Program-made: the position numbers and the translations under genes
Notes under the pieces: generated by a model
The model's input: only the letters and a program-made list of their open reading frames with translations
The model's database searches: none
Told to the model about the DNA's origin: nothing
Shown: piece by piece, positions 1 to 64,000 of the stretch
How positions within the stretch are numbered: the first letter of the stretch is position 1
Layout: every line of letters begins with the position of its first letter
From: Desulfofustis sp. PB-SRB1
Lineage (GTDB): Bacteria; Desulfobacterota; Desulfobulbia; Desulfobulbales; Desulfocapsaceae
DNA: 64,000 bases
Reading direction: 5' to 3'
Assembly: GCA_016722945.1 (NCBI GenBank)
Contig: JAEQMT010000059.1
Span: 124,001 to 188,000, forward strand

Positions 1-609
1 AACCGCTTCGGCTCCACCAACGAGATCGGGGTATTTGCCATGAGCGCTAAGGGGCTTGAGGAAATAGCAAATCCTTCGGCGCTTTTTCTGGCCGAACGCC
101 CGGAGCGGGTTTCCGGCTCGGTGGTGGTTCCCAGCATGGAGGGGAGCAGGCCGATCCTGGTGGAGGTGCAGGCCCTGGTCAGCCCATCTTATCTGGGGAC
201 GCCGCGGCGTACCGCGATCGGCACCGACCCGCAGCGGGTGGCGCTGCTGTGCGCGGTGCTTGAAAAAAAGGGGGGATTAGATTTAGCTGGGCGCGATATT
301 TACATCAATATTGCCGGGGGCATCAAGATAAGCGAGCCGGCGCTTGATCTGGGCGTTGTTGTCGCCATGGCCTCCAGCGTGTTCGATACGCCGGTGGAAC
401 CGCTGACGGCGGTGTGCGGGGAGGTTGGTCTGGCTGGTGAGGTGCGGATGGTAAGCGGCATGGAATCGCGTATCCAGGAGGCAAGGCGACTTGGTTTTGG
501 CCGCCTCATCACGCCCGTCGGAAAGGAGGATATGGCGCCGAATGAAGGCAGCCTTGCCCACATTGAAATCGGTTCACTGGCCGAATTGATGGATGTGTTA
601 TTTGGATAA
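1..609 (+). CDS. radA: DNA repair protein RadA, C-terminal part (5' end outside window)
   Basis: RadA is a RecA-like ATPase that helps process recombination intermediates (branch migration) in the cytoplasm. The frame is open from base 1, where NRFGSTNEIG is the end of the RadA signature KNRFG motif, so the zinc finger and Walker A region lie upstream of the window. The rest is the Lon-protease-like C-terminal domain, with segments such as GTPRRTAIG and VVVAMASS and the typical RadA ending. The product ends at a TAA just before a small ORF. Identification is firm from the motif order; only the missing 5' part limits it. Confidence 0.93.
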   Translation, partial: NRFGSTNEIGVFAMSAKGLEEIANPSALFLAERPERVSGSVVVPSMEGSRPILVEVQALVSPSYLGTPRRTAIGTDPQRVALLCAVLEKKGGLDLAGRDIYINIAGGIKISEPALDLGVVVAMASSVFDTPVEPLTAVCGEVGLAGEVRMVSGMESRIQEARRLGFGRLITPVGKEDMAPNEGSLAHIEIGSLAELMDVLFG

Positions 610-631
610 TACTATTTACCGGAGTGCTAAC

Positions 632-736
632 ATGGATCACCACGATCATCACGAAGACCCTCGGGTCTGCTATCAGGTTGGGGTCATTTTCGTTCTCGTT
701 CTCGGTGGTTTGCTTCTTCTGGGACTGCTGAGCTGA
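632..736 (+). CDS. Small His-rich single-span membrane protein (34 aa), hypothetical
   Basis: This 34-codon ORF starts at an ATG 7 bases after a GGAG ribosome-binding site and follows radA by 22 bases, so it may be cotranscribed with it. The protein begins MDHHDHHEDP, a histidine/aspartate cluster, and then has one hydrophobic segment (GVIFVLVLGGLLLLGLL) ending in LS. That layout suggests a single-span inner-membrane micropeptide whose N-terminus could bind a metal. I do not recognise a family. It is short enough to be chance, but the RBS and the composition favour a real gene. Confidence 0.5.
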   Translation: MDHHDHHEDPRVCYQVGVIFVLVLGGLLLLGLLS

Positions 737-989
737 TTGTCTCTTGAACCGGGTGCGGCGCAGAGAGAGTGTGCCGCACCCCGCCTCTTCATGGCGTATG
801 CGGTGCGCTGTCTTGCCGGCGCCCGAGTGCCATGGCGCGGCTTCATTGTTTTATCATTACACCCGTTCAGGGTGTTAAGCTCATTCCATCTTTTGCACCA
901 CTTCTCTTGTATTGCCAAATGTAAAACGGGATTTACCCTTTTATGTAAATAGTTTTTGGCAACACCTTCATCAATTAATAGGAGTAGTT

Positions 990-3413
<2,424 letters not shown>

Positions 3414-3440
3414 TTGCTGCTTTACAGACAGAAAGGAACT

Positions 3441-3471
3441 GGGGGTACCGAGCGGTACCCCCAATTTTTTT
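3441..3471 (+). terminator. Intrinsic terminator of lon
   Basis: A perfect 9-bp stem (GGGGGTACC / GGTACCCCC) with a 4-base loop is followed by AA and seven T residues. It lies 28 bases after the lon stop and touches the stop codon of the convergent protease gene. The U-tract is on the + strand only, so it mainly serves lon. Confidence 0.9.
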
Positions 3472-4909
3472 ATTCGATGTTCAAGACAATATACTGACTG
3501 AAGTTTCCTACCCGAACCTTCAACAGAACACGATTGCTGCCTTCGTTCTGATCGAGCACCTGCTGAAGTTCGGCAAGGCTGGTAATCCTGTTTTGATTGA
3601 CCTCTTCGATAAGATGGCCGGATCTCAGGTTGGCTCGGGCTGCCGGGCTGTCCGGTATAACTTCACTGATGATTACCCCCTGTCGGTTTTCATAGCCGAA
3701 CTGCTCGGCCAGCTCGGGGGTCAACTCCTGCACGACAAGACCAAACGGGCTGAGAAGGGTCTCGTTGCTCTTCTGCGCCACCATTCCGAAATCGTCTGGC
3801 TGCTCACCGATGGTAACCTTAATGGTCTGAGATGTTCCATCCCGAAATATCTCGATGGCAAGATCGGTGCCGGGGCTGGTCATGGCGATGCCGTTGCGCA
3901 GTTCGGCCACATCCGCAACCGCTTCGTTGTCGAGTTTAACGATGACGTCACCTTCCTTGATCCCACCTTTTTCAGCCGGGGTATCAGGGTGTACCTCGGT
4001 GACCAGAATCCCGTTGCTGTCCGGCAGGTTGAACGACTGGGCCAGTTGTTCGTCGATATCCTGGATACCCACGCCTAGCCAGCCGCGGGTGACTTTGCCA
4101 AACTCCTGGAGCTGAGATTCGATGGATTTGGCCATGTTGATGGGAATGGCAAATCCGATTCCCATGTACCCGCCGGTGCGGCTGTAAAGCGCCGAGTTGA
4201 TGCCCACCACCTCACCGTGGATATTGAGCAGCGGCCCGCCCGAGTTGCCGGGATTGATGGCTGCATCGGTCTGGATAAAATCTTCATACTCATTAATGCC
4301 TACCCGGCTGCGGCCTTTGGCGCTGACCACGCCGACGGTGACCGTCTGGTTCAGGCCGAATGGGTTGCCGATGGCAATCACCCATTCACCAACGTCGAGT
4401 TTGTCAGAGTCGCCCAGGGGCACGGTGGGAAGTGTCTCATCCACATCAATTTTAATCAGGGCAACGTCGGATTGTGGATCGGCGCCCACCAGTTCCGCCT
4501 TGACCGTGCTGCTATCAGCAAGGGTGACGGTGATATCCTCGGCGTTTTCCACCACGTGATTGTTGGTGAGGATATGGCCCTCATTGCTGATGATAAATCC
4601 TGAACCGGCGCCCTGCTGGCGTCGCTTGCGCTGCTCGGGATCCTGAAAGCGCCTGAACTCAGGGCCGAAGAACCGCTCAAAAAACGGGTGATTGAAAAAC
4701 TCATCGAACTCAGGGTTCATGTCAACGGTGCTTTCCACCCGGATATGCACCACTGCCGGGGTAACATCCTTGACCACCTCGGCAAAGACCTTGGCGGAGC
4801 GATCAAGCATTGCCACCCGCTCTTCTGCTTCATCTGCATAGCCACTTAAGGGTACCAGCAGAAGCAATAGCATACCGGTAACAATAGATAAAAACTGCGT
4901 GCGATTCAT
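3470..4909 (-). CDS. degP: DegP/HtrA-family periplasmic serine protease (Do)
   Basis: A periplasmic quality-control protease and chaperone. The product starts with a signal peptide (hydrophobic stretch then GYADEAEE). The trypsin-like domain has the His of TNNHVVENA, the Asp of DPQSDVALIKI and the nucleophilic Ser of GNSGGPLL. Two PDZ domains follow (around GWLGVGIQDID and LVVQELTPEL). At 479 residues it matches the DegP/MucD type with two PDZ domains. The start is ATG at 4909, which sits 9 bases after AAGGAG; the ATG at 4918 touches that RBS and is unlikely. It is transcribed toward lon and shares the intergenic terminator region. Confidence 0.95.
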   Translation of the reverse strand: MNRTQFLSIVTGMLLLLLVPLSGYADEAEERVAMLDRSAKVFAEVVKDVTPAVVHIRVESTVDMNPEFDEFFNHPFFERFFGPEFRRFQDPEQRKRRQQGAGSGFIISNEGHILTNNHVVENAEDITVTLADSSTVKAELVGADPQSDVALIKIDVDETLPTVPLGDSDKLDVGEWVIAIGNPFGLNQTVTVGVVSAKGRSRVGINEYEDFIQTDAAINPGNSGGPLLNIHGEVVGINSALYSRTGGYMGIGFAIPINMAKSIESQLQEFGKVTRGWLGVGIQDIDEQLAQSFNLPDSNGILVTEVHPDTPAEKGGIKEGDVIVKLDNEAVADVAELRNGIAMTSPGTDLAIEIFRDGTSQTIKVTIGEQPDDFGMVAQKSNETLLSPFGLVVQELTPELAEQFGYENRQGVIISEVIPDSPAARANLRSGHLIEEVNQNRITSLAELQQVLDQNEGSNRVLLKVRVGNFSQYIVLNIE

Positions 4910-5033
4910 AAAAAGCATCTCCTTATTGAATTGTGCGTTAATTCCCGCGTTTTCAATAAGGTAAGAGAGGTTTGGGTGCGGTCAAGGGACACCCACGGCT
5001 GGGACGGCCTGTGCGTCGTTGCGAAAACAGGGT

Positions 5034-6386
5034 CTACGTCCTGATCATTTCCGCCAGCTGAAAGGCGAGTTCGAGGCTCTGTTCGGCGTTAAGGCGTGGG
5101 TCACACGATGTTTCGTAGTTGATGATCAGATCATCGTCGCCGATATCACGGGCGCCACCGGTGCACTCGGTGACGTTGTCGCCGGTGAGTTCAAAGTGGA
5201 CTCCACCGGGAATGGTTCCCTCGGCCCAATGAATCTCGAAAAAGCTCCGCAACTCAGTGAGAATATCGTTGAATTTTCGGGTCTTATGACCGCCGCCGGT
5301 GGTGATGGTGTTGGCATGCATGGGGTCGCAGCTCCACACAATGGCCCGTCCATCCTGCTTCATGGCCCGAATCAGCGGCGGCAGTACATCATCGATCTGG
5401 CTGACCCCAAGCCGGGTAATCAGGGTAAGGCGGCCGGGCTCGTTGGCCGGGTTGAGAACATCGATAAGCCGTCTGAGATCGTCAATATCGTGACCGGGAC
5501 CCACTTTGACGCCCAGCGGATTGAGGACGCCGCGGAGAAATTCCACATGGGCGCCGTCCACCTGGCGGGTGCGCTCGCCGATCCACAACAGATGGGCCGA
5601 GCAGTCATACCAGTCACCGGTGGTGGAGTCGACCCGGGTGAGGGCCTCTTCGTAGCCCAGGAGCAAAGCTTCGTGTGAGGTGAAGAACTGGGCCTGATTG
5701 ATCTGCGGGGTGTCCATGGAGATGCCGATGGTCTCCATAAAACGGATGGCCTCGTCGATCTGTTTTGCCATCCGTTCATAGGTCATGCCCATGGGGGATT
5801 GGGAGACGAATTCCTGGTTCCAGGCCTGCACCCGGTGCAGGGCGGCGAAGCCCCCGCGGGTAAAAGCGCGCAGCAGATTCAAGGTGGCCGCCGCCATATG
5901 ATATCCCTTCACCATGCGCTGAGGGTCGGGGGTGCGAGCTGCGCCGGTGGGGGCGGCGTCATTGACCATATCGCCGCGATATGAGGGCAGCACCAGGTCG
6001 CCCACCGTTTCCGTGTCGGCTGAACGGGGCTTGGCGAATTGGCCGGCGATGCGGCCCACCTTGATCACCGGCACCCCACCGGCATAGGTCAAGGTAATAG
6101 CCATTTGCAGCAGAACCTTGAGTGCTTCTCTGATCTTAGGAGCGCTTACCTTGGCGAAATTTTCCGAGCAGTCACCGCCCTGCAGTAAAAATGCCTCACC
6201 GGTAACCGCCTTGCCAAGCAGCGCTTTCAGGGCCCTGATCTCACCGGCAAAGACCAGCGGCGGCAGTTGTTTCAGCTCGGCCAGAGCGATGTCGACGGCG
6301 GTCTCATCGGGCCAGTTTGGCTGTTGCAGGGCGGTAAAGTTTTTCCAACTGGAAAGCGACCAGGTGTCGGAGGTGTTTTCATTCAT
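5034..6386 (-). CDS. 3-deoxy-7-phosphoheptulonate (DAHP) synthase, class II
   Basis: The enzyme condenses phosphoenolpyruvate and erythrose 4-phosphate in the first step of the shikimate pathway for aromatic amino acids. The 450-residue sequence is plant/Mycobacterium-like class II. It has the N-terminal SWKNFTALQQPNWPD region, the PEP/metal site FLLQGGDCSENF, the AKPRSADTE segment, SCDPMHANT and a final ECTGGARDI motif. No separate regulatory domain is visible. The gene is 15 bases downstream of the HsdR-N-like gene on the same strand, so they may be cotranscribed. The RBS is weak (AGAAGAG). Confidence 0.95.
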   Translation of the reverse strand: MNENTSDTWSLSSWKNFTALQQPNWPDETAVDIALAELKQLPPLVFAGEIRALKALLGKAVTGEAFLLQGGDCSENFAKVSAPKIREALKVLLQMAITLTYAGGVPVIKVGRIAGQFAKPRSADTETVGDLVLPSYRGDMVNDAAPTGAARTPDPQRMVKGYHMAAATLNLLRAFTRGGFAALHRVQAWNQEFVSQSPMGMTYERMAKQIDEAIRFMETIGISMDTPQINQAQFFTSHEALLLGYEEALTRVDSTTGDWYDCSAHLLWIGERTRQVDGAHVEFLRGVLNPLGVKVGPGHDIDDLRRLIDVLNPANEPGRLTLITRLGVSQIDDVLPPLIRAMKQDGRAIVWSCDPMHANTITTGGGHKTRKFNDILTELRSFFEIHWAEGTIPGGVHFELTGDNVTECTGGARDIGDDDLIINYETSCDPRLNAEQSLELAFQLAEMIRT

Positions 6387-6401
6387 GGTTTTCTCTTCTT
6401 G

Positions 6402-6893
6402 TCAGATGTGCCAGGTGCCGAGACAGCACCTATCCAGATCAAAGGTGTTGAGGACGCGTTTTTCCAGTTCCTGCCTCTTTTTGTCCTGCGGCGGTAAAAA
6501 GCTCAGGCGCGGTACCATTTGTAGTAAATCATTATGTGCAGGTATTACCAATCCACCCTCCTGCATCACCTTGCCGGTGGTGGTGTCGATCAGCATCTCA
6601 TCGGTGCCGTTGGTAACGACTGCCAGCGGAATTCGATAGTGCGGGGTAAGTACCCGGGCGGCGGCGCAGGCGGCCCGTTCCCGACTGACCAGCGACCCCG
6701 GGCCGTAGCGGACAATCATACAGTACCGGTTGGCCAGCATCACGGTGAGATCGATAACCGAGGTTACGAAATTCCTGGTAAACAGGGTCTCGATGGTGAG
6801 ACGGGGAATAAGCTCATGGCGGCTGTAGCCCAGTTCTTCAACCATCCGCTTCGAAATCCCCTGCCGGATGCGCTCATCGTCGGTATCGGTCAA
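6402..6893 (-). CDS. HsdR N-terminal-domain-like (PF13588 type) protein, main reading frame of a frameshifted gene
   Basis: The product resembles the small stand-alone proteins built on the type I restriction enzyme R-subunit N-terminal fold, which is nuclease-like. Seen here are DTDDERIRQ, the VEELGYSRHELIP segment and a later VVTNGTDEMLID stretch. Family members usually carry about 25 more residues at the N-terminus. Those residues exist here in another frame (6890..6973), ending LTGEN-stop exactly where this frame begins with TTG at 6893. One extra A in the AAAA run would join the two as ..TGE-KLTDTDDERIR... The gene is therefore probably a single-base frameshift (mutation or sequence error) rather than a true TTG start. 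Function of the stand-alone family is not known. Confidence 0.7.
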   Translation of the reverse strand: MTDTDDERIRQGISKRMVEELGYSRHELIPRLTIETLFTRNFVTSVIDLTVMLANRYCMIVRYGPGSLVSRERAACAAARVLTPHYRIPLAVVTNGTDEMLIDTTTGKVMQEGGLVIPAHNDLLQMVPRLSFLPPQDKKRQELEKRVLNTFDLDRCCLGTWHI

Positions 6894-6973
6894 TTTTCGC
6901 CGGTGAGGTAGTCAAACAGGGTCCCATACACCAGATGATGCTCATGGGTGCCAAGGACGTCATCGGCCATCAT
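6890..6973 (-). pseudogene. 5' fragment of the HsdR-N-like gene in the other frame (27 codons)
   Basis: A short ORF starts at ATGATG (6973/6970) and encodes a peptide with HEHHLVYGTLFDYLTGE. This is the kind of N-terminus that normally precedes the DERIRQ motif in this family. It stops at TGA 6892-6890, overlapping the TTG that opens the main frame. I read it as the first part of one gene split by a -1 base change in an A run. Confidence 0.6.
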
Positions 6974-7003
6974 CGTAATTACAAGGCTGCGGTTTCAACC
7001 GCC

Positions 7004-8341
7004 TTACTCGCTTTGATATCCGCCGGCGAGGTCAACGGGCCGGGTCTCAAGCTCGGGGACAACCCCGGTTGCCCGTTCGAGCCTCGCCAGTGAGGTGAGA
7101 TAGGTGTAGTAGGTATCCACCAGGGTGTTCTGATTTTCAATATAGAGCAGTTGCGCATCGTTGAATTCGAGGATATCACCGATGCCGGCGGTGTAGCGGC
7201 CATCGGCCAGCCTGAGGTTTTCTTCGGCCAGCTCGAGGGTTTGATCGGCGATGTCGACCGCCTCCTGATTTTCTTCGGCGCGCAGGAAACTGTCGGTGAC
7301 ATCCTGGGTCACTTCCAGCTCAAAGGTACGCAGTGATGCCCGCGCCTCGCGCAACCCCGCCTGTGCCTCAGCCACCTCACCCTGAGTCCTGAAGCCGGTA
7401 AACAGCTCCCAGGTCAGGCCGACCCGCACCTCCCAGGTGTCGGTAAGGCTGGTCAGATCGGTGTCATAGCCGGTGTAATCGCCAACTGCGTCAATGGAGG
7501 GCCAGTACCCGCCCCTGGCCCGGGTTATGTTGGCCTGAGCGGCGTCAACCAGGAGGTTGAACTGCTTGAGGCCGGGGCGGTTTTCAGCGGCGGAATCGAG
7601 CAGTTCGGCAAGAGGAACTGGGAGCTCCGGTTTCTGCGCGGCCAGTTTGGCGAGGGGCGGATCATCGGTAACGATCTCATAGTCACCGTTGTTGGGTATC
7701 GTTCCCAGGGTCTGCTCCAGAGCGACCTTTGATGAGCGCAGGTCGGCCTCGGCACGTAACAGGGCGAGTCTCTGATTGGACAACACCACCTCGGCATTGG
7801 TGACATCGATACGGGCCCTGATGCCGGCCTCGAAAAAACGCCGCGCCCGGTACAATTGCTGTTCGTAGTTTCTGACCGCCTCTTCGGCAACCACGATAAA
7901 CCGATTGCTTGCCAACACCTGGAAGAAATCCCTTTTTACCTGGAAAACGACATCCTGGTACGCCTGGGTCAGGGCCTCTTCGGAGGCGGTGAGGGTGAAT
8001 TTCCGGTTGTCGATCAGCCCGGTGGTTTTACCGAAGTCGACGATAAGCTGGGATAATCTGATACGGCCGAGGCCGACATTGTCTTCATCCACCGGCTGTA
8101 AATCCTGCACATGATAGCGGCCATAGCCGGCATCGGCGGAAAGCTGAGGCAGGTATCCGGCCCGTGCCTGGGTGAGCAGCCCTTCGTTGCCGGCATATTG
8201 TTGCCGGACAACATCTATTTCTGGGTTGTTGGCCAGGGCGATATCGATGCAATCGCTGAGAGTCAGGCTGCTGGTGGCCCATGCTCCCATGGGTACGGCT
8301 ATCACGGCTATTGTCAAACACAATGAAGCAAAATAATTCAT
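7004..8341 (-). CDS. TolC-family outer-membrane efflux channel
   Basis: A 445-residue outer-membrane factor that would form the trans-envelope duct for the RND pump encoded divergently beside it. A signal peptide ends near ATSSLTLSD. Two repeated halves with the TolC pattern follow, for example LTLSDCIDIALANNPEI and ALAQ/QANITRARGGYWPSID, with long alanine- and glutamate-rich helices. Such channels act with a periplasmic adaptor and an inner-membrane pump, and both lie at 8548-12929. The divergent 206-bp spacer is the probable control region for both directions. Confidence 0.92.
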   Translation of the reverse strand: MNYFASLCLTIAVIAVPMGAWATSSLTLSDCIDIALANNPEIDVVRQQYAGNEGLLTQARAGYLPQLSADAGYGRYHVQDLQPVDEDNVGLGRIRLSQLIVDFGKTTGLIDNRKFTLTASEEALTQAYQDVVFQVKRDFFQVLASNRFIVVAEEAVRNYEQQLYRARRFFEAGIRARIDVTNAEVVLSNQRLALLRAEADLRSSKVALEQTLGTIPNNGDYEIVTDDPPLAKLAAQKPELPVPLAELLDSAAENRPGLKQFNLLVDAAQANITRARGGYWPSIDAVGDYTGYDTDLTSLTDTWEVRVGLTWELFTGFRTQGEVAEAQAGLREARASLRTFELEVTQDVTDSFLRAEENQEAVDIADQTLELAEENLRLADGRYTAGIGDILEFNDAQLLYIENQNTLVDTYYTYLTSLARLERATGVVPELETRPVDLAGGYQSE

Positions 8342-8547
8342 GATGAGTTCCTCATGGTTTCCGTCTGTTTGATATCCGTGTGCTTGTCAGTAGAAACCCT
8401 CTTATTACAACGCAGGTGATAAAAATGCTAGACTCTATCACGTATTTATAGAAGAATTGACTGGATGTGCCCGGCCATCCTGATGGCAGCGCACCCCATA
8501 GATGAAAACTCATCTCAGCTCACTTCAGTTCAACATCGAGGAAAAAC

Positions 8548-9780
8548 ATGACCCGATTCATTTTGTGGACAATCACCGTGCTCACGCTGTTTGTCTTGAC
8601 TTCGTGCAGTGAGGAGTCGCCCCCGTCGCAAGAGGAAAAAGCGGCTGCCGAAACTACTGTAGCTGAAGAGCAGCCACCCGCCCAGCCCCAGGGCCCACCG
8701 CCGCTGCCGGTGGAGGTTATTACCGTTGCCATGAAGCAGACTCCGGTGTGGCTGGAATACACCGGGAGAACAGAGGCCACCGAGCGGGTCAATGTAATCG
8801 CCCGGGTAAGCGGACGTCTCGAGCAGATACTGTTTACCGAGGGAGACTATGTGGAGGCGGGTACGCCGCTGTTTATTATCGAGCAAACGGCATATCAGGC
8901 GGCGGTGGATCAGGCCATGGCGCAGCGGCAGCGCAACGAGGCGACGCTTGCCTTGGCGCGCGCCGACGTGGCACGCTACAAACCGCTGGTTGCCGAAGAT
9001 CTGGCTCCGCGCCAGACCCTGGAGCAGTACGAAGCCCGCGTTGCTGAGCTGGAAGCCAGTATCACGGCGGATGAAGCGGCGATTCGTGACGCCGAGCTGC
9101 AATTGAGCTACACTGAGGTTGAAGCACCAACCTCGGGCCGGGTGAGCCGCAGTTTCTTTGATGTGGGCAATATCGTCGGCGGAGCAGAGCAGGCGGTGCT
9201 CACCAATATCGTTAATGATGACCCGATGTTTGCGTTTTTCAACCCCACCGAGTCTCAGTTCCAGATCATGAGCAAGTTCAAGTCGCAAGACAAGATGCCG
9301 GCGGTTGTCGTTATCCCCAACAGAGCGGCGGAACAGCTTTCCCGTGAGCCGCTCTCCGGCTTCGTGGATTTTACCGATAACCGGGTTGAGCCGACAACCG
9401 GCACCATCACCATGCGGGCCCAGGTGGAAAATCCCAACAACCTCATTATGGAAGGCACCTTCGTCTACGTGAACGTGATGGTTACCGACCAGGAGTCATT
9501 TATCATGATCCCGCCGGGAATCGTGCAGCGTGATCAGCTCGGTCGCTTTGTCTATATCGTCGATGAAAACCATCAGGCCAAGCGGGTGGACATTACCTCC
9601 AACTATGAGTCGCGGCACTATCTGATCGTGAACAATGGCCTTGCCGGCGGTGAGCAGGTGATTGCCTCGGGATTTGTCAGGCTCCAACCCGGGGCGCCGG
9701 TGCAGCCCCAGGATGTCACCGATACCAGAGGGGTAATGGCGGTAATGGCCGAACAGGGGTTGCTGCCCGATAAGGAGTAG
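8548..9780 (+). CDS. RND efflux periplasmic adaptor lipoprotein (AcrA/MexA type)
   Basis: The adaptor links the inner-membrane RND pump to the outer-membrane channel. The 410-residue product has a lipoprotein signal with lipobox LTSC near residue 20, so it should be lipid-anchored in the inner membrane. It then has a Pro/Glu-rich linker, a lipoyl-like half ([19 protein letters not shown]), a helical hairpin ([23 protein letters not shown] in pieces), the second lipoyl half ending [13 protein letters not shown], and beta-barrel and membrane-proximal domains. It is 2 bases upstream of the pump gene and certainly cotranscribed with it. Confidence 0.95.
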
Positions 9781-9782
9781 TC

Positions 9783-12700
9783 ATGTTTTCGGTATTTTTC
9801 ATCAAGCGCCCCATTTTCGCGCTGGTTATTTCGCTGCTCATTCTGCTGGCCGGCGGGGTCTCGATTTTCGTGCTGCCGATTCAGGAATATCCAGAAGTTG
9901 CACCGCCCACCGTGCTCGTTTCGGCCACCTACACCGGCGCCAATGCGTTTGCCGTGGAGGAATCGGTAACCAGGCCGCTGGAAGACCGGATCAACGGGGT
10001 GCAGGGGATGATTTATATGACCTCGTCGTCCACCAGTGCCGGCACCTCGTCCATTTCCGTGTTTTTCGAGCCGGGCTACGATCTGGATATTGCCGCGGTG
10101 GACGTTCAGAACCGGGTATCCATGGCTACCCCGCAACTTCCCGCCGAGGTTCGCCAGCAGGGGGTTATTACAGATAAGCAGTCCCCTTCTATTGTCAGCT
10201 TGATTTCGATCACCGGGGATGAGCGCTTTGACGCCAACTTTTTAAGTAACTACGTCACCATCAACATTATCGACGAGCTGCGCCGCATTCCCGGGGTGGG
10301 TAAGGCCGAGGTGCTGGGAGAAAAAAAATACTCCATGCGTGTCTGGCTCGATCCGGACCGGATTAAGTCGATGGGCATGAGCCCCAATGACGTAATCGCC
10401 GCTATACAATCACAGAACCGTCAGGCCGCGGTGGGGCGGCTGGGTGCTCCGCCCACTTTCGATGATCAGCAACTGCAGTTCACCCTGACGACCAAGGGCC
10501 AGCTGGAAGACGCCCGGCAGTTCGGTAATATCGTTATCCGCTTCAATGAAGACGGCAGCCTGGTTTATCTGCAAGACGTGGCCGATATTGAGCTGGGTGC
10601 CGAAAAATATGACTGGAACGCCCGGGTCAATAGCAAACCGGCTGCCGCCATCGCCATTTATCAGTTGCCGGGGGCCAACGCTCTGAACATCAAACAGCGG
10701 GCGGTGGCCAAAATGGATGAGCTTTCAAAACGGTTCCCTGAGGGAATAAGCTATAATATTCCCTACGACACCACCCTGTTTGTTGAGATTGCCATTGAAA
10801 ACGTGGTGACCAACCTGCTAATCGCGGTTGCCCTGGTGGTTCTCATCGTTTTTATTTTCCTCGGTTCATGGCGGCCCACGGTCATTGCCGCGGTGGCCAT
10901 TCCGGTTTCCCTGGTGGGTACCTTCGGGGCAATGTTGGCGGTGGGCTTCTCCATCAACTTTCTCACCCTGTTCGGGCTTATTCTGGCCATCGGCATCGTC
11001 GTCGACGACGTTATTCTGGTAGTGGAAAACGTCGAGCGTATTGCCGGCGAAGAACCCGATCTTACCATTGCCCAGGTGGTGAAAAAGGCGATGATCCAGT
11101 TAATTGGTCCGATTATCGCCACCACCCTGGTGCTGGTGGCGGTGTTCATCCCGGTTTCATTGATGCCTGGGCTTACCGGCACCATCTACCGGCAGTTCGC
11201 CTTGACCATTTCGTTTGCGGTGCTCATTTCCTCGCTGAACGCCATGACTCTTTCACCGGCCTTGTCAACTATTTTTATCCGGCGCACCGGTGAGGGGGGC
11301 AAACTGCTGCCCTTTAAAATCTTTGATCGATTCTTTGACTGGCTGACCAGAGGATATTCCGCCCTTGTACGGCTGCTTATCACCTTGCGCTATGTTGTGG
11401 TGCTGGCATTTGTCGGTTTGCTGGGTATTACCTACTGGGCCTTTTCGGTGACTCCTTCCGGGTTTGTGCCGGAGGAGGACAAGGGCGCAATCATGATCAT
11501 GTTTAATCTCAAACCCGGTTCAGCGCTGAGCAGAACCACCGAGATTGCGCGTGAGATTGAAGGTATTTTACAAAACACTGAAGGCCTCAGTGATATGGTT
11601 ATCATTGATGGCTACAACCTGCTCAGCGCCACCCTTGATTCCAGCGCCGGGGCCGGGTTTGTGTCGCTTACCCACTGGAGCGAACGCACCGAGCCGGGTC
11701 TGGGAGTTGACTCCATCCTGCAAACAATCAACGCCGAGATGGCCGCCATCACCGACGCCCGTGCGGTGGCTTTCAACCTGCCCGGGATTCCCGGTATCGG
11801 CACCGTGGGCGGTTTTGATTTTCGTCTGCAGGATTATCTTTCCGGCGATCTCACCACCTTCGTTAATTATGCCCAGGAGCTGATTGTCGAGGCCAACAAA
11901 GACCCGCGCATCATCGGCGCCTATACGACATTTGCTCCCAACTATCCCTTCGTTGAGATTGAGATTGATAGGCAGAAGGTGTCTACCCTCGGTGTTGATC
12001 TGGCTGAATTGTTCAGCACCCTGCAGGCTTATTTAGGATCTATTTACGTTAACGATTTTACCCTTTTCGGCAAAGTGTTCAGGGTGTTTGTGCAGGCCGA
12101 CAGGGAGTATCGCAGCGAGGTGGGTGATATTTCTCAGCTCTTTGTTCGTAACAGCAACGGCGAAATGGTGCCGATGGCGGCCCTGGTGAATCTGAGACAG
12201 GATATCGGTCCGTCCGAACTGCCCCATTACAACATGTATCGGGCTATTACCATCAACGGTGCCGCGGCGCCCGGTTTCAGCTCAGGTCAGGCGATGGAGG
12301 CCATGGAAGAGGCGGCCGAAAAGGTGCTGCCAACCAATAATTCCTACGGCTATGAATGGTCGGGTATGTCGTACCAGGAGCGGCTGGCGGGCAACATGAA
12401 GATCTACGTGTTCACCTTCGCTCTCATCGTCGTCTATCTGGTGCTCTCAGCCCAGTACGAGAGCTGGGTGCTGCCCATTATGATCATGGTTTCGGTACCG
12501 CTGGTTATGCTTGGCGCCCTGGCGGGCATCCATCTGGCCGGCCTGGACAACAACCTGTTTGCCCAGATCGGGTTGGTGCTGCTTATCGGCCTCTCGTCAA
12601 AAAACGCCATTCTGATCGTTGAGGTGGCAAAAGAACAGCGGGAAAAAGGCGTCTCTATCCGCGATGCGGCGATGAATGCGGCCAAGCTGCGTTTCCGCGC

Positions 12701-12929
12701 CATCATGATGACCATTCTCTCTTTTGTTTTCGGCGTCATTCCCCTGGCAATCGCCAGCGGCGCCGGCGCCATGACCATGAAATCCATCGGTGTCGTGGTG
12801 CTTGGCGGCATGCTCGCCGCTACTTTCGTTTCCACCATGCTGGTACCGGTGGTCTACGTATTGCTGGAAACCCTGCGCGAGCTGGTGGTGGACGTTGAGC
12901 AGGAGGTGAAAAACCGGGAGATGGTGTAG
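9783..12929 (+). CDS. RND multidrug efflux pump, inner-membrane permease (AcrB/MexB, HAE1 type)
   Basis: A proton-driven tripartite pump subunit of 1048 residues, the usual HAE1 length. It starts [15 protein letters not shown], the standard RND N-terminus. The periplasmic porter loops follow TM1, and the TM4 proton-relay region reads [16 protein letters not shown]. Thus the first Asp pair is present. The second half has [17 protein letters not shown] and TM10-12 near the end. It follows the adaptor gene directly and, with the TolC-like gene at 7004-8341, completes an efflux system. The substrate cannot be read from sequence. Its last codons are inside a hairpin shared with the convergent letB. 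Confidence 0.96.
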
Positions 12930-12942
12930 GCTATCTCCCGGT
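12909..12942 (-). terminator. Intrinsic terminator for letAB spanning both convergent stop codons
   Basis: A perfect 10-bp stem, ACCGGGAGAT / ATCTCCCGGT, encloses a 10-base loop that contains both stop codons of the convergent RND and LetB genes. On the - strand the stem is followed by TTTTT, making a standard intrinsic terminator for letAB inside the end of the RND coding sequence. On the + strand there is no T run, though the hairpin could still protect the RND mRNA end. Confidence 0.75.
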
Positions 12943-15630
12943 GAGCCGTCCCGCTTCCTCTTCGATGGCAAAGATGGTCGGGCTCCAGTCCAGCCATCCT
13001 TTTTCGGCCTTGTCATAAAGCGTGAACCGGGCGCCGGTTGCTGCCGGTGGCCCCATTTCTTCATTGCCGGGCGTTGCCAGGGCGATGCCGCCGGACAGCA
13101 CTGCCTCCATGGATTGAGTGTTTACCGTAATTCCTGAGAACAGGCCGCCTTCCACGGATATGCCCGAGGCGTTCCAGAACCGGGTATTTTGGCGGACAAT
13201 GGCGGCATAACGTTTTTTGATCTCGGCAAAAATCAATACTCCACTGAAATCGGCGGCAAGATCGTAGCCCGCCACCCTGCCCACCTGAACTCGCCGGTAA
13301 AATATCGGTGAGCCGATCTCCAGCGATCCCAACTGAGGTGCTTCCAGCATAATTTGCAGCCCGCCTGCTTCCCCAAGCAGCGGTTTGGGTGGTTCAGTGA
13401 GGGCGTTAAATTGAGAGTGCGGCGAGCCTCGCCCCGGTCTGAGGGCAACGGAGGGCCCAAAGACGATGGCTTCGGCGTGCTTGATGCCGCTCAGATTGAT
13501 CACCGGTTTATCGAGCCAGATCAGGGTGTCGGTTCGGAACAGGGTTTCATGGGGCGGGGCGATGCTCAGGGTGACAACCGTCGTCTGGTAATCGCTGCCG
13601 AAACCAATGGCGGAGACGGTGCCGATCTCAATGCCGCGATATTTCACCGCCGCGCCGACGGCGAGATTGTGCGCCTGCTGAAAGCTGACCTCTATCTCAC
13701 TGTTGTCCACCCCTTTGGCGACGGCCAGTGAGTCATGGAGGGTGAAGCGGTAACCTTGTTTAACCGGTTCTCCTCCTTCCGGGGTGAATATGCCGATGCC
13801 GCCGGTCAAAAGCGCTTCCAGCGATTTGGTTTCCACGGAAAGTCCACTGAGACCAGCGGTAACGCGCACGCCGCCGGCCTCATAAAAACGGGAGCGGTTG
13901 CTGAGCAGGTGTTCATACTCCCGCTCGATAAAACAGGTGAGCCGACCGCTGTCGGCATCAGCAGGGAAGGTGAAATCGATGACCTGGCCGATTTGCATGT
14001 TTTTGAAAAGAATAGGGTTGCCCAACCGGGCGGCGGATACATCATCTCCGCTCAGTTCAATATATAATCCCCGCGGGCGTAGCGCCTTTACCGCGTTCTG
14101 GGCTTCACTGAAATCCCTGTAGAGGGGAAAGCTCTGGGGCAGAGTGGCCTGATCCGCCGGCTCCGAGCCGGGGGGATTGACCACGTATGCGCCGCCCGCA
14201 ATGGTGGTGATTAGCGGTTCCGCATCAAACTCTACGCCTGCGAGCGATGCCTTGAGACGAACCCCGCCGGTCTGTATAAAGACGGAATCGGGGCGGACCA
14301 GATCCTCATATTCCTGGTAAATAAACGCCTTTGTTTGCACGGTGGCGCGATCAGCGGCAAGATCAAAACCGATAATCTCACCGATCTGCACCTTGCGATA
14401 ATAAATTGGTGCGCCGAAATCCGCCCATGCATCCCGGGCCACCAGGGTGATCTCTTTTCCCGGCCTCAGCGGCGCTTTTACCGGCGGCTCGGTGAGAATC
14501 TCGAAATGGTCGCGGAAGGGTCCGTCGCCCGGCTGAAACGTGATGTATGGACCGGTAAGCAAGGCATCGAGATGTTCCACCCCGCGTACGCTTACCGAGG
14601 TGGAAACCATCCAGAACCTGGTGGTCTCCCGTAAGATGATTTCCGCCCGGGGGTCGAGCATGATATGGGCGGTGACTGAGCGCTGGGTGTCCTCGTTAAT
14701 GGTGACCTGCTTGACGTAGCCCGCCGTCAGCCCGCGATACATCACCTTGGTGGCGCCCTCGTTGATGCCAGCGCCGGAGGCCAGCTTCAAGGTCATGGGA
14801 AGCCCGTAGTCGGCCGCGTCGAAGTCTTCGTGCAGGGTGAAAGTCGCACGGTTTTTTGCCGGCGGCGTGTCATGAAGCTGCTCCGGGGTGAATACCACGA
14901 TGCCGCCGCTGATCAGGCTTGCCACTGATTCCATATGCATTTTTACGTCGGGAAAACGCCCTGATATGGTCAGACCGCTGGCATTGTAAAAGCGGCTGCC
15001 GGTGCGGACGAGATGGGCATAGTCCGGCTTTATTAAACATTCGATCAGGATAGATTCATCGCTGTCCAGCGAGTAGGACTGTACCGAGCCGATGTCGATG
15101 TTTCGGTAGTAGATAATCGAGCCTCTCTGGATTGAATTCAGGGCCGGAGTTTTCAGGGTAACCCACAGCCCGGGGGTATCGGCGGGGGCGGGGGGTGGGG
15201 TGGTGCGGGCCGTGAATTCTCGTGCCGGGATGGTGGATTTACCGCTCTGAGCGCCGATGTAGACGCCCGAGAGCACCGTCTCCAGGCCGCTCACCCGGCT
15301 GGCTGAAATCTCCGGCTGGACAATCCAGAACTGGGTGCCTTCAACCAGGTAAGACTCAACCAGCCGGTCGATTTTAATGATTGCCTTAACCCGTTGTTGC
15401 TCTATGTCCGGGACTAACTTGCGCAATACCCCGATGGGCAGTCCCTTGGCGATAACCTGGGTTTTGGCGGGAGTAAGACCGGTTACGTCGTCAAAATAGA
15501 CGACAATCTCCACGCCCGCCTCCATATAGGAGCGATACAGCAGCCACCCGCAGATTGAGAGCGCGATGATGGGGAGAATCCACAGTGGTGAGATTCCTTT
15601 CTTCTCTTTAAGGGTGGCCTCTGATGGCAT
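12931..15630 (-). CDS. letB: LetB/YebT-like multi-MCE lipid-transport protein (seven MCE domains)
   Basis: LetB forms a periplasm-spanning tube of stacked MCE rings for lipid movement between membranes. The 899-residue product has one N-terminal membrane helix (ISPLWILPIIALSICGWLLY) and then seven recognisable MCE repeats, each with a G..V.Y(R/K)...IG.V core, such as GSIIYYRNIDIGSV, GAPIYYRKVQIGEI and GSPIFYRRVQVGRV. Seven repeats and the length fit YebT/LetB (about 880 aa) rather than three-repeat PqiB. The start at 15630 follows AGGAG; a longer in-frame extension to 15690 has no RBS. It overlaps the LetA-like gene by 23 bases, which indicates coupling. Confidence 0.92.
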   Translation of the reverse strand: MPSEATLKEKKGISPLWILPIIALSICGWLLYRSYMEAGVEIVVYFDDVTGLTPAKTQVIAKGLPIGVLRKLVPDIEQQRVKAIIKIDRLVESYLVEGTQFWIVQPEISASRVSGLETVLSGVYIGAQSGKSTIPAREFTARTTPPPAPADTPGLWVTLKTPALNSIQRGSIIYYRNIDIGSVQSYSLDSDESILIECLIKPDYAHLVRTGSRFYNASGLTISGRFPDVKMHMESVASLISGGIVVFTPEQLHDTPPAKNRATFTLHEDFDAADYGLPMTLKLASGAGINEGATKVMYRGLTAGYVKQVTINEDTQRSVTAHIMLDPRAEIILRETTRFWMVSTSVSVRGVEHLDALLTGPYITFQPGDGPFRDHFEILTEPPVKAPLRPGKEITLVARDAWADFGAPIYYRKVQIGEIIGFDLAADRATVQTKAFIYQEYEDLVRPDSVFIQTGGVRLKASLAGVEFDAEPLITTIAGGAYVVNPPGSEPADQATLPQSFPLYRDFSEAQNAVKALRPRGLYIELSGDDVSAARLGNPILFKNMQIGQVIDFTFPADADSGRLTCFIEREYEHLLSNRSRFYEAGGVRVTAGLSGLSVETKSLEALLTGGIGIFTPEGGEPVKQGYRFTLHDSLAVAKGVDNSEIEVSFQQAHNLAVGAAVKYRGIEIGTVSAIGFGSDYQTTVVTLSIAPPHETLFRTDTLIWLDKPVINLSGIKHAEAIVFGPSVALRPGRGSPHSQFNALTEPPKPLLGEAGGLQIMLEAPQLGSLEIGSPIFYRRVQVGRVAGYDLAADFSGVLIFAEIKKRYAAIVRQNTRFWNASGISVEGGLFSGITVNTQSMEAVLSGGIALATPGNEEMGPPAATGARFTLYDKAEKGWLDWSPTIFAIEEEAGRLTGR

Positions 15631-16963
15631 GATACTCTCCTGTTGGATTGTCGAGCGGCGCGCAGCGATCCCACATGAGGCGAGGATCAAACACGATGGC
15701 GGCGCACATGGTCGATATCACTACAAGGGTAAAATAGGTGGCCGCCGGGGCGGTATGAATGGAGGTGAAAAAGCCAAAATCCACCAATACCGTGAGCAGG
15801 GCGATCACGAAAATATCGAGCATGGACCAGCGACCGATAAACTTGATAAATCGAAACATTCCGGCCTTCTGTTTCAAAAACCGGTTTTTACCCGATTGCG
15901 TGGTGAAGAGTAAAATAAGCATGCCGACAACCTTAAAGAGCGGCACCAGGATGCTTGCGGTCAGGATGATCAACCCGATGCCGTAGGAGCCCTCCTTGAA
16001 GAAATAGAGGATGCCGTCGAGGATAGTTGAACGCTGTGGTACTCCTAAAAAATCAACCTGCATAATCGGCAGCATGTTGGCCGGGAAAAAGAGAATAAAT
16101 GAGGTCAACACCAGCGCCCATGTCCATTGCATCCCCTGTGTGGTGCGGGCGTGTACCGGCGCGTGGCAGCGGTGGCACGAGGATGCGCTTCCCATGTGCG
16201 GCGACGGGTTGAGCAGCCCGCACTGATGGCAGCGGGCCATGCCGTATTGCAGGGCGGTTGACCGTACGGTTCGTTCTCGCGGAGTGTTGATGATAGCCGG
16301 CAGACGCACCGCAATACTTGGGTGTTGCGTATTGTCAAGGCGCGACCAGAAGAGTGGTCGATCCAGGTTGACCGAGGTGGTCATGGTCAGCAATACCAGG
16401 CCGACAAAACAAAAAAAACCGTAATCGTAGGTGACCGAGGCCATCCCGCTGATCTTAATAAGGGTGACCAGGATGCCCAGCAGATACACCTCGACCATGC
16501 CCCACTCTTCCAGGTGGGTGAGAAATTTCAGGCTGTTTTTGGAAAAGGTGTTTGATCGGTTCAGTTTGAGTGAAAGCGCCAGAGTGAATGGCAGTATCAG
16601 CTTGATAAACGGAAATATGATCGCCGAGCAAAATACCATGAGCGCCACCACATAGTAGCCGCTGTGCCAAAAAGAAACAGCACTTTGGATGACGTTCCCT
16701 TCCTGGGTAAAACCGATGGAGGACAGGGTAATAAGGGGCAGAAGCATGGCCGGCGGATAGAGAAGCAGGCCGCTGAGGCTGAGGATTAGTACCCGGTCAA
16801 TGCTGTTGTTGGAACCCGACGCCAGGGTTGCGCCGCACCGGTCACATTCATACAGCTGGCCAGGCAGCGGCGGTTCGATAACATGGAGAAGATCACAATC
16901 TTTACAGGCGGCGACAAGAGATGGTGCAGCGCCTTGGAGTGATGATTGTTCTTGTGGCGTCAT
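15608..16963 (-). CDS. letA: LetA/PqiA/YebS-like integral membrane protein
   Basis: LetA is the inner-membrane partner that feeds lipid into the LetB MCE tube. The 451-residue product is built of two homologous halves, each opening with a rubredoxin-like zinc ribbon (CKDC...CDRCG near residue 20; CHQCG...CHRCHAP near 230) followed by four or so hydrophobic helices. This is the duplicated PqiA domain layout of YebS. The gene precedes and overlaps letB. Upstream, the start ATG is separated by about 390 bases from the divergent ATPase gene. Confidence 0.92.
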   Translation of the reverse strand: MTPQEQSSLQGAAPSLVAACKDCDLLHVIEPPLPGQLYECDRCGATLASGSNNSIDRVLILSLSGLLLYPPAMLLPLITLSSIGFTQEGNVIQSAVSFWHSGYYVVALMVFCSAIIFPFIKLILPFTLALSLKLNRSNTFSKNSLKFLTHLEEWGMVEVYLLGILVTLIKISGMASVTYDYGFFCFVGLVLLTMTTSVNLDRPLFWSRLDNTQHPSIAVRLPAIINTPRERTVRSTALQYGMARCHQCGLLNPSPHMGSASSCHRCHAPVHARTTQGMQWTWALVLTSFILFFPANMLPIMQVDFLGVPQRSTILDGILYFFKEGSYGIGLIILTASILVPLFKVVGMLILLFTTQSGKNRFLKQKAGMFRFIKFIGRWSMLDIFVIALLTVLVDFGFFTSIHTAPAATYFTLVVISTMCAAIVFDPRLMWDRCAPLDNPTGEYHAIRGHP

Positions 16964-17356
16964 AAGCCTGTTACTGATAGGTAGACTGCCTCATCTCGTT
17001 GCATACGGTATAGGGTGCTGAACAGTGGTGCACAGGGGACAATATGCGGTGTTGCGTCCGTTGAACTCTCCAGTCGGCAAAGAAGCGGTAAGGTCAGCAA
17101 TCAAAACTTCGCCAGTTTCTCGACGATTGCCCAACACATTATCCTATTAGTATTGTCCTGTATTGTCGAGATAATTCGTCTTTTTTTGAATTTCGGCGGT
17201 CACCAGCGCGGCCCGATGCTATTACCACCTGGTCAGGCCCCCTTTTTTGTTGCGTCCGACCGTCAGATTACCTACCTGTTTGATCAGTTACCTAGGCAAT
17301 GGGGGCACCGGCCTGTCGGTGCAACATTTTTTCAACAAAATACATGGTACGCAGCT
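16964..17356 (+). promoter_or_regulatory. Divergent intergenic region; terminator-like leader before the P-type ATPase
   Basis: No gene is visible in these 393 bases. At 17305-17332 a hairpin (GCACCG / CGGTGC, 6-base loop) is followed by ACA-type spacing and TTTTTT, an intrinsic-terminator shape that ends 25 bases before the ATPase start. Upstream, CAGGCCCCC (17234-17242), itself followed by TTTTTT, can pair with GGGGGC (17301-17306) or with GGCCTG (17310-17315). Either pairing would disturb the terminator stem. This is the layout of a transcription-attenuation leader. I do not recognise a known riboswitch class in it. Confidence 0.4.
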
Positions 17357-20101
17357 ATGACAAACACTGAGCAGTCTCAGTCGATCCAAGCCGGGCAATG
17401 GTATGCACGAGATGTTGACGATATTTTTACTGAATTTCAGACTGATGTAAAAGGACTGAGTGATGAAGAAGTCCGGGCGCGACTTGAGAAATACGGGCCC
17501 AACTCGCTGCCGCCGCCGCCGCGGCGACCGGCCTGGTATCGGTTTTTACTGCAATTCCACAATGTGTTGATTTACGTGCTGCTGGCCGCCGCGGTTGTTA
17601 CCGCACTGCTGGCCGACTGGGTTGATTCCGGGGTAATCCTGGGAGTGGTGGTGATCAACGCAATTATTGGCTTTCTCCAGGAGGGTAAGGCGGAAAAGGC
17701 GGTGGACGCGATCCGTCAGATTCTCTCCCATGAGGCGGTGGTGATGCGTGACGGTCACCGTCATACCGTCACCGTGGAGGGGTTGGTTCCGGGCGACATA
17801 GTTCTGCTCCAGGCGGGTGACAAGGTACCCGCCGATATCCGGTTGTTTGAGGTAAAGGATCTGCGGATTGAAGAGGCGGCGTTGACCGGTGAGTCGGTAC
17901 CGGTGGATAAAGACTCCGCGCCCACGGCCCCCGGCTCACCTCTGGGGGATCGCACGGGGATGGCCTTTTCCTCCACCCTGGTAAGCTACGGTATGGGGCG
18001 CGGGGTGGTGGTGGCCACCGGGGCTGAGACCGAGATCGGTAAGGTAAGCGCTTTGCTGGCCCGGGTGCAAAGCCTTACCACCCGTCTTACTCAGCACATC
18101 GATGAGTTCAGCAAATGGCTGACCGGAGCGATTCTGATTCTTGCCGCCGGCACCCTCTTTTTTGGTCTGCTGGTGCGGGATTACACCTTTACCGAATTGT
18201 TCTTTGCCAGTGTCGCCCTGGCGGTTGCCGCCATTCCCGAGGGGCTGCCGGCGATTATCACCATTACCCTGGCCCTCGGCGTCCAGCGCATGGCGCGGCG
18301 CAACGCCATCATCAGACGGCTGCCGGCGGTGGAGACCCTGGGCTCGGTGACCACCATCTGTTCCGACAAAACCGGTACCCTGACAAAAAATGAAATGACC
18401 GCCACCACCATCGTCACCGCCGACGGCGAGTATGATATCGACGGTGCCGGTTACGAACCGGTGGGGTCATTTCGCAAAGACGGCGTGGCAATCTCAGCAT
18501 CGGATGATCCTGATCTGATGGAGCTGTTGCGGGCCGGCATGCTTTGCAACGAAGGTGAGCTGTATCAGGAAGATGGAAAGTGGCAGGTGCAGGGTGACCC
18601 CACCGACGGCGCAATCCTCACCGTTGCCGCCAAGGCCGGTCTGAGTCAGGAAACCTGCCTGAACGAGCAACCTCGTCTGGACATCATCCCCTTTGCCTCG
18701 GAGCATAAATTCATGGCCTCGTTGCACAGCTCAGGTGATGATGGTGCCGTGCTTTTCGTCAAAGGCGCCCCGGAGCGGGTCGCTGCCCGGTGCAGCAGGC
18801 AGCGTAGTGGTGGCGGTGAAGTCGCTTTGCAGCAGGAGTTTTGGACGGAGGTTATCGAAAACATCGCCCGTTCCGGCCGGCGTACCCTGGCGGTAGCCGT
18901 GCATCGCGGGTATACCAATACCTCGGTTGATATCGATAACATCGGTGACGATCTGGTGCTGCTTGGCATCTACGGTCTGATTGATCCGCCCAGAGAAGAG
19001 GCGATCGCTGCTGTTCGCAGTTGTCAGGATGCCGGCATCCAGGTGAAGATGATCACCGGTGACCATGTGTTGACCGCGTCTGCCATCGGCGCCCAGATTG
19101 GTCTGGCCGCTGCCGAAAAAGCGGTAACCGGCGAGATGATCGAGCAGATGGATGATGATCAGTTGCTTATCGCGGTACGCAGGACCTCGATTTTTGCCCG
19201 GGTGAGTCCGGAACACAAATTACGACTGGTGAGCGCCCTGCAGGCCGATGGTCAGGTGGTGGCGATGACCGGTGACGGCATCAACGATGCACCCGCCCTG
19301 AAGCGGGCCGATGTGGGGGTGGCGATGGGCAAGAAAGGCACGGAAGCGGCCAAGGAGGCGGCCGAGGTGGTGCTTGCCGATGATAATTTCGCCTCGATTG
19401 CCAGCGCCGTCAGGCAGGGGCGTACGGTCTATGACAATATTCGCAAGACCCTTGCGTTTGTGCTCCCCACCAACGGCGCCCAGGCTGGTATCATCATCGC
19501 TTCGGTGATGATCGGTATTTCCCTGCCCATCACTCCCCTGCAGATTCTCTGGGTGAATATGGTAACGGCGGTAACCCTTGGTCTGGCGCTGGCCTTTGAA
19601 CCGCCCGAGGGTGATGTGATGCGGCGCTCGCCGCGGCCGCCGGATGAGCCGCTGCTTACCCAGTTTCTCTCATGGCGCATCGTTTTTATCTCGGCGATTA
19701 TGGTGATGGGAACCCTGGGCTTGTTCCTCTGGGATCTTGCTCATGACGAAACCCTGCAAATGGCCCGCACCACGGCGGTGAACACCCTGATTTTTTTTCA
19801 GATATTTTATCTGTTCAATGCCCGTTACCTGAAGGCGTCGGCATTTTCACGGGAGGCTCTGTTGGGCAACCGGGCGGTGCTGTTCGCGGTGGCTGGAATC
19901 GCTTCATTACAGATGCTCTTTACCTATCTGCCGCTGTTTCAGCAAGTCTTCGGGACCGCCGCTATCCCCCTTGGCGACTGGTTGCGGCTGCTTGGCTTCA
20001 CGGTGAGCGTATTTTTCCTGGTGGAGATCGAAAAAGCCATCATGCGCTGGCTCGATCGACGCAAGGCCCAGTCAGCGGGGCTGAAAAGGGCTGCCGGTTG
20101 A
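17357..20101 (+). CDS. P2-type cation-transporting ATPase
   Basis: A P-type ATPase of 914 residues that pumps a cation across the inner membrane through a phospho-aspartate. Seen are the N-terminal cation-ATPase domain (GLSDEEVRARLEKYGPN), the actuator TGES motif, the M4 PEGLP motif, the phosphorylation motif DKTGTLT, the nucleotide-binding KGAPE, and the hinge TGDGINDAPALK. The M6 segment reads NMVTAVTLGLALAFEP, which differs from classical SERCA-like calcium pumps, so the ion is uncertain. The frame is open upstream to 17015, but that part lacks pump similarity and covers a terminator-like hairpin, so I start at ATG 17357. No clear RBS is seen there. Confidence 0.9.
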   Translation: MTNTEQSQSIQAGQWYARDVDDIFTEFQTDVKGLSDEEVRARLEKYGPNSLPPPPRRPAWYRFLLQFHNVLIYVLLAAAVVTALLADWVDSGVILGVVVINAIIGFLQEGKAEKAVDAIRQILSHEAVVMRDGHRHTVTVEGLVPGDIVLLQAGDKVPADIRLFEVKDLRIEEAALTGESVPVDKDSAPTAPGSPLGDRTGMAFSSTLVSYGMGRGVVVATGAETEIGKVSALLARVQSLTTRLTQHIDEFSKWLTGAILILAAGTLFFGLLVRDYTFTELFFASVALAVAAIPEGLPAIITITLALGVQRMARRNAIIRRLPAVETLGSVTTICSDKTGTLTKNEMTATTIVTADGEYDIDGAGYEPVGSFRKDGVAISASDDPDLMELLRAGMLCNEGELYQEDGKWQVQGDPTDGAILTVAAKAGLSQETCLNEQPRLDIIPFASEHKFMASLHSSGDDGAVLFVKGAPERVAARCSRQRSGGGEVALQQEFWTEVIENIARSGRRTLAVAVHRGYTNTSVDIDNIGDDLVLLGIYGLIDPPREEAIAAVRSCQDAGIQVKMITGDHVLTASAIGAQIGLAAAEKAVTGEMIEQMDDDQLLIAVRRTSIFARVSPEHKLRLVSALQADGQVVAMTGDGINDAPALKRADVGVAMGKKGTEAAKEAAEVVLADDNFASIASAVRQGRTVYDNIRKTLAFVLPTNGAQAGIIIASVMIGISLPITPLQILWVNMVTAVTLGLALAFEPPEGDVMRRSPRPPDEPLLTQFLSWRIVFISAIMVMGTLGLFLWDLAHDETLQMARTTAVNTLIFFQIFYLFNARYLKASAFSREALLGNRAVLFAVAGIASLQMLFTYLPLFQQVFGTAAIPLGDWLRLLGFTVSVFFLVEIEKAIMRWLDRRKAQSAGLKRAAG

Positions 20102-20369
20102 TGGATCAATGGCGAGTATGAATTGCCGGCCGCGCTGGGGAAAAGGATAACGAGAATTAGCTTTATCTGCCCTGTTGCTGTAGCAGTATTGATGGACGTT
20201 TGGCAATCACTCTGGGCAGCTTAGCCCGGGGTGATGAGTGGCAGATTGAAATGCTGCTCAAGCAGCTGTGGTACGGCTCTGTTCATCTTTATAGCGAGAG
20301 GCTGAGCGAAAATGGTCTGCACCTTATCGGCAATGAGCGGTTGAGTGGACCATTGCCTGAATCAATCAT

Positions 20370-20530
20370 GATGGCGTCGTAAAAAACCTCAAAATCGCTT
20401 GCTGCCGTCATTCCCGCCCTCGATAACAACACTCAAGGGCAGGCTGCAGCGGGAATCCAGTAATTTCGAATAATTATGGATTTTGGTTCAACTCCACAAT
20501 GACCGTCATCGGGGTTTTTACGACGCCATC
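20370..20530. repeat. REP/MITE-like element, copy 1 (with a 56-bp unit repeated inverted at 22147-22202)
   Basis: The 552-bp gap between the ATPase and the sulfur-transport genes holds no convincing gene. It contains an element bounded by GATGGCGTCGTAAAAA (20370) and its inverse TTTTTACGACGCCATC (to 20530). Inside, 20406-20461 is an exact 56-bp inverted copy of 22147-22202, with its own ends CATTCCCGC and GCGGGAAT. Related ends recur at 22.2, 29.4 and 52.4 kb. This looks like a non-coding palindromic repeat family. Confidence 0.75.
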
Positions 20531-20653
20531 AATCATTGCCCGGTAAAAGAAGCATCTACCTCTATGCGATCGCCCTTATCCCCGAAGACCCTTATGCTCT
20601 AACTCGTTACCGGCGGCACAAGTCGCCGGTAACGGGAGTTAAGAAGATGGGGA

Positions 20654-21274
20654 CTAACGCTCCGAGCTGAGTGTCTCTTTGGGCGCGGTATCTACAATAT
20701 TTCTGGTGGAATGGACTTTTGTGGAATGCTCCGGCAGCAGCCAGGCAATGGCTATGAACATCAGCGCCAGGCTCCCTGCGACCAGCAGGCCGGGGAGAGT
20801 GCCGAACATGGCCGGGTAGCTGGTTGAGCCCGTTTGTGCAAGGGTTGCCTTGCCGCCCAGATCGGCAAAGAGAAAGGTATCGGCGAGGGCGCCGAAGCTC
20901 AGGGTAAAGAGCCAGGCACCCAACAGCCCGCCAAGGATGAACACCAGCGCATCTTTACGGCCGGCGCCGGCCGCCACCAGCCCGGTGCCGGGACAAAAAC
21001 CGGTAATCGCCCAGCCGGTTCCTAAAATGATGCCGCCACCAATAACGCCCACATACGACGATTTAACGCTGAGATGGGCGCCGTCGATCATACCCGTGGC
21101 CAAAAGCCCAAAAAGCGTCAGGCTGCTGATACCGATGGCAAGAAATATTGCCTTCATCAGGTGCAAGTCGGAAAGCCGCAACATGCCAAGAATCTGTTGC
21201 GGATTTGCCGCGCCCACCTTTTGCAGCACGAAGCCGAAAAGTCCGCCAAGCAGGATGGCAAGTATAATATCCAT
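20654..21274 (-). CDS. YeeE/YedE-family sulfur-compound transporter, second half
   Basis: YeeE/YedE (PF04143) proteins import thiosulfate or related sulfur species across the inner membrane. This 206-residue hydrophobic protein has about six membrane segments and the conserved cysteine motif TGFCPGTGLVAAGAG typical of the second half. The start at 21274 follows AGGAGG; the in-frame extension to 21340 overlaps the upstream gene and has no RBS. The gene is separated by one base from the first half at 21276-21860, so the transporter is split into two cotranscribed subunits. A DsrE-like protein lies nearby at 22366. Confidence 0.85.
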   Translation of the reverse strand: MDIILAILLGGLFGFVLQKVGAANPQQILGMLRLSDLHLMKAIFLAIGISSLTLFGLLATGMIDGAHLSVKSSYVGVIGGGIILGTGWAITGFCPGTGLVAAGAGRKDALVFILGGLLGAWLFTLSFGALADTFLFADLGGKATLAQTGSTSYPAMFGTLPGLLVAGSLALMFIAIAWLLPEHSTKVHSTRNIVDTAPKETLSSER

Positions 21275-21275
21275 C

Positions 21276-21860
21276 TTAATTCCTCCTTTTGTAGAGCAGC
21301 AGGGCCACCGGCACCGCCGCCGCAAATGCGCCCATGGCAAAGAGATAGCCGGACAGCGATGTCTGCATCATGCCGCTCATCATGTGGCCGCTGGTGCAGC
21401 CCCCTGCCAGCCGGGCGCCGAACAAGACCAGAATACCGCCTAAAAAAACCGCCGCGTAGCGTCGCCACAATGAGTCGCCGAAGGTATCGCGCCAGATATC
21501 CGGGGCGATGTTTTGTTCCGGTGGGGTCTTTTCGCCTTGCAGTCTTGCCGCGAGAAACCCGCCACCGATCATGGCGATAACGAAGATAAAGCTGTAGTTG
21601 AACGGATTGGCGACATTTTCGGCGTACTTACCGCCGCTTTTGGCGAGATAACTATTGGCGCTGGTGTAGCCGGATTTTGCCCCTTCATCCACTTGCACAA
21701 CGGAATTGCTGAACAGGTTCCAGACGATGCCGTCGAAAATGACGAACTGGGTGGAAACCCCGATCGGCTTTACCAGTAGCACGGCCAACAGAAAAGTGAC
21801 TCCTAACGCGACGCCGCTGGTCAACCAGTTCCACTGAGTTTGAGTAAGCAGTTTGTTCAT
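21276..21860 (-). CDS. YeeE/YedE-family sulfur-compound transporter, first half
   Basis: A 194-residue membrane protein with four or more hydrophobic segments and the family's cysteine motif in GGCTSGHMMSGM near residue 155. In YeeE proteins such cysteines pass thiosulfate along the pore. It is the upstream half of a two-gene transporter and has a good RBS (GGAGGT). The loop at residues 45-80 (NSVVQVDEGAKSGYTSANSY) is an insertion not expected in short YeeE proteins. Substrate (thiosulfate, sulfite or a selenium compound) cannot be decided from sequence. Confidence 0.85.
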   Translation of the reverse strand: MNKLLTQTQWNWLTSGVALGVTFLLAVLLVKPIGVSTQFVIFDGIVWNLFSNSVVQVDEGAKSGYTSANSYLAKSGGKYAENVANPFNYSFIFVIAMIGGGFLAARLQGEKTPPEQNIAPDIWRDTFGDSLWRRYAAVFLGGILVLFGARLAGGCTSGHMMSGMMQTSLSGYLFAMGAFAAAVPVALLLYKRRN

Positions 21861-22146
21861 ATGACCTCCAGCAAGTTGATTTAGTTTTTAATTTAATGCT
21901 GAAATTAATCATCGTGGATGATCGTGCAAGCAATAAGTTCGTGGCATTAGCTGCGTGGCGGTAAATTCAAGCTTGCGCCATCCCCATGAGGTTTCCGTAA
22001 AAAGCAGAGTGTGGTGAGCAAGGATAGACAATTGCAGGTGCTTTGCGTGCAGTGTTGTTGTTTTTATCTCGCAGCTTTGATGCGCTTGTAAAACCCATAT
22101 GTCCGTCATGCCGGAATTGACCCGACACCTATAATAAATTGAAATC
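21861..22146. other. Intergenic region upstream of the YeeE operon, no gene seen
   Basis: This stretch lies between the start of the leftward YeeE pair and a repeat copy at 22147. It probably holds the promoter of the leftward operon. I see no clear operator, riboswitch or ORF of merit in it. Confidence 0.4.
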
Positions 22147-22240
22147 ACTGGATTCCCGCTGCAGCCTGCCCTTGAGTGTTGTTATCGAGGGCGGGAATGA
22201 CGTTTGCAATCAAATTCAGGGTTTTTGCGACGCCATCAGC
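22147..22240. repeat. REP/MITE-like element, copy 2
   Basis: Bases 22147-22202 are an exact inverted copy of 20406-20461, and the sequence after it ends in TTTTTGCGACGCCATC (about 22221-22236), the same kind of end as the other copies. The two copies bracket the YeeE gene pair in opposite orientation, so the segment could invert by recombination. Confidence 0.75.
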
Positions 22241-22365
22241 TTTAGAGCCCAAAAACCAATGCGCTATGGAGGGCTGCACTCCACCCGCCGACAATCGCCT
22301 GGTAAAATGACGGCAACTCTGGTACTGTTTCACCCCTTTCGTTTATGTTGAGGAGATGCATCACT

Positions 22366-22722
22366 ATGAAAAATACCGATGATGGTAAGAAGATTCTGGT
22401 TGTATGTGCCGGTGAGCGCTTTGGTGCCGGTGATGATGTGCTGGGCAGAAAATTAATGATCAATTTTCTGTGTACGCTCAAAGAGATGGGAGATAGTCTC
22501 TGGCGGCTTGTGTTTGTCAATGGCGGGGTGAAATTTACCATCGACACCTCCGGCGTATTCGATGATCTCGCCGCGTATGAGGCGGCGGGATTGAAAATCA
22601 TGGTGTGCACCACCTGCCTGAATCACTTCGATCTGCTCGACAAAAAGCGGGTTGGCGAGGCTACCAACATGGTGGATATTGTCAGTGCCATGGAGCTGGC
22701 CGACAGCGTCATCAGGGTGTGA
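22366..22722 (+). CDS. YedF/DsrE-like sulfurtransferase-related protein (118 aa)
   Basis: The product has the DsrE-like fold pattern of the C-terminal domain of YedF, a protein tied to selenium or sulfur handling: ILVVCAGERFGAGDDVLG, a middle FVNGGVKF and a cysteine pair in VCTTCLNHF. Typical YedF proteins are about 200 residues with an N-terminal TusA domain; that domain is absent here. The start at 22366 follows AGGAG. It is divergent from the YeeE pair, which supports a role in moving or sensing the imported sulfur or selenium species. The exact reaction is unknown. Confidence 0.8.
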   Translation: MKNTDDGKKILVVCAGERFGAGDDVLGRKLMINFLCTLKEMGDSLWRLVFVNGGVKFTIDTSGVFDDLAAYEAAGLKIMVCTTCLNHFDLLDKKRVGEATNMVDIVSAMELADSVIRV

Positions 22723-23102
22723 CGGGCTGTAGTTAATCCGGTCTGGAGCTAATTTTTCTGCATTTCCGCCATGAACTAAAGTCCGTTTTTCTATACTTTT
22801 TTTGTTAGCCACAACATGGCCCTCACCTTGGTGCCAGCAGTGACGCAATTTCATCAAATCGGTGAGGGCAAATAAAAAACAATTGCCCGACATGAAATAA
22901 CATACTATTCTTGGCCCACTTTCGACTATGCTGAAGAAATCTATATCTATGATGATGTCCGGTTCTGTTTCATTACGGCTACCCAGTTTTGGCATGCCAC
23001 CGGTTTGCCAAAGAGATGCGGGGAATCCTCCCTGCATCAAATGACGTGATCCGTACGCCTGTTAGACGTGCTGATCGCACCAAAAAACAGATGGGAGGAG
23101 AT
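22723..23102 (+). promoter_or_regulatory. Region upstream of the TRAP operon; palindrome TGGCATGCCA
   Basis: No gene is visible in these 380 bases. At 22990-22999 there is a perfect 10-bp palindrome TGGCATGCCA inside a wider inverted repeat TTTGGCA (22988-22994) / TGCCAAA (23006-23012). It lies about 90 bases before dctP and could be an operator. The match is short and the assignment weak. Confidence 0.3.
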
Positions 23103-24251
23103 ATGAAGAAAGTTATTACCGTGGCAGTGGCATTGTGCCTGGTTCTCGGTATCGGAGCTACCGGAAGCCAGGCGGCCCGTGAGAAATTCGGGGTTGATCC
23201 GCGCAGCGAAGGTGCCAAGCGGGTAAATTTTGAAACCTCAGATGAGAAGATTCGTTGGAAGATGGTAATGCCTTGGTCAAAGGGGCTGCTCTTCTACGAT
23301 ATTGCGGTCCATTTTTGCGACAGTGTCCGGCTTGCCTCTGCCGGTCGTCTGGATATCAAGCCGTTTTCCGCCGATGAACTGGTACCGGCCATGCAGTCTT
23401 TTGATGCAGTGGCCAAAGGTTCCGCCGAAGTGGGGCATGACTGGCCCGGCTACTGGAAAGGCAAAAACGAGGCGTTTGTCGCCTTTGCCTCGGTACCGTT
23501 TGGCCTGGATGCCGAGGGCTACAACATCTGGCTGCAGGAGAAAGGGGGTATCGAACTGATGCAGGAGGTGTATGGCGAGTTTGGCCTCTATGCCCTGCCG
23601 GGTGGCCAAACCGGTCAGGAGATGGGGCTCTTTTCGAACAAGCGGGCCACCAAGATGGAGGATTTCAAAGGCATGCGAGTGCGAACACCGGGCTGGTATA
23701 TGGATATCATGAACAACCTGGGTGCCTCTGTTATTCCAGTTCCCGGCGGTGATATCTATCTTTCGCTGGAGCGCGGTGTTATTGATGCTGCTGAGTTTTC
23801 ATCACCTGCCATCAATTACCCAATGGGCTTTGATGAAATCACCCAGTACGTTATTCAGCCTGGTGCGCATCAGCCGGGCATTCAGTGCGCCCTGTTCTTC
23901 AATCAAAAAGCGTGGGACGAGCTGCCCGAGGACCTGAAATGGATCGTCAAGATTGCCGCGGCCGAGACCCAGGCGTGGTCGTATAACTGGATCAACGCCC
24001 TCAACGCCGAGGCCATCAACCGGTTTCAGGAAAGCGTTGAGATTGTCAAAATGGATCCGGAAACTCTCATTGAGTTCCGCAAGGTAACCAAGGAGTATCT
24101 CGATTCCGTCAAGGCCGAGTATCCCATGGTGAAAAAGGTGCTGGACAGCCAGGAGGCATTTATCGAGGAATTCGCGGTCTGGCGCGACGCCCGCAGTGGC
24201 GTTACCCCATGGCCCTATGAGACGTACATTTCCGGCAGAATCACGGAATAA
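23103..24251 (+). CDS. dctP: TRAP transporter solute-binding protein (DctP family)
   Basis: The periplasmic receptor of a sodium-driven TRAP transporter. A Sec signal peptide (MKKVITVAVALCLVLGIGA) opens the 382-residue product. The DctP fold follows, with the conserved MRVRTPGWYMDI arginine segment that normally contacts the ligand carboxylate and the VIDAAEFSSPAINYPMGF region. These features recall the oxo-acid-binding branch, an inference only. The start at 23103 follows GGAGGAG. It heads the dctPQM operon, separated from dctQ by a strong hairpin. Confidence 0.92.
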   Translation: MKKVITVAVALCLVLGIGATGSQAAREKFGVDPRSEGAKRVNFETSDEKIRWKMVMPWSKGLLFYDIAVHFCDSVRLASAGRLDIKPFSADELVPAMQSFDAVAKGSAEVGHDWPGYWKGKNEAFVAFASVPFGLDAEGYNIWLQEKGGIELMQEVYGEFGLYALPGGQTGQEMGLFSNKRATKMEDFKGMRVRTPGWYMDIMNNLGASVIPVPGGDIYLSLERGVIDAAEFSSPAINYPMGFDEITQYVIQPGAHQPGIQCALFFNQKAWDELPEDLKWIVKIAAAETQAWSYNWINALNAEAINRFQESVEIVKMDPETLIEFRKVTKEYLDSVKAEYPMVKKVLDSQEAFIEEFAVWRDARSGVTPWPYETYISGRITE

Positions 24252-24262
24252 AATGATAAAAC

Positions 24263-24297
24263 ACCATGCCCTCCCCTCCGTGGGGAAGGCATGGTGG
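24263..24297 (+). terminator. Intercistronic stem-loop between dctP and dctQ
   Basis: A 15-bp stem with one mismatch (CACCATGCCCTCCCC against GGGGAAGGCATGGTG) and a 5-base loop lies 11 bases after dctP. It has no U-tract, so it more likely stabilises the dctP mRNA or attenuates the downstream genes than stops transcription. This would give more binding protein than permease. Confidence 0.7.
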
Positions 24298-24328
24298 TAA
24301 CGGCAACACCGCACGGTAAGGAGGGGGG

Positions 24329-24841
24329 ATGCTGAAAAAAATAACCTCAGCCATTGACTGGTTTACCACCACACTGGGCGACTGGACGGCGATGCTGATC
24401 ATCCCGTTGTTGCTGGTGGTGCTTTATGAGGTGACGATGCGTTACGGGTTCAGCTCCCCGACCGTCTGGGCCTTTGAGATGACCACCTTTCTCTATGGCA
24501 TACACTACATGTTCGGTTACTCCTACGCCGAGGTGAAGGACGGTCACGTCCGGGTCGATATTTTCACTTCCATGCTTCGTCCCAGGGTGCGTGCCACTAT
24601 CGGTGCCTTGACCTATCTCGTCATGTTTATGCCGGTGATGGTCTGCCTGACCATCTGGACCTCAAAATTTGCCTGGTATGCGGTTCAGACCCGTGAGCTA
24701 AACTCCACCAGTTGGGCGCCGGCCATCTATCCGTATAAGGTGGTGATGGCAGTCTGCTTTTTTCTGCTGCTGCTCCAGGGCGTCTCCAGCTTTCTCAAAC
24801 AAGTGCGCATTGCCTTGGGCGCCGGTGAGGAGGACGCATGA
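24329..24841 (+). CDS. dctQ: TRAP transporter small permease (DctQ family)
   Basis: A 170-residue inner-membrane protein with four hydrophobic helices, the standard DctQ size. It has the family's N-terminal pattern (DWTAMLIIPLLLVVLYEVTMRYGF) and the central SYAEVKDGHVRVDI segment. It pairs with DctM to form the membrane part. A very strong RBS (AAGGAGGGGGG) precedes it, and its stop overlaps the dctM start by 4 bases (ATGA). Confidence 0.93.
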   Translation: MLKKITSAIDWFTTTLGDWTAMLIIPLLLVVLYEVTMRYGFSSPTVWAFEMTTFLYGIHYMFGYSYAEVKDGHVRVDIFTSMLRPRVRATIGALTYLVMFMPVMVCLTIWTSKFAWYAVQTRELNSTSWAPAIYPYKVVMAVCFFLLLLQGVSSFLKQVRIALGAGEEDA

Positions 24842-26181
24842 GTCCGGAATTCATGACCGTGGCGATGTTCGCCACACTGATCATCGCCATTGCCTTCGGC
24901 CATCCACTGGCCTTCACCCTTGCTGCCGTCGCCACTCTTTTTGGGCTCATTGAAAATGGCGGGGACGTGGCCGGTTTGTTCGACATGTTCGCCAACAATA
25001 CCTGGGGGTTGATGAACAACTATGTGCTGGTGGCTATACCACTGTTCATTCTCATGGCCCAGCTGCTGGATCGCTCCAAAGTGGCCGACGAGCTCTTCGA
25101 AACACTTTACGTGGTTCTGGGCGGCCTGCGCGGCGGTCTCGGCCTGGCGGTGGTCGTGGTCTGCACGGTCTTTGCCGCCACTACCGGGATCATCGGCGCC
25201 TCGGTAGTGGCCATGGGGCTTTTGGCAGCGCCGGCGCTGATGAAAAAGGGTTACCAGAAGGAGATGTCAGCGGGTATCATCTGTGCTTCAGGCACCCTGG
25301 GCATTCTTATTCCGCCAAGCATCATGATGGTAGTCTATGGCGGACTTACCGGGCTGAAAGAGACCTCGGTAGGTAATTTATTTGCCGGGGCGATTTTTCC
25401 TGGTCTGGTGCTTTCCGGACTCTATTTCGGCTATATTCTCGTGCGGTGCACCATCAACCCGAGTCTGGGGCCGCCGATTTCCCGAGAAGAAGCGTCAAGC
25501 TGGTCGGTTGGGCAAAAGATTGTACTGACGCTTAAATCGTTAATCCCACCTATTCTTCTGATTCTCGCGGTCATGGGTTCTATCCTGGCGGGAATCGCTA
25601 CCCCTACAGAGGCGGCAGGCTTAGGCGCCTTCGGGGCGCTGATCCTGGCGATTATCAACCGCAAATTCAGCTGGGAGGTGATGCGCGAGTCGGCCCGCTC
25701 CACCCTGAGCACCACCGCCATGGTGATGATGCTCTTTATTGGCGGCAAGTTCTTTTCCTCAGTTTTTCTCTTTATGGGCGGCGGCGACGTGGTGGCCGAC
25801 GTGCTGGTGGGCTCCGGCATGAACCGCTGGGTGGTGCTGCTGATCATGATGGGCATCGTCTTCCTCATGGGCATGTTCATCGACTGGGCGGCTATTTTGC
25901 TGGTTACCGTGCCCATCTTCATGCCCATTGCCATGGAGCTTGACTTTGACCCGTTGTGGTTTTCCATTCTACTCTGCGTCAATCTGCAGACCTCGTTTCT
26001 CACCCCTCCCTTTGGTTACGCCCTGTTTTACTTTAAAGGGGTGGCCCCGGAGGGCTATACCATGGGGCACATCTATCGGGGCATCATCCCCTTTGTGCTG
26101 CTGCAGATTGCTGGGTTGCTTATTCTGGCCGCTTTCCCCGGCCTCATTACCTGGTTGCCGGCAATCTTCTTCGGGCGGTAG
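24838..26181 (+). CDS. dctM: TRAP transporter large permease (DctM family)
   Basis: The ion-coupled transport subunit, 447 residues with about 12 hydrophobic segments. DctM signatures are visible: NYVLVAIPLFILMAQLL, a GIIGASVVAMGLLAAPALMKKGY stretch, GTLGILIPPSIMMVVYG, and IATPTEAAGLGAFGAL in the second half. It is translationally coupled to dctQ. The convergent CoA-transferase gene ends 17 bases beyond its stop. Confidence 0.95.
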   Translation: MSPEFMTVAMFATLIIAIAFGHPLAFTLAAVATLFGLIENGGDVAGLFDMFANNTWGLMNNYVLVAIPLFILMAQLLDRSKVADELFETLYVVLGGLRGGLGLAVVVVCTVFAATTGIIGASVVAMGLLAAPALMKKGYQKEMSAGIICASGTLGILIPPSIMMVVYGGLTGLKETSVGNLFAGAIFPGLVLSGLYFGYILVRCTINPSLGPPISREEASSWSVGQKIVLTLKSLIPPILLILAVMGSILAGIATPTEAAGLGAFGALILAIINRKFSWEVMRESARSTLSTTAMVMMLFIGGKFFSSVFLFMGGGDVVADVLVGSGMNRWVVLLIMMGIVFLMGMFIDWAAILLVTVPIFMPIAMELDFDPLWFSILLCVNLQTSFLTPPFGYALFYFKGVAPEGYTMGHIYRGIIPFVLLQIAGLLILAAFPGLITWLPAIFFGR

Positions 26182-26198
26182 AAGGTTACCTGAAAAAA

Positions 26199-27785
26199 CT
26201 AAGAATTGTTGAGAGGATTGGGCTGTTTTAAACCCATTATCCCCTGATTGAAGATCCTTCGATCCATTTTTGGCAAAGGCTGGGTCATCCGCGGAGTGAA
26301 ATCCATTAACGCCAGGATGTCGCGTTCAAGCTCGATGCCGGGGGCGATCTCGGTCAAAATCAGCCCACCTTCGTCCAGTTCAAATACGCAGCGTTCGGTG
26401 ATGTAGAGTGCCCGCTGGCCGCGCTTCGCCGCGTAGGCGCCGCTGAAGGTGACGTGTTCCACCGTGCCGTCCAGGAACTTACGCATCTTGCCTTCGGACA
26501 CGATGTCCAGTTGATTGTTGCTCACCCTCACCTCCAGTCCGCCGGCGGTGAAGGTACCCAAAAATACCACGGTCTTGGCGTTCTGGCTGATGTTGATAAA
26601 GCCGCCGGCGCCGGCCAGTCGGTCGCCGAATCTGCTGACATTGACATTGCCGGCCGCATCCGCTTGGGCCATCCCGAGATAGGCGATATCAAGCCCGCCG
26701 CCGTCATAGAAGTCGAATTGGTACGGCTGGTCAATGAGTGCCTCGGTGTTGATCGCCGCCCCGAAACTCAAGCCCCCCACCGGAATCCCGCCGATGACAC
26801 CGGGCTCGGCGGTAAGCATCATGGTATCAAGGATCCCTTCTTCGTTAACCACCGCGGCGACCCCTTCCGGCATCCCGATGCCCAGATTGACGATGGCGCC
26901 GGGGCTCAGCTCGAGGGCGGCCCGGCGGGCGATAATCTTGCGGGCCCCCATCTCCATGGCGGCGATACTTGTAACCGGTATCCTGATCTCACTGCTGAGC
27001 GCCGGGTTGTACTGCTCGCCAAAGGTCTGCCAGTGATGTTCGGGCGGTGCTACCACCACGTAGTCCACCATGATGCCGGGGATTTTGACATCGCGGGCCT
27101 TGAGGGTGCCGCGCTCGGCGATGCGCTCCACCTGAACGATAACGATGCCGCCGCTATTGCGTGCGGCCATGGCAATGGCCAGCACCTCCAGGGTGAGCGC
27201 CTCTTTCTCCATGGTGATATTGCCGAACGGATCGGCGGTGGTGCCGCGAATGAGCGCCGCGTTCACCGGTGTTGTTTTATAGGCAAGATATTCGGTGCCG
27301 TCGATTATCATGAGTTCGACGATATCCTCAGTGGTCAGTTCGTTGATCTTGCCGCCGCCCAGGCGGGGGTCGACAAAGGTGCCCAGGCCCACCGCGCTGA
27401 TGGTGCGCGGCTTGCCGGCGGCGATATCGCGAAACATGGTGGAGATGATGCCCTGGGGCAGGTTGTAGGCGATGATTTCGTTGGCTACCGCCTGTTTCTG
27501 TAAGGCGGGCGCCAGCCCCCAATGGCCGCCGATGACCTTGGCGACCATGCCCGGCGCCCCCAAGTGATTGAGCCCCCTCGTCTTGCCGTCGCCCTGACCG
27601 GCCGCGTAGATGAGGCCGATGCCACGCGGCGTGCCGGTGTGCCGGAACCGCTCTTCCAGGGCAATGGCGAGGTATTCGGCAAAACCATTGCCGACAAAGC
27701 CGCCGGTGGCGATCATGTCGCCGTCCTTAATCGCGGCAACCGCCTCGGCTGCCGTTACCACCTTGTCTGCGCGGGAAGCATTCAT
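26199..27785 (-). CDS. Family I acetate/propionate-type CoA-transferase (YdiF/Pct-like)
   Basis: A single-chain CoA-transferase that moves CoA between an acyl-CoA and a short carboxylate such as acetate or a 3-keto acid. The 528-residue protein has fused alpha- and beta-type halves: [19 protein letters not shown] near the start and [23 protein letters not shown] in the second half, where the Glu in the NEEG segment is the likely nucleophile. I start at ATG 27785 since GGAG precedes it; ATG 27797 has no RBS. Next to the TRAP operon and divergent from a thiolase, it fits uptake and activation of a carboxylate, an inference. Confidence 0.88.
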
Positions 27786-27990
27786 TGTATTCTCCATGTC
27801 TGATGCTGTATGTACCGGCTATGGATGTCTTGTACTGCATATATCGGCCATGAAAAAAGCGGCGAAAAGCCGTGCTCACCGAAAACGGGTTTGGCTATCT
27901 TAGCAATGAGCGGGTATATTGTAAATGACGGCCCGCCTGAACGGCGTGTCGAGTGAGATTGAGATCATTAACCCTAAAGGAGGCGTGATT

Positions 27991-29280
27991 ATGCAAGAGG
28001 TGGTGATAGCGGGCGGGGCGCGCACCCCGATTGGCGCATTTGGTGGAAGCTTGAAAGAGGTACCGTTGGTCAGCCTTGGCGCCGAGGTCATCAGGACCAC
28101 CCTTAATCGATGCCGGCTGCGACCGGTGACCAGTGAGGCGGTGTTGGGTTCTGGCCCTGATCGAATCCGTACCGATACGATGATCGAACTGGAAAAAAAG
28201 TATCATGATTATGACGAGAGTTTTCAGCCGGTACAGATCGATCAGGTGCTCCTCGGCAACGTGCTTTCCACCGGCCAGGGACAAAACGTCACCCGCCAGA
28301 CCATGATCATGGCCGGGGTACCCAAAGAGGCGAGCGCCACCACGGTCAACAAGCTCTGCGCCTCGGGCATGGAGGCGGTTGCTCTGGGTGCCCAGGCGAT
28401 CATGTGCGGCGCCGCCGATGTCGTGCTGGCCGGCGGCATGGAGTCCATGAGCAGGGTTCCCTACGCCCTGGCCGGAGCACGCTGGGGACAGCGCATGGGC
28501 CATGGTGAGCTTACCGATCTGCTGCTCTACGACGGTCTGCTCGAATATTTTTACGATTATCACATGGGGATGACCGCCGAAAACATCGCCCGGCGCTATG
28601 AAATCAGCCGGCGGGAGCAGGACGAACTGGGCGTGCTCAGCCATCAGCGGGCCCGGGCCGCCATGGCGGCGGGGTTGTTTGATGATGAGATTGTGCCGAT
28701 TATGGTGCCTCAGCGTAAAGGGGATCCGGTTGTTTTCAGTACGGATGAGCGACCCATGGATACCAGTATAGAGAAAATGGCGAAGCTGCGGCCCGCCTTT
28801 ACCAAGGATGGCACGGTTACCGCCGGCAATGCCTCGGGCATCAACGATGCCGCCGCCGTGGTGCTACTCATGTCGGCGGCCAAGGCAAAAGAGTTGGGGC
28901 TGGCGCCACCAGTGAAAATATCGGGCTTTTCATCGGCTGGCCTCGATCCCGCCTATATGGGACTGGGGCCGATTCCGGCGGTGCGTAAACTGCTGTCGGC
29001 GCAACACATGGATATTGCCGACTTCGGCGCCATCGAACTCAACGAGGCCTTTGCCGTCCAGGCTCTGGCCTGTATCCGCGAGCTGGGATGCGATATGGAA
29101 AAGACCAACATGGTGGGCAGCGGTATCTCTTTAGGCCATCCCATCGGCTGCACCGGCGCCCGCATTCTGGTGAGCCTGATGTACCAGATGCAGCGCCAGG
29201 AGCTGGAGCATGGCCTTGCCACCCTGTGTATCGGCGGCGGTCAGGGCATGGCCATGGCGCTTAAGCGGGTAGGGGCGTAG
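27991..29280 (+). CDS. Acetyl-CoA acetyltransferase (thiolase) with an N-terminal-domain insertion
   Basis: Thiolase makes or splits acetoacetyl-CoA. Catalytic parts are all present: the nucleophilic Cys in NKLCASGMEAV, the His in NEAFAVQAL and the second Cys in GHPIGCTGAR. At 429 residues it is about 35 longer than usual thiolases. The extra stretch falls after RCRLRPV and reads VLGSGPDRIRTD and EKKYHDYDESF before the usual DQVLLGNVL. The start at 27991 follows AAAGGAGG; the upstream extension to 27925 has no support. It is divergent from the CoA-transferase gene, and together they could act on acetoacetate or butyrate-type substrates. Confidence 0.93.
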   Translation: MQEVVIAGGARTPIGAFGGSLKEVPLVSLGAEVIRTTLNRCRLRPVTSEAVLGSGPDRIRTDTMIELEKKYHDYDESFQPVQIDQVLLGNVLSTGQGQNVTRQTMIMAGVPKEASATTVNKLCASGMEAVALGAQAIMCGAADVVLAGGMESMSRVPYALAGARWGQRMGHGELTDLLLYDGLLEYFYDYHMGMTAENIARRYEISRREQDELGVLSHQRARAAMAAGLFDDEIVPIMVPQRKGDPVVFSTDERPMDTSIEKMAKLRPAFTKDGTVTAGNASGINDAAAVVLLMSAAKAKELGLAPPVKISGFSSAGLDPAYMGLGPIPAVRKLLSAQHMDIADFGAIELNEAFAVQALACIRELGCDMEKTNMVGSGISLGHPIGCTGARILVSLMYQMQRQELEHGLATLCIGGGQGMAMALKRVGA

Positions 29281-29324
29281 GTGATTGTCCGGATCACGGC
29301 GTGGTCACGGTACTTATCATCTGA

Positions 29325-29507
29325 GTCACCCTGTGATGAAATCGTAAAAAGTTAGACTTGCAGGTTAAGATGGCTAAGTAAAAACAAAGCTCTACTAGGA
29401 GTGGTGGTCATTTTGACCTCGCAGGCGTACAGGTGGTACGTCGAGAAGTCAAAATGATCCCACGACGACGTAGAGCGAAGTCTTTACGACGCCATCACCC
29501 TGTGATG
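29325..29507. repeat. REP/MITE-like element, copy 3
   Basis: This covers most of the 301-bp gap after the thiolase gene. It is bounded by GATGAAATCGTAAAAAG and CTTTACGACGCCATC. Its inner part (about 29399-29486) is an inverted match to 52393-52500, for example CGACGTAGAGCGAAGT here against ACTTCGCTCTACGTCG there. The palindrome CATCACCCTGTGATG lies at its right edge and TCACCCTGTGATG recurs at its left edge. No gene is seen in it. Confidence 0.65.
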
Positions 29508-29581
29508 GCAGTGAAAATGGGGACAGGTCTCGGGCCTGTCCCGATACCATGTGCTGGTGGTGGTTCAGGAGGGGGCAGATT

Positions 29582-29800
29582 ATGAAAGGGCTTCTGACGG
29601 TGCTTGTTCTGATACTTCTGGCCGGCTGCGGTGATGATGAAAAAGCGGAGACGCACGCGCAGCATACTGTTTCAGAAGACGCTCGCGAACAGATCGCCGA
29701 TGCGGCGGTTACCGCCATGAGGCGTCCCATCGAACAGGCTGAACAGGCGGCGCGGCTTGAGCAGGAGCGGCTTGAGCGGATACAGGAACAGACCCAGTGA
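29582..29800 (+). CDS. Small lipoprotein (72 aa), hypothetical
   Basis: The product starts MKGLLTVLVLILLAGC, a clear lipoprotein signal with lipobox LAGC, followed by an acidic GDDEKAE tract and a highly charged helix rich in Gln, Glu and Arg (EQAEQAARLEQERLERI). A lipid-anchored small coiled-coil protein is likely. I do not recognise the family. It converges on the multihaem cytochrome gene; the ends are 35 bases apart. Confidence 0.7.
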   Translation: MKGLLTVLVLILLAGCGDDEKAETHAQHTVSEDAREQIADAAVTAMRRPIEQAEQAARLEQERLERIQEQTQ

Positions 29801-29835
29801 CGGGTCGTACGCGGGTGGCGGCTCCGAGCCTGCGT

Positions 29836-32136
29836 TTATTTAGGCAAAGATTCCAGCAGTTCCCTTGCCCGGTTATGACTCGGGTCTATCGCCAGTGTCC
29901 TGCGACCCAGCAATTCAGCCCTGTCGATGAGGCCGAAATTGAGGTAGAGGTTGGCAAGGGTGGTGAAATATTCCTGGTTGCCCGGTTCCTGGTCCAGAGC
30001 CTGGAGCAGGGCCTTTTCGCCGTTTTCCCACTGCTGAAGTTTCAACAACGCCAGCGCTTGATTGTAGCGCGCTCGGCTGTGATGCGGCATACGGTCGGCT
30101 GCCTCGCCCAGCCAAAAGGCTGATTGTTCGTATTGCTCCATTTCAGCAAGCAGGAGCCCGAACGAATAGGCGACTTCGGGCAGATCCGGGTTCTCGGCAA
30201 GGACCTGGCTGAATAACTCCGCGGCACCCGGGTTGTCGCCATTCTGGTTTAACAGAAAGGCCAGATTTATCTTGGCCTGGTAGAACCGATCATCGATCAG
30301 AAGGGCCTCCCGGTAGAGCCTAATGGCGTCATCCGGCTTGCCGGTGGCGGCGGCAAGATTTCCGAGATTATAGCGCTGCGGCGCAAAATCACTGTTGTAG
30401 ACCATGGCGTCGCGATACTCTTCAAGTACTCTGGCCAGTGCCTGTCGGTGTTCCGGTCTGATCGACTCAGGGTCGACATCGGCAAGAAGGGCGGCGGCTT
30501 CGATACGAACAGCTTTGACGTCGTCGTAGAGTTTGGGTTCCAGCAGTTTGCGCCGGCTCTCTATGTCCAGATGGGCAAGGTTGCGAACGGCGCTGTGGCG
30601 GATCAGGGCCTCACCATCCTCAAGGGCCCTGATGAACACGTCCGAAGTAATCTCGTGGGGATACGTGCTCAACAGGGACAGGGCCGTGGCCCGGACAATC
30701 GGCGGTAGCAACCCGTCCTCGGCGGTATTCATGAGCTCTTCAACCGCCTCCGGGATTTGGTTTCGCCCGCGAGCGAACACCTCCCCGTAGTGCGGTTTTC
30801 TGGCTGAACCGTACCACTTCACGTAGTGTTCGTTAACCCAGTCAAGGGATTTGTCGGCATGACAAGCGGCCGCCGAGCAACTGTTGGGTACGCCGATCTT
30901 TTCACTTAAGTCGGGCCGGGGTATGCGCAGACTATGATCCGGCCGGTAATCCGCCCCCATATAAATCCTGCCGGGCATATGACATTTCACACACAGATGA
31001 CCTTCGCTAGGCTCGCCGTTATGCTCACGCTTGTGAAAATGGTGGGTCGGGGTGTCGTAGGTTTGGGCCCGGTGGCACTGCAGGCAGAGTTCATTGCCCT
31101 CGTGATGGCGTTGCAGGCTGTGGGAGTCGTGGCAGTCACTGCACCGCACTCCGTGCTGATACATCTTTGACTGGGTGTAGGAGCCGTAGACGTACACCTC
31201 TTCATAGATTTGCCCATCCGGGTAATACAACCCTTCACTCAGTAAGGAGGGCACGATTGTGTCGAGCAACTCCCCTTCCCGGTGGAGATTGTCACCAAGC
31301 TGATAGCGCCGGGAATGACACGGCGCACAAACGGCGATCTGCCGGCGATTACCGGGGTCGGTAGCGTCAAGCTGTACGGCAAGATCGTAATTGACGGCTT
31401 TCGGCCGTGCCATTTCCGGTCGCTCCGCCCAGCTGATATGCCGGGAACCCGGCCCATGGCATGCCTCGCACCCCACGTGTATCTCGAACCAGCGGGTATC
31501 GTAGGTCTCGGTGGCCATATCATACCCTTTTTCCAGCCGGGTAGAGTGGCATTCGGCACACATACCGTTCCAGGTTTGCCCACCGCGGGTCCAGTGCAGC
31601 CAGTCATCCGGGCCCTCCACTTCATAGGGTGGCAACCGGTACCAACGGTTTTCCCGGGAATTCCAGCCGATGTTCAAACATTGCAGGCGGCCGCCGGGAA
31701 AAGGAATGAGATACTGCTGGAGTGGGTAGACGCCAAATGTGTGAGTGATTTCATAGGTTACAGGGGTGCCCTCCACGCCTTCGGTCTCTACGAAAAACTT
31801 TCCGCCATTGCGAAAAAACCTGCTGGTAGCACCTGAATAGGAATCAGTAAACGTCACATCGCTGAAATCCCCCAGCACCGTCTCTTCGGCAGCCACGTCC
31901 ATGGCCAGGTCATGGTGAGAGTTGTGCCATTTGTCATAGACGGCCCGGTGACATGACTTGCAGGACTCGCTGCCGGTGAACTCCAGTTCACCGGCCACCA
32001 CCGGCTTGATTGCGTAGCTGTCTCGCATCAGATAGAGCAGCGGGGCAAGAAGACAGATTACGGCGGCAATGAGGCCGGCACCATGCCACTTCAGGGTGGT
32101 CTTTTCAGACATGGATTGAGGTGGGGTATCCTTCAT
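29836..32136 (-). CDS. Octahaem cytochrome c with C-terminal TPR domain
   Basis: A periplasmic or membrane-anchored electron-transfer protein of 766 residues. One hydrophobic segment lies at about residues 20-37, then eight c-type haem motifs: CKSCH, CAECH, CEACH, CAPCH, CSDCH, CLQCH, CVKCH and an unusual CSAAACH with four residues between the cysteines. Residues from about 520 form a helical region with HEAT-like and then TPR repeats (for example PDDAIRLYREALLID). It starts one base after the Rieske stop, so the two are coupled. It probably takes electrons from the cytochrome b/Rieske pair. The final acceptor is unknown. Confidence 0.88.
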   Translation of the reverse strand: MKDTPPQSMSEKTTLKWHGAGLIAAVICLLAPLLYLMRDSYAIKPVVAGELEFTGSESCKSCHRAVYDKWHNSHHDLAMDVAAEETVLGDFSDVTFTDSYSGATSRFFRNGGKFFVETEGVEGTPVTYEITHTFGVYPLQQYLIPFPGGRLQCLNIGWNSRENRWYRLPPYEVEGPDDWLHWTRGGQTWNGMCAECHSTRLEKGYDMATETYDTRWFEIHVGCEACHGPGSRHISWAERPEMARPKAVNYDLAVQLDATDPGNRRQIAVCAPCHSRRYQLGDNLHREGELLDTIVPSLLSEGLYYPDGQIYEEVYVYGSYTQSKMYQHGVRCSDCHDSHSLQRHHEGNELCLQCHRAQTYDTPTHHFHKREHNGEPSEGHLCVKCHMPGRIYMGADYRPDHSLRIPRPDLSEKIGVPNSCSAAACHADKSLDWVNEHYVKWYGSARKPHYGEVFARGRNQIPEAVEELMNTAEDGLLPPIVRATALSLLSTYPHEITSDVFIRALEDGEALIRHSAVRNLAHLDIESRRKLLEPKLYDDVKAVRIEAAALLADVDPESIRPEHRQALARVLEEYRDAMVYNSDFAPQRYNLGNLAAATGKPDDAIRLYREALLIDDRFYQAKINLAFLLNQNGDNPGAAELFSQVLAENPDLPEVAYSFGLLLAEMEQYEQSAFWLGEAADRMPHHSRARYNQALALLKLQQWENGEKALLQALDQEPGNQEYFTTLANLYLNFGLIDRAELLGRRTLAIDPSHNRARELLESLPK

Positions 32137-32137
32137 T

Positions 32138-32659
32138 TCAACGGTATGCAACCTGAGAGGCCTGAAAGGAATCACGCTTTCGTGGTTGGCTGACATCAAC
32201 CATGATGCGGCCATTCTCCACCCGAACCGGATAGATATCCAAGGGGAGGATTGCCGGTGGTGTCATGACACTGCCACGAATATCAAAGGTTGATCCATGA
32301 CAGGGACAGGTGAAGCGCTGCTCTTCCCGGTTCCAGGGAAGCGAGCATCCCAGGTGTGTGCAGGTCTTTGAAAGTGCCATGAAACCGCCGTCTTCCAGAC
32401 ATGCCAGGTAGAACTTTCCGGCCGGGACTGCTTTGACATCGCCCGGTGACATATCCGCCGCGGCGCCGGCGTAGATCAGTTGGGCGCCGCCATCGGCCTG
32501 TTGTCTTTTTTTTCCGCGCCTGGAGATTAAAGAGGTTGCCGCCCATAACAATTCGATACAGAAAATCACCGCAAGCAGCCGCCACAGATAGGTGAATAAA
32601 TTTCTGCGGCCGTGGTTTGTGATAGTGTGGTCCACCACTTCTTTTTCAGGGGGTGTCAT
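32138..32659 (-). CDS. Rieske [2Fe-2S] protein of a bc-type complex
   Basis: The 173-residue product has one N-terminal membrane helix preceded by GRRNLF, a twin-arginine-like pattern. The Rieske domain has both cluster boxes, CTHLGC and CPCHGSTFD, with the two Cys and two His ligands intact. It should move electrons from quinol to the cytochrome c. It lies 73 bases after the cytochrome b gene and one base before the octahaem cytochrome gene, in one leftward operon. Confidence 0.95.
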   Translation of the reverse strand: MTPPEKEVVDHTITNHGRRNLFTYLWRLLAVIFCIELLWAATSLISRRGKKRQQADGGAQLIYAGAAADMSPGDVKAVPAGKFYLACLEDGGFMALSKTCTHLGCSLPWNREEQRFTCPCHGSTFDIRGSVMTPPAILPLDIYPVRVENGRIMVDVSQPRKRDSFQASQVAYR

Positions 32660-32732
32660 GTGTCGTGCACATCATTGTTGTGAGGTCATGATAGTGAGTA
32701 CTGACGGCAGAGTATCGTTGGAAAAAGGAGCG

Positions 32733-34025
32733 CTACCAGACAAGCGCCATTTCCGGACCACGGAGCATAACCCCGATCAGGGTAAGGCTTGCCGCCCCGC
32801 CACATACCAGCATGAACACCCCCATGAGCGCCTGAGCCCGGGAAACAGCAGGGTGCCTGCTCAAAAGCAGAAATACGGTGACCGATATCAGAACGAGTCC
32901 GGCCGTTGGTATGACGCCTCGCCCCAGCCATGCGTCGAGCATATCGGCATACCGGCTCAGCAGGACATCGTCGAGCCAGACAACGAAAAAACCGAGCAAT
33001 CCACCGGCACAACCGGCCCCGGCGGCTATCGGTATCCCGCCGGGCCCGCCACACCAGACTCCACCCGACAATGTACCATCCTTTAAGAACGGCAGTGATA
33101 GAAAGAAAAGAAATACCAGCAGCGGCACCACACTCACCGCAAAAGATGGGTGCAGATGCAGTAAAAGCTCCTGGAGCCCCATAAAATACCAGGCCGCTTT
33201 GGCGGGATTCGGGCTCTGGGCCGGGTTGGCCTCGGTTCCCAGGGGAGCATCCACGAAGGCGGCAAAAAGCAGGACAAGGGCCAGCAGGGAAAAGCCCACC
33301 GCCGCTTCTCGCGCCACCAGATGGGGCATGGCGGGCAGGCGCTCAACGGACGAGTTGGTGCTTTCCCTGCTTCTTCTGATCAGTCCGCCGCTTTTTCTGA
33401 TAAGCCAGAAATGATAGATAAGAAGCGGCACAAACAGAGCCGGAACAATGCCGATATGGATGGCAAAGAAGGTGCTCAGCGTTTCCGGACCGACCTCGTC
33501 TCCGCCGCGCAACAGGGTCATCAGCGCATCTCCGATAAGCGGGATGTAGGAGAGCATGGCGGTAAAAATGGTCACCGCCCAGAACGCCAACTGATCCCAA
33601 GGCATCAGGTAGCCGGTAAAGTTGGCAAACAATACCAGGGTGAACAATACGATTCCCACCACCCAGTTGTAGCGGCGAAACCCGGTCAACGCACCAGTCA
33701 GCATGACCCGGAGCATATGGAGAAAGGTGATAATGACAAGCAGATTACCGGCCCAGTAATGGCAATTGCGGACAAAGCCGCCGAGCCCGCCCGGTTCATA
33801 CATACTGAGCACCGAGTGATATGCCTGGTGGGCCTGGGGTGAATAACTGAGCAACTGCAGCAGGCCACTGATAAACAGAAGCATGACAAGGGTCGCCGCC
33901 ATACCGCCCAGCCCGAAGCTGAGGGTAACGCGCAGCGTCTCGGCAGGTATTGTCCGCGGGTGCAGATGCACCAAAAAAGAATGGCTGGGGGGCACGTCTT
34001 GAAAAGCAGTAAAATTTCGTTGCAA
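32733..34025 (-). CDS. Cytochrome b (b6-type core with fused subunit-IV-like part)
   Basis: The quinol-oxidising membrane subunit, 430 residues. The four haem-ligand histidines are in HYWAGNLLVIITFLH (13 residues between) and HIGIVPALFVPLLIYH (14 between). The 14 spacing is typical of cytochrome b6 rather than mitochondrial b. A second part carries the quinol-site-like segment KAAWYFMGLQELL, as in subunit IV, followed by several more helices. The only in-frame start near the domain is TTG at 34025, since an in-frame stop lies about 30 bases upstream. It heads the b/Rieske/octahaem operon. Confidence 0.92.
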   Translation of the reverse strand: MQRNFTAFQDVPPSHSFLVHLHPRTIPAETLRVTLSFGLGGMAATLVMLLFISGLLQLLSYSPQAHQAYHSVLSMYEPGGLGGFVRNCHYWAGNLLVIITFLHMLRVMLTGALTGFRRYNWVVGIVLFTLVLFANFTGYLMPWDQLAFWAVTIFTAMLSYIPLIGDALMTLLRGGDEVGPETLSTFFAIHIGIVPALFVPLLIYHFWLIRKSGGLIRRSRESTNSSVERLPAMPHLVAREAAVGFSLLALVLLFAAFVDAPLGTEANPAQSPNPAKAAWYFMGLQELLLHLHPSFAVSVVPLLVFLFFLSLPFLKDGTLSGGVWCGGPGGIPIAAGAGCAGGLLGFFVVWLDDVLLSRYADMLDAWLGRGVIPTAGLVLISVTVFLLLSRHPAVSRAQALMGVFMLVCGGAASLTLIGVMLRGPEMALVW

Positions 34026-34094
34026 ACCCGGAGATAAAAAAACACCTATACACTATCGATACGCTGTATACAATGTCAGAATGTTGAGGGAGGG

Positions 34095-34428
34095 TGGTGA
34101 ACAGAGCGCCGTGGAGAAAATGTTGTGATAACGCAGGCCGTTTTCAGCGACCCGGTCCAGAGCCGGGGTGGGGATCACCCCGCCGAAAGTGGAAGGTACG
34201 CCGAAGCCTGAATCATCGGTAATGATCAGCAGAATATTGGGCGCCTCTTTGGGCGCCACGGTGCGCGGCGGCCACCACGGCTTTGATTGCAGGGCGCTCT
34301 CCTTGATGACGCCGCCGAACTCCGGTACCGGCGGTGGCAGCTGGGTGCCACTGATGGTCGCCGTGGCGCCGGGCGAGCCGGGTTCACCTGAAGTTTCCAC
34401 GGCGATGGCGGGTAGCACGCCATTGCCT
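34095..34428 (-). pseudogene. Duplicated 5' fragment of the arylsulfatase gene
   Basis: About 330 bases here match 40018-40350 of the arylsulfatase gene on the same strand, with only scattered differences. The readable frame (34053-34418) gives AVETSGEPGSPG, PNILLIITDDSGFGVP and ends at STALCSP, just at the catalytic cysteine, where the match stops and unrelated codons follow. The signal peptide is also missing. It is a dead fragment left by a duplication or rearrangement, and the pair forms direct repeats 5.9 kb apart. Confidence 0.85.
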
Positions 34429-34824
34429 AACGGTATAATGTTGTCAAAACGAGGTCGTGATATCGCCTGTGATCGGCACAGATGTTACCAAGCCAGTATG
34501 GAAAACCGGGCGAATGCGGTGCACTTCGTTCTGATTGACTCCCAGTCTCCCTCTGGTGCATACAGCACATCAGCGCAGAAGCACGCAATGTACCAGAATA
34601 GTTTAACAATACAACCGGTATAACTATCTGGTATTCTATACTTTTATGAGGACATTACCTTTCCCTGATAAAATCTTGACACGACGGCCTCAACATGTTG
34701 TTGTTCCGCACTACGGTAAGGGTGCGTGGGGTGCGCCGCATGACAAATGTGGCATTTCAAGACGTGCCCCCATACCCGCGCTGACGTTTGTAAATGTGGG
34801 CCTAAGCCGCGATTCAAAGAGGTA
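34429..34824. other. Intergenic region before the RimB-like gene
   Basis: No convincing gene is seen between the sulfatase fragment and the zinc-protease-like gene. It should hold the promoter of the rightward RimB-RimK operon. An in-frame ATG at 34747 would add 26 Cys/His-containing residues to the next gene but has no RBS. Confidence 0.35.
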
Positions 34825-35334
34825 ATGTACGGGTCGGCAGTGAAACAAAAACATGGTTCCAAACAGAAATCGCTGCATTTACCATTGATCGGCTGGCGGG
34901 AATGGGTCGCACTGCCTGATTTCGGTATTTCAGAAATCAAGGCAAAAGTCGATTCCGGTGCCCGCTCTTCGTCTCTGCATGCATATAACATCAAGGTCTT
35001 TGAACGCCGTAACGAGCAATGGGTTCGCTTCGGGGTGCATCCGGTTCAGAAAAACAGCAAGATTGCGGTGCAGGTGGAATCGCCGATTGTGGAATTCAGA
35101 TCCGTTAGGAACTCAAGTGGGTTGGCACGTATCAGACCGGTGATCCTTACCCATGTTGAATTGATGAATATGCGCTGGCTGGTCGAATTGACGCTGGCCG
35201 GGCGCGACAATATGGGCTTTCGGATGTTGTTGGGGCGCGAGGCATTCAGGGGCCGGTTTCTAGTTGATGGCGGCCGTTCCTTCTACGGCGGAAGACCGGG
35301 AAGAAAGACCCAGGCCTCGAAAGATAACCAATAA
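34825..35334 (+). CDS. RimB-like putative ATP-dependent zinc protease (PF05618)
   Basis: A 169-residue protein of the retropepsin-like family often encoded beside RimK. It has the signature KVDSGARSSSLHA near residue 42, where the Asp-Ser-Gly triplet is the presumed active site, and the closing MLLGREA. The family is named zinc protease, but the fold is aspartic-protease-like, so the mechanism is unsettled. I start at 34825, near an AGAGG. It is followed after 19 bases by rimK and then an aspartoacylase-like gene, a conserved trio thought to add and remove amino acids or tails on a target. Confidence 0.82.
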   Translation: MYGSAVKQKHGSKQKSLHLPLIGWREWVALPDFGISEIKAKVDSGARSSSLHAYNIKVFERRNEQWVRFGVHPVQKNSKIAVQVESPIVEFRSVRNSSGLARIRPVILTHVELMNMRWLVELTLAGRDNMGFRMLLGREAFRGRFLVDGGRSFYGGRPGRKTQASKDNQ

Positions 35335-35353
35335 AATCAGAATACGGTACACC

Positions 35354-36616
35354 ATGAAACTCGCTATTCTTTCGTGCAGCCCACAATGTTACAGCACCCG
35401 ACGCCTTCGCGAGGCGGCGCTGCAGCGTGGCCACAAGGTCAAGGTGTTGAATACGCTAAAATTTGCCATCGATCTCGAGCAGGGTATGCCCGATTTATAC
35501 TACCAGCAAAAGCTCCTGTCGCAGTACGATGCGGTTTTGCCGCGGATCGGCGCTTCGATCACCTATTATGGTACCGCGGTTGTCAGGCAGTTTGAGCAGA
35601 TGGATATTTTCTGCGCCAATTCTTCCGCCAGTATCGCAAATTCACGCGATAAGCTGCGCAGCCTGCAAATTCTCAGTAAACATCAGATCGGTATTCCGAA
35701 AACGACATTTGTCAGGGACAAACATGATGTTCTGCCCGCCATCGAACGAGTGGGCGGCGCTCCCGTGATTATCAAACTCATTGAGGGCACTCAGGGTATC
35801 GGTGTGCTTTTGGCGGAATCCATCGAAACCGCTGCCGGTATCATCGAGCTGTTGCAGAGCCAGAAGCAGAGTATTCTTATCCAGAAATTCGTCAAAGAGA
35901 GTAAGGGAAGGGACATCCGGGCCTTTGTCGTTGGTGATCGTGTTGTCGGGGCGATGCGAAGAGTTGCTCAGGGCCAGGAGTTTAGAAGCAATGTGCACCG
36001 GGGCGGACGGACTGAGCCGGTGGCGTTCGATGGTCTGTATCAGGAAACCGCGGTAAGGGCGGCGCAGATTTTAGGTCTTCGTGTTGCTGGAGTGGATATG
36101 CTCGAGGCCAAGGATGGCCCGCTGATCATGGAGGTGAATTCCTCACCGGGACTGGAGGGCATCGAGGAGTGTACCCAACTTGATATTGCCGGAGCGGTCA
36201 TCGACTATCTTGCCGCTCAGGTCAATTTCCCGGAAATAGATCTGCGCCAGCGTCTCACCGTGAGCAGTGGTTATGGGGTTGCCGAGATTGCCATTCCGGA
36301 AGGCTCCGAGTTTGTAGGTAAAACAATTATTGATTCCGGGCTGCGCGGCAAAGATATTATCGTTTTGACCCTGCACCGCGATAGCAAGGTGATTCCAAAC
36401 CCGCGCTCGGGACGTGAGCTCCTGGCCGGAGATCGGTTGCTCTGTTTTGGTCGGTTGGCCATGATGCGCGATATGATTCCCGGCAAAACCCGTCGGAAAA
36501 GACAACCACCGGTTAAAACTTTGCCCGAACTGCCGGTTGCCGACGAGGTATCCAAAGATTCAGGTGCAGCGTCCCCCGCTTCAGTACCGGTGGAGCTGAA
36601 CAGGGGAGATGGATGA
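35354..36616 (+). CDS. rimK: RimK-like ATP-grasp glutamate ligase fused to a C-terminal RCK_C (TrkA-C) domain
   Basis: RimK-type enzymes join glutamate to a protein C-terminus or to another amino acid using ATP. Residues 1-295 form the RimK core: an N-terminal domain, then ATP-grasp parts including VIIKLIEGTQGIGVLLAE, GRDIRAFVVGD and the metal-binding MEVNSSPGLEG. E. coli RimK is about 300 residues; this protein is 420. The extra part contains a domain like TrkA-C/RCK_C (residues about 305-375: GSEFVGKTI, VLTLHRDSKVIPNP, LLAGDRLLCFG), a regulatory ligand-binding fold. A basic Pro-rich tail follows. It overlaps the next gene by 4 bases. Confidence 0.92.
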   Translation: MKLAILSCSPQCYSTRRLREAALQRGHKVKVLNTLKFAIDLEQGMPDLYYQQKLLSQYDAVLPRIGASITYYGTAVVRQFEQMDIFCANSSASIANSRDKLRSLQILSKHQIGIPKTTFVRDKHDVLPAIERVGGAPVIIKLIEGTQGIGVLLAESIETAAGIIELLQSQKQSILIQKFVKESKGRDIRAFVVGDRVVGAMRRVAQGQEFRSNVHRGGRTEPVAFDGLYQETAVRAAQILGLRVAGVDMLEAKDGPLIMEVNSSPGLEGIEECTQLDIAGAVIDYLAAQVNFPEIDLRQRLTVSSGYGVAEIAIPEGSEFVGKTIIDSGLRGKDIIVLTLHRDSKVIPNPRSGRELLAGDRLLCFGRLAMMRDMIPGKTRRKRQPPVKTLPELPVADEVSKDSGAASPASVPVELNRGDG

Positions 36617-37704
36617 TGGTGAAGCCGAGATCGATATCCATTGACCACTGGTTTGGTAAAACGATAGCCCCTGGAACAACAACCAATGTGGCGCTTACCG
36701 TTGGTGAAAGCTACACCAGCATGGCCATGCGGATTCAGATTCAGATTCGCCGGGCGGTTGAGCCGGGCCCGGTGGTGTTCGTCACGGCGGCCCTTCACGG
36801 TGATGAGCTCAATGGCTGCGGCGCCGTGCGCCATTTGATTCAGGACTCAGATCTCAAACTCAAAAAAGGTGCGTTAATGCTCGTGCCGGTTCTCAACCTC
36901 CCGGCATTTGAGCGACATTCCCGTTATCTGCCCGACCGTCGTGACTTGAACCGCTGTTTCCCTGGTATTGCCACCGGCAGCCTCGCCAGCCGCATGGCTC
37001 ATACGATATTTACTGAGATCGTGCGGCGATGCGACTATGGGATTGATCTGCATACCGCTGCCGTTCGCCGCACCAATTACCCCACGGTGCGTGCCGATCT
37101 CGGTGACCCTGCCGTTCGCCGGCTCGCCGAATCGTTTGGCACGGAAATAATCATCAACAGTAAAGGGCCGAGAAATTCCTTTCGACGAGAGGCCTGCAAG
37201 GCTGGATGCCCGACCATTGTCATGGAAGGTGGTGAGGTGTGGAAGGTCGAGCCGGGCATTGTCGAAACCGCTGTTCGCGGTATTAAAAATGTGCTTGGCG
37301 ATCTGCAGATGGTTGAAACCCAGAGTGAAAAGCCGCGGTATCAGATCATTATCGAAAAATCGACATGGATCCGTGCCGAGCACGGTGGATTTCTTCAGTT
37401 CCACATCAGCCCGGGTGACCTGGTGGAAAAAGGGCAGCCTTTGACTACCAGTACGACACTTCTCGGTGAAGAGCGGAGTACCCTTTTTGCTCCTTATAAC
37501 GCGGTGGTAATGGGGATGACCTCTCTGCCATCGGTCAGCCCGGGGGAGCCGATCTGCAACCTTGGCAAGCTGCCGCGAAAGTTCGCCCCTGAAGCGCTAA
37601 AAAAACTGCGTCTCAAACAGGACAGCCTGGAACAGCAGGTATTGGAGGAATTAGGATCGAGCGTACTCGTCACTGAGCCGTCGTCGGAGCTTCAGCAGGA
37701 ATGA
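36613..37704 (+). CDS. Succinylglutamate desuccinylase/aspartoacylase-family zinc hydrolase
   Basis: An M14-like zinc carboxypeptidase-type hydrolase that cleaves N-acyl or amino-acid amide bonds. The 363-residue protein has the zinc-binding HGDE motif (residue about 58), the substrate-arginine segment DRRDLNRCFPG, the third zinc ligand in DLHTAA and the catalytic Glu in MEGGE. A C-terminal biotinyl/lipoyl-like beta domain (GGFLQFHISPGDLVEKGQPL) is typical of the branch linked to RimK. Start and rimK stop overlap, so the trio is one operon. It may remove what RimK adds. Confidence 0.9.
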   Translation: MMVKPRSISIDHWFGKTIAPGTTTNVALTVGESYTSMAMRIQIQIRRAVEPGPVVFVTAALHGDELNGCGAVRHLIQDSDLKLKKGALMLVPVLNLPAFERHSRYLPDRRDLNRCFPGIATGSLASRMAHTIFTEIVRRCDYGIDLHTAAVRRTNYPTVRADLGDPAVRRLAESFGTEIIINSKGPRNSFRREACKAGCPTIVMEGGEVWKVEPGIVETAVRGIKNVLGDLQMVETQSEKPRYQIIIEKSTWIRAEHGGFLQFHISPGDLVEKGQPLTTSTTLLGEERSTLFAPYNAVVMGMTSLPSVSPGEPICNLGKLPRKFAPEALKKLRLKQDSLEQQVLEELGSSVLVTEPSSELQQE

Positions 37705-37824
37705 ACGGTGCGCCATCCTGCTTGGAATCGTGTCACAATAATACAATGAGGCGGCCCGAAATCACACCCATGAACCAGGAGAGGGGCAGATGACAAGGTC
37801 CTCGAGCCCATGGGCGAAGGTAAA

Positions 37825-37856
37825 GCACAGCCTAAGGCCTTTGCCCGAGGCTGTGC
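37825..37856 (-). terminator. Stem-loop between the convergent aspartoacylase-like and arylsulfatase genes
   Basis: An 8-bp stem GCACAGCC / GGCTGTGC with a 16-base loop lies 18 bases beyond the arylsulfatase stop. On the - strand it is followed by TTTACCTT, a weak U-tract. It is a plausible terminator for the leftward sulfatase cluster. The rest of the 170-bp gap shows nothing. Confidence 0.45.
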
Positions 37857-37874
37857 AATACCGATGCCGCACCA

Positions 37875-40403
37875 CTATTGTCGGGCGGCGGCGACCTTCT
37901 TCATGTTCTCTTCAAGCTTTTTGATGTCCTCAGGCGAAAGCTCCGGACGATCGACCGTGATGGTCAGCTTGTTGAGTTTTGCGGTCAGTGGGAACGGTGG
38001 GAGGTAATCACTATCATTTACGCCGGTCAAGGTGTCGATACCGATATCAAACGATTCATCCCATTGCAGGATCATCGGCAGGGTCTTGTCCATTTTTTTA
38101 GTAGCGACAACCGCGCCGTTTACCTTCAGGGTGCCGGTTCCCGGTCGGCCCAGACCGCTCATGCTGTTGTACGCCAGCGTTCCGACGCCGAGCCCCTCAT
38201 AATCGAAGTCAAACTCAATGACATGGTTGCCGGGGGTGAGCGGTTCGGATCCTGCCCATCTGATCCGTTCCAGGTCGAGCATGTTCCAGCAGAACACCGG
38301 CGCGCCTTTGAGCAGGTAGAACCCATATCCGGCAAAACGACCGCCGGAGGTGAGAATCATGCCCTCGGCGCCACCTTCCGGCACGGTGATGTCGGCCTTG
38401 ATCGTGTAGGATGTGTTGAGCAACAGCGGCGAATCGCCCTGAGGCAGACCGGTCATGGGACGGGTGTAGACAAATTCCGTCCGTCCGGCGGTGATGTTCG
38501 GCCGCGGCGCAATTACCCGGGTCGCCACTGAGGCGTCCATCGGGAACACCTGGTATTTTTTTGCTTCCTCGATGAATAGTTTTTTCAGCTCCTTCACCTT
38601 ATCCGGATACTGATCGGCCAGGTCTTGTGACTGGGAAAAATCTTTCTCCAGATTGTAGAGCTGCAACACCTGATTGTTGAGTGGATCGGGATTGGCGGCG
38701 CCGTAGGCATCCCACGGGGCGCGATTTACCTTGGTGGCCAGCAGCCAACCCTCGTGGTAGAGCGCCCACTGGCCCATCATTTCAAAATATTGGGTTCTGT
38801 GCTGAGACGGCGCCGCGGCGTTGGCCGCGGCAAAGGTGTAGGCAAAGCTGGTGCCCTCGATTGGGGCCTGGGTGATGCCATCTACCTCTTTGGGCGCCGC
38901 AATGCCGGTTACCTCGAGAATGGTGGGAGTCACGTCGATCAGGTGCATGAACTGTTCGCGCATGCCGCCTTTGTCGGTGATCCTCTCCGGCCAGGATACC
39001 GCCATGCTCTGGCGCACCCCACCGAGCCGGGAGGCATTCTGCTTGAACCAGGTAAACGGCGTGTCGAAGGCCCATGCCCAGGCGGCGGACATATGGTTGT
39101 AGGTTTGCTCCGTGCCCCACTCATCATACCATTTGAGCTGTGTTTCAACCGGCATCTCGTTGATGCCATTGAAAAAGGCCACCTCATTAGGCGTTCCCAG
39201 CGGCCCGCCTTCGGCACTGGTGCCGTTATCCCCGTTGATGTAAATAATCAAGGTGTTGTCAAGCTCGCCCATGTCGTCCACCGCCTGGATGACCCGGCCG
39301 ATTTCATGGTCGGTATAGGCGGCGAAGGCGGCAAAAATTTCAACTTGTTTGATAAACAGTTTCTTCTCGTCCTCGGTGCATTTACTCCACGGCTTCAAGA
39401 CATCGTCCGGCCACGGTTCAAGCACGGTGTCAGCCGGAATCACCCCCAGTTTTTTCTGATTTTCGAAGATGGTCTCACGCAGCTTTTCATAGCCGTCGTC
39501 AAACAGGTGCATCGCCTGGATTTTCTCCACCCACTCCTTGGTCGGATGGTGCGGGGCATGGGTGGCGCCGGGGGCATATTTGATGAAAAACGGTTTATCC
39601 GGTTCGATCTGGTTCATGCGGTGCATGTAGTCAATGGCGTCATCGGCCATGGCGGTGATCAGGTTCCAGGTACCGGGCTTGGCCCCTTTAAACGGATAAA
39701 TCTGGGTCGTGTTGCGAAACAGGTTGGGCTCCCACTGGTTGGCGTCGCCCCCCACGAAGCCGTAAAAGTATTCAAACCCAAGACCGGTCGGCCACTGGTC
39801 AAAAGGGCCGACCTGGCTGGCCGCAAACGCCGGGGTATTATGGTCTTTGCCAAACCAGGCGGTGGCGTAGCCGTTATCACGAAGGATTCGGCCGATGGTC
39901 GCTTTGTCCTTTTCAATGATACTGTTATAGCCCGGAAATCCGGTTGATTGCTCGGAGATGACCCCGAAGCCGACGGAGTGATGATTCCGTCCGGTGATCA
40001 GGGCGGCGCGCGATGGCGAGCAGAGCGCCGTGGAGTGAATGTTGTTGTAGCGCAGGCCGTTTTCGGCGACCCGGTCCAGGGCCGGGGTGGGGATCACCCC
40101 GCCGAAGGTGGAGGGGACGCCGAAGCCTGAATCATCGGTAATGATCAACAGAATATTGGGCGCCTCCTTGGGCGCCACCGTGCGTGGCGGCCACCACGGC
40201 TTTGATTGCAGGGCGTCCTCCTTGATGACGCCGCCGAACTCCGGCACCGGCGGAGGCAGCTGGGTGCCGCTGATGGTCGCCGTGGCGCCGGGCGAACCGG
40301 GTTCACCTGAAGTTTCCACGGCGATGGCCGGCAGTACGGCCATTGCCAAAATGATCAGAAGCACTCCGATCATTGCTGTGGTTTTATGGTACTGCTGTTT
40401 CAT
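37875..40403 (-). CDS. Secreted arylsulfatase (formylglycine-dependent, 842 aa)
   Basis: The enzyme hydrolyses sulfate esters in the periplasm or outside the cell. A signal peptide ends near LPAIAVETSG. The alkaline-phosphatase-fold core starts with APNILLIITDDSGFGVP, which contributes metal-binding aspartates, and has the formylglycine motif CSPSR in TALCSPSRAALITG. The activating enzyme is not in this window. The long C-terminal part (after residue 600) includes beta-rich segments with NHVIEFDFDYEGLG. The RBS is GAGGGGG. It is the last gene of a leftward cluster with two DUF2092 genes. A fragment of its 5' region is duplicated at 34.1-34.4 kb. Confidence 0.95.
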   Translation of the reverse strand: MKQQYHKTTAMIGVLLIILAMAVLPAIAVETSGEPGSPGATATISGTQLPPPVPEFGGVIKEDALQSKPWWPPRTVAPKEAPNILLIITDDSGFGVPSTFGGVIPTPALDRVAENGLRYNNIHSTALCSPSRAALITGRNHHSVGFGVISEQSTGFPGYNSIIEKDKATIGRILRDNGYATAWFGKDHNTPAFAASQVGPFDQWPTGLGFEYFYGFVGGDANQWEPNLFRNTTQIYPFKGAKPGTWNLITAMADDAIDYMHRMNQIEPDKPFFIKYAPGATHAPHHPTKEWVEKIQAMHLFDDGYEKLRETIFENQKKLGVIPADTVLEPWPDDVLKPWSKCTEDEKKLFIKQVEIFAAFAAYTDHEIGRVIQAVDDMGELDNTLIIYINGDNGTSAEGGPLGTPNEVAFFNGINEMPVETQLKWYDEWGTEQTYNHMSAAWAWAFDTPFTWFKQNASRLGGVRQSMAVSWPERITDKGGMREQFMHLIDVTPTILEVTGIAAPKEVDGITQAPIEGTSFAYTFAAANAAAPSQHRTQYFEMMGQWALYHEGWLLATKVNRAPWDAYGAANPDPLNNQVLQLYNLEKDFSQSQDLADQYPDKVKELKKLFIEEAKKYQVFPMDASVATRVIAPRPNITAGRTEFVYTRPMTGLPQGDSPLLLNTSYTIKADITVPEGGAEGMILTSGGRFAGYGFYLLKGAPVFCWNMLDLERIRWAGSEPLTPGNHVIEFDFDYEGLGVGTLAYNSMSGLGRPGTGTLKVNGAVVATKKMDKTLPMILQWDESFDIGIDTLTGVNDSDYLPPFPLTAKLNKLTITVDRPELSPEDIKKLEENMKKVAAARQ

Positions 40404-40658
40404 GTCATTCCCCCTCTTGTTATGTTTGATGGTTGAGGTTTTGTTACAGGACTAAAACGCATTGTTTGCGGCTCAGTTCCCGCCATCGCCCGGCGGCAGA
40501 GTAACGGCTCCGCGGTATCAAAATGGCGCCGTTGATCTCCGCAAAGTGGAGGCTCACGCAGATGGGCATGCTTCGCAGCCTGGCCGGAAATCATCATACG
40601 GCGCATACTTGCCTACTATTTTTTACGTCTCACTTTGTATGAATGAGAAAGGCGGGTG

Positions 40659-40907
40659 TTACCAGCGCCCGACCCTGTTCACCGGCCCGCCCTTATTTCT
40701 GGGGGCGACGCCTACTCCGGGAGCCCCCAGCCCCACGGTGGATCGTCGCGCCACCCCGGCATAGCTTACCGGGGTAACGGGCCTGCCGATGACCGCCTCG
40801 GCATCACTTCCCACCCTCAGCTTCGGTGGCTCCGCGCCAATTTCCAGGAGCCATACGGCGAGTGCCACACTTCCGATAAGGAGATATTTCATTCTGGCTG
40901 AGATCAT
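40659..40907 (-). CDS. Small secreted or membrane-anchored protein (82 aa), hypothetical
   Basis: The product has an N-terminal hydrophobic segment (MKYLLIGSVALAVWLLEIGA) and then a short Gly/Arg-rich part with RPVTPVSYAGVARRSTVG. Its start ATG at 40907 overlaps the stop of the DUF2092 gene in an ATGA and follows GGGAGG, which argues that it is real and coupled. The GV(A)RR motif resembles one in the 159-residue protein encoded two genes upstream. No function is known to me. A 250-bp gap without genes separates it from the arylsulfatase. Confidence 0.65.
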   Translation of the reverse strand: MISARMKYLLIGSVALAVWLLEIGAEPPKLRVGSDAEAVIGRPVTPVSYAGVARRSTVGLGAPGVGVAPRNKGGPVNRVGRW

Positions 40908-41689
40908 TTCGTGCCTCCCGGTATGGTATCCGGCGGCAACTCATCGAGTTCGATCAGCGCATTGGGGTCAAGCAGTTCGGCGGTGGGCGGCGGGGTGAAG
41001 ATAAACGCCGCCGGTGCGGGAACATCCCCGGTTTCCCACTCTTTGATGCGAACCGTGTATTGCGGCGCGCTGTTCAGGGTTTTTGTGGTAATGACCAGCT
41101 TGCGCGGCACCGGCCGACTGCCCGTTTCCACCCAGAGCTGCCAGTCGGTATCAAAATTGCGAAAGGCGAGATGTTCGCATTCTCTCTCATCAATGACCCC
41201 GCGGCCGATATGCTTGGCCTCCAAAACATCTGCCGCCAGATGATCGTAGGAATGTGACAGCAGCAGATCAGCTCCCGGCAGGGCGACGCCGTGGCCCTGC
41301 CGCAACGATTCAATGAGGCCGTCTATATCGCCCGGGGCATCATACTGAGCATAGCCGTTGAGATGTTTGCCATGGATGGTGACGGTGGTCCCGTCATAGT
41401 AAAGCGCCACGTCGGCATAGCCGCCCAGCCTGCGGGCGTACAGCTTGTCCGGCCGGTGCAGAAGCACTTCACCGGAATTGGTGAACTGAATCTTCTCCAG
41501 CTTTGGGGTGATTACTTCAATGTCACTGTCGAAACTGAGCCTGATTGTCTCCAGGCTGCCGACATACGTTGCCATGGCCTGGAGAATCGCCATGGCGTCC
41601 GCATCACCTGATGAGGTCTGAGCGGATGCGGGACCACCCGGCCAGAAGAGTGCCACAAGCATTGTGAACACAAGGGTCATTCGTTTCAT
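40904..41689 (-). CDS. DUF2092 periplasmic protein, paralogue 1 (261 aa)
   Basis: A predicted periplasmic protein with a cleavable signal peptide (ending near GGPASAQT). The DUF2092 pattern follows: a helix with MATYVGSLETIRLSFDSD, then LHRPDKLYARR, YYDGTTVTI, LPGADLLL and a late DWQLWVET segment. The fold is LolA/LolB-like, a lipoprotein- or lipid-binding half barrel, which is family knowledge rather than seen. It is related to the 251-residue protein at 42278-43033, so the cluster carries two divergent copies. It is coupled to the 82-residue gene downstream. Confidence 0.85.
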   Translation of the reverse strand: MKRMTLVFTMLVALFWPGGPASAQTSSGDADAMAILQAMATYVGSLETIRLSFDSDIEVITPKLEKIQFTNSGEVLLHRPDKLYARRLGGYADVALYYDGTTVTIHGKHLNGYAQYDAPGDIDGLIESLRQGHGVALPGADLLLSHSYDHLAADVLEAKHIGRGVIDERECEHLAFRNFDTDWQLWVETGSRPVPRKLVITTKTLNSAPQYTVRIKEWETGDVPAPAAFIFTPPPTAELLDPNALIELDELPPDTIPGGTK

Positions 41690-41756
41690 CGTACTTCCTC
41701 GTTATGTTGCGGGAAACGTCCGCTCATTGCGCTATCGCCCCGGGAACTCATGCCGA

Positions 41757-42236
41757 TCATATCGGTTTTGCCACCACCACGTAGACAAGGTTGCTGCCCT
41801 GATAGGCCTGCTGATAGAACACGCCTCCACAGTCGGAATAGCTCGTGTTATTGACCGGCACTGCCTTGCAGTTTCCAGGCAGGGTCTTTACCGCCGAGCC
41901 CACCGGAATTATCGGTTGCGAGGACGCCGCGACAGGCTGCTGGGCGGCGATTTGTTGCTGAGCAGCCGCTGCCTGTTGCTGGGCCTCATAGGCCTGCTGC
42001 TGGGCGGCGGCCGTTGAAGCGGCGGCGGCACTGCCCACCACCACCGCCGTTCTTCTTCTCGTCCGCCGCCGAACGCCGAGGATTGCCTCGGCGTTCGGGA
42101 CGAGTTGTTCGAGCTGAGCGTGCAGGTCCCGCTTGAACGGGATGGGAAGATTGTTTTCCAGGACAAAGGACATATCGACGGCCAGCATTGCGATGAGTGC
42201 GGCCGCCAGCATAACGAACTTGAGTATCCGGGTCAT
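41757..42236 (-). CDS. Envelope protein with Gln/Ala-rich linker and C-terminal Cys domain (159 aa)
   Basis: The start at 42236 follows GAGGAGGT; the longer ORF to 42281 overlaps the upstream gene. An N-terminal hydrophobic segment (FVMLAAALIAMLAV) may be a signal anchor. A basic patch GVRRRTRRRTAVVVG follows, then a tract very rich in Gln and Ala, and a compact C-terminal domain (GNCKAVPVNNTSYSDCGGVFY) with two cysteines and a tyrosine-rich end. This ending resembles small secreted DUF6515-like proteins, which I cannot confirm. The gene sits between the two DUF2092 genes. Confidence 0.7.
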   Translation of the reverse strand: MTRILKFVMLAAALIAMLAVDMSFVLENNLPIPFKRDLHAQLEQLVPNAEAILGVRRRTRRRTAVVVGSAAAASTAAAQQQAYEAQQQAAAAQQQIAAQQPVAASSQPIIPVGSAVKTLPGNCKAVPVNNTSYSDCGGVFYQQAYQGSNLVYVVVAKPI

Positions 42237-42277
42237 GTTCCACCTCCTCGGAGAACGTAGCGCGTGAATCATTCGAT

Positions 42278-43033
42278 TCACAGGGGCATGAAATTGATTC
42301 GTCTGGTGGCCTCAGGCGGTTCAAACCGAAATAATGTATTGTCCGTTTGCGGGGCCGTATTCCACTCACTCATCACCGTACCGATACTCAGGCGGTTGTA
42401 AAAACCGGTATCGGTCACCACGTATTTGTAAGGGAGCGGGGTACCCTCGGCGCCAATCCAGAGCTGAAAATCAACACCGGGTCGACTGAACAGCAGATGG
42501 TCACAACGGATACCGCCGATCACCGAGGCGCCGACCACCATTGCCAGATCCAGCTCTCGGGTCAGGAGCTCATAGGCGTTGCCGTAAATCAGGTCGGCGG
42601 CGGGAATGTCAAGGCCAAGTGATTCACGGGCGAGATCGAGCATCTCTTCGATGGTCGGGGGCGCCGGTTCGGTTGCATAAACCTGGTCGGTGGGATTAAA
42701 CAGGGTGAGCGTGGCGCCGTCATAAAAAAAGTGCTGATCGACGAGGTCGCCCGAGCGGGTGGCCTGGAGCTTGTCCGGGCGGCTGACGATGATATCCGCC
42801 GATACGTCAACATCGACCCGGTTCCCCGAATCGAGCAACTCTTCCAGGGTGTTGTGGGTGTGTACGCTGAATGATTGCAGGCTGCCGAGATAGTCGGTCA
42901 TCGCCCGCAGTTTCTCAAGAGCGACGGGATCGATCGCTGTTTGCTGAGCCAATGAGTCTCTCGGGGGAAAGCTCAGCGCGCACAGCGCCAGAACGCAGAA
43001 CGCGATGAGCTTCCCGGGTGTGGTCGTTATCAT
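42278..43033 (-). CDS. DUF2092 periplasmic protein, paralogue 2 (251 aa)
   Basis: The product has a signal peptide ending near DSLAQQ and the same ordered motifs as the neighbouring DUF2092 protein: MTDYLGSLQSFSVHTHNT, SRPDKLQATRSG, FYDGATLTLFNP, IPAADLIYG and VDFQLWIG. The two are clearly paralogous but diverged. A role in binding a hydrophobic ligand or carrying a lipoprotein is suggested by the LolA-like fold of the family and is not shown by the sequence alone. Confidence 0.85.
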   Translation of the reverse strand: MITTTPGKLIAFCVLALCALSFPPRDSLAQQTAIDPVALEKLRAMTDYLGSLQSFSVHTHNTLEELLDSGNRVDVDVSADIIVSRPDKLQATRSGDLVDQHFFYDGATLTLFNPTDQVYATEPAPPTIEEMLDLARESLGLDIPAADLIYGNAYELLTRELDLAMVVGASVIGGIRCDHLLFSRPGVDFQLWIGAEGTPLPYKYVVTDTGFYNRLSIGTVMSEWNTAPQTDNTLFRFEPPEATRRINFMPL

Positions 43034-43137
43034 GCTGTTGCCTCCGTTTATACTGCTGGGTTGACGTATCTATCAAGCTCTGTCTGTTAGTGCCGTTACT
43101 GAAAACCAGGCGGTTCTTGCATCCACGGGTAGTCGTC

Positions 43138-43905
43138 TTAAAATCGAAAACCGACCCCCAGAACCGGGCCGCCCATGTTCAGATCCTGGAGGAGTTTATC
43201 GTCGCTGAAATCCAGATCCAGGTACCGGTAACCCAACCGCACATCGCCCCAGCCGAACCGATAACCGACGCCGCCGAACAACTGGTAGCTTACATCCGTG
43301 CCGCCGGTACCTGCATCCGCGTAATAGGGGATGAACCAATGCTCGCCAAGCATAAACTCACCGCGCAGGCCGATAATGCCGTCGGTGACCCCTTCCGATT
43401 CGGACGCATCCGCCAGCCGCGCCCCATTCAGCGACAAGGTGGCATCTGTTTGCACATCGATGTAGCGCACCCCGGCAACAGCCGCCACCAGCACCTGATC
43501 GGACTGGATAAGATCATAACCGACAGCGCCGGTCAGCAGCCATGAGGTGATGTCCAAATTGATAGCAGCGCCACCCAGAGCGGTATCAGTGGTGGAACTG
43601 TCGCTCAGATTTACATAGACAAGATCACCGATAATTGACCAGCGACCGGTCTTTCCCACATAGTTTCCCATCAGGACCATGTTGAGGTTTGCAATAATGT
43701 CGGAGACGTCAACGCTGATATCGTTATTGTTTATGTCGGAAAATCTGGTGGTGCCGCCGATATCGGTCAGCCAGCCGTATATGGTGATCTCGTTGTGCCA
43801 GCCACCAGACTCCGCGGCCGAAACGGCGCCTCCCGCGGCCACCAGCAAAAGCACTGCGCCGACGGCACCAGTAATACTCTTTTTAGCCGTTAAACTAATC
43901 CCCAT
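43138..43905 (-). CDS. Outer-membrane beta-barrel protein (255 aa)
   Basis: The start at 43905 follows AAGGAGG; the in-frame extension to 44058 runs across a sigma-54 promoter and is rejected. A signal peptide ends near GAVSAAES. The mature part has alternating hydrophobic strands (GGVGYRFGWGDVRLGYRYLDLDF) and ends in VGFRF, the terminal phenylalanine used by the BAM machinery. It is the first gene downstream of the sigma-54 promoter and may form the surface pore or anchor for the sulfatase cluster. Confidence 0.82.
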   Translation of the reverse strand: MGISLTAKKSITGAVGAVLLLVAAGGAVSAAESGGWHNEITIYGWLTDIGGTTRFSDINNNDISVDVSDIIANLNMVLMGNYVGKTGRWSIIGDLVYVNLSDSSTTDTALGGAAINLDITSWLLTGAVGYDLIQSDQVLVAAVAGVRYIDVQTDATLSLNGARLADASESEGVTDGIIGLRGEFMLGEHWFIPYYADAGTGGTDVSYQLFGGVGYRFGWGDVRLGYRYLDLDFSDDKLLQDLNMGGPVLGVGFRF

Positions 43906-44063
43906 CTCTGTCCTCCTTGTATGTAGCCACCCAGCAAAATCAGACCGCACCGAGATATTTGATTTCATGTGGGTTGCGCGGACATATCGGACCTTTGCCG
44001 GGACAACGCTTGCTAGAGCGCCCAGTGTGATACTCACGCAAGAGACCCCGTCATCCAATCAGT

Positions 44064-44080
44064 AAGCAAAAATGGTGCCA
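44064..44080 (-). promoter_or_regulatory. Sigma-54 promoter of the outer-membrane protein/DUF2092/arylsulfatase cluster
   Basis: The - strand reads TGGCACCATTTTTGCTT, matching the sigma-54 consensus TGGCAC-N5-TTGC at every consensus position, with ten bases between the GG and GC dinucleotides. Transcription would start near 44054 and run leftward into the gene at 43905. A sigma-54 activator gene lies just upstream on the same strand (44224-46218). I scanned by eye only. Confidence 0.85.
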
Positions 44081-44141
44081 CCCGTGAAAAGTAGCTGAGC
44101 CCACAAGAGTTGAAAAGATATCAAGAGGTTATAAAGACGCA

Positions 44142-44211
44142 GCCGCCTTGAAAGAGCGGCGGGAAGAGAACAGCCAACCTCAATAGATTAAGGATCCGCC
44201 ATATATTGAGG
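44142..44211. promoter_or_regulatory. Inverted repeats between the activator gene and the sigma-54 promoter
   Basis: Two features fill the space upstream of the promoter. GCCGC (44142-44146) / GCGGC (44156-44160) is a short hairpin that could end the activator transcript. CCTCAATA (44178-44185) / TATTGAGG (44204-44211) is an 8-bp inverted repeat with an 18-base spacer, located about 100-130 bases upstream of the promoter, the usual place of an activator binding site. Confidence 0.45.
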
Positions 44212-44223
44212 GTAGTCGAACTT

Positions 44224-46218
44224 CTAGCCGGGCCGCTCTATGTTCAGCTTTTTAATCCGAAAACGAAGGGTGCTGGGATGAATATCAAGGATGCCGGCGG
44301 CGCCGCCGGCCCCTTCTATTTTCCAGTTGGTCATGGCAAGGACCTCGATGATGTGGTCCCGTTCGGTTGAGCGCAGATCCTTTATCTCTTTTTTCACTTC
44401 GCGATGCCCGGACTCCGTCACCGCAAAGGTCTGCTCGGGGACGGCGAGCACGCTGCCGGGGCTGAGAATAACGCTGCGCTGGACGATGTGCTCAAGCTCC
44501 CGAACGTTGCCCGGCCAGTGATAACGGCACATTATCTCAAGCGCTCGGCTGGGGATGCGGTCGATATGTTTGCCGGTTTTACGGGCGAATTTTTCCATGA
44601 AATGCTCGACAAGCAGGCTGATATCCGAAATCCGCTGCCGTAGCGGCGGGATGGAAATAGGAAACACGTTAAGCCGGTAAAACAGATCCTCGCGAAACCG
44701 CCCCGCCGCCACCTCACCCTTCAGGTCGCGCGCCGTCGCCGCGATAACCCGGGTATCGACCCTGATGGTGCGGGGGCTGCCCAGCTTCTCAAAATTCCCA
44801 TCCTGGAGCACGCGCAGCAGTTTGGCCTGCATCTCCAGAGACATTTCCCCGATTTCATCGAGAAATATCGTCCCACCGTCGGCGACCTCGAATCGTCCAA
44901 CCTGAGATGCGTGAGCGCCGGTATAGGCCCCCTTGGCATGGCCGAACAATTCACTTTCGATGAGCGATGCCGGCAGGGCGGCACAATTTACCGTGACAAA
45001 AGGTTTGCTTTTACGCTCGCTGAGCTGATGGATAAGATGCGCGATGAGGCCCTTGCCGGTCCCCGTCTCGCCACGAATCAGGACGGTTGCCGTTGTCGGC
45101 GCCACCTGGTTGACCGCGTCGATGACCGCCTTGAATGGGGGTGAACTGCCGATAATTTGATGGGTTCCCAACTGCTGCTTGAGTTCCTCGCGGAGAATGG
45201 TATTTTCTTTTTCCAGCAGCTTTTTAAGCCGTTTGATTTCAGAGGTATCCTCCCTCCGCCGCTCTTCCAGCCGCTTGCGCTCACTGATATCAAGAGAGAT
45301 ACCGAGCATCCGGGCCGGCGCCCCATGCTCGTCAAAATAGGGCCGGCCCATGGAGCACACCCACTTGTACCCATGTTTTCCGGCTGAAATACGATATTCG
45401 GTTTTGAGCTTGCGCCCGGTAGCAAAGGATTCGGCCAGCGCCTCCTTGACGGCGAGAAGATCATTGACGTAAACGGAACGCTCGAAGCGATCCATGCTGA
45501 TGCGCTCATCGGTGCCATAGTTGAACATGGCGCGGGCCCGTTCATTTGCCCAAAACAGGCTGGTGGCGCAATCAAACTCCCAGAGCCCGGCGCCGGCCGA
45601 TTCCACCGCCAGGCTGAGCCGTGCCTCGCTGTCGCGTAGATTTTGCTGTGCCCGCCGGCGCCTGAGTGTATTGGCAAAGATCGTCGCCACCAGGGTAAGC
45701 CGCTGCACCTCGCTGTCGTCCCAGAACCGTTCTCTGCCGAGCGTTTCGAACGTCAAAATACCCAGTATCGGTTCATCGCCCACTCGCAACGGAATGACAA
45801 CGGTGGATTCCACCCCGTACAAAGAGCGCGAAGCCAGATCAACGGCGGCCGCCTCGACGGGCAGGTCACGATTGGAAAAAATCATCATTTCGCCGCCAAG
45901 CACCCTGTTGAAGACCCAGGGAAAGCTGATCGACGCGTCGATATTTTCTGGCCGCTCAGGTCCGTCCGGCCGGCTGAACAGGTGCGTAATGGTCATGATC
46001 CGGGGATCTTTTTCCGACCATTGCCATAACGACGACAGATCAAGCCCCAGATATTCACAGATACGGCGCTGGGCGTCTTCGATGACGGAGTCGATCGTAT
46101 CGATGGGAATGTTGATAAAAAGTGCGGAAATTTCCAGAAGCAGGGCCTCGAAAGATTCCGAACAATTGTTCTGAGCGCCCTCACCGGCGGTCGCCGATAT
46201 CTCTTTTCGATGGCCCAT
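44224..46218 (-). CDS. Sigma-54-dependent transcriptional activator (GAF-PAS-AAA+-HTH)
   Basis: An enhancer-binding protein of 664 residues. A GAF-type sensor covers about residues 20-200, and a PAS domain with a following PAC motif about 205-325 ([33 protein letters not shown]). A short coiled coil follows, then the AAA+ domain: Walker A GETGTGKG, the sigma-54 contact loop GAYTGA (usually GAFTGA), Walker [12 protein letters not shown] and the arginine-finger region. A Fis-type HTH ends it ([25 protein letters not shown]). It is transcribed toward the sigma-54 promoter at 44.07 kb and probably controls the sulfatase cluster. The signal sensed is unknown. Confidence 0.93.
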
Positions 46219-46664
46219 GGTGCCCCGTTCGTGATGGTCTGTTCATGGTGTGATTGATCGGCTCCGCTCGCTTCATATCACCCTGGCAGGACTCAATGCC
46301 AGGGGGACAACCGCCGCGCCCCTCTGGTCGTTCAACCCTGTTCTCGATGGTGGGATGGCGTCGGCGCCACAGAGCAGCTTCAAGAGCTGACGGCAGCGCA
46401 CGATAGTATCGATCAGGGGAAATCTCAACCGGGGTTCGCACCGTGCTGACGCCGATGGCGTGTTCGCTCAAGATCAAGGAGTGTGGAAAATTTTACCGCG
46501 GGCATATGGCTGAAGTAGTGCTGACGCAATAACGCTGAAATAAAGGGTGCGGGAACGTACTGATAATCGTAGTGTAAGAAAAAAGTGGTTTTTTCTTGAA
46601 TGGTGAAGTGTTTTTCTTAACAAGAGGCCTTTTAATGGATGACCCCATACCTGGAGGCGTGGCC
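46219..46664. promoter_or_regulatory. Divergent control region of the activator and aldo/keto reductase genes
   Basis: No gene is seen. At 46576-46597 there is a perfect 9-bp inverted repeat AAGAAAAAA / TTTTTTCTT with a 4-base spacer. It lies about 70 bases before the reductase start and could be an operator or a terminator-like hairpin. Nothing else is recognisable. Confidence 0.35.
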
Positions 46665-47636
46665 ATGAAATACGTAGATTTGGGCAAAACCGGCGTCAAG
46701 GTATCGCAGCTCTGCTTCGGCACCATGACCTTCGGCAAGGAGGCCGACGAAAAGATGTCCGGTTCGATGTTTGCCGCCTGCCGGGATGCGGGCGTCAACT
46801 TTTTTGATTGCGCCGATGCCTACAGCACGGGCCGGGCTGAGGAAATACTGGGTCGACTCATGGTCGGCAGTCGTGATGACATCGTGCTTACCTCCAAGGT
46901 CTTCGAGCCCATGGGTGAAGGGATCAACGACCGGGGGCTTTCTCGCCGTCATATCGTTTCCGCCGTGGAGGCCAGCCTGAAACGGTTGAAAACCGACCGG
47001 ATCGACATCTACTTTGCCCATAAATTCGACCCCTCGGTGGATGGTGAACAGATTCTTCGGGCCTTTGATGATCTGGTGCGGGCCGGCAAGATTATCTACC
47101 CGGCGGTGAGCAATTGGGCAGCGTATCAAATCGCCACCGCCCTTGGCCTCTCCCGCCTCCATGGCATTGCTGAGTTTCAGTGCATCCAGCCGATGTACAA
47201 CCTGGCCAAGCGTCAGGCGGAAGTGGAATTGCTGCCGTTGGCGCGGGCCGAAAATCTGGCGGTGATCCCCTACAATCCGCTGGGCGGCGGCCTGCTGACT
47301 GGTAAATACGGCGCCAAGCACCGTCCCGACGGCGGCCGCCTGCAGGATGTGGGGTTCTACGCCAAGCGCTACAGCCTCGATCTCTACTATGAGATTGCCG
47401 ATCGCTTTATCGCCCATGCCTCGTCCCGAGGCGTCCATCCGGTCACCCTCGGGGTGGCCTGGGTGATGTCGCATCCGGATGTAACCGCGCCGATTATCGG
47501 CGCCCGCAACGTGGAACAACTGCGGGCCTCGCTGGACGCGGTCACCATCGACATGACACCTGAGTGGCGCCGGGAAATCAGTGCTCTTTCACCACATCCG
47601 CCACCGGCCACCGACCGGTTGGAGGAGATAGTATAA
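46665..47636 (+). CDS. Aldo/keto reductase
   Basis: An NADPH-dependent oxidoreductase of 323 residues with a TIM-barrel pattern. The catalytic tetrad can be read as Asp and Tyr in DCADAYSTGRAEEILG, Lys in LTSKVF and His in IYFAHKFDP. The start at 46665 follows GGAGG by eight bases; the longer frame to 46596 begins inside an inverted repeat. It resembles the YajO/L-glyceraldehyde-3-phosphate-reductase-like branch. The substrate is not predictable here. It converges with the malic enzyme gene. Confidence 0.9.
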   Translation: MKYVDLGKTGVKVSQLCFGTMTFGKEADEKMSGSMFAACRDAGVNFFDCADAYSTGRAEEILGRLMVGSRDDIVLTSKVFEPMGEGINDRGLSRRHIVSAVEASLKRLKTDRIDIYFAHKFDPSVDGEQILRAFDDLVRAGKIIYPAVSNWAAYQIATALGLSRLHGIAEFQCIQPMYNLAKRQAEVELLPLARAENLAVIPYNPLGGGLLTGKYGAKHRPDGGRLQDVGFYAKRYSLDLYYEIADRFIAHASSRGVHPVTLGVAWVMSHPDVTAPIIGARNVEQLRASLDAVTIDMTPEWRREISALSPHPPPATDRLEEIV

Positions 47637-47682
47637 GTCGGCATGGGTAACGGTTCATAAAACAATGCCGTCCCCGTTACCG

Positions 47683-49950
47683 TCATCCCCTGTTTTGGCT
47701 CGCCTTTAAGGCGGCGACGGCGGTGAGGTTGTAGATATTGTCGGCCCGTGCCCCACGCTCGACGATATGGGCCGATTTATCAAGCCCCACCAGAATGGGG
47801 CCGATGGTATCCACCTCGGCCAGCCGCATAAACAGCTTGTAGCAGATATTGGCGGCGTTGAGGTCGGGGAAGATGAGGATGTTGGGCTCACCCTTCAGCG
47901 TTGAAAAGGGAAAGATATCCTCGCGCAGGCTGGTGTTAAACGCCAGGTTTGCCTGCATCTCACCATCTATTTCAAGCTCCGGTCGGAGCTCCTTTACCAG
48001 TGCCGTGGCGCGTGCCACCTTGGCGGCATCGGCGGTGTCGGATGAGCCGAAATTGGAATAGGAGAGCATGGCGATCTGGGGAGTGAAATCAAACTCCTTG
48101 ACGAAATCCGCTACCGCGATGGTGATTTCCGCCAGCTGCTGTTCGCTGGGGTTGATGTTGACGGTGGTGTCGGCGAAAAACAGGGTGCGGTTTTTGAACA
48201 CCATCATGTAAACCGAGGCCACCGTCTTATGGCGGCCCGACTTGCCGATACACTGCAACAGCCTCCGAATGGCGTAGGGATAGGGCAACGATTGGCCGTA
48301 GATCAGGCAGTCGCCATCGCCTGAGGCCAGCATCATCGCCCCGAAATAGCCGGTGTCGCGGTGCATGATGGTACGCGCATAGGGCAGGGTAATGCCTTTG
48401 CGCTGCATGCGCAGATGAAACTGGGCGGCATAGCGCTCCACCTGTTCATCTTCTCGATGGGGATCGATGATCTCCATCGCATCCTCCGATATCCCCTGGG
48501 CGTGTAATTGGGCATGGATTTCATCATGATTGCCGAGCAAAATCGGGGTGGCCAGATTTTGTTCCACCACCTGCTGGGCGGCACGAACGATATATTTGTT
48601 GGTGCCTTCGGGGTAGATGACTCGTACCGGGGTTCGTCGTACCCGGTTGGTGACGTTGCGAAGAATTGCCTTGGAGCGGCCCAGGGTGGATTCCAGATGG
48701 TTGGTGTAGCTTTCCAGATCTTCCATGGGACTGCGTGCTACGCCGCTCTCCATGGCCGCCTTTGCCACCGCCGGAGCAATGCGCAGCAGGGCACGCGGAT
48801 CAAATGGGGTGGGGATGAGGTATTCCGGGCCGAACTCGAGATGCTCGGTGCCGTAGGCACGCAGCACCTGGTCGGGGACATCTTCCTTGGCCAGGTCGGC
48901 AATCGCCTTGACGGCGGCAATCTTCATCTCGGTGTTGATCTCGGTGGCCCGAACATCAAGGGCCCCTCGAAACAAAAAGGGAAAACAGAGCACATTGTTG
49001 ACCTGGTTCGGGTAGTCGCTGCGGCCGGTGGCCATGATGCAGTCGGGGCGGGTGGCCATGGCCGCCTCGTAGGAAATCTCCGGTTCCGGATTGGCCATGG
49101 CAAAAATAATCGGTTTGGCCGCCATTGATTGCACCATCGCCGGGGTCAGCACGCCGGCCACGCTCACCCCGCAGAAGACGTCGGCGCCGATTATCGCCTC
49201 GGCCAGACTCCGCTTGTCGGTTTGCCGTGCAAACCGCTCTTTGTAAGGATTCATGGAGTCGGGGCGGCCCTCGTAAATAACCCCCTGTGAGTCGCACAAG
49301 GTGAGGTTTTCCGGACGCAGTCCCAGGGCAATGAACATTGTGGCACAGGCGATGCCGGCGGCGCCGGCGCCGTTGAACACCGCCTTGACCTCGGCGATAT
49401 CGCGGCCGGTGACTTCCAGGGCGTTGAGAAAAGCGGCGGCGGTGATGATGGCGGTGCCGTGCTGATCGTCATGGAACACCGGGATGTCGATCCGCTGCTT
49501 CAAGGTTTCTTCAATGTAAAAGCATTGTGGGGCCTTGATGTCTTCGAGGTTGATGCCGCCAAAAGTGGGGGCGATCAGCTCACAGGTTCTGACAAATTCA
49601 TCAGGATCTTCACTGTTCACCTCGATATCGAACACATCGATATCGGCAAATTTTTTAAACAGTGCGCCTTTGCCTTCCATCACCGGTTTGCCGGCCAGTG
49701 CGCCGATATTGCCCAGGCCCAGCACCGCGGTGCCGTTGGAGATTACCGCCACCAGATTGCCTTTGGCGGTATACTCAAATGCCGCCTCCGGCGCTGCCTG
49801 GATCTCTTTACACGGCTGTGCTACGCCGGGGCTGTAGGCAAGAGAAAGGTCTTTTTGGGTGGCAAAGGGCTTGGTGACGATAACCTCGATTTTTCCCTTA
49901 CGGCCGCTACGGTGATATTCCAGGGCTTCTGAGTAGATGGTGGCAGTCAT
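47683..49950 (-). CDS. maeB: NADP-type malic enzyme with C-terminal phosphotransacetylase-like domain (MaeB)
   Basis: Malic enzyme oxidatively decarboxylates malate to pyruvate. The 755-residue protein has the N-terminal malic domain ([39 protein letters not shown]), the NAD(P)-binding domain ([16 protein letters not shown]) and, from about residue 430, a phosphotransacetylase-like domain ([17 protein letters not shown]) that in MaeB proteins senses metabolites such as acetyl-CoA. Length equals the standard MaeB. The ATG at 49950 has AAGGA upstream; the extension to 50001 lacks support. Confidence 0.96.
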
Positions 49951-50057
49951 GGTGGGCTTCCTTGACGAAGAGGGGGGTGTCGAGTGGTCTGAACAATGCA
50001 ATAAGGCATGAAGCGCTTATAAACAAGTTTTCTGGAACTCAGAGCGTAACACATGAG

Positions 50058-50219
50058 ATGGTACAGGGTGGCGGTCTGATGGCGGTGGTGCCCGGTCAGC
50101 TTGCGATTGCTGCTTTCGCCCCGACCCTGGACGAGGTGGCAAACAGTATACACGGTCAGGTCGGGGTGGAAATCGTTGCCAAACGACTTGGTATGAACGT
50201 GTTTGCGGGGCACCTGTAG
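50058..50219 (+). pseudogene. Remnant of a glutaminase (GlsA) 3' end
   Basis: Within the 512-bp gap after the malic enzyme gene, one frame reads GGGLMAVVPGQLAIAAFAPTLDEVANSI and ends KRLGMNVFAGHL-stop. This is the recognisable C-terminal part of beta-lactamase-fold glutaminases (GGGI.AVVPG...G..F.P.LD..GNS). The rest of the enzyme is missing, so this is a decayed fragment. The remainder of the gap up to 50462 shows no gene I can support. Confidence 0.6.
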
Positions 50220-50462
50220 TGTCGATATCGGGCGCACACTGCTCAACCGGGTTGTGGCAGGTTTGGATGGCAAATCAGAGATTGTGATCCGGCCTGAAGG
50301 CGCTACGATGACCGACCCTGATCATACGTGAGGTAGCATAAACACCAAAGCGATATATCTTTGTGCGGTAAAGCTTTAAAGATGCAATCGGCCCGGTACG
50401 TAAGCTTGGCCGTCAGGTGAGAATTTCCTCAAGACTATGAACAAATCGTTGTCAGCTCAGTG

Positions 50463-50978
50463 ATGGCCGTGCACAAAGACGTCATTAATTCCCCGGTCTG
50501 GTTTTTGTTCTTTGCACTCGTTTCCGTAGGTTTGCTTCTGCTTGGCGGCTGGCTCACCTATCTTGGCCTGGACGAGTGGTATTACCAACTCGATTTTCCC
50601 CCGTTCCAGCCGCCGCCGTGGCTGTTCACCCCGGTTTGGGTGGTGGTATTGGCCTGTCTGGCGCCGGCCACCTGGCTGGTGGCGCGCAAGGTCGAATTAC
50701 AGGGGCCGCTGGTTATGGCGGCCCTTATGCTCTATGGTGGCCAGGTTGTGCTGAACGGCGGCTGGTCCCTGCTGTTTTTCACGATGCAGCGACCGGACAT
50801 AGCCCTGTGGGAATTGTACATTCTCGATGGCGTGGTACTCTCCATGGCCTATACCTACGGCCGGGTCAGCCGTACCGCGGCGCTGCTGCTCATCCCCTAT
50901 CTGGTCTGGCTGGCCCTGTCCACGGCCATCAACCTCTGGATCGTGCAGCACAATACCTTTGCTCTGACGCCGGGCTAA
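50463..50978 (+). CDS. tspO: TspO/MBR-family membrane protein
   Basis: TspO proteins are five-helix membrane proteins that bind porphyrins and hydrophobic ligands and affect stress responses. The 171-residue product has five hydrophobic segments and the family core YYQLDFPPFQPPPWLFTPVWV, with NGGWSLLFF and the final WLALSTAINLWI. The start is ATG 50463; a GTG at 50460 is equally in frame. The RBS is weak. The next gene follows after 71 bases. Confidence 0.9.
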   Translation: MAVHKDVINSPVWFLFFALVSVGLLLLGGWLTYLGLDEWYYQLDFPPFQPPPWLFTPVWVVVLACLAPATWLVARKVELQGPLVMAALMLYGGQVVLNGGWSLLFFTMQRPDIALWELYILDGVVLSMAYTYGRVSRTAALLLIPYLVWLALSTAINLWIVQHNTFALTPG

Positions 50979-51049
50979 GCTTTCTTCGGCTGGTTGCGGG
51001 TAATACACAGCACTGCTTTGCCACTATTATTTTTAATCAAGGTCCGCAC

Positions 51050-52036
51050 ATGAATACCACCAGCCGTCGTCACGGTGCACTGTTTGGCATGTTTATCGGC
51101 GATGCGCTGGCCATGCCGGTACACTGGTACTATGACCGGAGTGCACTGCGGCGTGATTACGGGGTCGTGGACGCGTATCTGTCGCCCCGCAATCCGCATC
51201 CTGACTCGATTCTCTACCGCTCATCATGGCGGCCGGTGCGACCGGAGCTTGATATCCGTCATGAGCAGGCGCGCTACTGGGGAACGGCGGGAGTGCACTA
51301 CCACCAGTTCCTCGCCGCCGGTGAAAATACCCTGAACATGAAGCTTGCCCGCCAGCTTCTGTTGTTGCTTGAGCGCGACACCAGCTACGATGCATCACGC
51401 TGGCTCGCCGTGATGATCGAGTTTCTCACGTCTGCCGGCACCCATAAAGACACCTATCTAGAAGAATATCTACGCCATTTTTTTGACAACCTTGGACGGG
51501 GGATAGAGCCGGAGCGGTGTGGCCGGAGTGATGAAAAACACATCGGCGGCTTTACTCAGCTATTGCCGCTCTATTGTGGGTTGGCGCATCCAGATGAGAA
51601 GCTGCTGCTTAACCATCTCGCTCTGACCCATGGCGGTCAATTGATGCGCACATGGGGCAGCCTATTGGTCCGCATCCTCAATGAGATAATGGCCGGCAGT
51701 TCAGTGTCTTCGGCCCTGGCGGAGACCGTGCCGGATGACGCACCGTGCAGCCCAAAGCGTCTGCACGGTCTCAGCCGGTTTGCCGATGAGCAGGTGGTCG
51801 GCCGCCACTTCTCCACTGCCTGCTACGTAGACGATGCGGTTCCGGCGGCCCTTTACCTGGCCAGTCGCTATGAAGACGATCCGCGCCAGGCACTGATCGC
51901 CAATACCATGTGTGGTGGTGACAACTGCGGTCGCGGCGTGGTCATCGGCGCTCTGCTGGGCGCCCGCCATGGCATCGAAGCGTGGCCGGCCTCGTGGCGC
52001 AACGGTCTGCTGGAACCCCCACCGCTTCTTACATGA
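51050..52036 (+). CDS. ADP-ribosylglycohydrolase-family protein (DraG-like)
   Basis: The family removes ADP-ribose from proteins or small molecules using two metal ions. The 328-residue protein starts with the expected helix and motif GALFGMFIGDALAMPVHW and ends with GGDNCGRGVVIGALLGARHG, the second metal-binding motif. The usual form is GGDTDT; the NCGRG variant occurs in a distinct subgroup that may act on other ligands. The frame is open upstream to 50576 across the TspO gene, but ATG 51050 starts the conserved part. A 38-bp piece of it recurs at 59395-59432. Confidence 0.82.
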   Translation: MNTTSRRHGALFGMFIGDALAMPVHWYYDRSALRRDYGVVDAYLSPRNPHPDSILYRSSWRPVRPELDIRHEQARYWGTAGVHYHQFLAAGENTLNMKLARQLLLLLERDTSYDASRWLAVMIEFLTSAGTHKDTYLEEYLRHFFDNLGRGIEPERCGRSDEKHIGGFTQLLPLYCGLAHPDEKLLLNHLALTHGGQLMRTWGSLLVRILNEIMAGSSVSSALAETVPDDAPCSPKRLHGLSRFADEQVVGRHFSTACYVDDAVPAALYLASRYEDDPRQALIANTMCGGDNCGRGVVIGALLGARHGIEAWPASWRNGLLEPPPLLT

Positions 52037-52249
52037 TACCGTTGAGTTAATGGATACGGGTCCTAAGCCCGCATTTCTCTTCAAAGCGAAATTATGGCTG
52101 TTTCCTGCTTGGTTTCGAAGGATGACCGAGAGCGCGATGCCTTTAGCTCACACGCCCGGACCAAAAGACACCATTAATTAGTCGGGAAAATGTTTTGCTG
52201 GCACCAGCAGGGTGAAATTGAGCCTCCTCAAGACGTACCTCTCGATGGC

Positions 52250-52396
52250 TTCCTCACCTCCATGCCATGGTGGCCGACTGCCTCTTCCTCGAAAGTGGCT
52301 ATTTGTTGTCATGGTGAGGGTGAATCTCCGTCCGTTGGCCGAGCTTTTCCGTGCCCATGTGCTCAAGATGTTGAAACAGGAAGGGCTGATAGATGA
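52250..52396 (+). pseudogene. IS91-family transposase remnant, short copy
   Basis: About 147 bases match 59648-59796 of the longer remnant, with small indels. Readable pieces are RPLAELFRAHVLKMLKQEGLIDD in two parts and the CLFLESGY region. All frames are broken, so the fragment is inactive. It lies in an 807-bp gap that otherwise holds a REP-like element (52393-52505) and AT-rich DNA before the chaperone operon. Confidence 0.65.
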
Positions 52397-52505
52397 TGAA
52401 GTCGTAAAAACTTCGCTCTACGTCGTTGTGAGATCGTTTTGACTTCTTGACGCACCCATTATGGTGGCGAGATCGGAACGACCACCACTTCTCTAAGAGT
52501 GCCGA
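52393..52505. repeat. REP/MITE-like element, copy 4
   Basis: The element starts GATGAAGTCGTAAAAACTTCG directly at the end of the IS91 remnant and is an inverted match of about 110 bases to the copy at 29399-29490. From its end to 52843 I see no reliable gene, only AT-rich DNA that should contain the promoter of the chaperone operon. Confidence 0.65.
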
Positions 52506-52843
52506 TGAGTGAGCCGTCCGAAACCGGCGGCCTGACTTTTGCCGCGTTCATCTCTGTTAACGATATATGGTGTAACGTTCAGGATAATTGAACAATAAAA
52601 CGGACGGCCCAATGGGGAAGCCGATAACAAACCGGCAAAGACAAGGTGCTTGTATTTTTTTGCTGTGCGGGGTTTTCGTTTTTGATGGCCATATCAAAGC
52701 AGATCGTTTAAGCAATGTCACTGTAATTGAAACAGGGTGCCATCTGCTTACGGCTGCTTGGCAACCCACCCCGAAGAAGATTTATTGAATTGTTATTATT
52801 AGATATTTTGCAGGTCTTAGAAAAATATCAATATCATTTCTAG

Positions 52844-55180
52844 ATGGCAGCACGAAAAAAAAAGAGACGCAGGCGCCCATCTCATAATGACGCCTCTCCA
52901 CAAAAGCTCTCGGTGGCGGGACTGGAAGAGAGAGGTGCTTTCCTGCTCAGAGAGGAAAAATATAAGGAGGCGATAGATTGCTTTAAACAACTTCTCAAAC
53001 ATGAGCACAAAAAGCACTATTTTCAGGGATTAGAAAAGGCATATCTGGGAAGGGCTACCGCACTTGCCGGCCAGTCGATGTACAAGGAAGCACTCGCCAT
53101 GCTCGATACTCTGAATAATCGTTATCCCGCCGCGAAAACGGATCATCACAAACTCACCCTGCTTTTCCAGAGCGAAAATTATCAGGAGGCGGCCGCATTC
53201 TACCAGCTGTGTCATGATCAGCTGAGTTCCGATCAGCGCCAACAGATAGAGGCTCTGTTTGGTGCGCTGCTGCTAGCCGGCACCGGTGTTACCTTGATGG
53301 ATTTCCCGTCGGCGTCGCCGATTGTTCGTTTCTACCCGAATGCGGTGGCTGCATTAGAGGTGTTTTTCACCGGCGATAGAGGCGCGCTTACTGAGGCCCT
53401 GAGACAAGTTCCTGTTCGTTCACCATATCGGGATGTTCGCTTGTTGCTCGATGGTCTGCATCATTTTCCAACAGATAAAAGCAGGGCGGGGGATTATCTG
53501 AAGAAGATCGGAAAAGATTCACCCTATGGTGTTTTCGCGGCGGCATACTCCTCTGATTATGAATCATGTGACTCTCTGCTGAACTCGATCGCCGAACATC
53601 AAAAAGTCGATAGTTTCTGGGAGTTAAGGCTCAGAAGTGTATCTCCCGGCGGGGTGAAGGTGCTAAAGGATCTTGCCCGCTTCGACGGTACTCCGATACA
53701 GCTGTACAAGATAATTCGTCGCCATGAACGATGTTTCACCGCCCGGGATAAAAGGACGCTATACAAAAACATCCTTCCATTTTGCCAAGAGCAGGCGGTT
53801 GATATAGTCAAACGCTTACCGATGTTCAGTGCCGTTGAAAAATACCGCATCGCTGCCTTGGCCGCCGAGCAGGACCAGGTGTTTGATATCGCTACATCCT
53901 ATTGGAGTGAATATCTGGATGAAATAGGCTTTGAGGATCCGGACAAGTGGCGACTGGTTGCAATGGTGTTACGGCATCAGGTCGATTTGATGAAGAAGGC
54001 TCCCTACGCTTATTCGCCTCAACTAATCCTCAATACGCTGATGGATAGCCTTGCATATGATCCGGATCACGCCCAAACCTGGCTTGAGGCATCGGAATAC
54101 GCCAAACAATACGACCAGCTGAATCGATATTACGCAATCATTCGGGACGCAGTCAAGAAGCTGCCGGACAATGTCCCTATTCTCCTTGCGGCCATGAAGG
54201 CAAGCAGGAATCGAGGCGCTCATAAAAAAGCCGCCGAGTTGGCGGCACGGGTTCTGGAACTTGATCCGATCAACACCACAGCCCTTGATTCATCGGTGGC
54301 CTCGCGGCTAGAGCATGGACGGAGACTGGCAGTGCGGAAAAAATGGGCACTGGCTGAAGAACAGATTCTGGCCGCGGATACGCGAGTGAGGTCGGTTCGG
54401 CTTGTCGGGCGCAAGCAGATATGCCTTGGCATGCTGTTTCTGCTTCAGCAAAATGAATCAGGACTGCAGCACATCGACGACGGCCGGCGACAAAATCCTT
54501 ACCCGCTTCTGGGGCATTTGCTGGTTGCGCTGGAGGCCCGGCTTTTTGGTCTGCCTCGGCAACGGCAAAAAACGTTTGACACCAGTTTAAGAAACTATGC
54601 CAAAACCTCAATGAGCAACGATGGTAAAGAACTGCGCCATCTGATTTCCTGGATTCTTGATTCTGAAGATAAAAATTGGTTGCTGCTTAAAAAGACGTGT
54701 CAGACTCTGGCGAACTATTTTAGCAAAACCGCGGTTTCCCAGTTGAGTTTCGCCGAGAGTTTATCTTTGTGTCTGGCGCTGGAACGAATGGATTTGATTG
54801 CGGCTCTGGCATCGTGTGCGTGTCGCCTGAAAACGAAATTCCCTGACGAACCGGAATTGAAATTATGGTGTTTACTGGCCTCCGCCTGGGATAAGAACAA
54901 GGTGTCAACACACTATTTATATAGTGAATTAGATACTATTTTTGAAGAGTTAGCAGAAAAAGATCGGTTTGATTTCATTGAACAAATTGAGCAAACTATC
55001 AAGCAAAGAGGCTTACCCCGACCTGATCCCTTCTATCCTGAATATATTGAGGAAGTTGTTCTTGATGACCTTGGTCCTTTCACAATGCCCGAAATTGCGC
55101 ACGATGAGCATATAAAACCCAAAAAACCTCGCCCTCAAGAGCCGAAGAACAGACAACTCAACCTTTTTGACGACGAATGA
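52844..55180 (+). CDS. TPR-like helical-repeat protein of an Hsp70 operon (778 aa), uncharacterised
   Basis: A large soluble helical-repeat protein. It begins with a basic stretch (AARKKKRRRRPSHND), then TPR-like repeats (for example FLLREEKYKEAIDCFKQLL near residue 35 and HKKAAELAARVLELDPINTTAL near 455) and long helical segments. The end is charged and finishes RQLNLFDDE. No enzymatic motif and no signal peptide are visible. The stop overlaps the next start (ATGA). As first gene of an operon with J, GrpE-like, Hsp70 and zinc-ribbon proteins, it is a good candidate for the client-binding or scaffold part. The start has no clear RBS. Confidence 0.8.
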   Translation: MAARKKKRRRRPSHNDASPQKLSVAGLEERGAFLLREEKYKEAIDCFKQLLKHEHKKHYFQGLEKAYLGRATALAGQSMYKEALAMLDTLNNRYPAAKTDHHKLTLLFQSENYQEAAAFYQLCHDQLSSDQRQQIEALFGALLLAGTGVTLMDFPSASPIVRFYPNAVAALEVFFTGDRGALTEALRQVPVRSPYRDVRLLLDGLHHFPTDKSRAGDYLKKIGKDSPYGVFAAAYSSDYESCDSLLNSIAEHQKVDSFWELRLRSVSPGGVKVLKDLARFDGTPIQLYKIIRRHERCFTARDKRTLYKNILPFCQEQAVDIVKRLPMFSAVEKYRIAALAAEQDQVFDIATSYWSEYLDEIGFEDPDKWRLVAMVLRHQVDLMKKAPYAYSPQLILNTLMDSLAYDPDHAQTWLEASEYAKQYDQLNRYYAIIRDAVKKLPDNVPILLAAMKASRNRGAHKKAAELAARVLELDPINTTALDSSVASRLEHGRRLAVRKKWALAEEQILAADTRVRSVRLVGRKQICLGMLFLLQQNESGLQHIDDGRRQNPYPLLGHLLVALEARLFGLPRQRQKTFDTSLRNYAKTSMSNDGKELRHLISWILDSEDKNWLLLKKTCQTLANYFSKTAVSQLSFAESLSLCLALERMDLIAALASCACRLKTKFPDEPELKLWCLLASAWDKNKVSTHYLYSELDTIFEELAEKDRFDFIEQIEQTIKQRGLPRPDPFYPEYIEEVVLDDLGPFTMPEIAHDEHIKPKKPRPQEPKNRQLNLFDDE

Positions 55181-55503
55181 TGAAAACTCCCTATGAAATA
55201 CTTGGGGTTAGCGAGAATGGTGATGACGGCGAGATAAAAAAGGCCTATCTCGACCTGGTTCGACGTTTCCCCCCCGAACGATACCCCCATGATTTCCAAC
55301 GAATTTACCGGGCGTTTGAACAAATCAAAACGGCGCAGGAGAGGTTGTCGCACCGATTGTTCTATTGCCACCAGCCAGAGCCGTCTGATATCGCGACCTT
55401 GCTGCTGGGTGAGGATACACGACAGGTGCCAGAATCCCGCGAGAAATGGCAGCAGGAGCTGGCCGCCAGTCTTCGGCTCTTTTGCCGGGAGTTAACGCCG
55501 TGA
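55177..55503 (+). CDS. J-domain-like cochaperone lacking the HPD motif (108 aa)
   Basis: The first 60 residues follow the J-domain pattern: PYEILGVSENGDDGEIKKAYLDLVRRF, then PPERYPHDFQRIYRAFEQI. Where a normal J-domain has the invariant HPD tripeptide, needed to stimulate Hsp70 ATPase, this protein reads FPPERYP, so HPD is absent. About 45 helical residues follow. It overlaps the TPR gene upstream (ATGA) and the GrpE-like gene downstream (GTGA). It probably docks on the operon's own Hsp70 in an unusual way. Confidence 0.82.
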   Translation: MMKTPYEILGVSENGDDGEIKKAYLDLVRRFPPERYPHDFQRIYRAFEQIKTAQERLSHRLFYCHQPEPSDIATLLLGEDTRQVPESREKWQQELAASLRLFCRELTP

Positions 55504-56174
55504 TTAACAACGAGGTGGGTAGTACAAACAGTGAGTTGAAGGAACAACTTGTTGAACGCTTTCGAACCTATCTTGACAATGATTTTACTATTGACGCACC
55601 CTCCCCCCGGGTTGATCGTATGAGCCTGTTTCAGGAATTGGAGGGCCTGAGAAACGAGGTTCGAATCGAATCTCGCCGCTTCAAGGGGGCGCTTGATAAT
55701 TTTAATCTCGTATTTTCCTCCCTTGATGCCAGCCAACAGGATATTGTCCGCATGTTGCGGGCGAAAAAGCTGGGGGAAAGCGACACCATTCGCACCGCTC
55801 TTGAGCCTGTGATGTCCGGTTTGATCGAGCTGTATGACCGGTTGGCGGCGGGTTTGCGGACACCGCCGCCGGCACCGTCGTTTATCGAGCGTTTGTTGCC
55901 GCGGAGCAGGAGAAAGATTACCTGGTTTGAGAGCTTTCTTGAAGGGCAGCGGATGGTTGTTGGCAGGACCCTTGATCTGCTCCAACGATGCGGGGTGGAG
56001 CCGGTCAAAACCGCTGGTGAACAATTCGATCCCGCTATTATGAAAGCGATCAGTTTCAGAACAGACGCATGCCATCCCGACAATACCGTATTAGAGGAAG
56101 TGCGCACCGGCTTTATGCAAGGTGGAAAAATTGTTCGGGTGGCCGACGTTGTTGTCAATAAACGAGGGGAATGA
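55500..56174 (+). CDS. GrpE-like nucleotide exchange factor (224 aa)
   Basis: GrpE exchanges ADP on Hsp70. This protein has a coiled-coil-prone N-terminal half (FQELEGLRNEVRIESRRFKGALDNFN) and a C-terminal part with the GrpE-type pattern GVEPVKTAGEQFDPAIMKAI and ending REGGK-like (MQGGKIVRVADVVV). It differs strongly from canonical GrpE. A GTG at 55500 overlaps the preceding stop and is the best start; the ATG at 55446 lies inside the J gene. The next gene begins four bases after its stop. Confidence 0.8.
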   Translation: MINNEVGSTNSELKEQLVERFRTYLDNDFTIDAPSPRVDRMSLFQELEGLRNEVRIESRRFKGALDNFNLVFSSLDASQQDIVRMLRAKKLGESDTIRTALEPVMSGLIELYDRLAAGLRTPPPAPSFIERLLPRSRRKITWFESFLEGQRMVVGRTLDLLQRCGVEPVKTAGEQFDPAIMKAISFRTDACHPDNTVLEEVRTGFMQGGKIVRVADVVVNKRGE

Positions 56175-56178
56175 CATC

Positions 56179-57963
56179 ATGGAATCGCGGCCTGAGGTGA
56201 TTATCGGCATAGATCTGGGAACCACGAATTCAGAAGTTGCGGTATACGCCGAACATACGGTAACGGTCATCGAAGGAGAGGATGGAAAATTACTGCCTTC
56301 CTATGTGGGTTTAGACGATAACGGTAGGCTTTTAGTCGGCGCGCCGGCGTTGAATCAGTATGTCCTCCACCCGGATCGGACCATCAAATCGATCAAGCGG
56401 CTGATGGGCCAGGCGGAGCAGGTTAAGCTGGGTGAAAAGAGCTATTCACCCCAGGAAATTTCCGCAATGATGCTTCGCCGGCTTAGACAAATCGCGGAAA
56501 CGCATCTGGGGCATTCAATTGATAAAGCGGTCATCACCGTGCCCGCTTTTTTTTCCGACCACCAGCGCCAGGCAACCCGGGAGGCCGGTAAGATAGCCGG
56601 TCTTGAGGTGGTGAGAATCATTAATGAGCCAACCGCCGCCACTCTGGTTTACGAGAGTTCTCACGACGGTTCAAAAAAGGTGTTGGTATACGATCTTGGC
56701 GGTGGAACATTCGATGTGTCCCTGGTGGAAATACAAGACGATGTGGTCGAGGTGCTTGCCAGCCACGGTAACAACCAGCTTGGCGGAGATGATTTTGATG
56801 GGCTTATTGAAAATTATGTAGTGGAAAAGTTACGGGAGGATGGCCTTGTTGATATCGCTTTGCAGGCCCGGGCCAGAATCAGAAGGGCGGCGGAGAATGC
56901 AAAGAAGCACCTTTCGTCCCAGCCGTTTGTGCTCATTGAGGAAGAATACCTGCTGGATCAAGACGGCGTTCCCTATCACCTTCGGGTCGAACTTGCCCGT
57001 GCCGACTATGAGGAGATGATCGAGCCTCTGGTTGATGAAACCTTGGATGCCGCCCATCTGGTTTTAAAAAATAGTGGCATAACCGCCACCGAAGTTGAAG
57101 AAATCCTGCTGGTGGGCGGCTCTACCCATACCCCGCTGGTTCAGCGGAAGCTGGAGGAAAATTTTGGCATGGCTCCACGCTTTGAGATGGATCCCGATCT
57201 CTGCGTGGCCGCGGGCGCGGCCCTGCAAGCAGCAATGATCGGCGGCTCGGATATTCGGGCGGTGCTCATCGATGTGACCCCGTATACCTTTGGTATCAGC
57301 GCAATCGGAGAGGTGGATGGTATATTATCATATGACAAGTTCGTACCGATAATCCGGAAAAATACTCCGATTCCGGTGACCCGAGGCGAGGTCTTCTATA
57401 CCGTTATAGACGACCAGGAGGTGGTGGAGGTTAAGGTATTTCAGGGTGAGTGTGAAGATGCCCGGGACAATGTAGAAGTGGGGAGATTTGTTGTCGAGGG
57501 GTTGGGCAAATACCCGGCCTCGAATGAAATACTTGCCCAATTCGCGCTCGATGCCGATGGTATTTTGCAGGTCAGCGCCACGGAAAAGGCCACCGGCTTG
57601 GCAAAATCGATAACCATTCACAATGCCCTCACTGAAGGCTCGGAGCAGTCTCTTGCCAAAGCGCGGGACAATATCCGGCAGCTTTTCGGAGATGATTCCA
57701 ACGCTTTGGAGAGAGAGTCCCGCACCCCCTCAACAGCCGAACAAGTTCCAGTGCGTTCAGAAGGTGCCGATAACCTCTTCGTTGAAGCCGGTGTGTTGAT
57801 GGAGAAGGGCCGCAACCTGCTGGATACAGTCGGTGATGATGATAAGGAGGATATCATCGAATTGCTCAGTGCGATGAACAATGCCATTGCTGGGCATGAT
57901 ATCGAGGATCTCGGAAAACATATGGATGAACTATCTGAAATTATCTTTTATCTGGACTCGTGA
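56179..57963 (+). CDS. Hsp70 (DnaK-family) chaperone paralogue (594 aa)
   Basis: An ATP-dependent chaperone. The actin-fold ATPase domain is complete: GIDLGTTNSEVAVY, INEPTAATLVYE, VYDLGGGTFDVSLVE and LVGGSTHTPLVQRKL. The substrate-binding beta domain starts IDVTPYTFGI and includes FQGECEDARDNVEVG. The lid is short and diverged compared with DnaK (638 residues), with a helical tail of about 110 residues ending EIIFYLDS and no classical C-terminal tail. GAGGGG precedes the start. It is not the housekeeping dnaK by context, since it sits with its own J-like and GrpE-like partners. Confidence 0.92.
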   Translation: MESRPEVIIGIDLGTTNSEVAVYAEHTVTVIEGEDGKLLPSYVGLDDNGRLLVGAPALNQYVLHPDRTIKSIKRLMGQAEQVKLGEKSYSPQEISAMMLRRLRQIAETHLGHSIDKAVITVPAFFSDHQRQATREAGKIAGLEVVRIINEPTAATLVYESSHDGSKKVLVYDLGGGTFDVSLVEIQDDVVEVLASHGNNQLGGDDFDGLIENYVVEKLREDGLVDIALQARARIRRAAENAKKHLSSQPFVLIEEEYLLDQDGVPYHLRVELARADYEEMIEPLVDETLDAAHLVLKNSGITATEVEEILLVGGSTHTPLVQRKLEENFGMAPRFEMDPDLCVAAGAALQAAMIGGSDIRAVLIDVTPYTFGISAIGEVDGILSYDKFVPIIRKNTPIPVTRGEVFYTVIDDQEVVEVKVFQGECEDARDNVEVGRFVVEGLGKYPASNEILAQFALDADGILQVSATEKATGLAKSITIHNALTEGSEQSLAKARDNIRQLFGDDSNALERESRTPSTAEQVPVRSEGADNLFVEAGVLMEKGRNLLDTVGDDDKEDIIELLSAMNNAIAGHDIEDLGKHMDELSEIIFYLDS

Positions 57964-57966
57964 ACC

Positions 57967-58224
57967 GTGGAGAAGTGTCCTTTTTGCAAGGCCCGGTATC
58001 GGCAGGGGGGCGCATGCGCCCGCTGCGAAGCTGATTTGAGACAGCTGCTGATCATAGAAGCTGATGCCGGCCGGCTTGCTCGGCGAGCAATTCACGGCCT
58101 CCTGTCCGGCGATTCGGCCACCTCCCGGAAGCAGGCGGCCGCCGCCTGTGCCCTGCATGCCACGCCATTTCATCGGGCTCTCGAGGGATTCTGCAAAACG
58201 GTGCAGGGGGTGGACGGCACCTGA
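57967..58224 (+). CDS. Small zinc-ribbon protein of the Hsp70 operon (85 aa)
   Basis: The product begins EKCPFCKARYRQGGACARC, a four-cysteine zinc ribbon, followed by a helical segment with TPR-like spacing (LSGDSATSRKQAAAACAL). It starts with GTG three bases after the Hsp70 stop, so it is the fifth coupled gene of the operon. A zinc-bearing adaptor or client recogniser, like the zinc part of classical DnaJ, is a reasonable guess but not shown. Confidence 0.65.
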   Translation: MEKCPFCKARYRQGGACARCEADLRQLLIIEADAGRLARRAIHGLLSGDSATSRKQAAAACALHATPFHRALEGFCKTVQGVDGT

Positions 58225-58268
58225 ACCACGCCTTGTTTGAGGTGTTGAAAAACGCCCTCAGACTCTTT

Positions 58269-59390
58269 TTACAGCTTCCATTTCAACCATAATCGGTTGA
58301 GGTGCCTCAGAGACGGCCACGGCGGTGTGGCAGGCCTCGCATCGGGCTCAAACGCCAGATCGAGAATGTGGCGGACCTGCCGATGTGGTGAAAGGATCTC
58401 CACACATCCTCCGCAGTAGGTTGCCAGTGGCAGGTGGCTCATTTCAGAGCTCCGTTTTGCCACCTATGTTTCCCGATAGGTTTGCTCAACAAAACCAACC
58501 GCACCACCCTCACCGCAGCACATGGTCTTTTTTTCACAGTGTTCGGGCTCGTGTACCCTGTATCCATGTTTTTTCAGAAATTCCCGCGCATTTTTCTGGA
58601 TTAACCGGTCAAAACGGGATGCACAGGGATCGTGTAAAGCCACGTTCTCAGAGGTTTTGGTGGGTATGGCCGCACCACCGGCACGAAGGTCTTCATAGAT
58701 TGAACGGATGGTAAAACCTGCTGCATAAGAAGAAAACATCTGATGGCAGCTTGGGCAAGCGGTGAGGATGGTATCCACCCCGTGTTGTCGTAATCGATCA
58801 AACAGGCTTTCCATCACCGTTGAAAAATAGTTGATCCGGCCCAGATCATGAGAGGGCTTGGCACAGCAGCTCAGCACCACGCCTAAATGAGGGGTCTGGG
58901 CTTGCAGCGGCAATGGCACGCACCATAATGCGTGGATATGTGTCCGGCAGGGCGCAGCCGGGAAAGAAAACGGTGCGGCATGAAGGCGGCAGATGAAACC
59001 GGCGAAACAGGCTGGAGAGGCCGATCCGCTCATAGGCGGGCACTGAGCGGTAGGGACGGGCACTGATAACGCCCTGCTGTATGAACAGGCAGCGCATCAG
59101 CCAAAAAAGACGGGCGGGATCGAGGTTTTCCGGGCATACCGCCGCGCATAAGCGGCAAAGGCTGCAGCAGTATGGAACGGTTAAGCCCTGAGATGCCTTT
59201 TTAAAGGCATCGGTAAGATGGTAGGGGAGCCCGTAATGCTGTAGAAACAGGCAGTCACGCCGGCAGGCACCGCATTCAGTGCAGTTGGTGAGGATTTCGT
59301 TAAGGGCGGCGTCACACTCTTTTCCACGTCCTCGGCTGAATTATAGTATTGCTCATCCGGCGGTGCGGTTATTGAAGGATGTACGCCCAT
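58269..59390 (-). pseudogene. Broken Fe-S oxidoreductase (CCG-domain, GlcF/HdrD-like) gene
   Basis: The sequence encodes, in pieces, a protein with two [4Fe-4S] motifs (NCTECGACRRDC and CSLCRLCAAVCPEN) followed by CCG-type domains (VFFPGCALP, VVLSCCAKPSHDLG, CCGEGGAVGF and TYCGGCVEIL). The pieces lie in different frames. One frameshift is near 59315, another near 58920, and an in-frame TAG at 58466-58464 splits the last 65 codons. All parts keep the right order, so the gene decayed recently or carries several sequence errors. Such proteins pass electrons to or from lactate/glycolate or heterodisulfide-type enzymes. Confidence 0.75.
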
Positions 59391-59394
59391 AATA

Positions 59395-59432
59395 TCAGTG
59401 TCTTCGGCCCTGGCGGAGACCGTGCCGGATGA
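59395..59432 (+). repeat. 38-bp exact copy of a segment of the ADP-ribosylglycohydrolase gene
   Basis: This piece is identical to 51701-51738 inside the gene at 51050-52036 and in the same orientation. It lies between the Fe-S pseudogene and an IS91 remnant. Such a short transplanted gene piece points to a rearrangement that involved the IS91-like elements. Confidence 0.8.
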
Positions 59433-59574
59433 TACTTAGAGTTGCGCTGAGTTAAGCATCTTTCCTTTGTTTGTGCATGTTTTCAATTCTTGAGTGAATA
59501 GGGGACGTACCCCGATCCTTCTGCTGGATATGGAATTGAAAATTTTTAATTGAAGGTGGAAATACTTCAGCTCA

Positions 59575-59977
59575 CCCTTGGTAAGAAAACCGGTATTGCC
59601 GGCGTCATCCTGGCCATACAGACCTTCGGTAACTACGCCCGCCGGCATCCTCATCTCCATGCCCTGGTGGCCGACGGCCTCTTCCTCGAAAGTGGCTATT
59701 TTTTTGTCATGCCGAAGGTGTTTCTCCGTCGTTGGCCGGGCTTTTCCGTGCCCATGTGCTCAAGATGTTGAAACAGGAAGGGCTGATAGATGATAGCTTC
59801 ATAACAATGATCATGAAGTGGCGGTATAGTTCTGGATTCAGCGTCCATAATGAGGTTCGGATAGCACCGGACGACGCGAAAGCAATAGAAAATCTCTCTC
59901 AATACAGTATCCGTAATTCCTACTCTCTGGAAAAGCTGAAGTATGAAGCAGGTGATTTATCGGTAATTGTCGCGTAT
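59575..59977 (+). pseudogene. IS91-family (Y2/HUH) transposase remnant, longer copy
   Basis: Two frames joined near 59730 give the middle of an IS91 transposase: VILAIQTFGNYARRHPHLHALVADG, with the HUH-type HPHLH motif, then FRAHVLKMLKQEGLIDD, WRYSSGFSVHNEVRIAPDD and a tyrosine-containing QYSIRNSYSLEKLKY. The N-terminal zinc-binding part and the C-terminus are missing. The element is inactive. It is followed at once by the 200-bp repeat that recurs at 61981. Confidence 0.8.
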
Positions 59978-60170
59978 GAAGATGAGTGGCCCGGCTCTGA
60001 TGAACCGATGTTTGGATGGCAAAAAATCTGCAGACCACCTCCGGATCGGTGCGCCCATATTTGGTGGGAAATGGGTCTACATGGTGGCTTTGGCCGTGCA
60101 ATCCATTGGCGCAATCAAGCGGGTTTAAAAAACTCCTTGAAGCGGCGGCAAAAAAGAGCTAAACTGCTGA
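59966..60170. repeat. 200-bp direct repeat, left copy (upstream of the alcohol dehydrogenase gene)
   Basis: This segment and 61981-62171 are similar over about 200 bases in the same orientation, roughly 85% by eye, from ATTGTCGCG to GAGCTAA-CTGCTG. Neither strand gives a protein I recognise. From 60170 to 60338 I see no gene. Confidence 0.75.
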
Positions 60171-60338
60171 GCCACACTGCTAGAGGGTGAAAATCAGCGG
60201 TGAAATGAGGACTCGCTAAGAAAGCAAATTCTTACCATCTTGATTGGCTGGGTGATATGATGAGAGGAGCCAAATGGCTATTCTTGCCATGATGATAGCA
60301 TTTTAAGCAATAGTCAAAGTAAACAATGGTTAATGTAG

Positions 60339-60376
60339 TGGCCTTGGAACAATGTAGCACGAGGTTCCATTGGCCA
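60339..60376. promoter_or_regulatory. Inverted repeat just upstream of the alcohol dehydrogenase gene
   Basis: TGGCCTTGGAAC (60339-60350) and GTTCCATTGGCCA (60364-60376) form an imperfect inverted repeat with one unpaired base and a 13-base spacer, about 40 bases before the start codon. It could be an operator or an mRNA leader hairpin. Confidence 0.5.
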
Positions 60377-60415
60377 TTTGCAAACTAAACAACCAAAGCT
60401 AAGAGAGGTGCTCTG

Positions 60416-61597
60416 ATGGCAGTCAAAGAACAAGTGTATGGGTATTTCATTCCAAGCGTTACCCTGATAGGCATTGGTGCTTCCAAGGAGATTCCCAGTA
60501 AAATTAAATCTTTGGGAGGCTCGAAACCGCTGATTGTTGCTGATAAGGGCATTACCGCGGCTGGTATTACTCAGCAGATCACCGATCTGCTCGAGGGTGC
60601 CGGGATGCAACCTATGGTTTTCGACGAAACCGTCCCCAATCCTACCGACGTTAACGTGCATGACGGGGTCGAGGTCTACAAGGAAAACGGGTGCGACAGT
60701 CTCATCACTCTTGGCGGCGGCAGTGCCCATGACTGCGGCAAGGGGGTCGGCCTGGTGGTCGCCAACGGCGGTAAAATCCATGATTATGAGGGCGTTGATA
60801 AATCAAGCTCACCCATGCCGCCCTATGTTGCCGTTAATACAACCGCCGGCACCGCATCTGAAATGACCAGGTTTTGCATTATCACCGATACCAGCCGCAA
60901 AGTGAAAATGGCCATCGTCGACTGGCGGGTTACCCCGGGAATCGCCATTGATGACCCTCTGCTGATGGTTGGCATGCCACCGGCATTGACCGCGGCAACC
61001 GGAATGGATGCCTTGACTCACGCCGTGGAGGCGTATGTATCCACTATTGCCACGCCAATGACTGACTCAGCCGCGGAAAAGGCGATTGAACTCATCGCGA
61101 CACATCTACGACCGGCGGTTGCCAACGGCCAAGACATCAGCGCCCGAGAAGGCATGTGCTTCGCGCAGTATTTGGCTGGTATGGCATTTAACAATGCCAG
61201 TCTGGGCCATGTTCACGCCATGGCGCACCAGCTGGGCGGCTTTTACGACTTGCCCCACGGTGAGTGTAACGCAATTCTTCTGCCCCACGTGAGCCGGTTT
61301 AATCTCATCGCAAAAATGGAGCGTTTCGCCAAGATTGCGGAACTTATGGGCGAAAATGTTACCGGCATGTCCACACGAGATGCCGCCGAGGTCGCTTTGG
61401 ATGCGATCAAAAAATTATCAACCGATATCGGCATTCCCGCGGGACTGGTGGAACTCGGCAAAAGGTATGGCAAAGATGTAAAAGCCGAGGACATTGACAC
61501 CATGACGGTCAACGCGCAACGAGATGCCTGCGGTCTGACCAATCCACGTTGTCCAAACGATGATGACGTCAAAGCGATTTACAAGGCAGCCCTGTAA
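60416..61597 (+). CDS. Iron-containing alcohol dehydrogenase (group III)
   Basis: An NAD-dependent, iron-activated dehydrogenase of 393 residues that interconverts alcohols and aldehydes. The nucleotide-binding GGGSAHDCGKG and the TTAGTASEMTRF segment are present. The metal site is readable as Asp near IAIDDP and three His in MDALTHAVEAY and NNASLGHVHAMAHQLGG...PHGECNA. An AGAGAGG precedes the start. It is intact while both sides are repeats and transposon remnants, so it may have moved in as a cargo gene or been preserved by use. Confidence 0.95.
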   Translation: MAVKEQVYGYFIPSVTLIGIGASKEIPSKIKSLGGSKPLIVADKGITAAGITQQITDLLEGAGMQPMVFDETVPNPTDVNVHDGVEVYKENGCDSLITLGGGSAHDCGKGVGLVVANGGKIHDYEGVDKSSSPMPPYVAVNTTAGTASEMTRFCIITDTSRKVKMAIVDWRVTPGIAIDDPLLMVGMPPALTAATGMDALTHAVEAYVSTIATPMTDSAAEKAIELIATHLRPAVANGQDISAREGMCFAQYLAGMAFNNASLGHVHAMAHQLGGFYDLPHGECNAILLPHVSRFNLIAKMERFAKIAELMGENVTGMSTRDAAEVALDAIKKLSTDIGIPAGLVELGKRYGKDVKAEDIDTMTVNAQRDACGLTNPRCPNDDDVKAIYKAAL

Positions 61598-61980
61598 ACC
61601 GCTAGTATTTACTAGAGTAGCATTTGACAAAGTGATAGGTTCTGGGCATGGCGGCGCCGCCGGGCGCCGCCTGCTCAGCCCGATGAGAGAAAATACACTC
61701 GGCACGTGAGCCGGTCGTCAGCAAAGGCCTTCACCCTTGCCACCATCAGAAATGCTGTTGCCTCAACAAGCATGCGCGGGCAATGGCAAAAAAGCGTGCG
61801 CCAAGACTTTCGGATCGGCGGTGGCTTTATCTCCTTTGAGTTTGCCCACTTTGTCGCCCACCTCGGTGCCACCCCCGGGCGGATCTCTAGAAGATTTCCA
61901 CCCATCTGGGGGTTTTTGAAAAGAACAGGAATCAGCGGGCGCCGCCGGCACCCGCCCAACGAGAGAGCAAGCCAGCTGAG
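61598..61980. other. Gene-free region after the alcohol dehydrogenase gene
   Basis: Open frames exist here on both strands but none has recognisable domains, RBS support or a sensible start. I see no clear terminator. The base composition resembles decayed coding DNA. Confidence 0.35.
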
Positions 61981-62171
61981 ATTGTCGCGGATGAAGATGA
62001 GTGGCCCGGCTCTGATGAACCGTTGTTTGATGGGGAAAACATCTGCAGACCGCCACCGGATCGGGGCGCCCATAATGGGTGGGAAATGGGTCTACATGGT
62101 GGCTTTGGCGCTGCAATCCATTGGTTAAATCAAACTCCTTCAAGCGGCGGCAAAAAAGAGCTAAGCTGCTG
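61981..62171. repeat. 200-bp direct repeat, right copy
   Basis: This is the partner of 59966-60170 in the same orientation; the two are 2.0 kb apart and enclose the alcohol dehydrogenase gene. The interval 62172-62441 after it holds no gene I can support and should include the left end of the insertion element that follows. Confidence 0.75.
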
Positions 62172-62441
62172 CGACACTTTTGCTGTACAGGCCTTGTCGC
62201 AGCCATTCAACGCCAGCCGTGCATACCATGCCAGAGGCCGAGAAAGAAATTCCTGGCATTGACTTGGGTTTGCGGTCAGTAGGCACAAAATCGGTCGAAT
62301 TCACTCCATTAGATAAGTCAAAATCGCTAAATTTCAACAACATATATCGAGCCAAATGTCAGGTGTGAGCTGAAATATGTAGGCACACGAATTGTATTTA
62401 TTTCCTTGCATTAGCTGTCTATACATGCTATTTACGTAAGC

Positions 62442-64000
62442 ATGTACCTGAGAACAACAAAACGCACCAACAAAGATGGCTCGGTCGTCGAGTACTTTCA
62501 GATTGCCCACAACGAGCGCCATCCAAAGACTCGCAAACCGGTCGCCAAAATCATCCATAACTTTGGTAGAGCCGACCAACTTGACCGTCTTGAACTGGTA
62601 CGACTGTGTCGATCTATCGCCAGGGTCTGTGGGTTGCATATCTCTGATCCATTGGCTGAAGACGTGTTGCTACCAGAGGGAGAAGCAATAGGTATACCGC
62701 CTGATCTGAAGATCAAGCAAACGTTTGCTCTGGGGTGCCCGTTGGTCATTGAGACCCTATGGGAACGGCTCGGTTTGAAAAAGACGCTCAATAGTATTGA
62801 ACAGGCAACCGGTAGTCAAGTTCCTTACGAACGAGCAATTCTGGCCATGGTCGCTAACCGATTATGTGACCCCGAATCCAAACTCGGGGTATGGGACCGC
62901 TGGCTGTCCACCGTCTACCTGCCTTCTTGTGCAAGCCTCAGGCTCAGGCATATGTATGAAGCGATGGACCTGCTTCACGCCAATATCGATACCATTGAAC
63001 AAACCGTGTTTTTCAACACGGCCAACCTTTTCAACCTGGAGGTCGATCTGATCTTTTACGATACGACGACCGCTTCTTTCCAGGTCGATGCTGAAGACCA
63101 TTCTGAAGCCGACCCCAACGCCACATTACGTAAATTTGGCCGTTGTAAAGAAGGCGGTTGGGCACCGCAGGTCGTCGTTGCTCTGGCGGTGACCCGCGAT
63201 GGTATCCCGGTGCGTAGTTGGGTGTTGCCGGGTAATACCGCCGATGTCACAACGGTAGAAAAAGTTCGCGCCGATCTCAGAGGCTGGAACTTGGGTCGGG
63301 CAATGTTTGTCGCCGATGCGGGGATGAACTCCGAAGATAACCGCGTTGAACTGGCCAAAGCTTGTGGGAAATATCTTCTGGCCTGTCGTATGGCCAGTAT
63401 CTCTGAAATCAATTTGAAGGTTCTCAGTAAACGTGGCCGCTACACCAAATTTAAGGATAACCTCTATGCCAAGGAGATCATCGTCGGCGATGGTGAGAGG
63501 CGGAGGCGTTACATCCTCTGTTATAACCCCAAACAAGCGCAAAGGCAGCGGAGCCACAGACAGCTAATAATCGAGCTGCTTGAAGCTGAGTTGGCCACGC
63601 ACAAGGATCACTCAGCAACTGCCCAGTGGGCTATTGAATTGTTGGCATCACGCCGTTTCAAGAAATATCTGCGAACCACCAAAGGTGGCCTCATTCGTAT
63701 TGACCGGGCTGCCGTTGGTAAGGCGGCAAAGTATGATGGAAAATGGGTAATTGAAACCAACGACGATACCATTAGTCTCGAGGATGCGGCGTGCGGTTAC
63801 AAGAGTCTGATGGTGATCGAGCGTTGTTTCCGCTCGTTGAAACGTACCCAGATAAAGATGGTGCCGATGTACCACTGGGCCTCCCGAAGGATTGTGAGTC
63901 ATGTCAAAATTTGCGTACTGGCCTTGCTTATCGAACGGATCGCTGAAATGACCTGCGGCATGTCGTGGCACCATATCCAGCGAAATTTGGAGACACTGCA
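62442..64000 (+). CDS. IS1634-type (IS4 superfamily) DDE transposase, 3' end outside window
   Basis: An open frame of 519 codons runs from ATG 62442 to the window edge without a stop. It begins YLRTTKRTNKDGSVVEYFQI, the usual IS1634-family start. The DDE residues can be read as the Asp in IFYDTTTASF, the Asp in FVADAGMNSED and the Glu in VIERCFRSLKRTQI, followed by MYHWASRRIVSHV. No frameshift is visible, so it may be an active insertion element. The left terminal inverted repeat must lie between 62180 and 62441 but I cannot fix it without the right end. Confidence 0.88.
   Translation, partial: MYLRTTKRTNKDGSVVEYFQIAHNERHPKTRKPVAKIIHNFGRADQLDRLELVRLCRSIARVCGLHISDPLAEDVLLPEGEAIGIPPDLKIKQTFALGCPLVIETLWERLGLKKTLNSIEQATGSQVPYERAILAMVANRLCDPESKLGVWDRWLSTVYLPSCASLRLRHMYEAMDLLHANIDTIEQTVFFNTANLFNLEVDLIFYDTTTASFQVDAEDHSEADPNATLRKFGRCKEGGWAPQVVVALAVTRDGIPVRSWVLPGNTADVTTVEKVRADLRGWNLGRAMFVADAGMNSEDNRVELAKACGKYLLACRMASISEINLKVLSKRGRYTKFKDNLYAKEIIVGDGERRRRYILCYNPKQAQRQRSHRQLIIELLEAELATHKDHSATAQWAIELLASRRFKKYLRTTKGGLIRIDRAAVGKAAKYDGKWVIETNDDTISLEDAACGYKSLMVIERCFRSLKRTQIKMVPMYHWASRRIVSHVKICVLALLIERIAEMTCGMSWHHIQRNLETL

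Follow-up and report, generated by a model that had tools for sequence, protein, structure and literature searches.

Polyglutamylation of RpsF in Pseudomonas is the work of the RimA/RimB/RimK system, in which, according to the part of PMC11957791 that was available, RimB removes Glu chains and stimulates the synthesis of poly-alpha-Glu by RimK. Excerpts of PMC4741518 and PMC10092738 describe the control of this RimK by RimA and c-di-GMP. A related locus was found in the window analysed here, which is the whole 64,000-nt stretch of Desulfofustis sp. PB-SRB1 DNA at positions 124,001-188,000 (forward strand) of JAEQMT010000059.1 (assembly GCA_016722945.1). As in Pseudomonas, a RimB-type retropepsin adjoins a RimK ligase, the catalytic Asp of the retropepsin is common to both systems, and the RimK core is a 50%-type relative of the S6 ligases. 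However, Pseudomonas RimK has no RCK_C domain, whereas the RimK of the window carries one; in addition, the window adds a hydrolase as a third gene, and the S6 protein of the host lacks a terminal Glu. The add and trim steps assigned to the ligase and the protease by the initial annotation agreed with the Pseudomonas biochemistry published in PMC11957791, as far as the available part of that paper goes.

The genes for RimB, RimK and the AstE/AspA hydrolase were all located on the + strand at 34825-37704 of the window (Table 1), and their order was established by computation. RimB and RimK were separated by 19 bases, and the start of the hydrolase gene overlapped the RimK stop by 4 bases. The trio had been annotated as one operon, and this layout bore out an apparent operon.

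Table 1. Features of the RimB-RimK-hydrolase locus (positions of the window).
Feature	Position	Strand	Evidence
RimB-like retropepsin (PF05618)	34825..35334	+	Pfam Zn_protease 4e-32; putative catalytic Asp43
RimK-family ligase with C-terminal RCK_C, 420 aa	35354..36616	+	Pfam, curated models, PDB matches
RimK catalytic core, residues 1-286, pre-ATP-grasp and ATP-grasp	35354..36211	+	Pfam Rimk_N 1-94 (5.4e-38), RimK ATP-grasp 98-286 (5.2e-58)
Conserved linker of RimK, residues 287-308	36212..36277	+	Conservation over 87 aligned proteins
RCK_C/TrkA_C domain of RimK, residues 309-375	36278..36478	+	Pfam 309-365, profile-to-PDB, domain model, fold searches
Variable tail of RimK, residues 376-420	36479..36613	+	Basic, then mixed/acidic; low conservation
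AstE/AspA-type hydrolase, 363 aa	36613..37704	+	Pfam AstE_AspA_cat 9e-38

The curated model TIGR00768 placed the protein in the RimK family of alpha-L-glutamate ligases (257.3 bits, above the cut-off of 143.4), and the ligation of glutamate is its predicted activity. The S6-ligase model PRK10446 covered residues 1-289, and the RimK chains of the PDB aligned to residues 1-288. Since PRK10446 has 300 positions and the RimK of the window 420 aa, it was correctly annotated as about 120 residues longer than the E. coli enzyme.

The additional residues had been likened to the TrkA-C/RCK_C domain, and a failed profile search had been named as grounds for abandoning that assignment. The search supported RCK_C: TrkA_C (PF02080) matched residues 309-365 (E 4.5e-10) with 39.7 bits against a Pfam cut-off of 27, and the score rose to 42.1 bits when the extension alone was searched. 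The three best PDB sequences for the domain profile were KtrA, KtrC and BusR. The structure prediction for full-length RimK was poor (pLDDT 47.9) and was set aside, whereas that of the isolated domain was acceptable (pLDDT 77.9). The predicted domain model matched RCK_C structures with a best Foldseek E of 2.2e-5 and a VIA Z of 8.7-11.6 among the 50 matches listed. Together with the Pfam score, these matches upheld the resemblance, and the C-terminal domain of RimK is predicted to have the RCK_C fold. Conservation, measured over 87 aligned proteins as the mean majority-residue frequency, was 0.91 for the linker, 0.85 for the core, 0.75 for RCK_C and 0.57 for the tail.

A genome scan revealed 141 loci encoding a relative, of which 80 were kept; all 80 carried the RCK_C fusion, under eight phylum names. 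Thus, the fusion is not unique to this sequence, whereas uniqueness is what the initial annotation had named as telling against its reading. One branch of the computed tree divided the 93 fused RimKs from the 20 unfused ones, the pattern expected of a single fusion event. The suggested conservation of the fusion together with the trio held in part: RimB adjoined the fused RimK in 60/80 loci, but the exact RimB-RimK-hydrolase order was kept in only 41/80, and the association was thinner in a second, more divergent fused set (RimB in 7/20, hydrolase in 9/20). RimK of the window type was rare in the phylum of the host, being recovered at E 1e-60 from 2 of 297 genomes, namely the fused one of the window's own genome and an unfused one. 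Within the family of the host, the full fusion was present in 7/93. In the open-licence literature, no paper was found that mentions RimK together with RCK_C, none that joins RimK, aspartoacylase and ATP-grasp, and, for RimK with TrkA, no such fused protein by title among the matches listed. Iyer et al. 2009, writing on amidoligases, reportedly may have noted RimK adjoining such hydrolases.

The RimB of the window matched PF05618 with 111.4 bits (Pfam cut-off 27); the NCBIfam RimB equivalog was the best of four retropepsin models, at 121.5 bits, below its cut-off of 200. The putative catalytic Asp43, located in a D-S-G-A motif, was kept in 73/74 fused-locus alignments, the sole exception ending short of this position, and in 18/18 unfused ones. 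By the PF05618 match and the kept Asp, the protein is assigned to the retropepsins of RimB type. Its putative start is at 34825, and homologues aligned from about residue 13-20 of this 169-aa form; an alternative ATG at 34747 would give 195 aa. The hydrolase scored 130.2 bits with AstE_AspA_cat (Pfam cut-off 25) and fell far below the cut-offs of the DoeB (73.8 vs 402.7 bits), aspartoacylase (29.4 vs 180) and AstE (18.9 vs 305.65) equivalogs. By these scores it has an AstE/AspA catalytic domain, yet belongs to no named enzyme. Its marked residues were His62, Glu65 and His147, which we take to be the zinc ligands of the AstE/AspA family, as well as RDLNR 110-114 and Glu205. Each of these was retained in at least 68 of the 69 fused-locus alignments and in all 15 unfused-locus ones.

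Genes for MscS, CorA or MgtE were recorded near RimK in 19/80 loci of the first fused set, in 3/20 of the second (p 0.10, weak) and in 10/20 unfused loci, when 1 of 40 random 20-kb background stretches contained one. No match to MscS, CorA or MgtE was obtained within the 64 kb of the window. Since this context was no weaker among the unfused loci, it belongs to the wider Rim system, which is a new observation here, and RCK_C was rejected as its cause; neither does the context explain the gain of RCK_C. Among the 25 of 177 Pfam families listed for the nearest neighbours (122 of 125 proteins, three long ones dropped and 11 near-duplicate loci omitted beforehand), Response_reg was counted 5 times, CorA and HATPase_c 4 times each, MgtE and MscS 3 times each and SLC12 twice. 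None of these ion families was among the 25 of 139 families listed for the random control (122 of 301 ORFs from the first 20 random stretches), where single hits could be hidden. The unfused trio was present on 6 of 8 plasmid records opened; five of the six had MscS, magnesium-transporter or CorA/ZntB genes beside it, the sixth had a cation:proton antiporter, and on one plasmid ectoine genes were nearby. A search of the open-licence literature for RimK with osmotic, mechanosensitive, mscS/operon or ectoine gave nothing relevant among the matches listed. The identifier K05844 is taken here to denote rimK. It was commoner, with other glutamate-modification genes, in brackish than in marine genomes, a result that the available part of PMC10219603 interprets as protein charge changes. 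In P. aeruginosa, the deletion of rimB left hypo-osmotic growth unchanged in every background tested, according to an excerpt of PMC12239564.

The control of RimK by a small ligand or nucleotide, as suggested in the initial annotation, appeared plausible from the best PDB matches of RCK_C, and c-di-AMP was considered a candidate ligand. The suggestion did not extend to c-di-AMP in every host: the diadenylate cyclase PF02457 was matched in 40 of the 50 fused hosts tested (80 loci in all), and the other ten had no match, which makes it improbable that c-di-AMP is the ligand everywhere. Its designation as a sure ligand was rejected as too strong on the same count. Some of these ten are metagenome assemblies that may be incomplete; those without PF02457 include four Actinomycetota isolates and the complete Desulfoluna limicola chromosome. 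The window host had two matches above the cut-off. In Planctomycetota, the cyclase exceeded the cut-off in 187/199 genomes, so its presence in 30 of the 31 fused ones was uninformative. An association of Arg331 with the cyclase (36/41 vs 5/10, Fisher p 0.017) was dropped, as it came down to two independent pairs on supported branches.

RCK_C domains work as dimers whose cleft can accommodate a small ligand, and glutamate is the usual counter-ion of potassium. Given this ability, we proposed that a cytoplasmic ionic or nucleotide signal at the RCK_C dimer cleft would switch glutamate-chain synthesis by RimK, the signal being c-di-AMP in hosts that make it and something else elsewhere. The chains would be cut by the RimB retropepsin, and the AspA-type enzyme would complete their hydrolysis. 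The trio would thereby shuttle glutamate between a free pool and one that is polymerised or bound to protein, most likely for osmotic and ionic adaptation. We infer the ligand, the substrate, the direction of control and the role of the hydrolase, and the window copy, with no ion neighbours, would presumably do the same job. As a whole, this explanation was given an even chance of being right.

Several residues bear on whether RCK_C binds a ligand at all. The position of BusR Asn/Asp157 is Gly329 in RimK (Gly in 78/87), position 331 is Arg in only 61/87, the loop has one residue fewer and the residue aligned with BusR Pro181 varies (alignment judged by eye), while some hydrophobic positions of the BusR c-di-AMP pocket are kept. 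Such replacements, and a conservation of RCK_C below that of the core, would suit a mere oligomerisation or docking module with no ligand bound. However, the loop residues Asn349-Pro350, adjacent to what corresponds to the pocket loop of BusR, are kept in at least 95% of the 87 proteins, though fold constraints alone could suffice for that, and ligand binding is common among characterised bacterial RCK_C domains (PMC8517857 and PMC10243994, in excerpt). A purely structural module was regarded as quite improbable.

As for the substrate, the core is close to the S6 ligases (PRK10446, 322 bits; PDB S6 ligases, 1e-83), and in Pseudomonas RpsF is the target of RimK and RimB, as described in part of PMC11957791. 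Nevertheless, the PRK10446 score lies narrowly below the curated cut-off of 331, and S6 of the host is doubtful as a RimK substrate since it ends in DDNAEA, that is, in Ala and not Glu. Glu was terminal in 15 of the 31 S6 proteins read from fused hosts and missing in 16, one of which was cut by a stop. Modification of S6 by the fused RimK and RimB would also leave no evident part for the third enzyme or the ion neighbours, and we consider it unlikely. The trio might instead make and break a small glutamate amide, for example an N-acyl-amino-acid glutamate compatible solute, with the hydrolase acting as an N-acyl amino acid deacylase. The best curated relatives of the hydrolase are indeed small-molecule deacylases, all of them far below cut-off; the osmotic neighbours, and the ectoine genes near one plasmid trio, fit a solute; and mammalian RimK-like enzymes make N-acetylaspartylglutamate, going by a paper title cited in PMC10219603. 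On the other hand, the RimB-type proteases that have been characterised cleave polyglutamate of at least five Glu (PMC11957791, in excerpt) and would be needless for a dipeptide solute, when RimB adjoins most fused RimKs. Only a slim chance was allowed for such an amide.

If the proposed glutamate-chain cycle is true, the RimK family gains a physiological role outside the ribosome, retropepsin-like bacterial proteases become tied to ion balance, and RCK_C regulates a ligase. The long-open question of the purpose of RimK poly-alpha-glutamate would become testable as an osmotic-shock response under a defined ligand. More tentatively, and with less expectation of being right, the trio may be a widespread osmotic or ionic module, not chiefly a ribosome modifier, that buffers glutamate as poly-alpha-glutamate beside MscS, magnesium or CorA-type transporters and sometimes ectoine synthesis; one lineage, under eight phylum names, would have gained RCK_C and so coupled the polymer directly to the potassium and nucleotide signals by which potassium transport is controlled.

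Among other known systems is another fused RimK, the RimBK hybrid found in Desulfotalea psychrophila, a phylum-level relative. According to the available part of PMC11957791, the protease of this hybrid was active and its ligation to SBW25 RpsF undetected; RimB is fused there at the N-terminus, whereas in the window RimB is separate and RCK_C is at the C-terminus. The RloA/RloB/RloC system of P. aeruginosa likewise pairs a RimB-like retropepsin with an ATP-grasp protein and cuts polyglutamate, and tolerance of hypo-osmotic conditions depends on the RloA proteases (PMC12239564, in excerpt). It differs, in the same excerpt, by a secreted protease, a membrane transglutaminase-like partner, a distant ATP-grasp protein with 24% to RimK and the lack of RCK_C. 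By profile and predicted fold, KtrA/KtrC, KhtT, BusR, CpaA and MthK share the domain of the window RimK, and several of this group bind c-di-AMP, as parts of PMC8517857 and PMC10243994 describe; the window RCK_C retains only part of the c-di-AMP pocket. The known RCK_C proteins regulate transporters, channels or a repressor, whereas the RCK_C of the window sits on a ligase.

The RimK ligase of the window was 420 residues long, and the extension beyond its usual core gave a TrkA_C/RCK_C match at residues 309-365, which scored 39.7 bits (cut-off 27; 42.1 bits when the extension was scored alone). A profile built from 16 fused homologues matched KtrA (1.6e-4), KtrC (0.0019), BusR (0.0025), MthK (0.008) and KhtT (0.009) in the PDB. 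The domain model predicted from 36 homologues (pLDDT 77.9) matched RCK_C-containing chains in Foldseek (best E 2.2e-5) and was aligned to such chains by VIA-align with Z values of 8.7-11.6 among the 50 matches listed. Judged by sequence and predicted fold, the extension is an RCK_C domain, as the initial annotation had proposed. The rimK gene started 19 bases after the end of RimB and its stop overlapped the hydrolase start by four bases, which suggests that the trio is one transcript. The catalytic residues of RimB and the hydrolase were almost invariant in the alignment across loci.

Features of the rim trio and its surroundings (nucleotide positions are those of the window)
Feature	Position	Strand	Remark
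RimB-like retropepsin, RimK ligase, AstE/AspA-type hydrolase	34825-37704	+	
Usual RimK core	RimK residues 1-286		
Cytochrome b, Rieske protein, large protein with TPR repeats and, by eye, CxxCH-type haem motifs	29836-34025	-	Adjoins trio
ORF with second sulfatase stretch	34053-34418		Far side of trio from sulfatase gene
Sulfatase gene	37875-40403	-	
Two DUF2092 periplasmic proteins	40904-41689 and 42278-43033		Same strand, one ORF between
Repeat pair, inverted	20369-20532 / 22077-22238		
Repeat pair	52247-52397 / 59644-59794		
Repeat pair	59966-60109 / 61981-62124		

The neighbours of the trio in the window were a sulfatase, cytochrome b, a Rieske protein and DUF2092 proteins; the genes at 29836-34025 are likely an electron-transfer cluster. 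A 334-base sulfatase stretch occurred twice with 92% identity (40014-40347 and 34095-34427). The trio was thus flanked by a complete sulfatase gene on one side and a partial copy on the other, an arrangement that may be the scar of a duplication or insertion. Three further repeat pairs were of 145-165 bases and 81-91% identical.

The fusion was not unique to this sequence. A scan of public genomes, from which the best 80 of 141 loci were kept, gave a match reaching at least residue 374 in all 80, under eight phylum names (Planctomycetota, Thermodesulfobacteriota, Actinomycetota, Myxococcota, Chloroflexota, Spirochaetota, Pseudomonadota and Acidobacteriota) that may be wrong in places, many loci being metagenome assemblies. 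The fusion was found in 31 of 199 sampled Planctomycetota genomes. Complete fused proteins were 393-427 residues long in an alignment of 87 (the 80 loci, the host and six places from the host's family, three of them duplicating proteins of the set), a single one of 372 residues being cut by a contig end; a second, more divergent fused set measured 390-414 residues and the unfused proteins 298-301. In a phylogeny restricted to the catalytic core, made by a quick search without bootstrap, one branch split 93 fused from 20 unfused proteins (SH-aLRT 100). A single fusion followed by spread is the simplest reading, but the program gave a warning of long branches meeting at the point where one divergent fused protein (locus L170) joined the unfused group.

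Conservation of the fusion with the trio was partial: RimB lay within 600 bases of the fused rimK gene at 60 of the 80 loci, and the same-strand order RimB-RimK-hydrolase was kept in 41. By tblastn, RimB and the hydrolase were found at 7 and 9 of the 20 second-set loci, all Planctomycetota, and at 15 and 13 of 20 unfused loci, both at 9. The trio thus occurred with and without RCK_C, and the domain looks like an addition to a pre-existing system. At a group of Actinomycetota loci (L076, L077 and L079-L081; Leucobacter and Microbacterium), RimB was encoded upstream on the other strand, a nearby hydrolase was not found and residue 331 was Trp; a diadenylate cyclase match was absent from the three genomes of this group tested (L076, L077 and L080).

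Clustering of ORFs at the 80 fused loci revealed repeated occurrence of channels of the MscS type and of CorA/ZntB-type and MgtE transporters, a context that the initial annotation had not mentioned; HMMs were made from these clusters. They gave 29 matches in 19 of the 80 loci (31.9 per Mb), 3 in 3 of the 20 further fused loci (11.4 per Mb), 14 in 10 of the 20 unfused loci (56.0 per Mb) and 1 in 40 control stretches (1.2 per Mb), the latter being of 20 kb at round coordinates in 14 RimK-carrying genomes. Fisher's tests against the control, with loci inside each set not independent, gave p values of 0.0017, which is partly circular because the HMMs derive from the same 80 loci, 0.10 and 2.2e-5, the last for the unfused set, which had no part in building the HMMs. 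Removal of 11 near-duplicate loci from the first set left 17 of 69 (p 0.0015). No match to the three HMMs was found in the 64 kb of the window itself.

RimK matches were also present in 36 plasmid records, none fused, as none covered 80% of the query. Eight of 20 listed plasmids, selected to represent different organisms and without prior sight of the neighbouring genes, were examined, and six carried the trio with unfused RimK. Among these six, a mechanosensitive channel was annotated in four, a magnesium transporter in three and a CorA or ZntB gene was present in two; the sixth, from Acaryochloris, carried a cation:proton antiporter. On the Vibrio europaeus plasmid (locus L246, 6001-12356), rimK, hydrolase, RimB, magnesium transporter, CorA, mechanosensitive channel and universal stress protein genes were consecutive on one strand, and ectoine genes lay upstream on the V. 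nigripulchritudo plasmid. The incomplete gene tables of the two plasmids lacking the trio listed none of these channel or transporter genes.

It is not safe to assume that ribosomal protein S6 is the target. The window's RimK scored narrowly below the cut-off of the S6-ligase equivalog model (322 bits, cut-off 331), and the host S6 ended in alanine. A terminal glutamate was found in 15 of 31 fused hosts (the best-scoring 30 of 49 matching genomes and the window's host; one of the other 16 was cut by a stop) and in 5 of 22 unfused hosts, where several ORF ends were doubtful.

The BusR pocket, as described in PMC8517857, was mapped onto RimK by eye from the profile alignment. Some hydrophobic positions were kept by Ile325, Leu330 and Val337, the Asn/Asp157 position corresponded to Gly329 (Gly in 78 of 87), position 331 was Arg in 61 of 87 and the Pro181 equivalent was variable. 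Two diadenylate cyclase matches were found in the host; such a match was absent in 10 of 50 fused hosts tested, and therefore c-di-AMP was ruled out as a universal ligand.

From family context and published RimB and RloA work, we proposed, at roughly even odds, that RCK_C regulates the glutamate ligase, that this ligase belongs to a system of addition, trimming and release, and that the system is linked to adaptation to osmotic and ionic conditions; ligand, direction of control and substrate are putative. The regulated RimK would add glutamate, and trimming and then release would follow, the bond cut by the hydrolase being likewise putative. K05844 corresponds to rimK. In PMC10219603, K05844 was commoner in brackish than in marine genomes. 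RimB took off glutamate chains and stimulated poly-glutamate synthesis, according to PMC11957791. RloA proteases were required in hypo-osmotic medium in PMC12239564; however, that paper reports no hypo-osmotic effect of the P. aeruginosa rimB deletion itself, which counters the proposed reading.

Because no description of an RCK_C-fused RimK was found in the open-licence literature searched, it was taken as the new element among component families already known, and the proposal of the Rim trio as an osmotic module was the bolder and more testable part.
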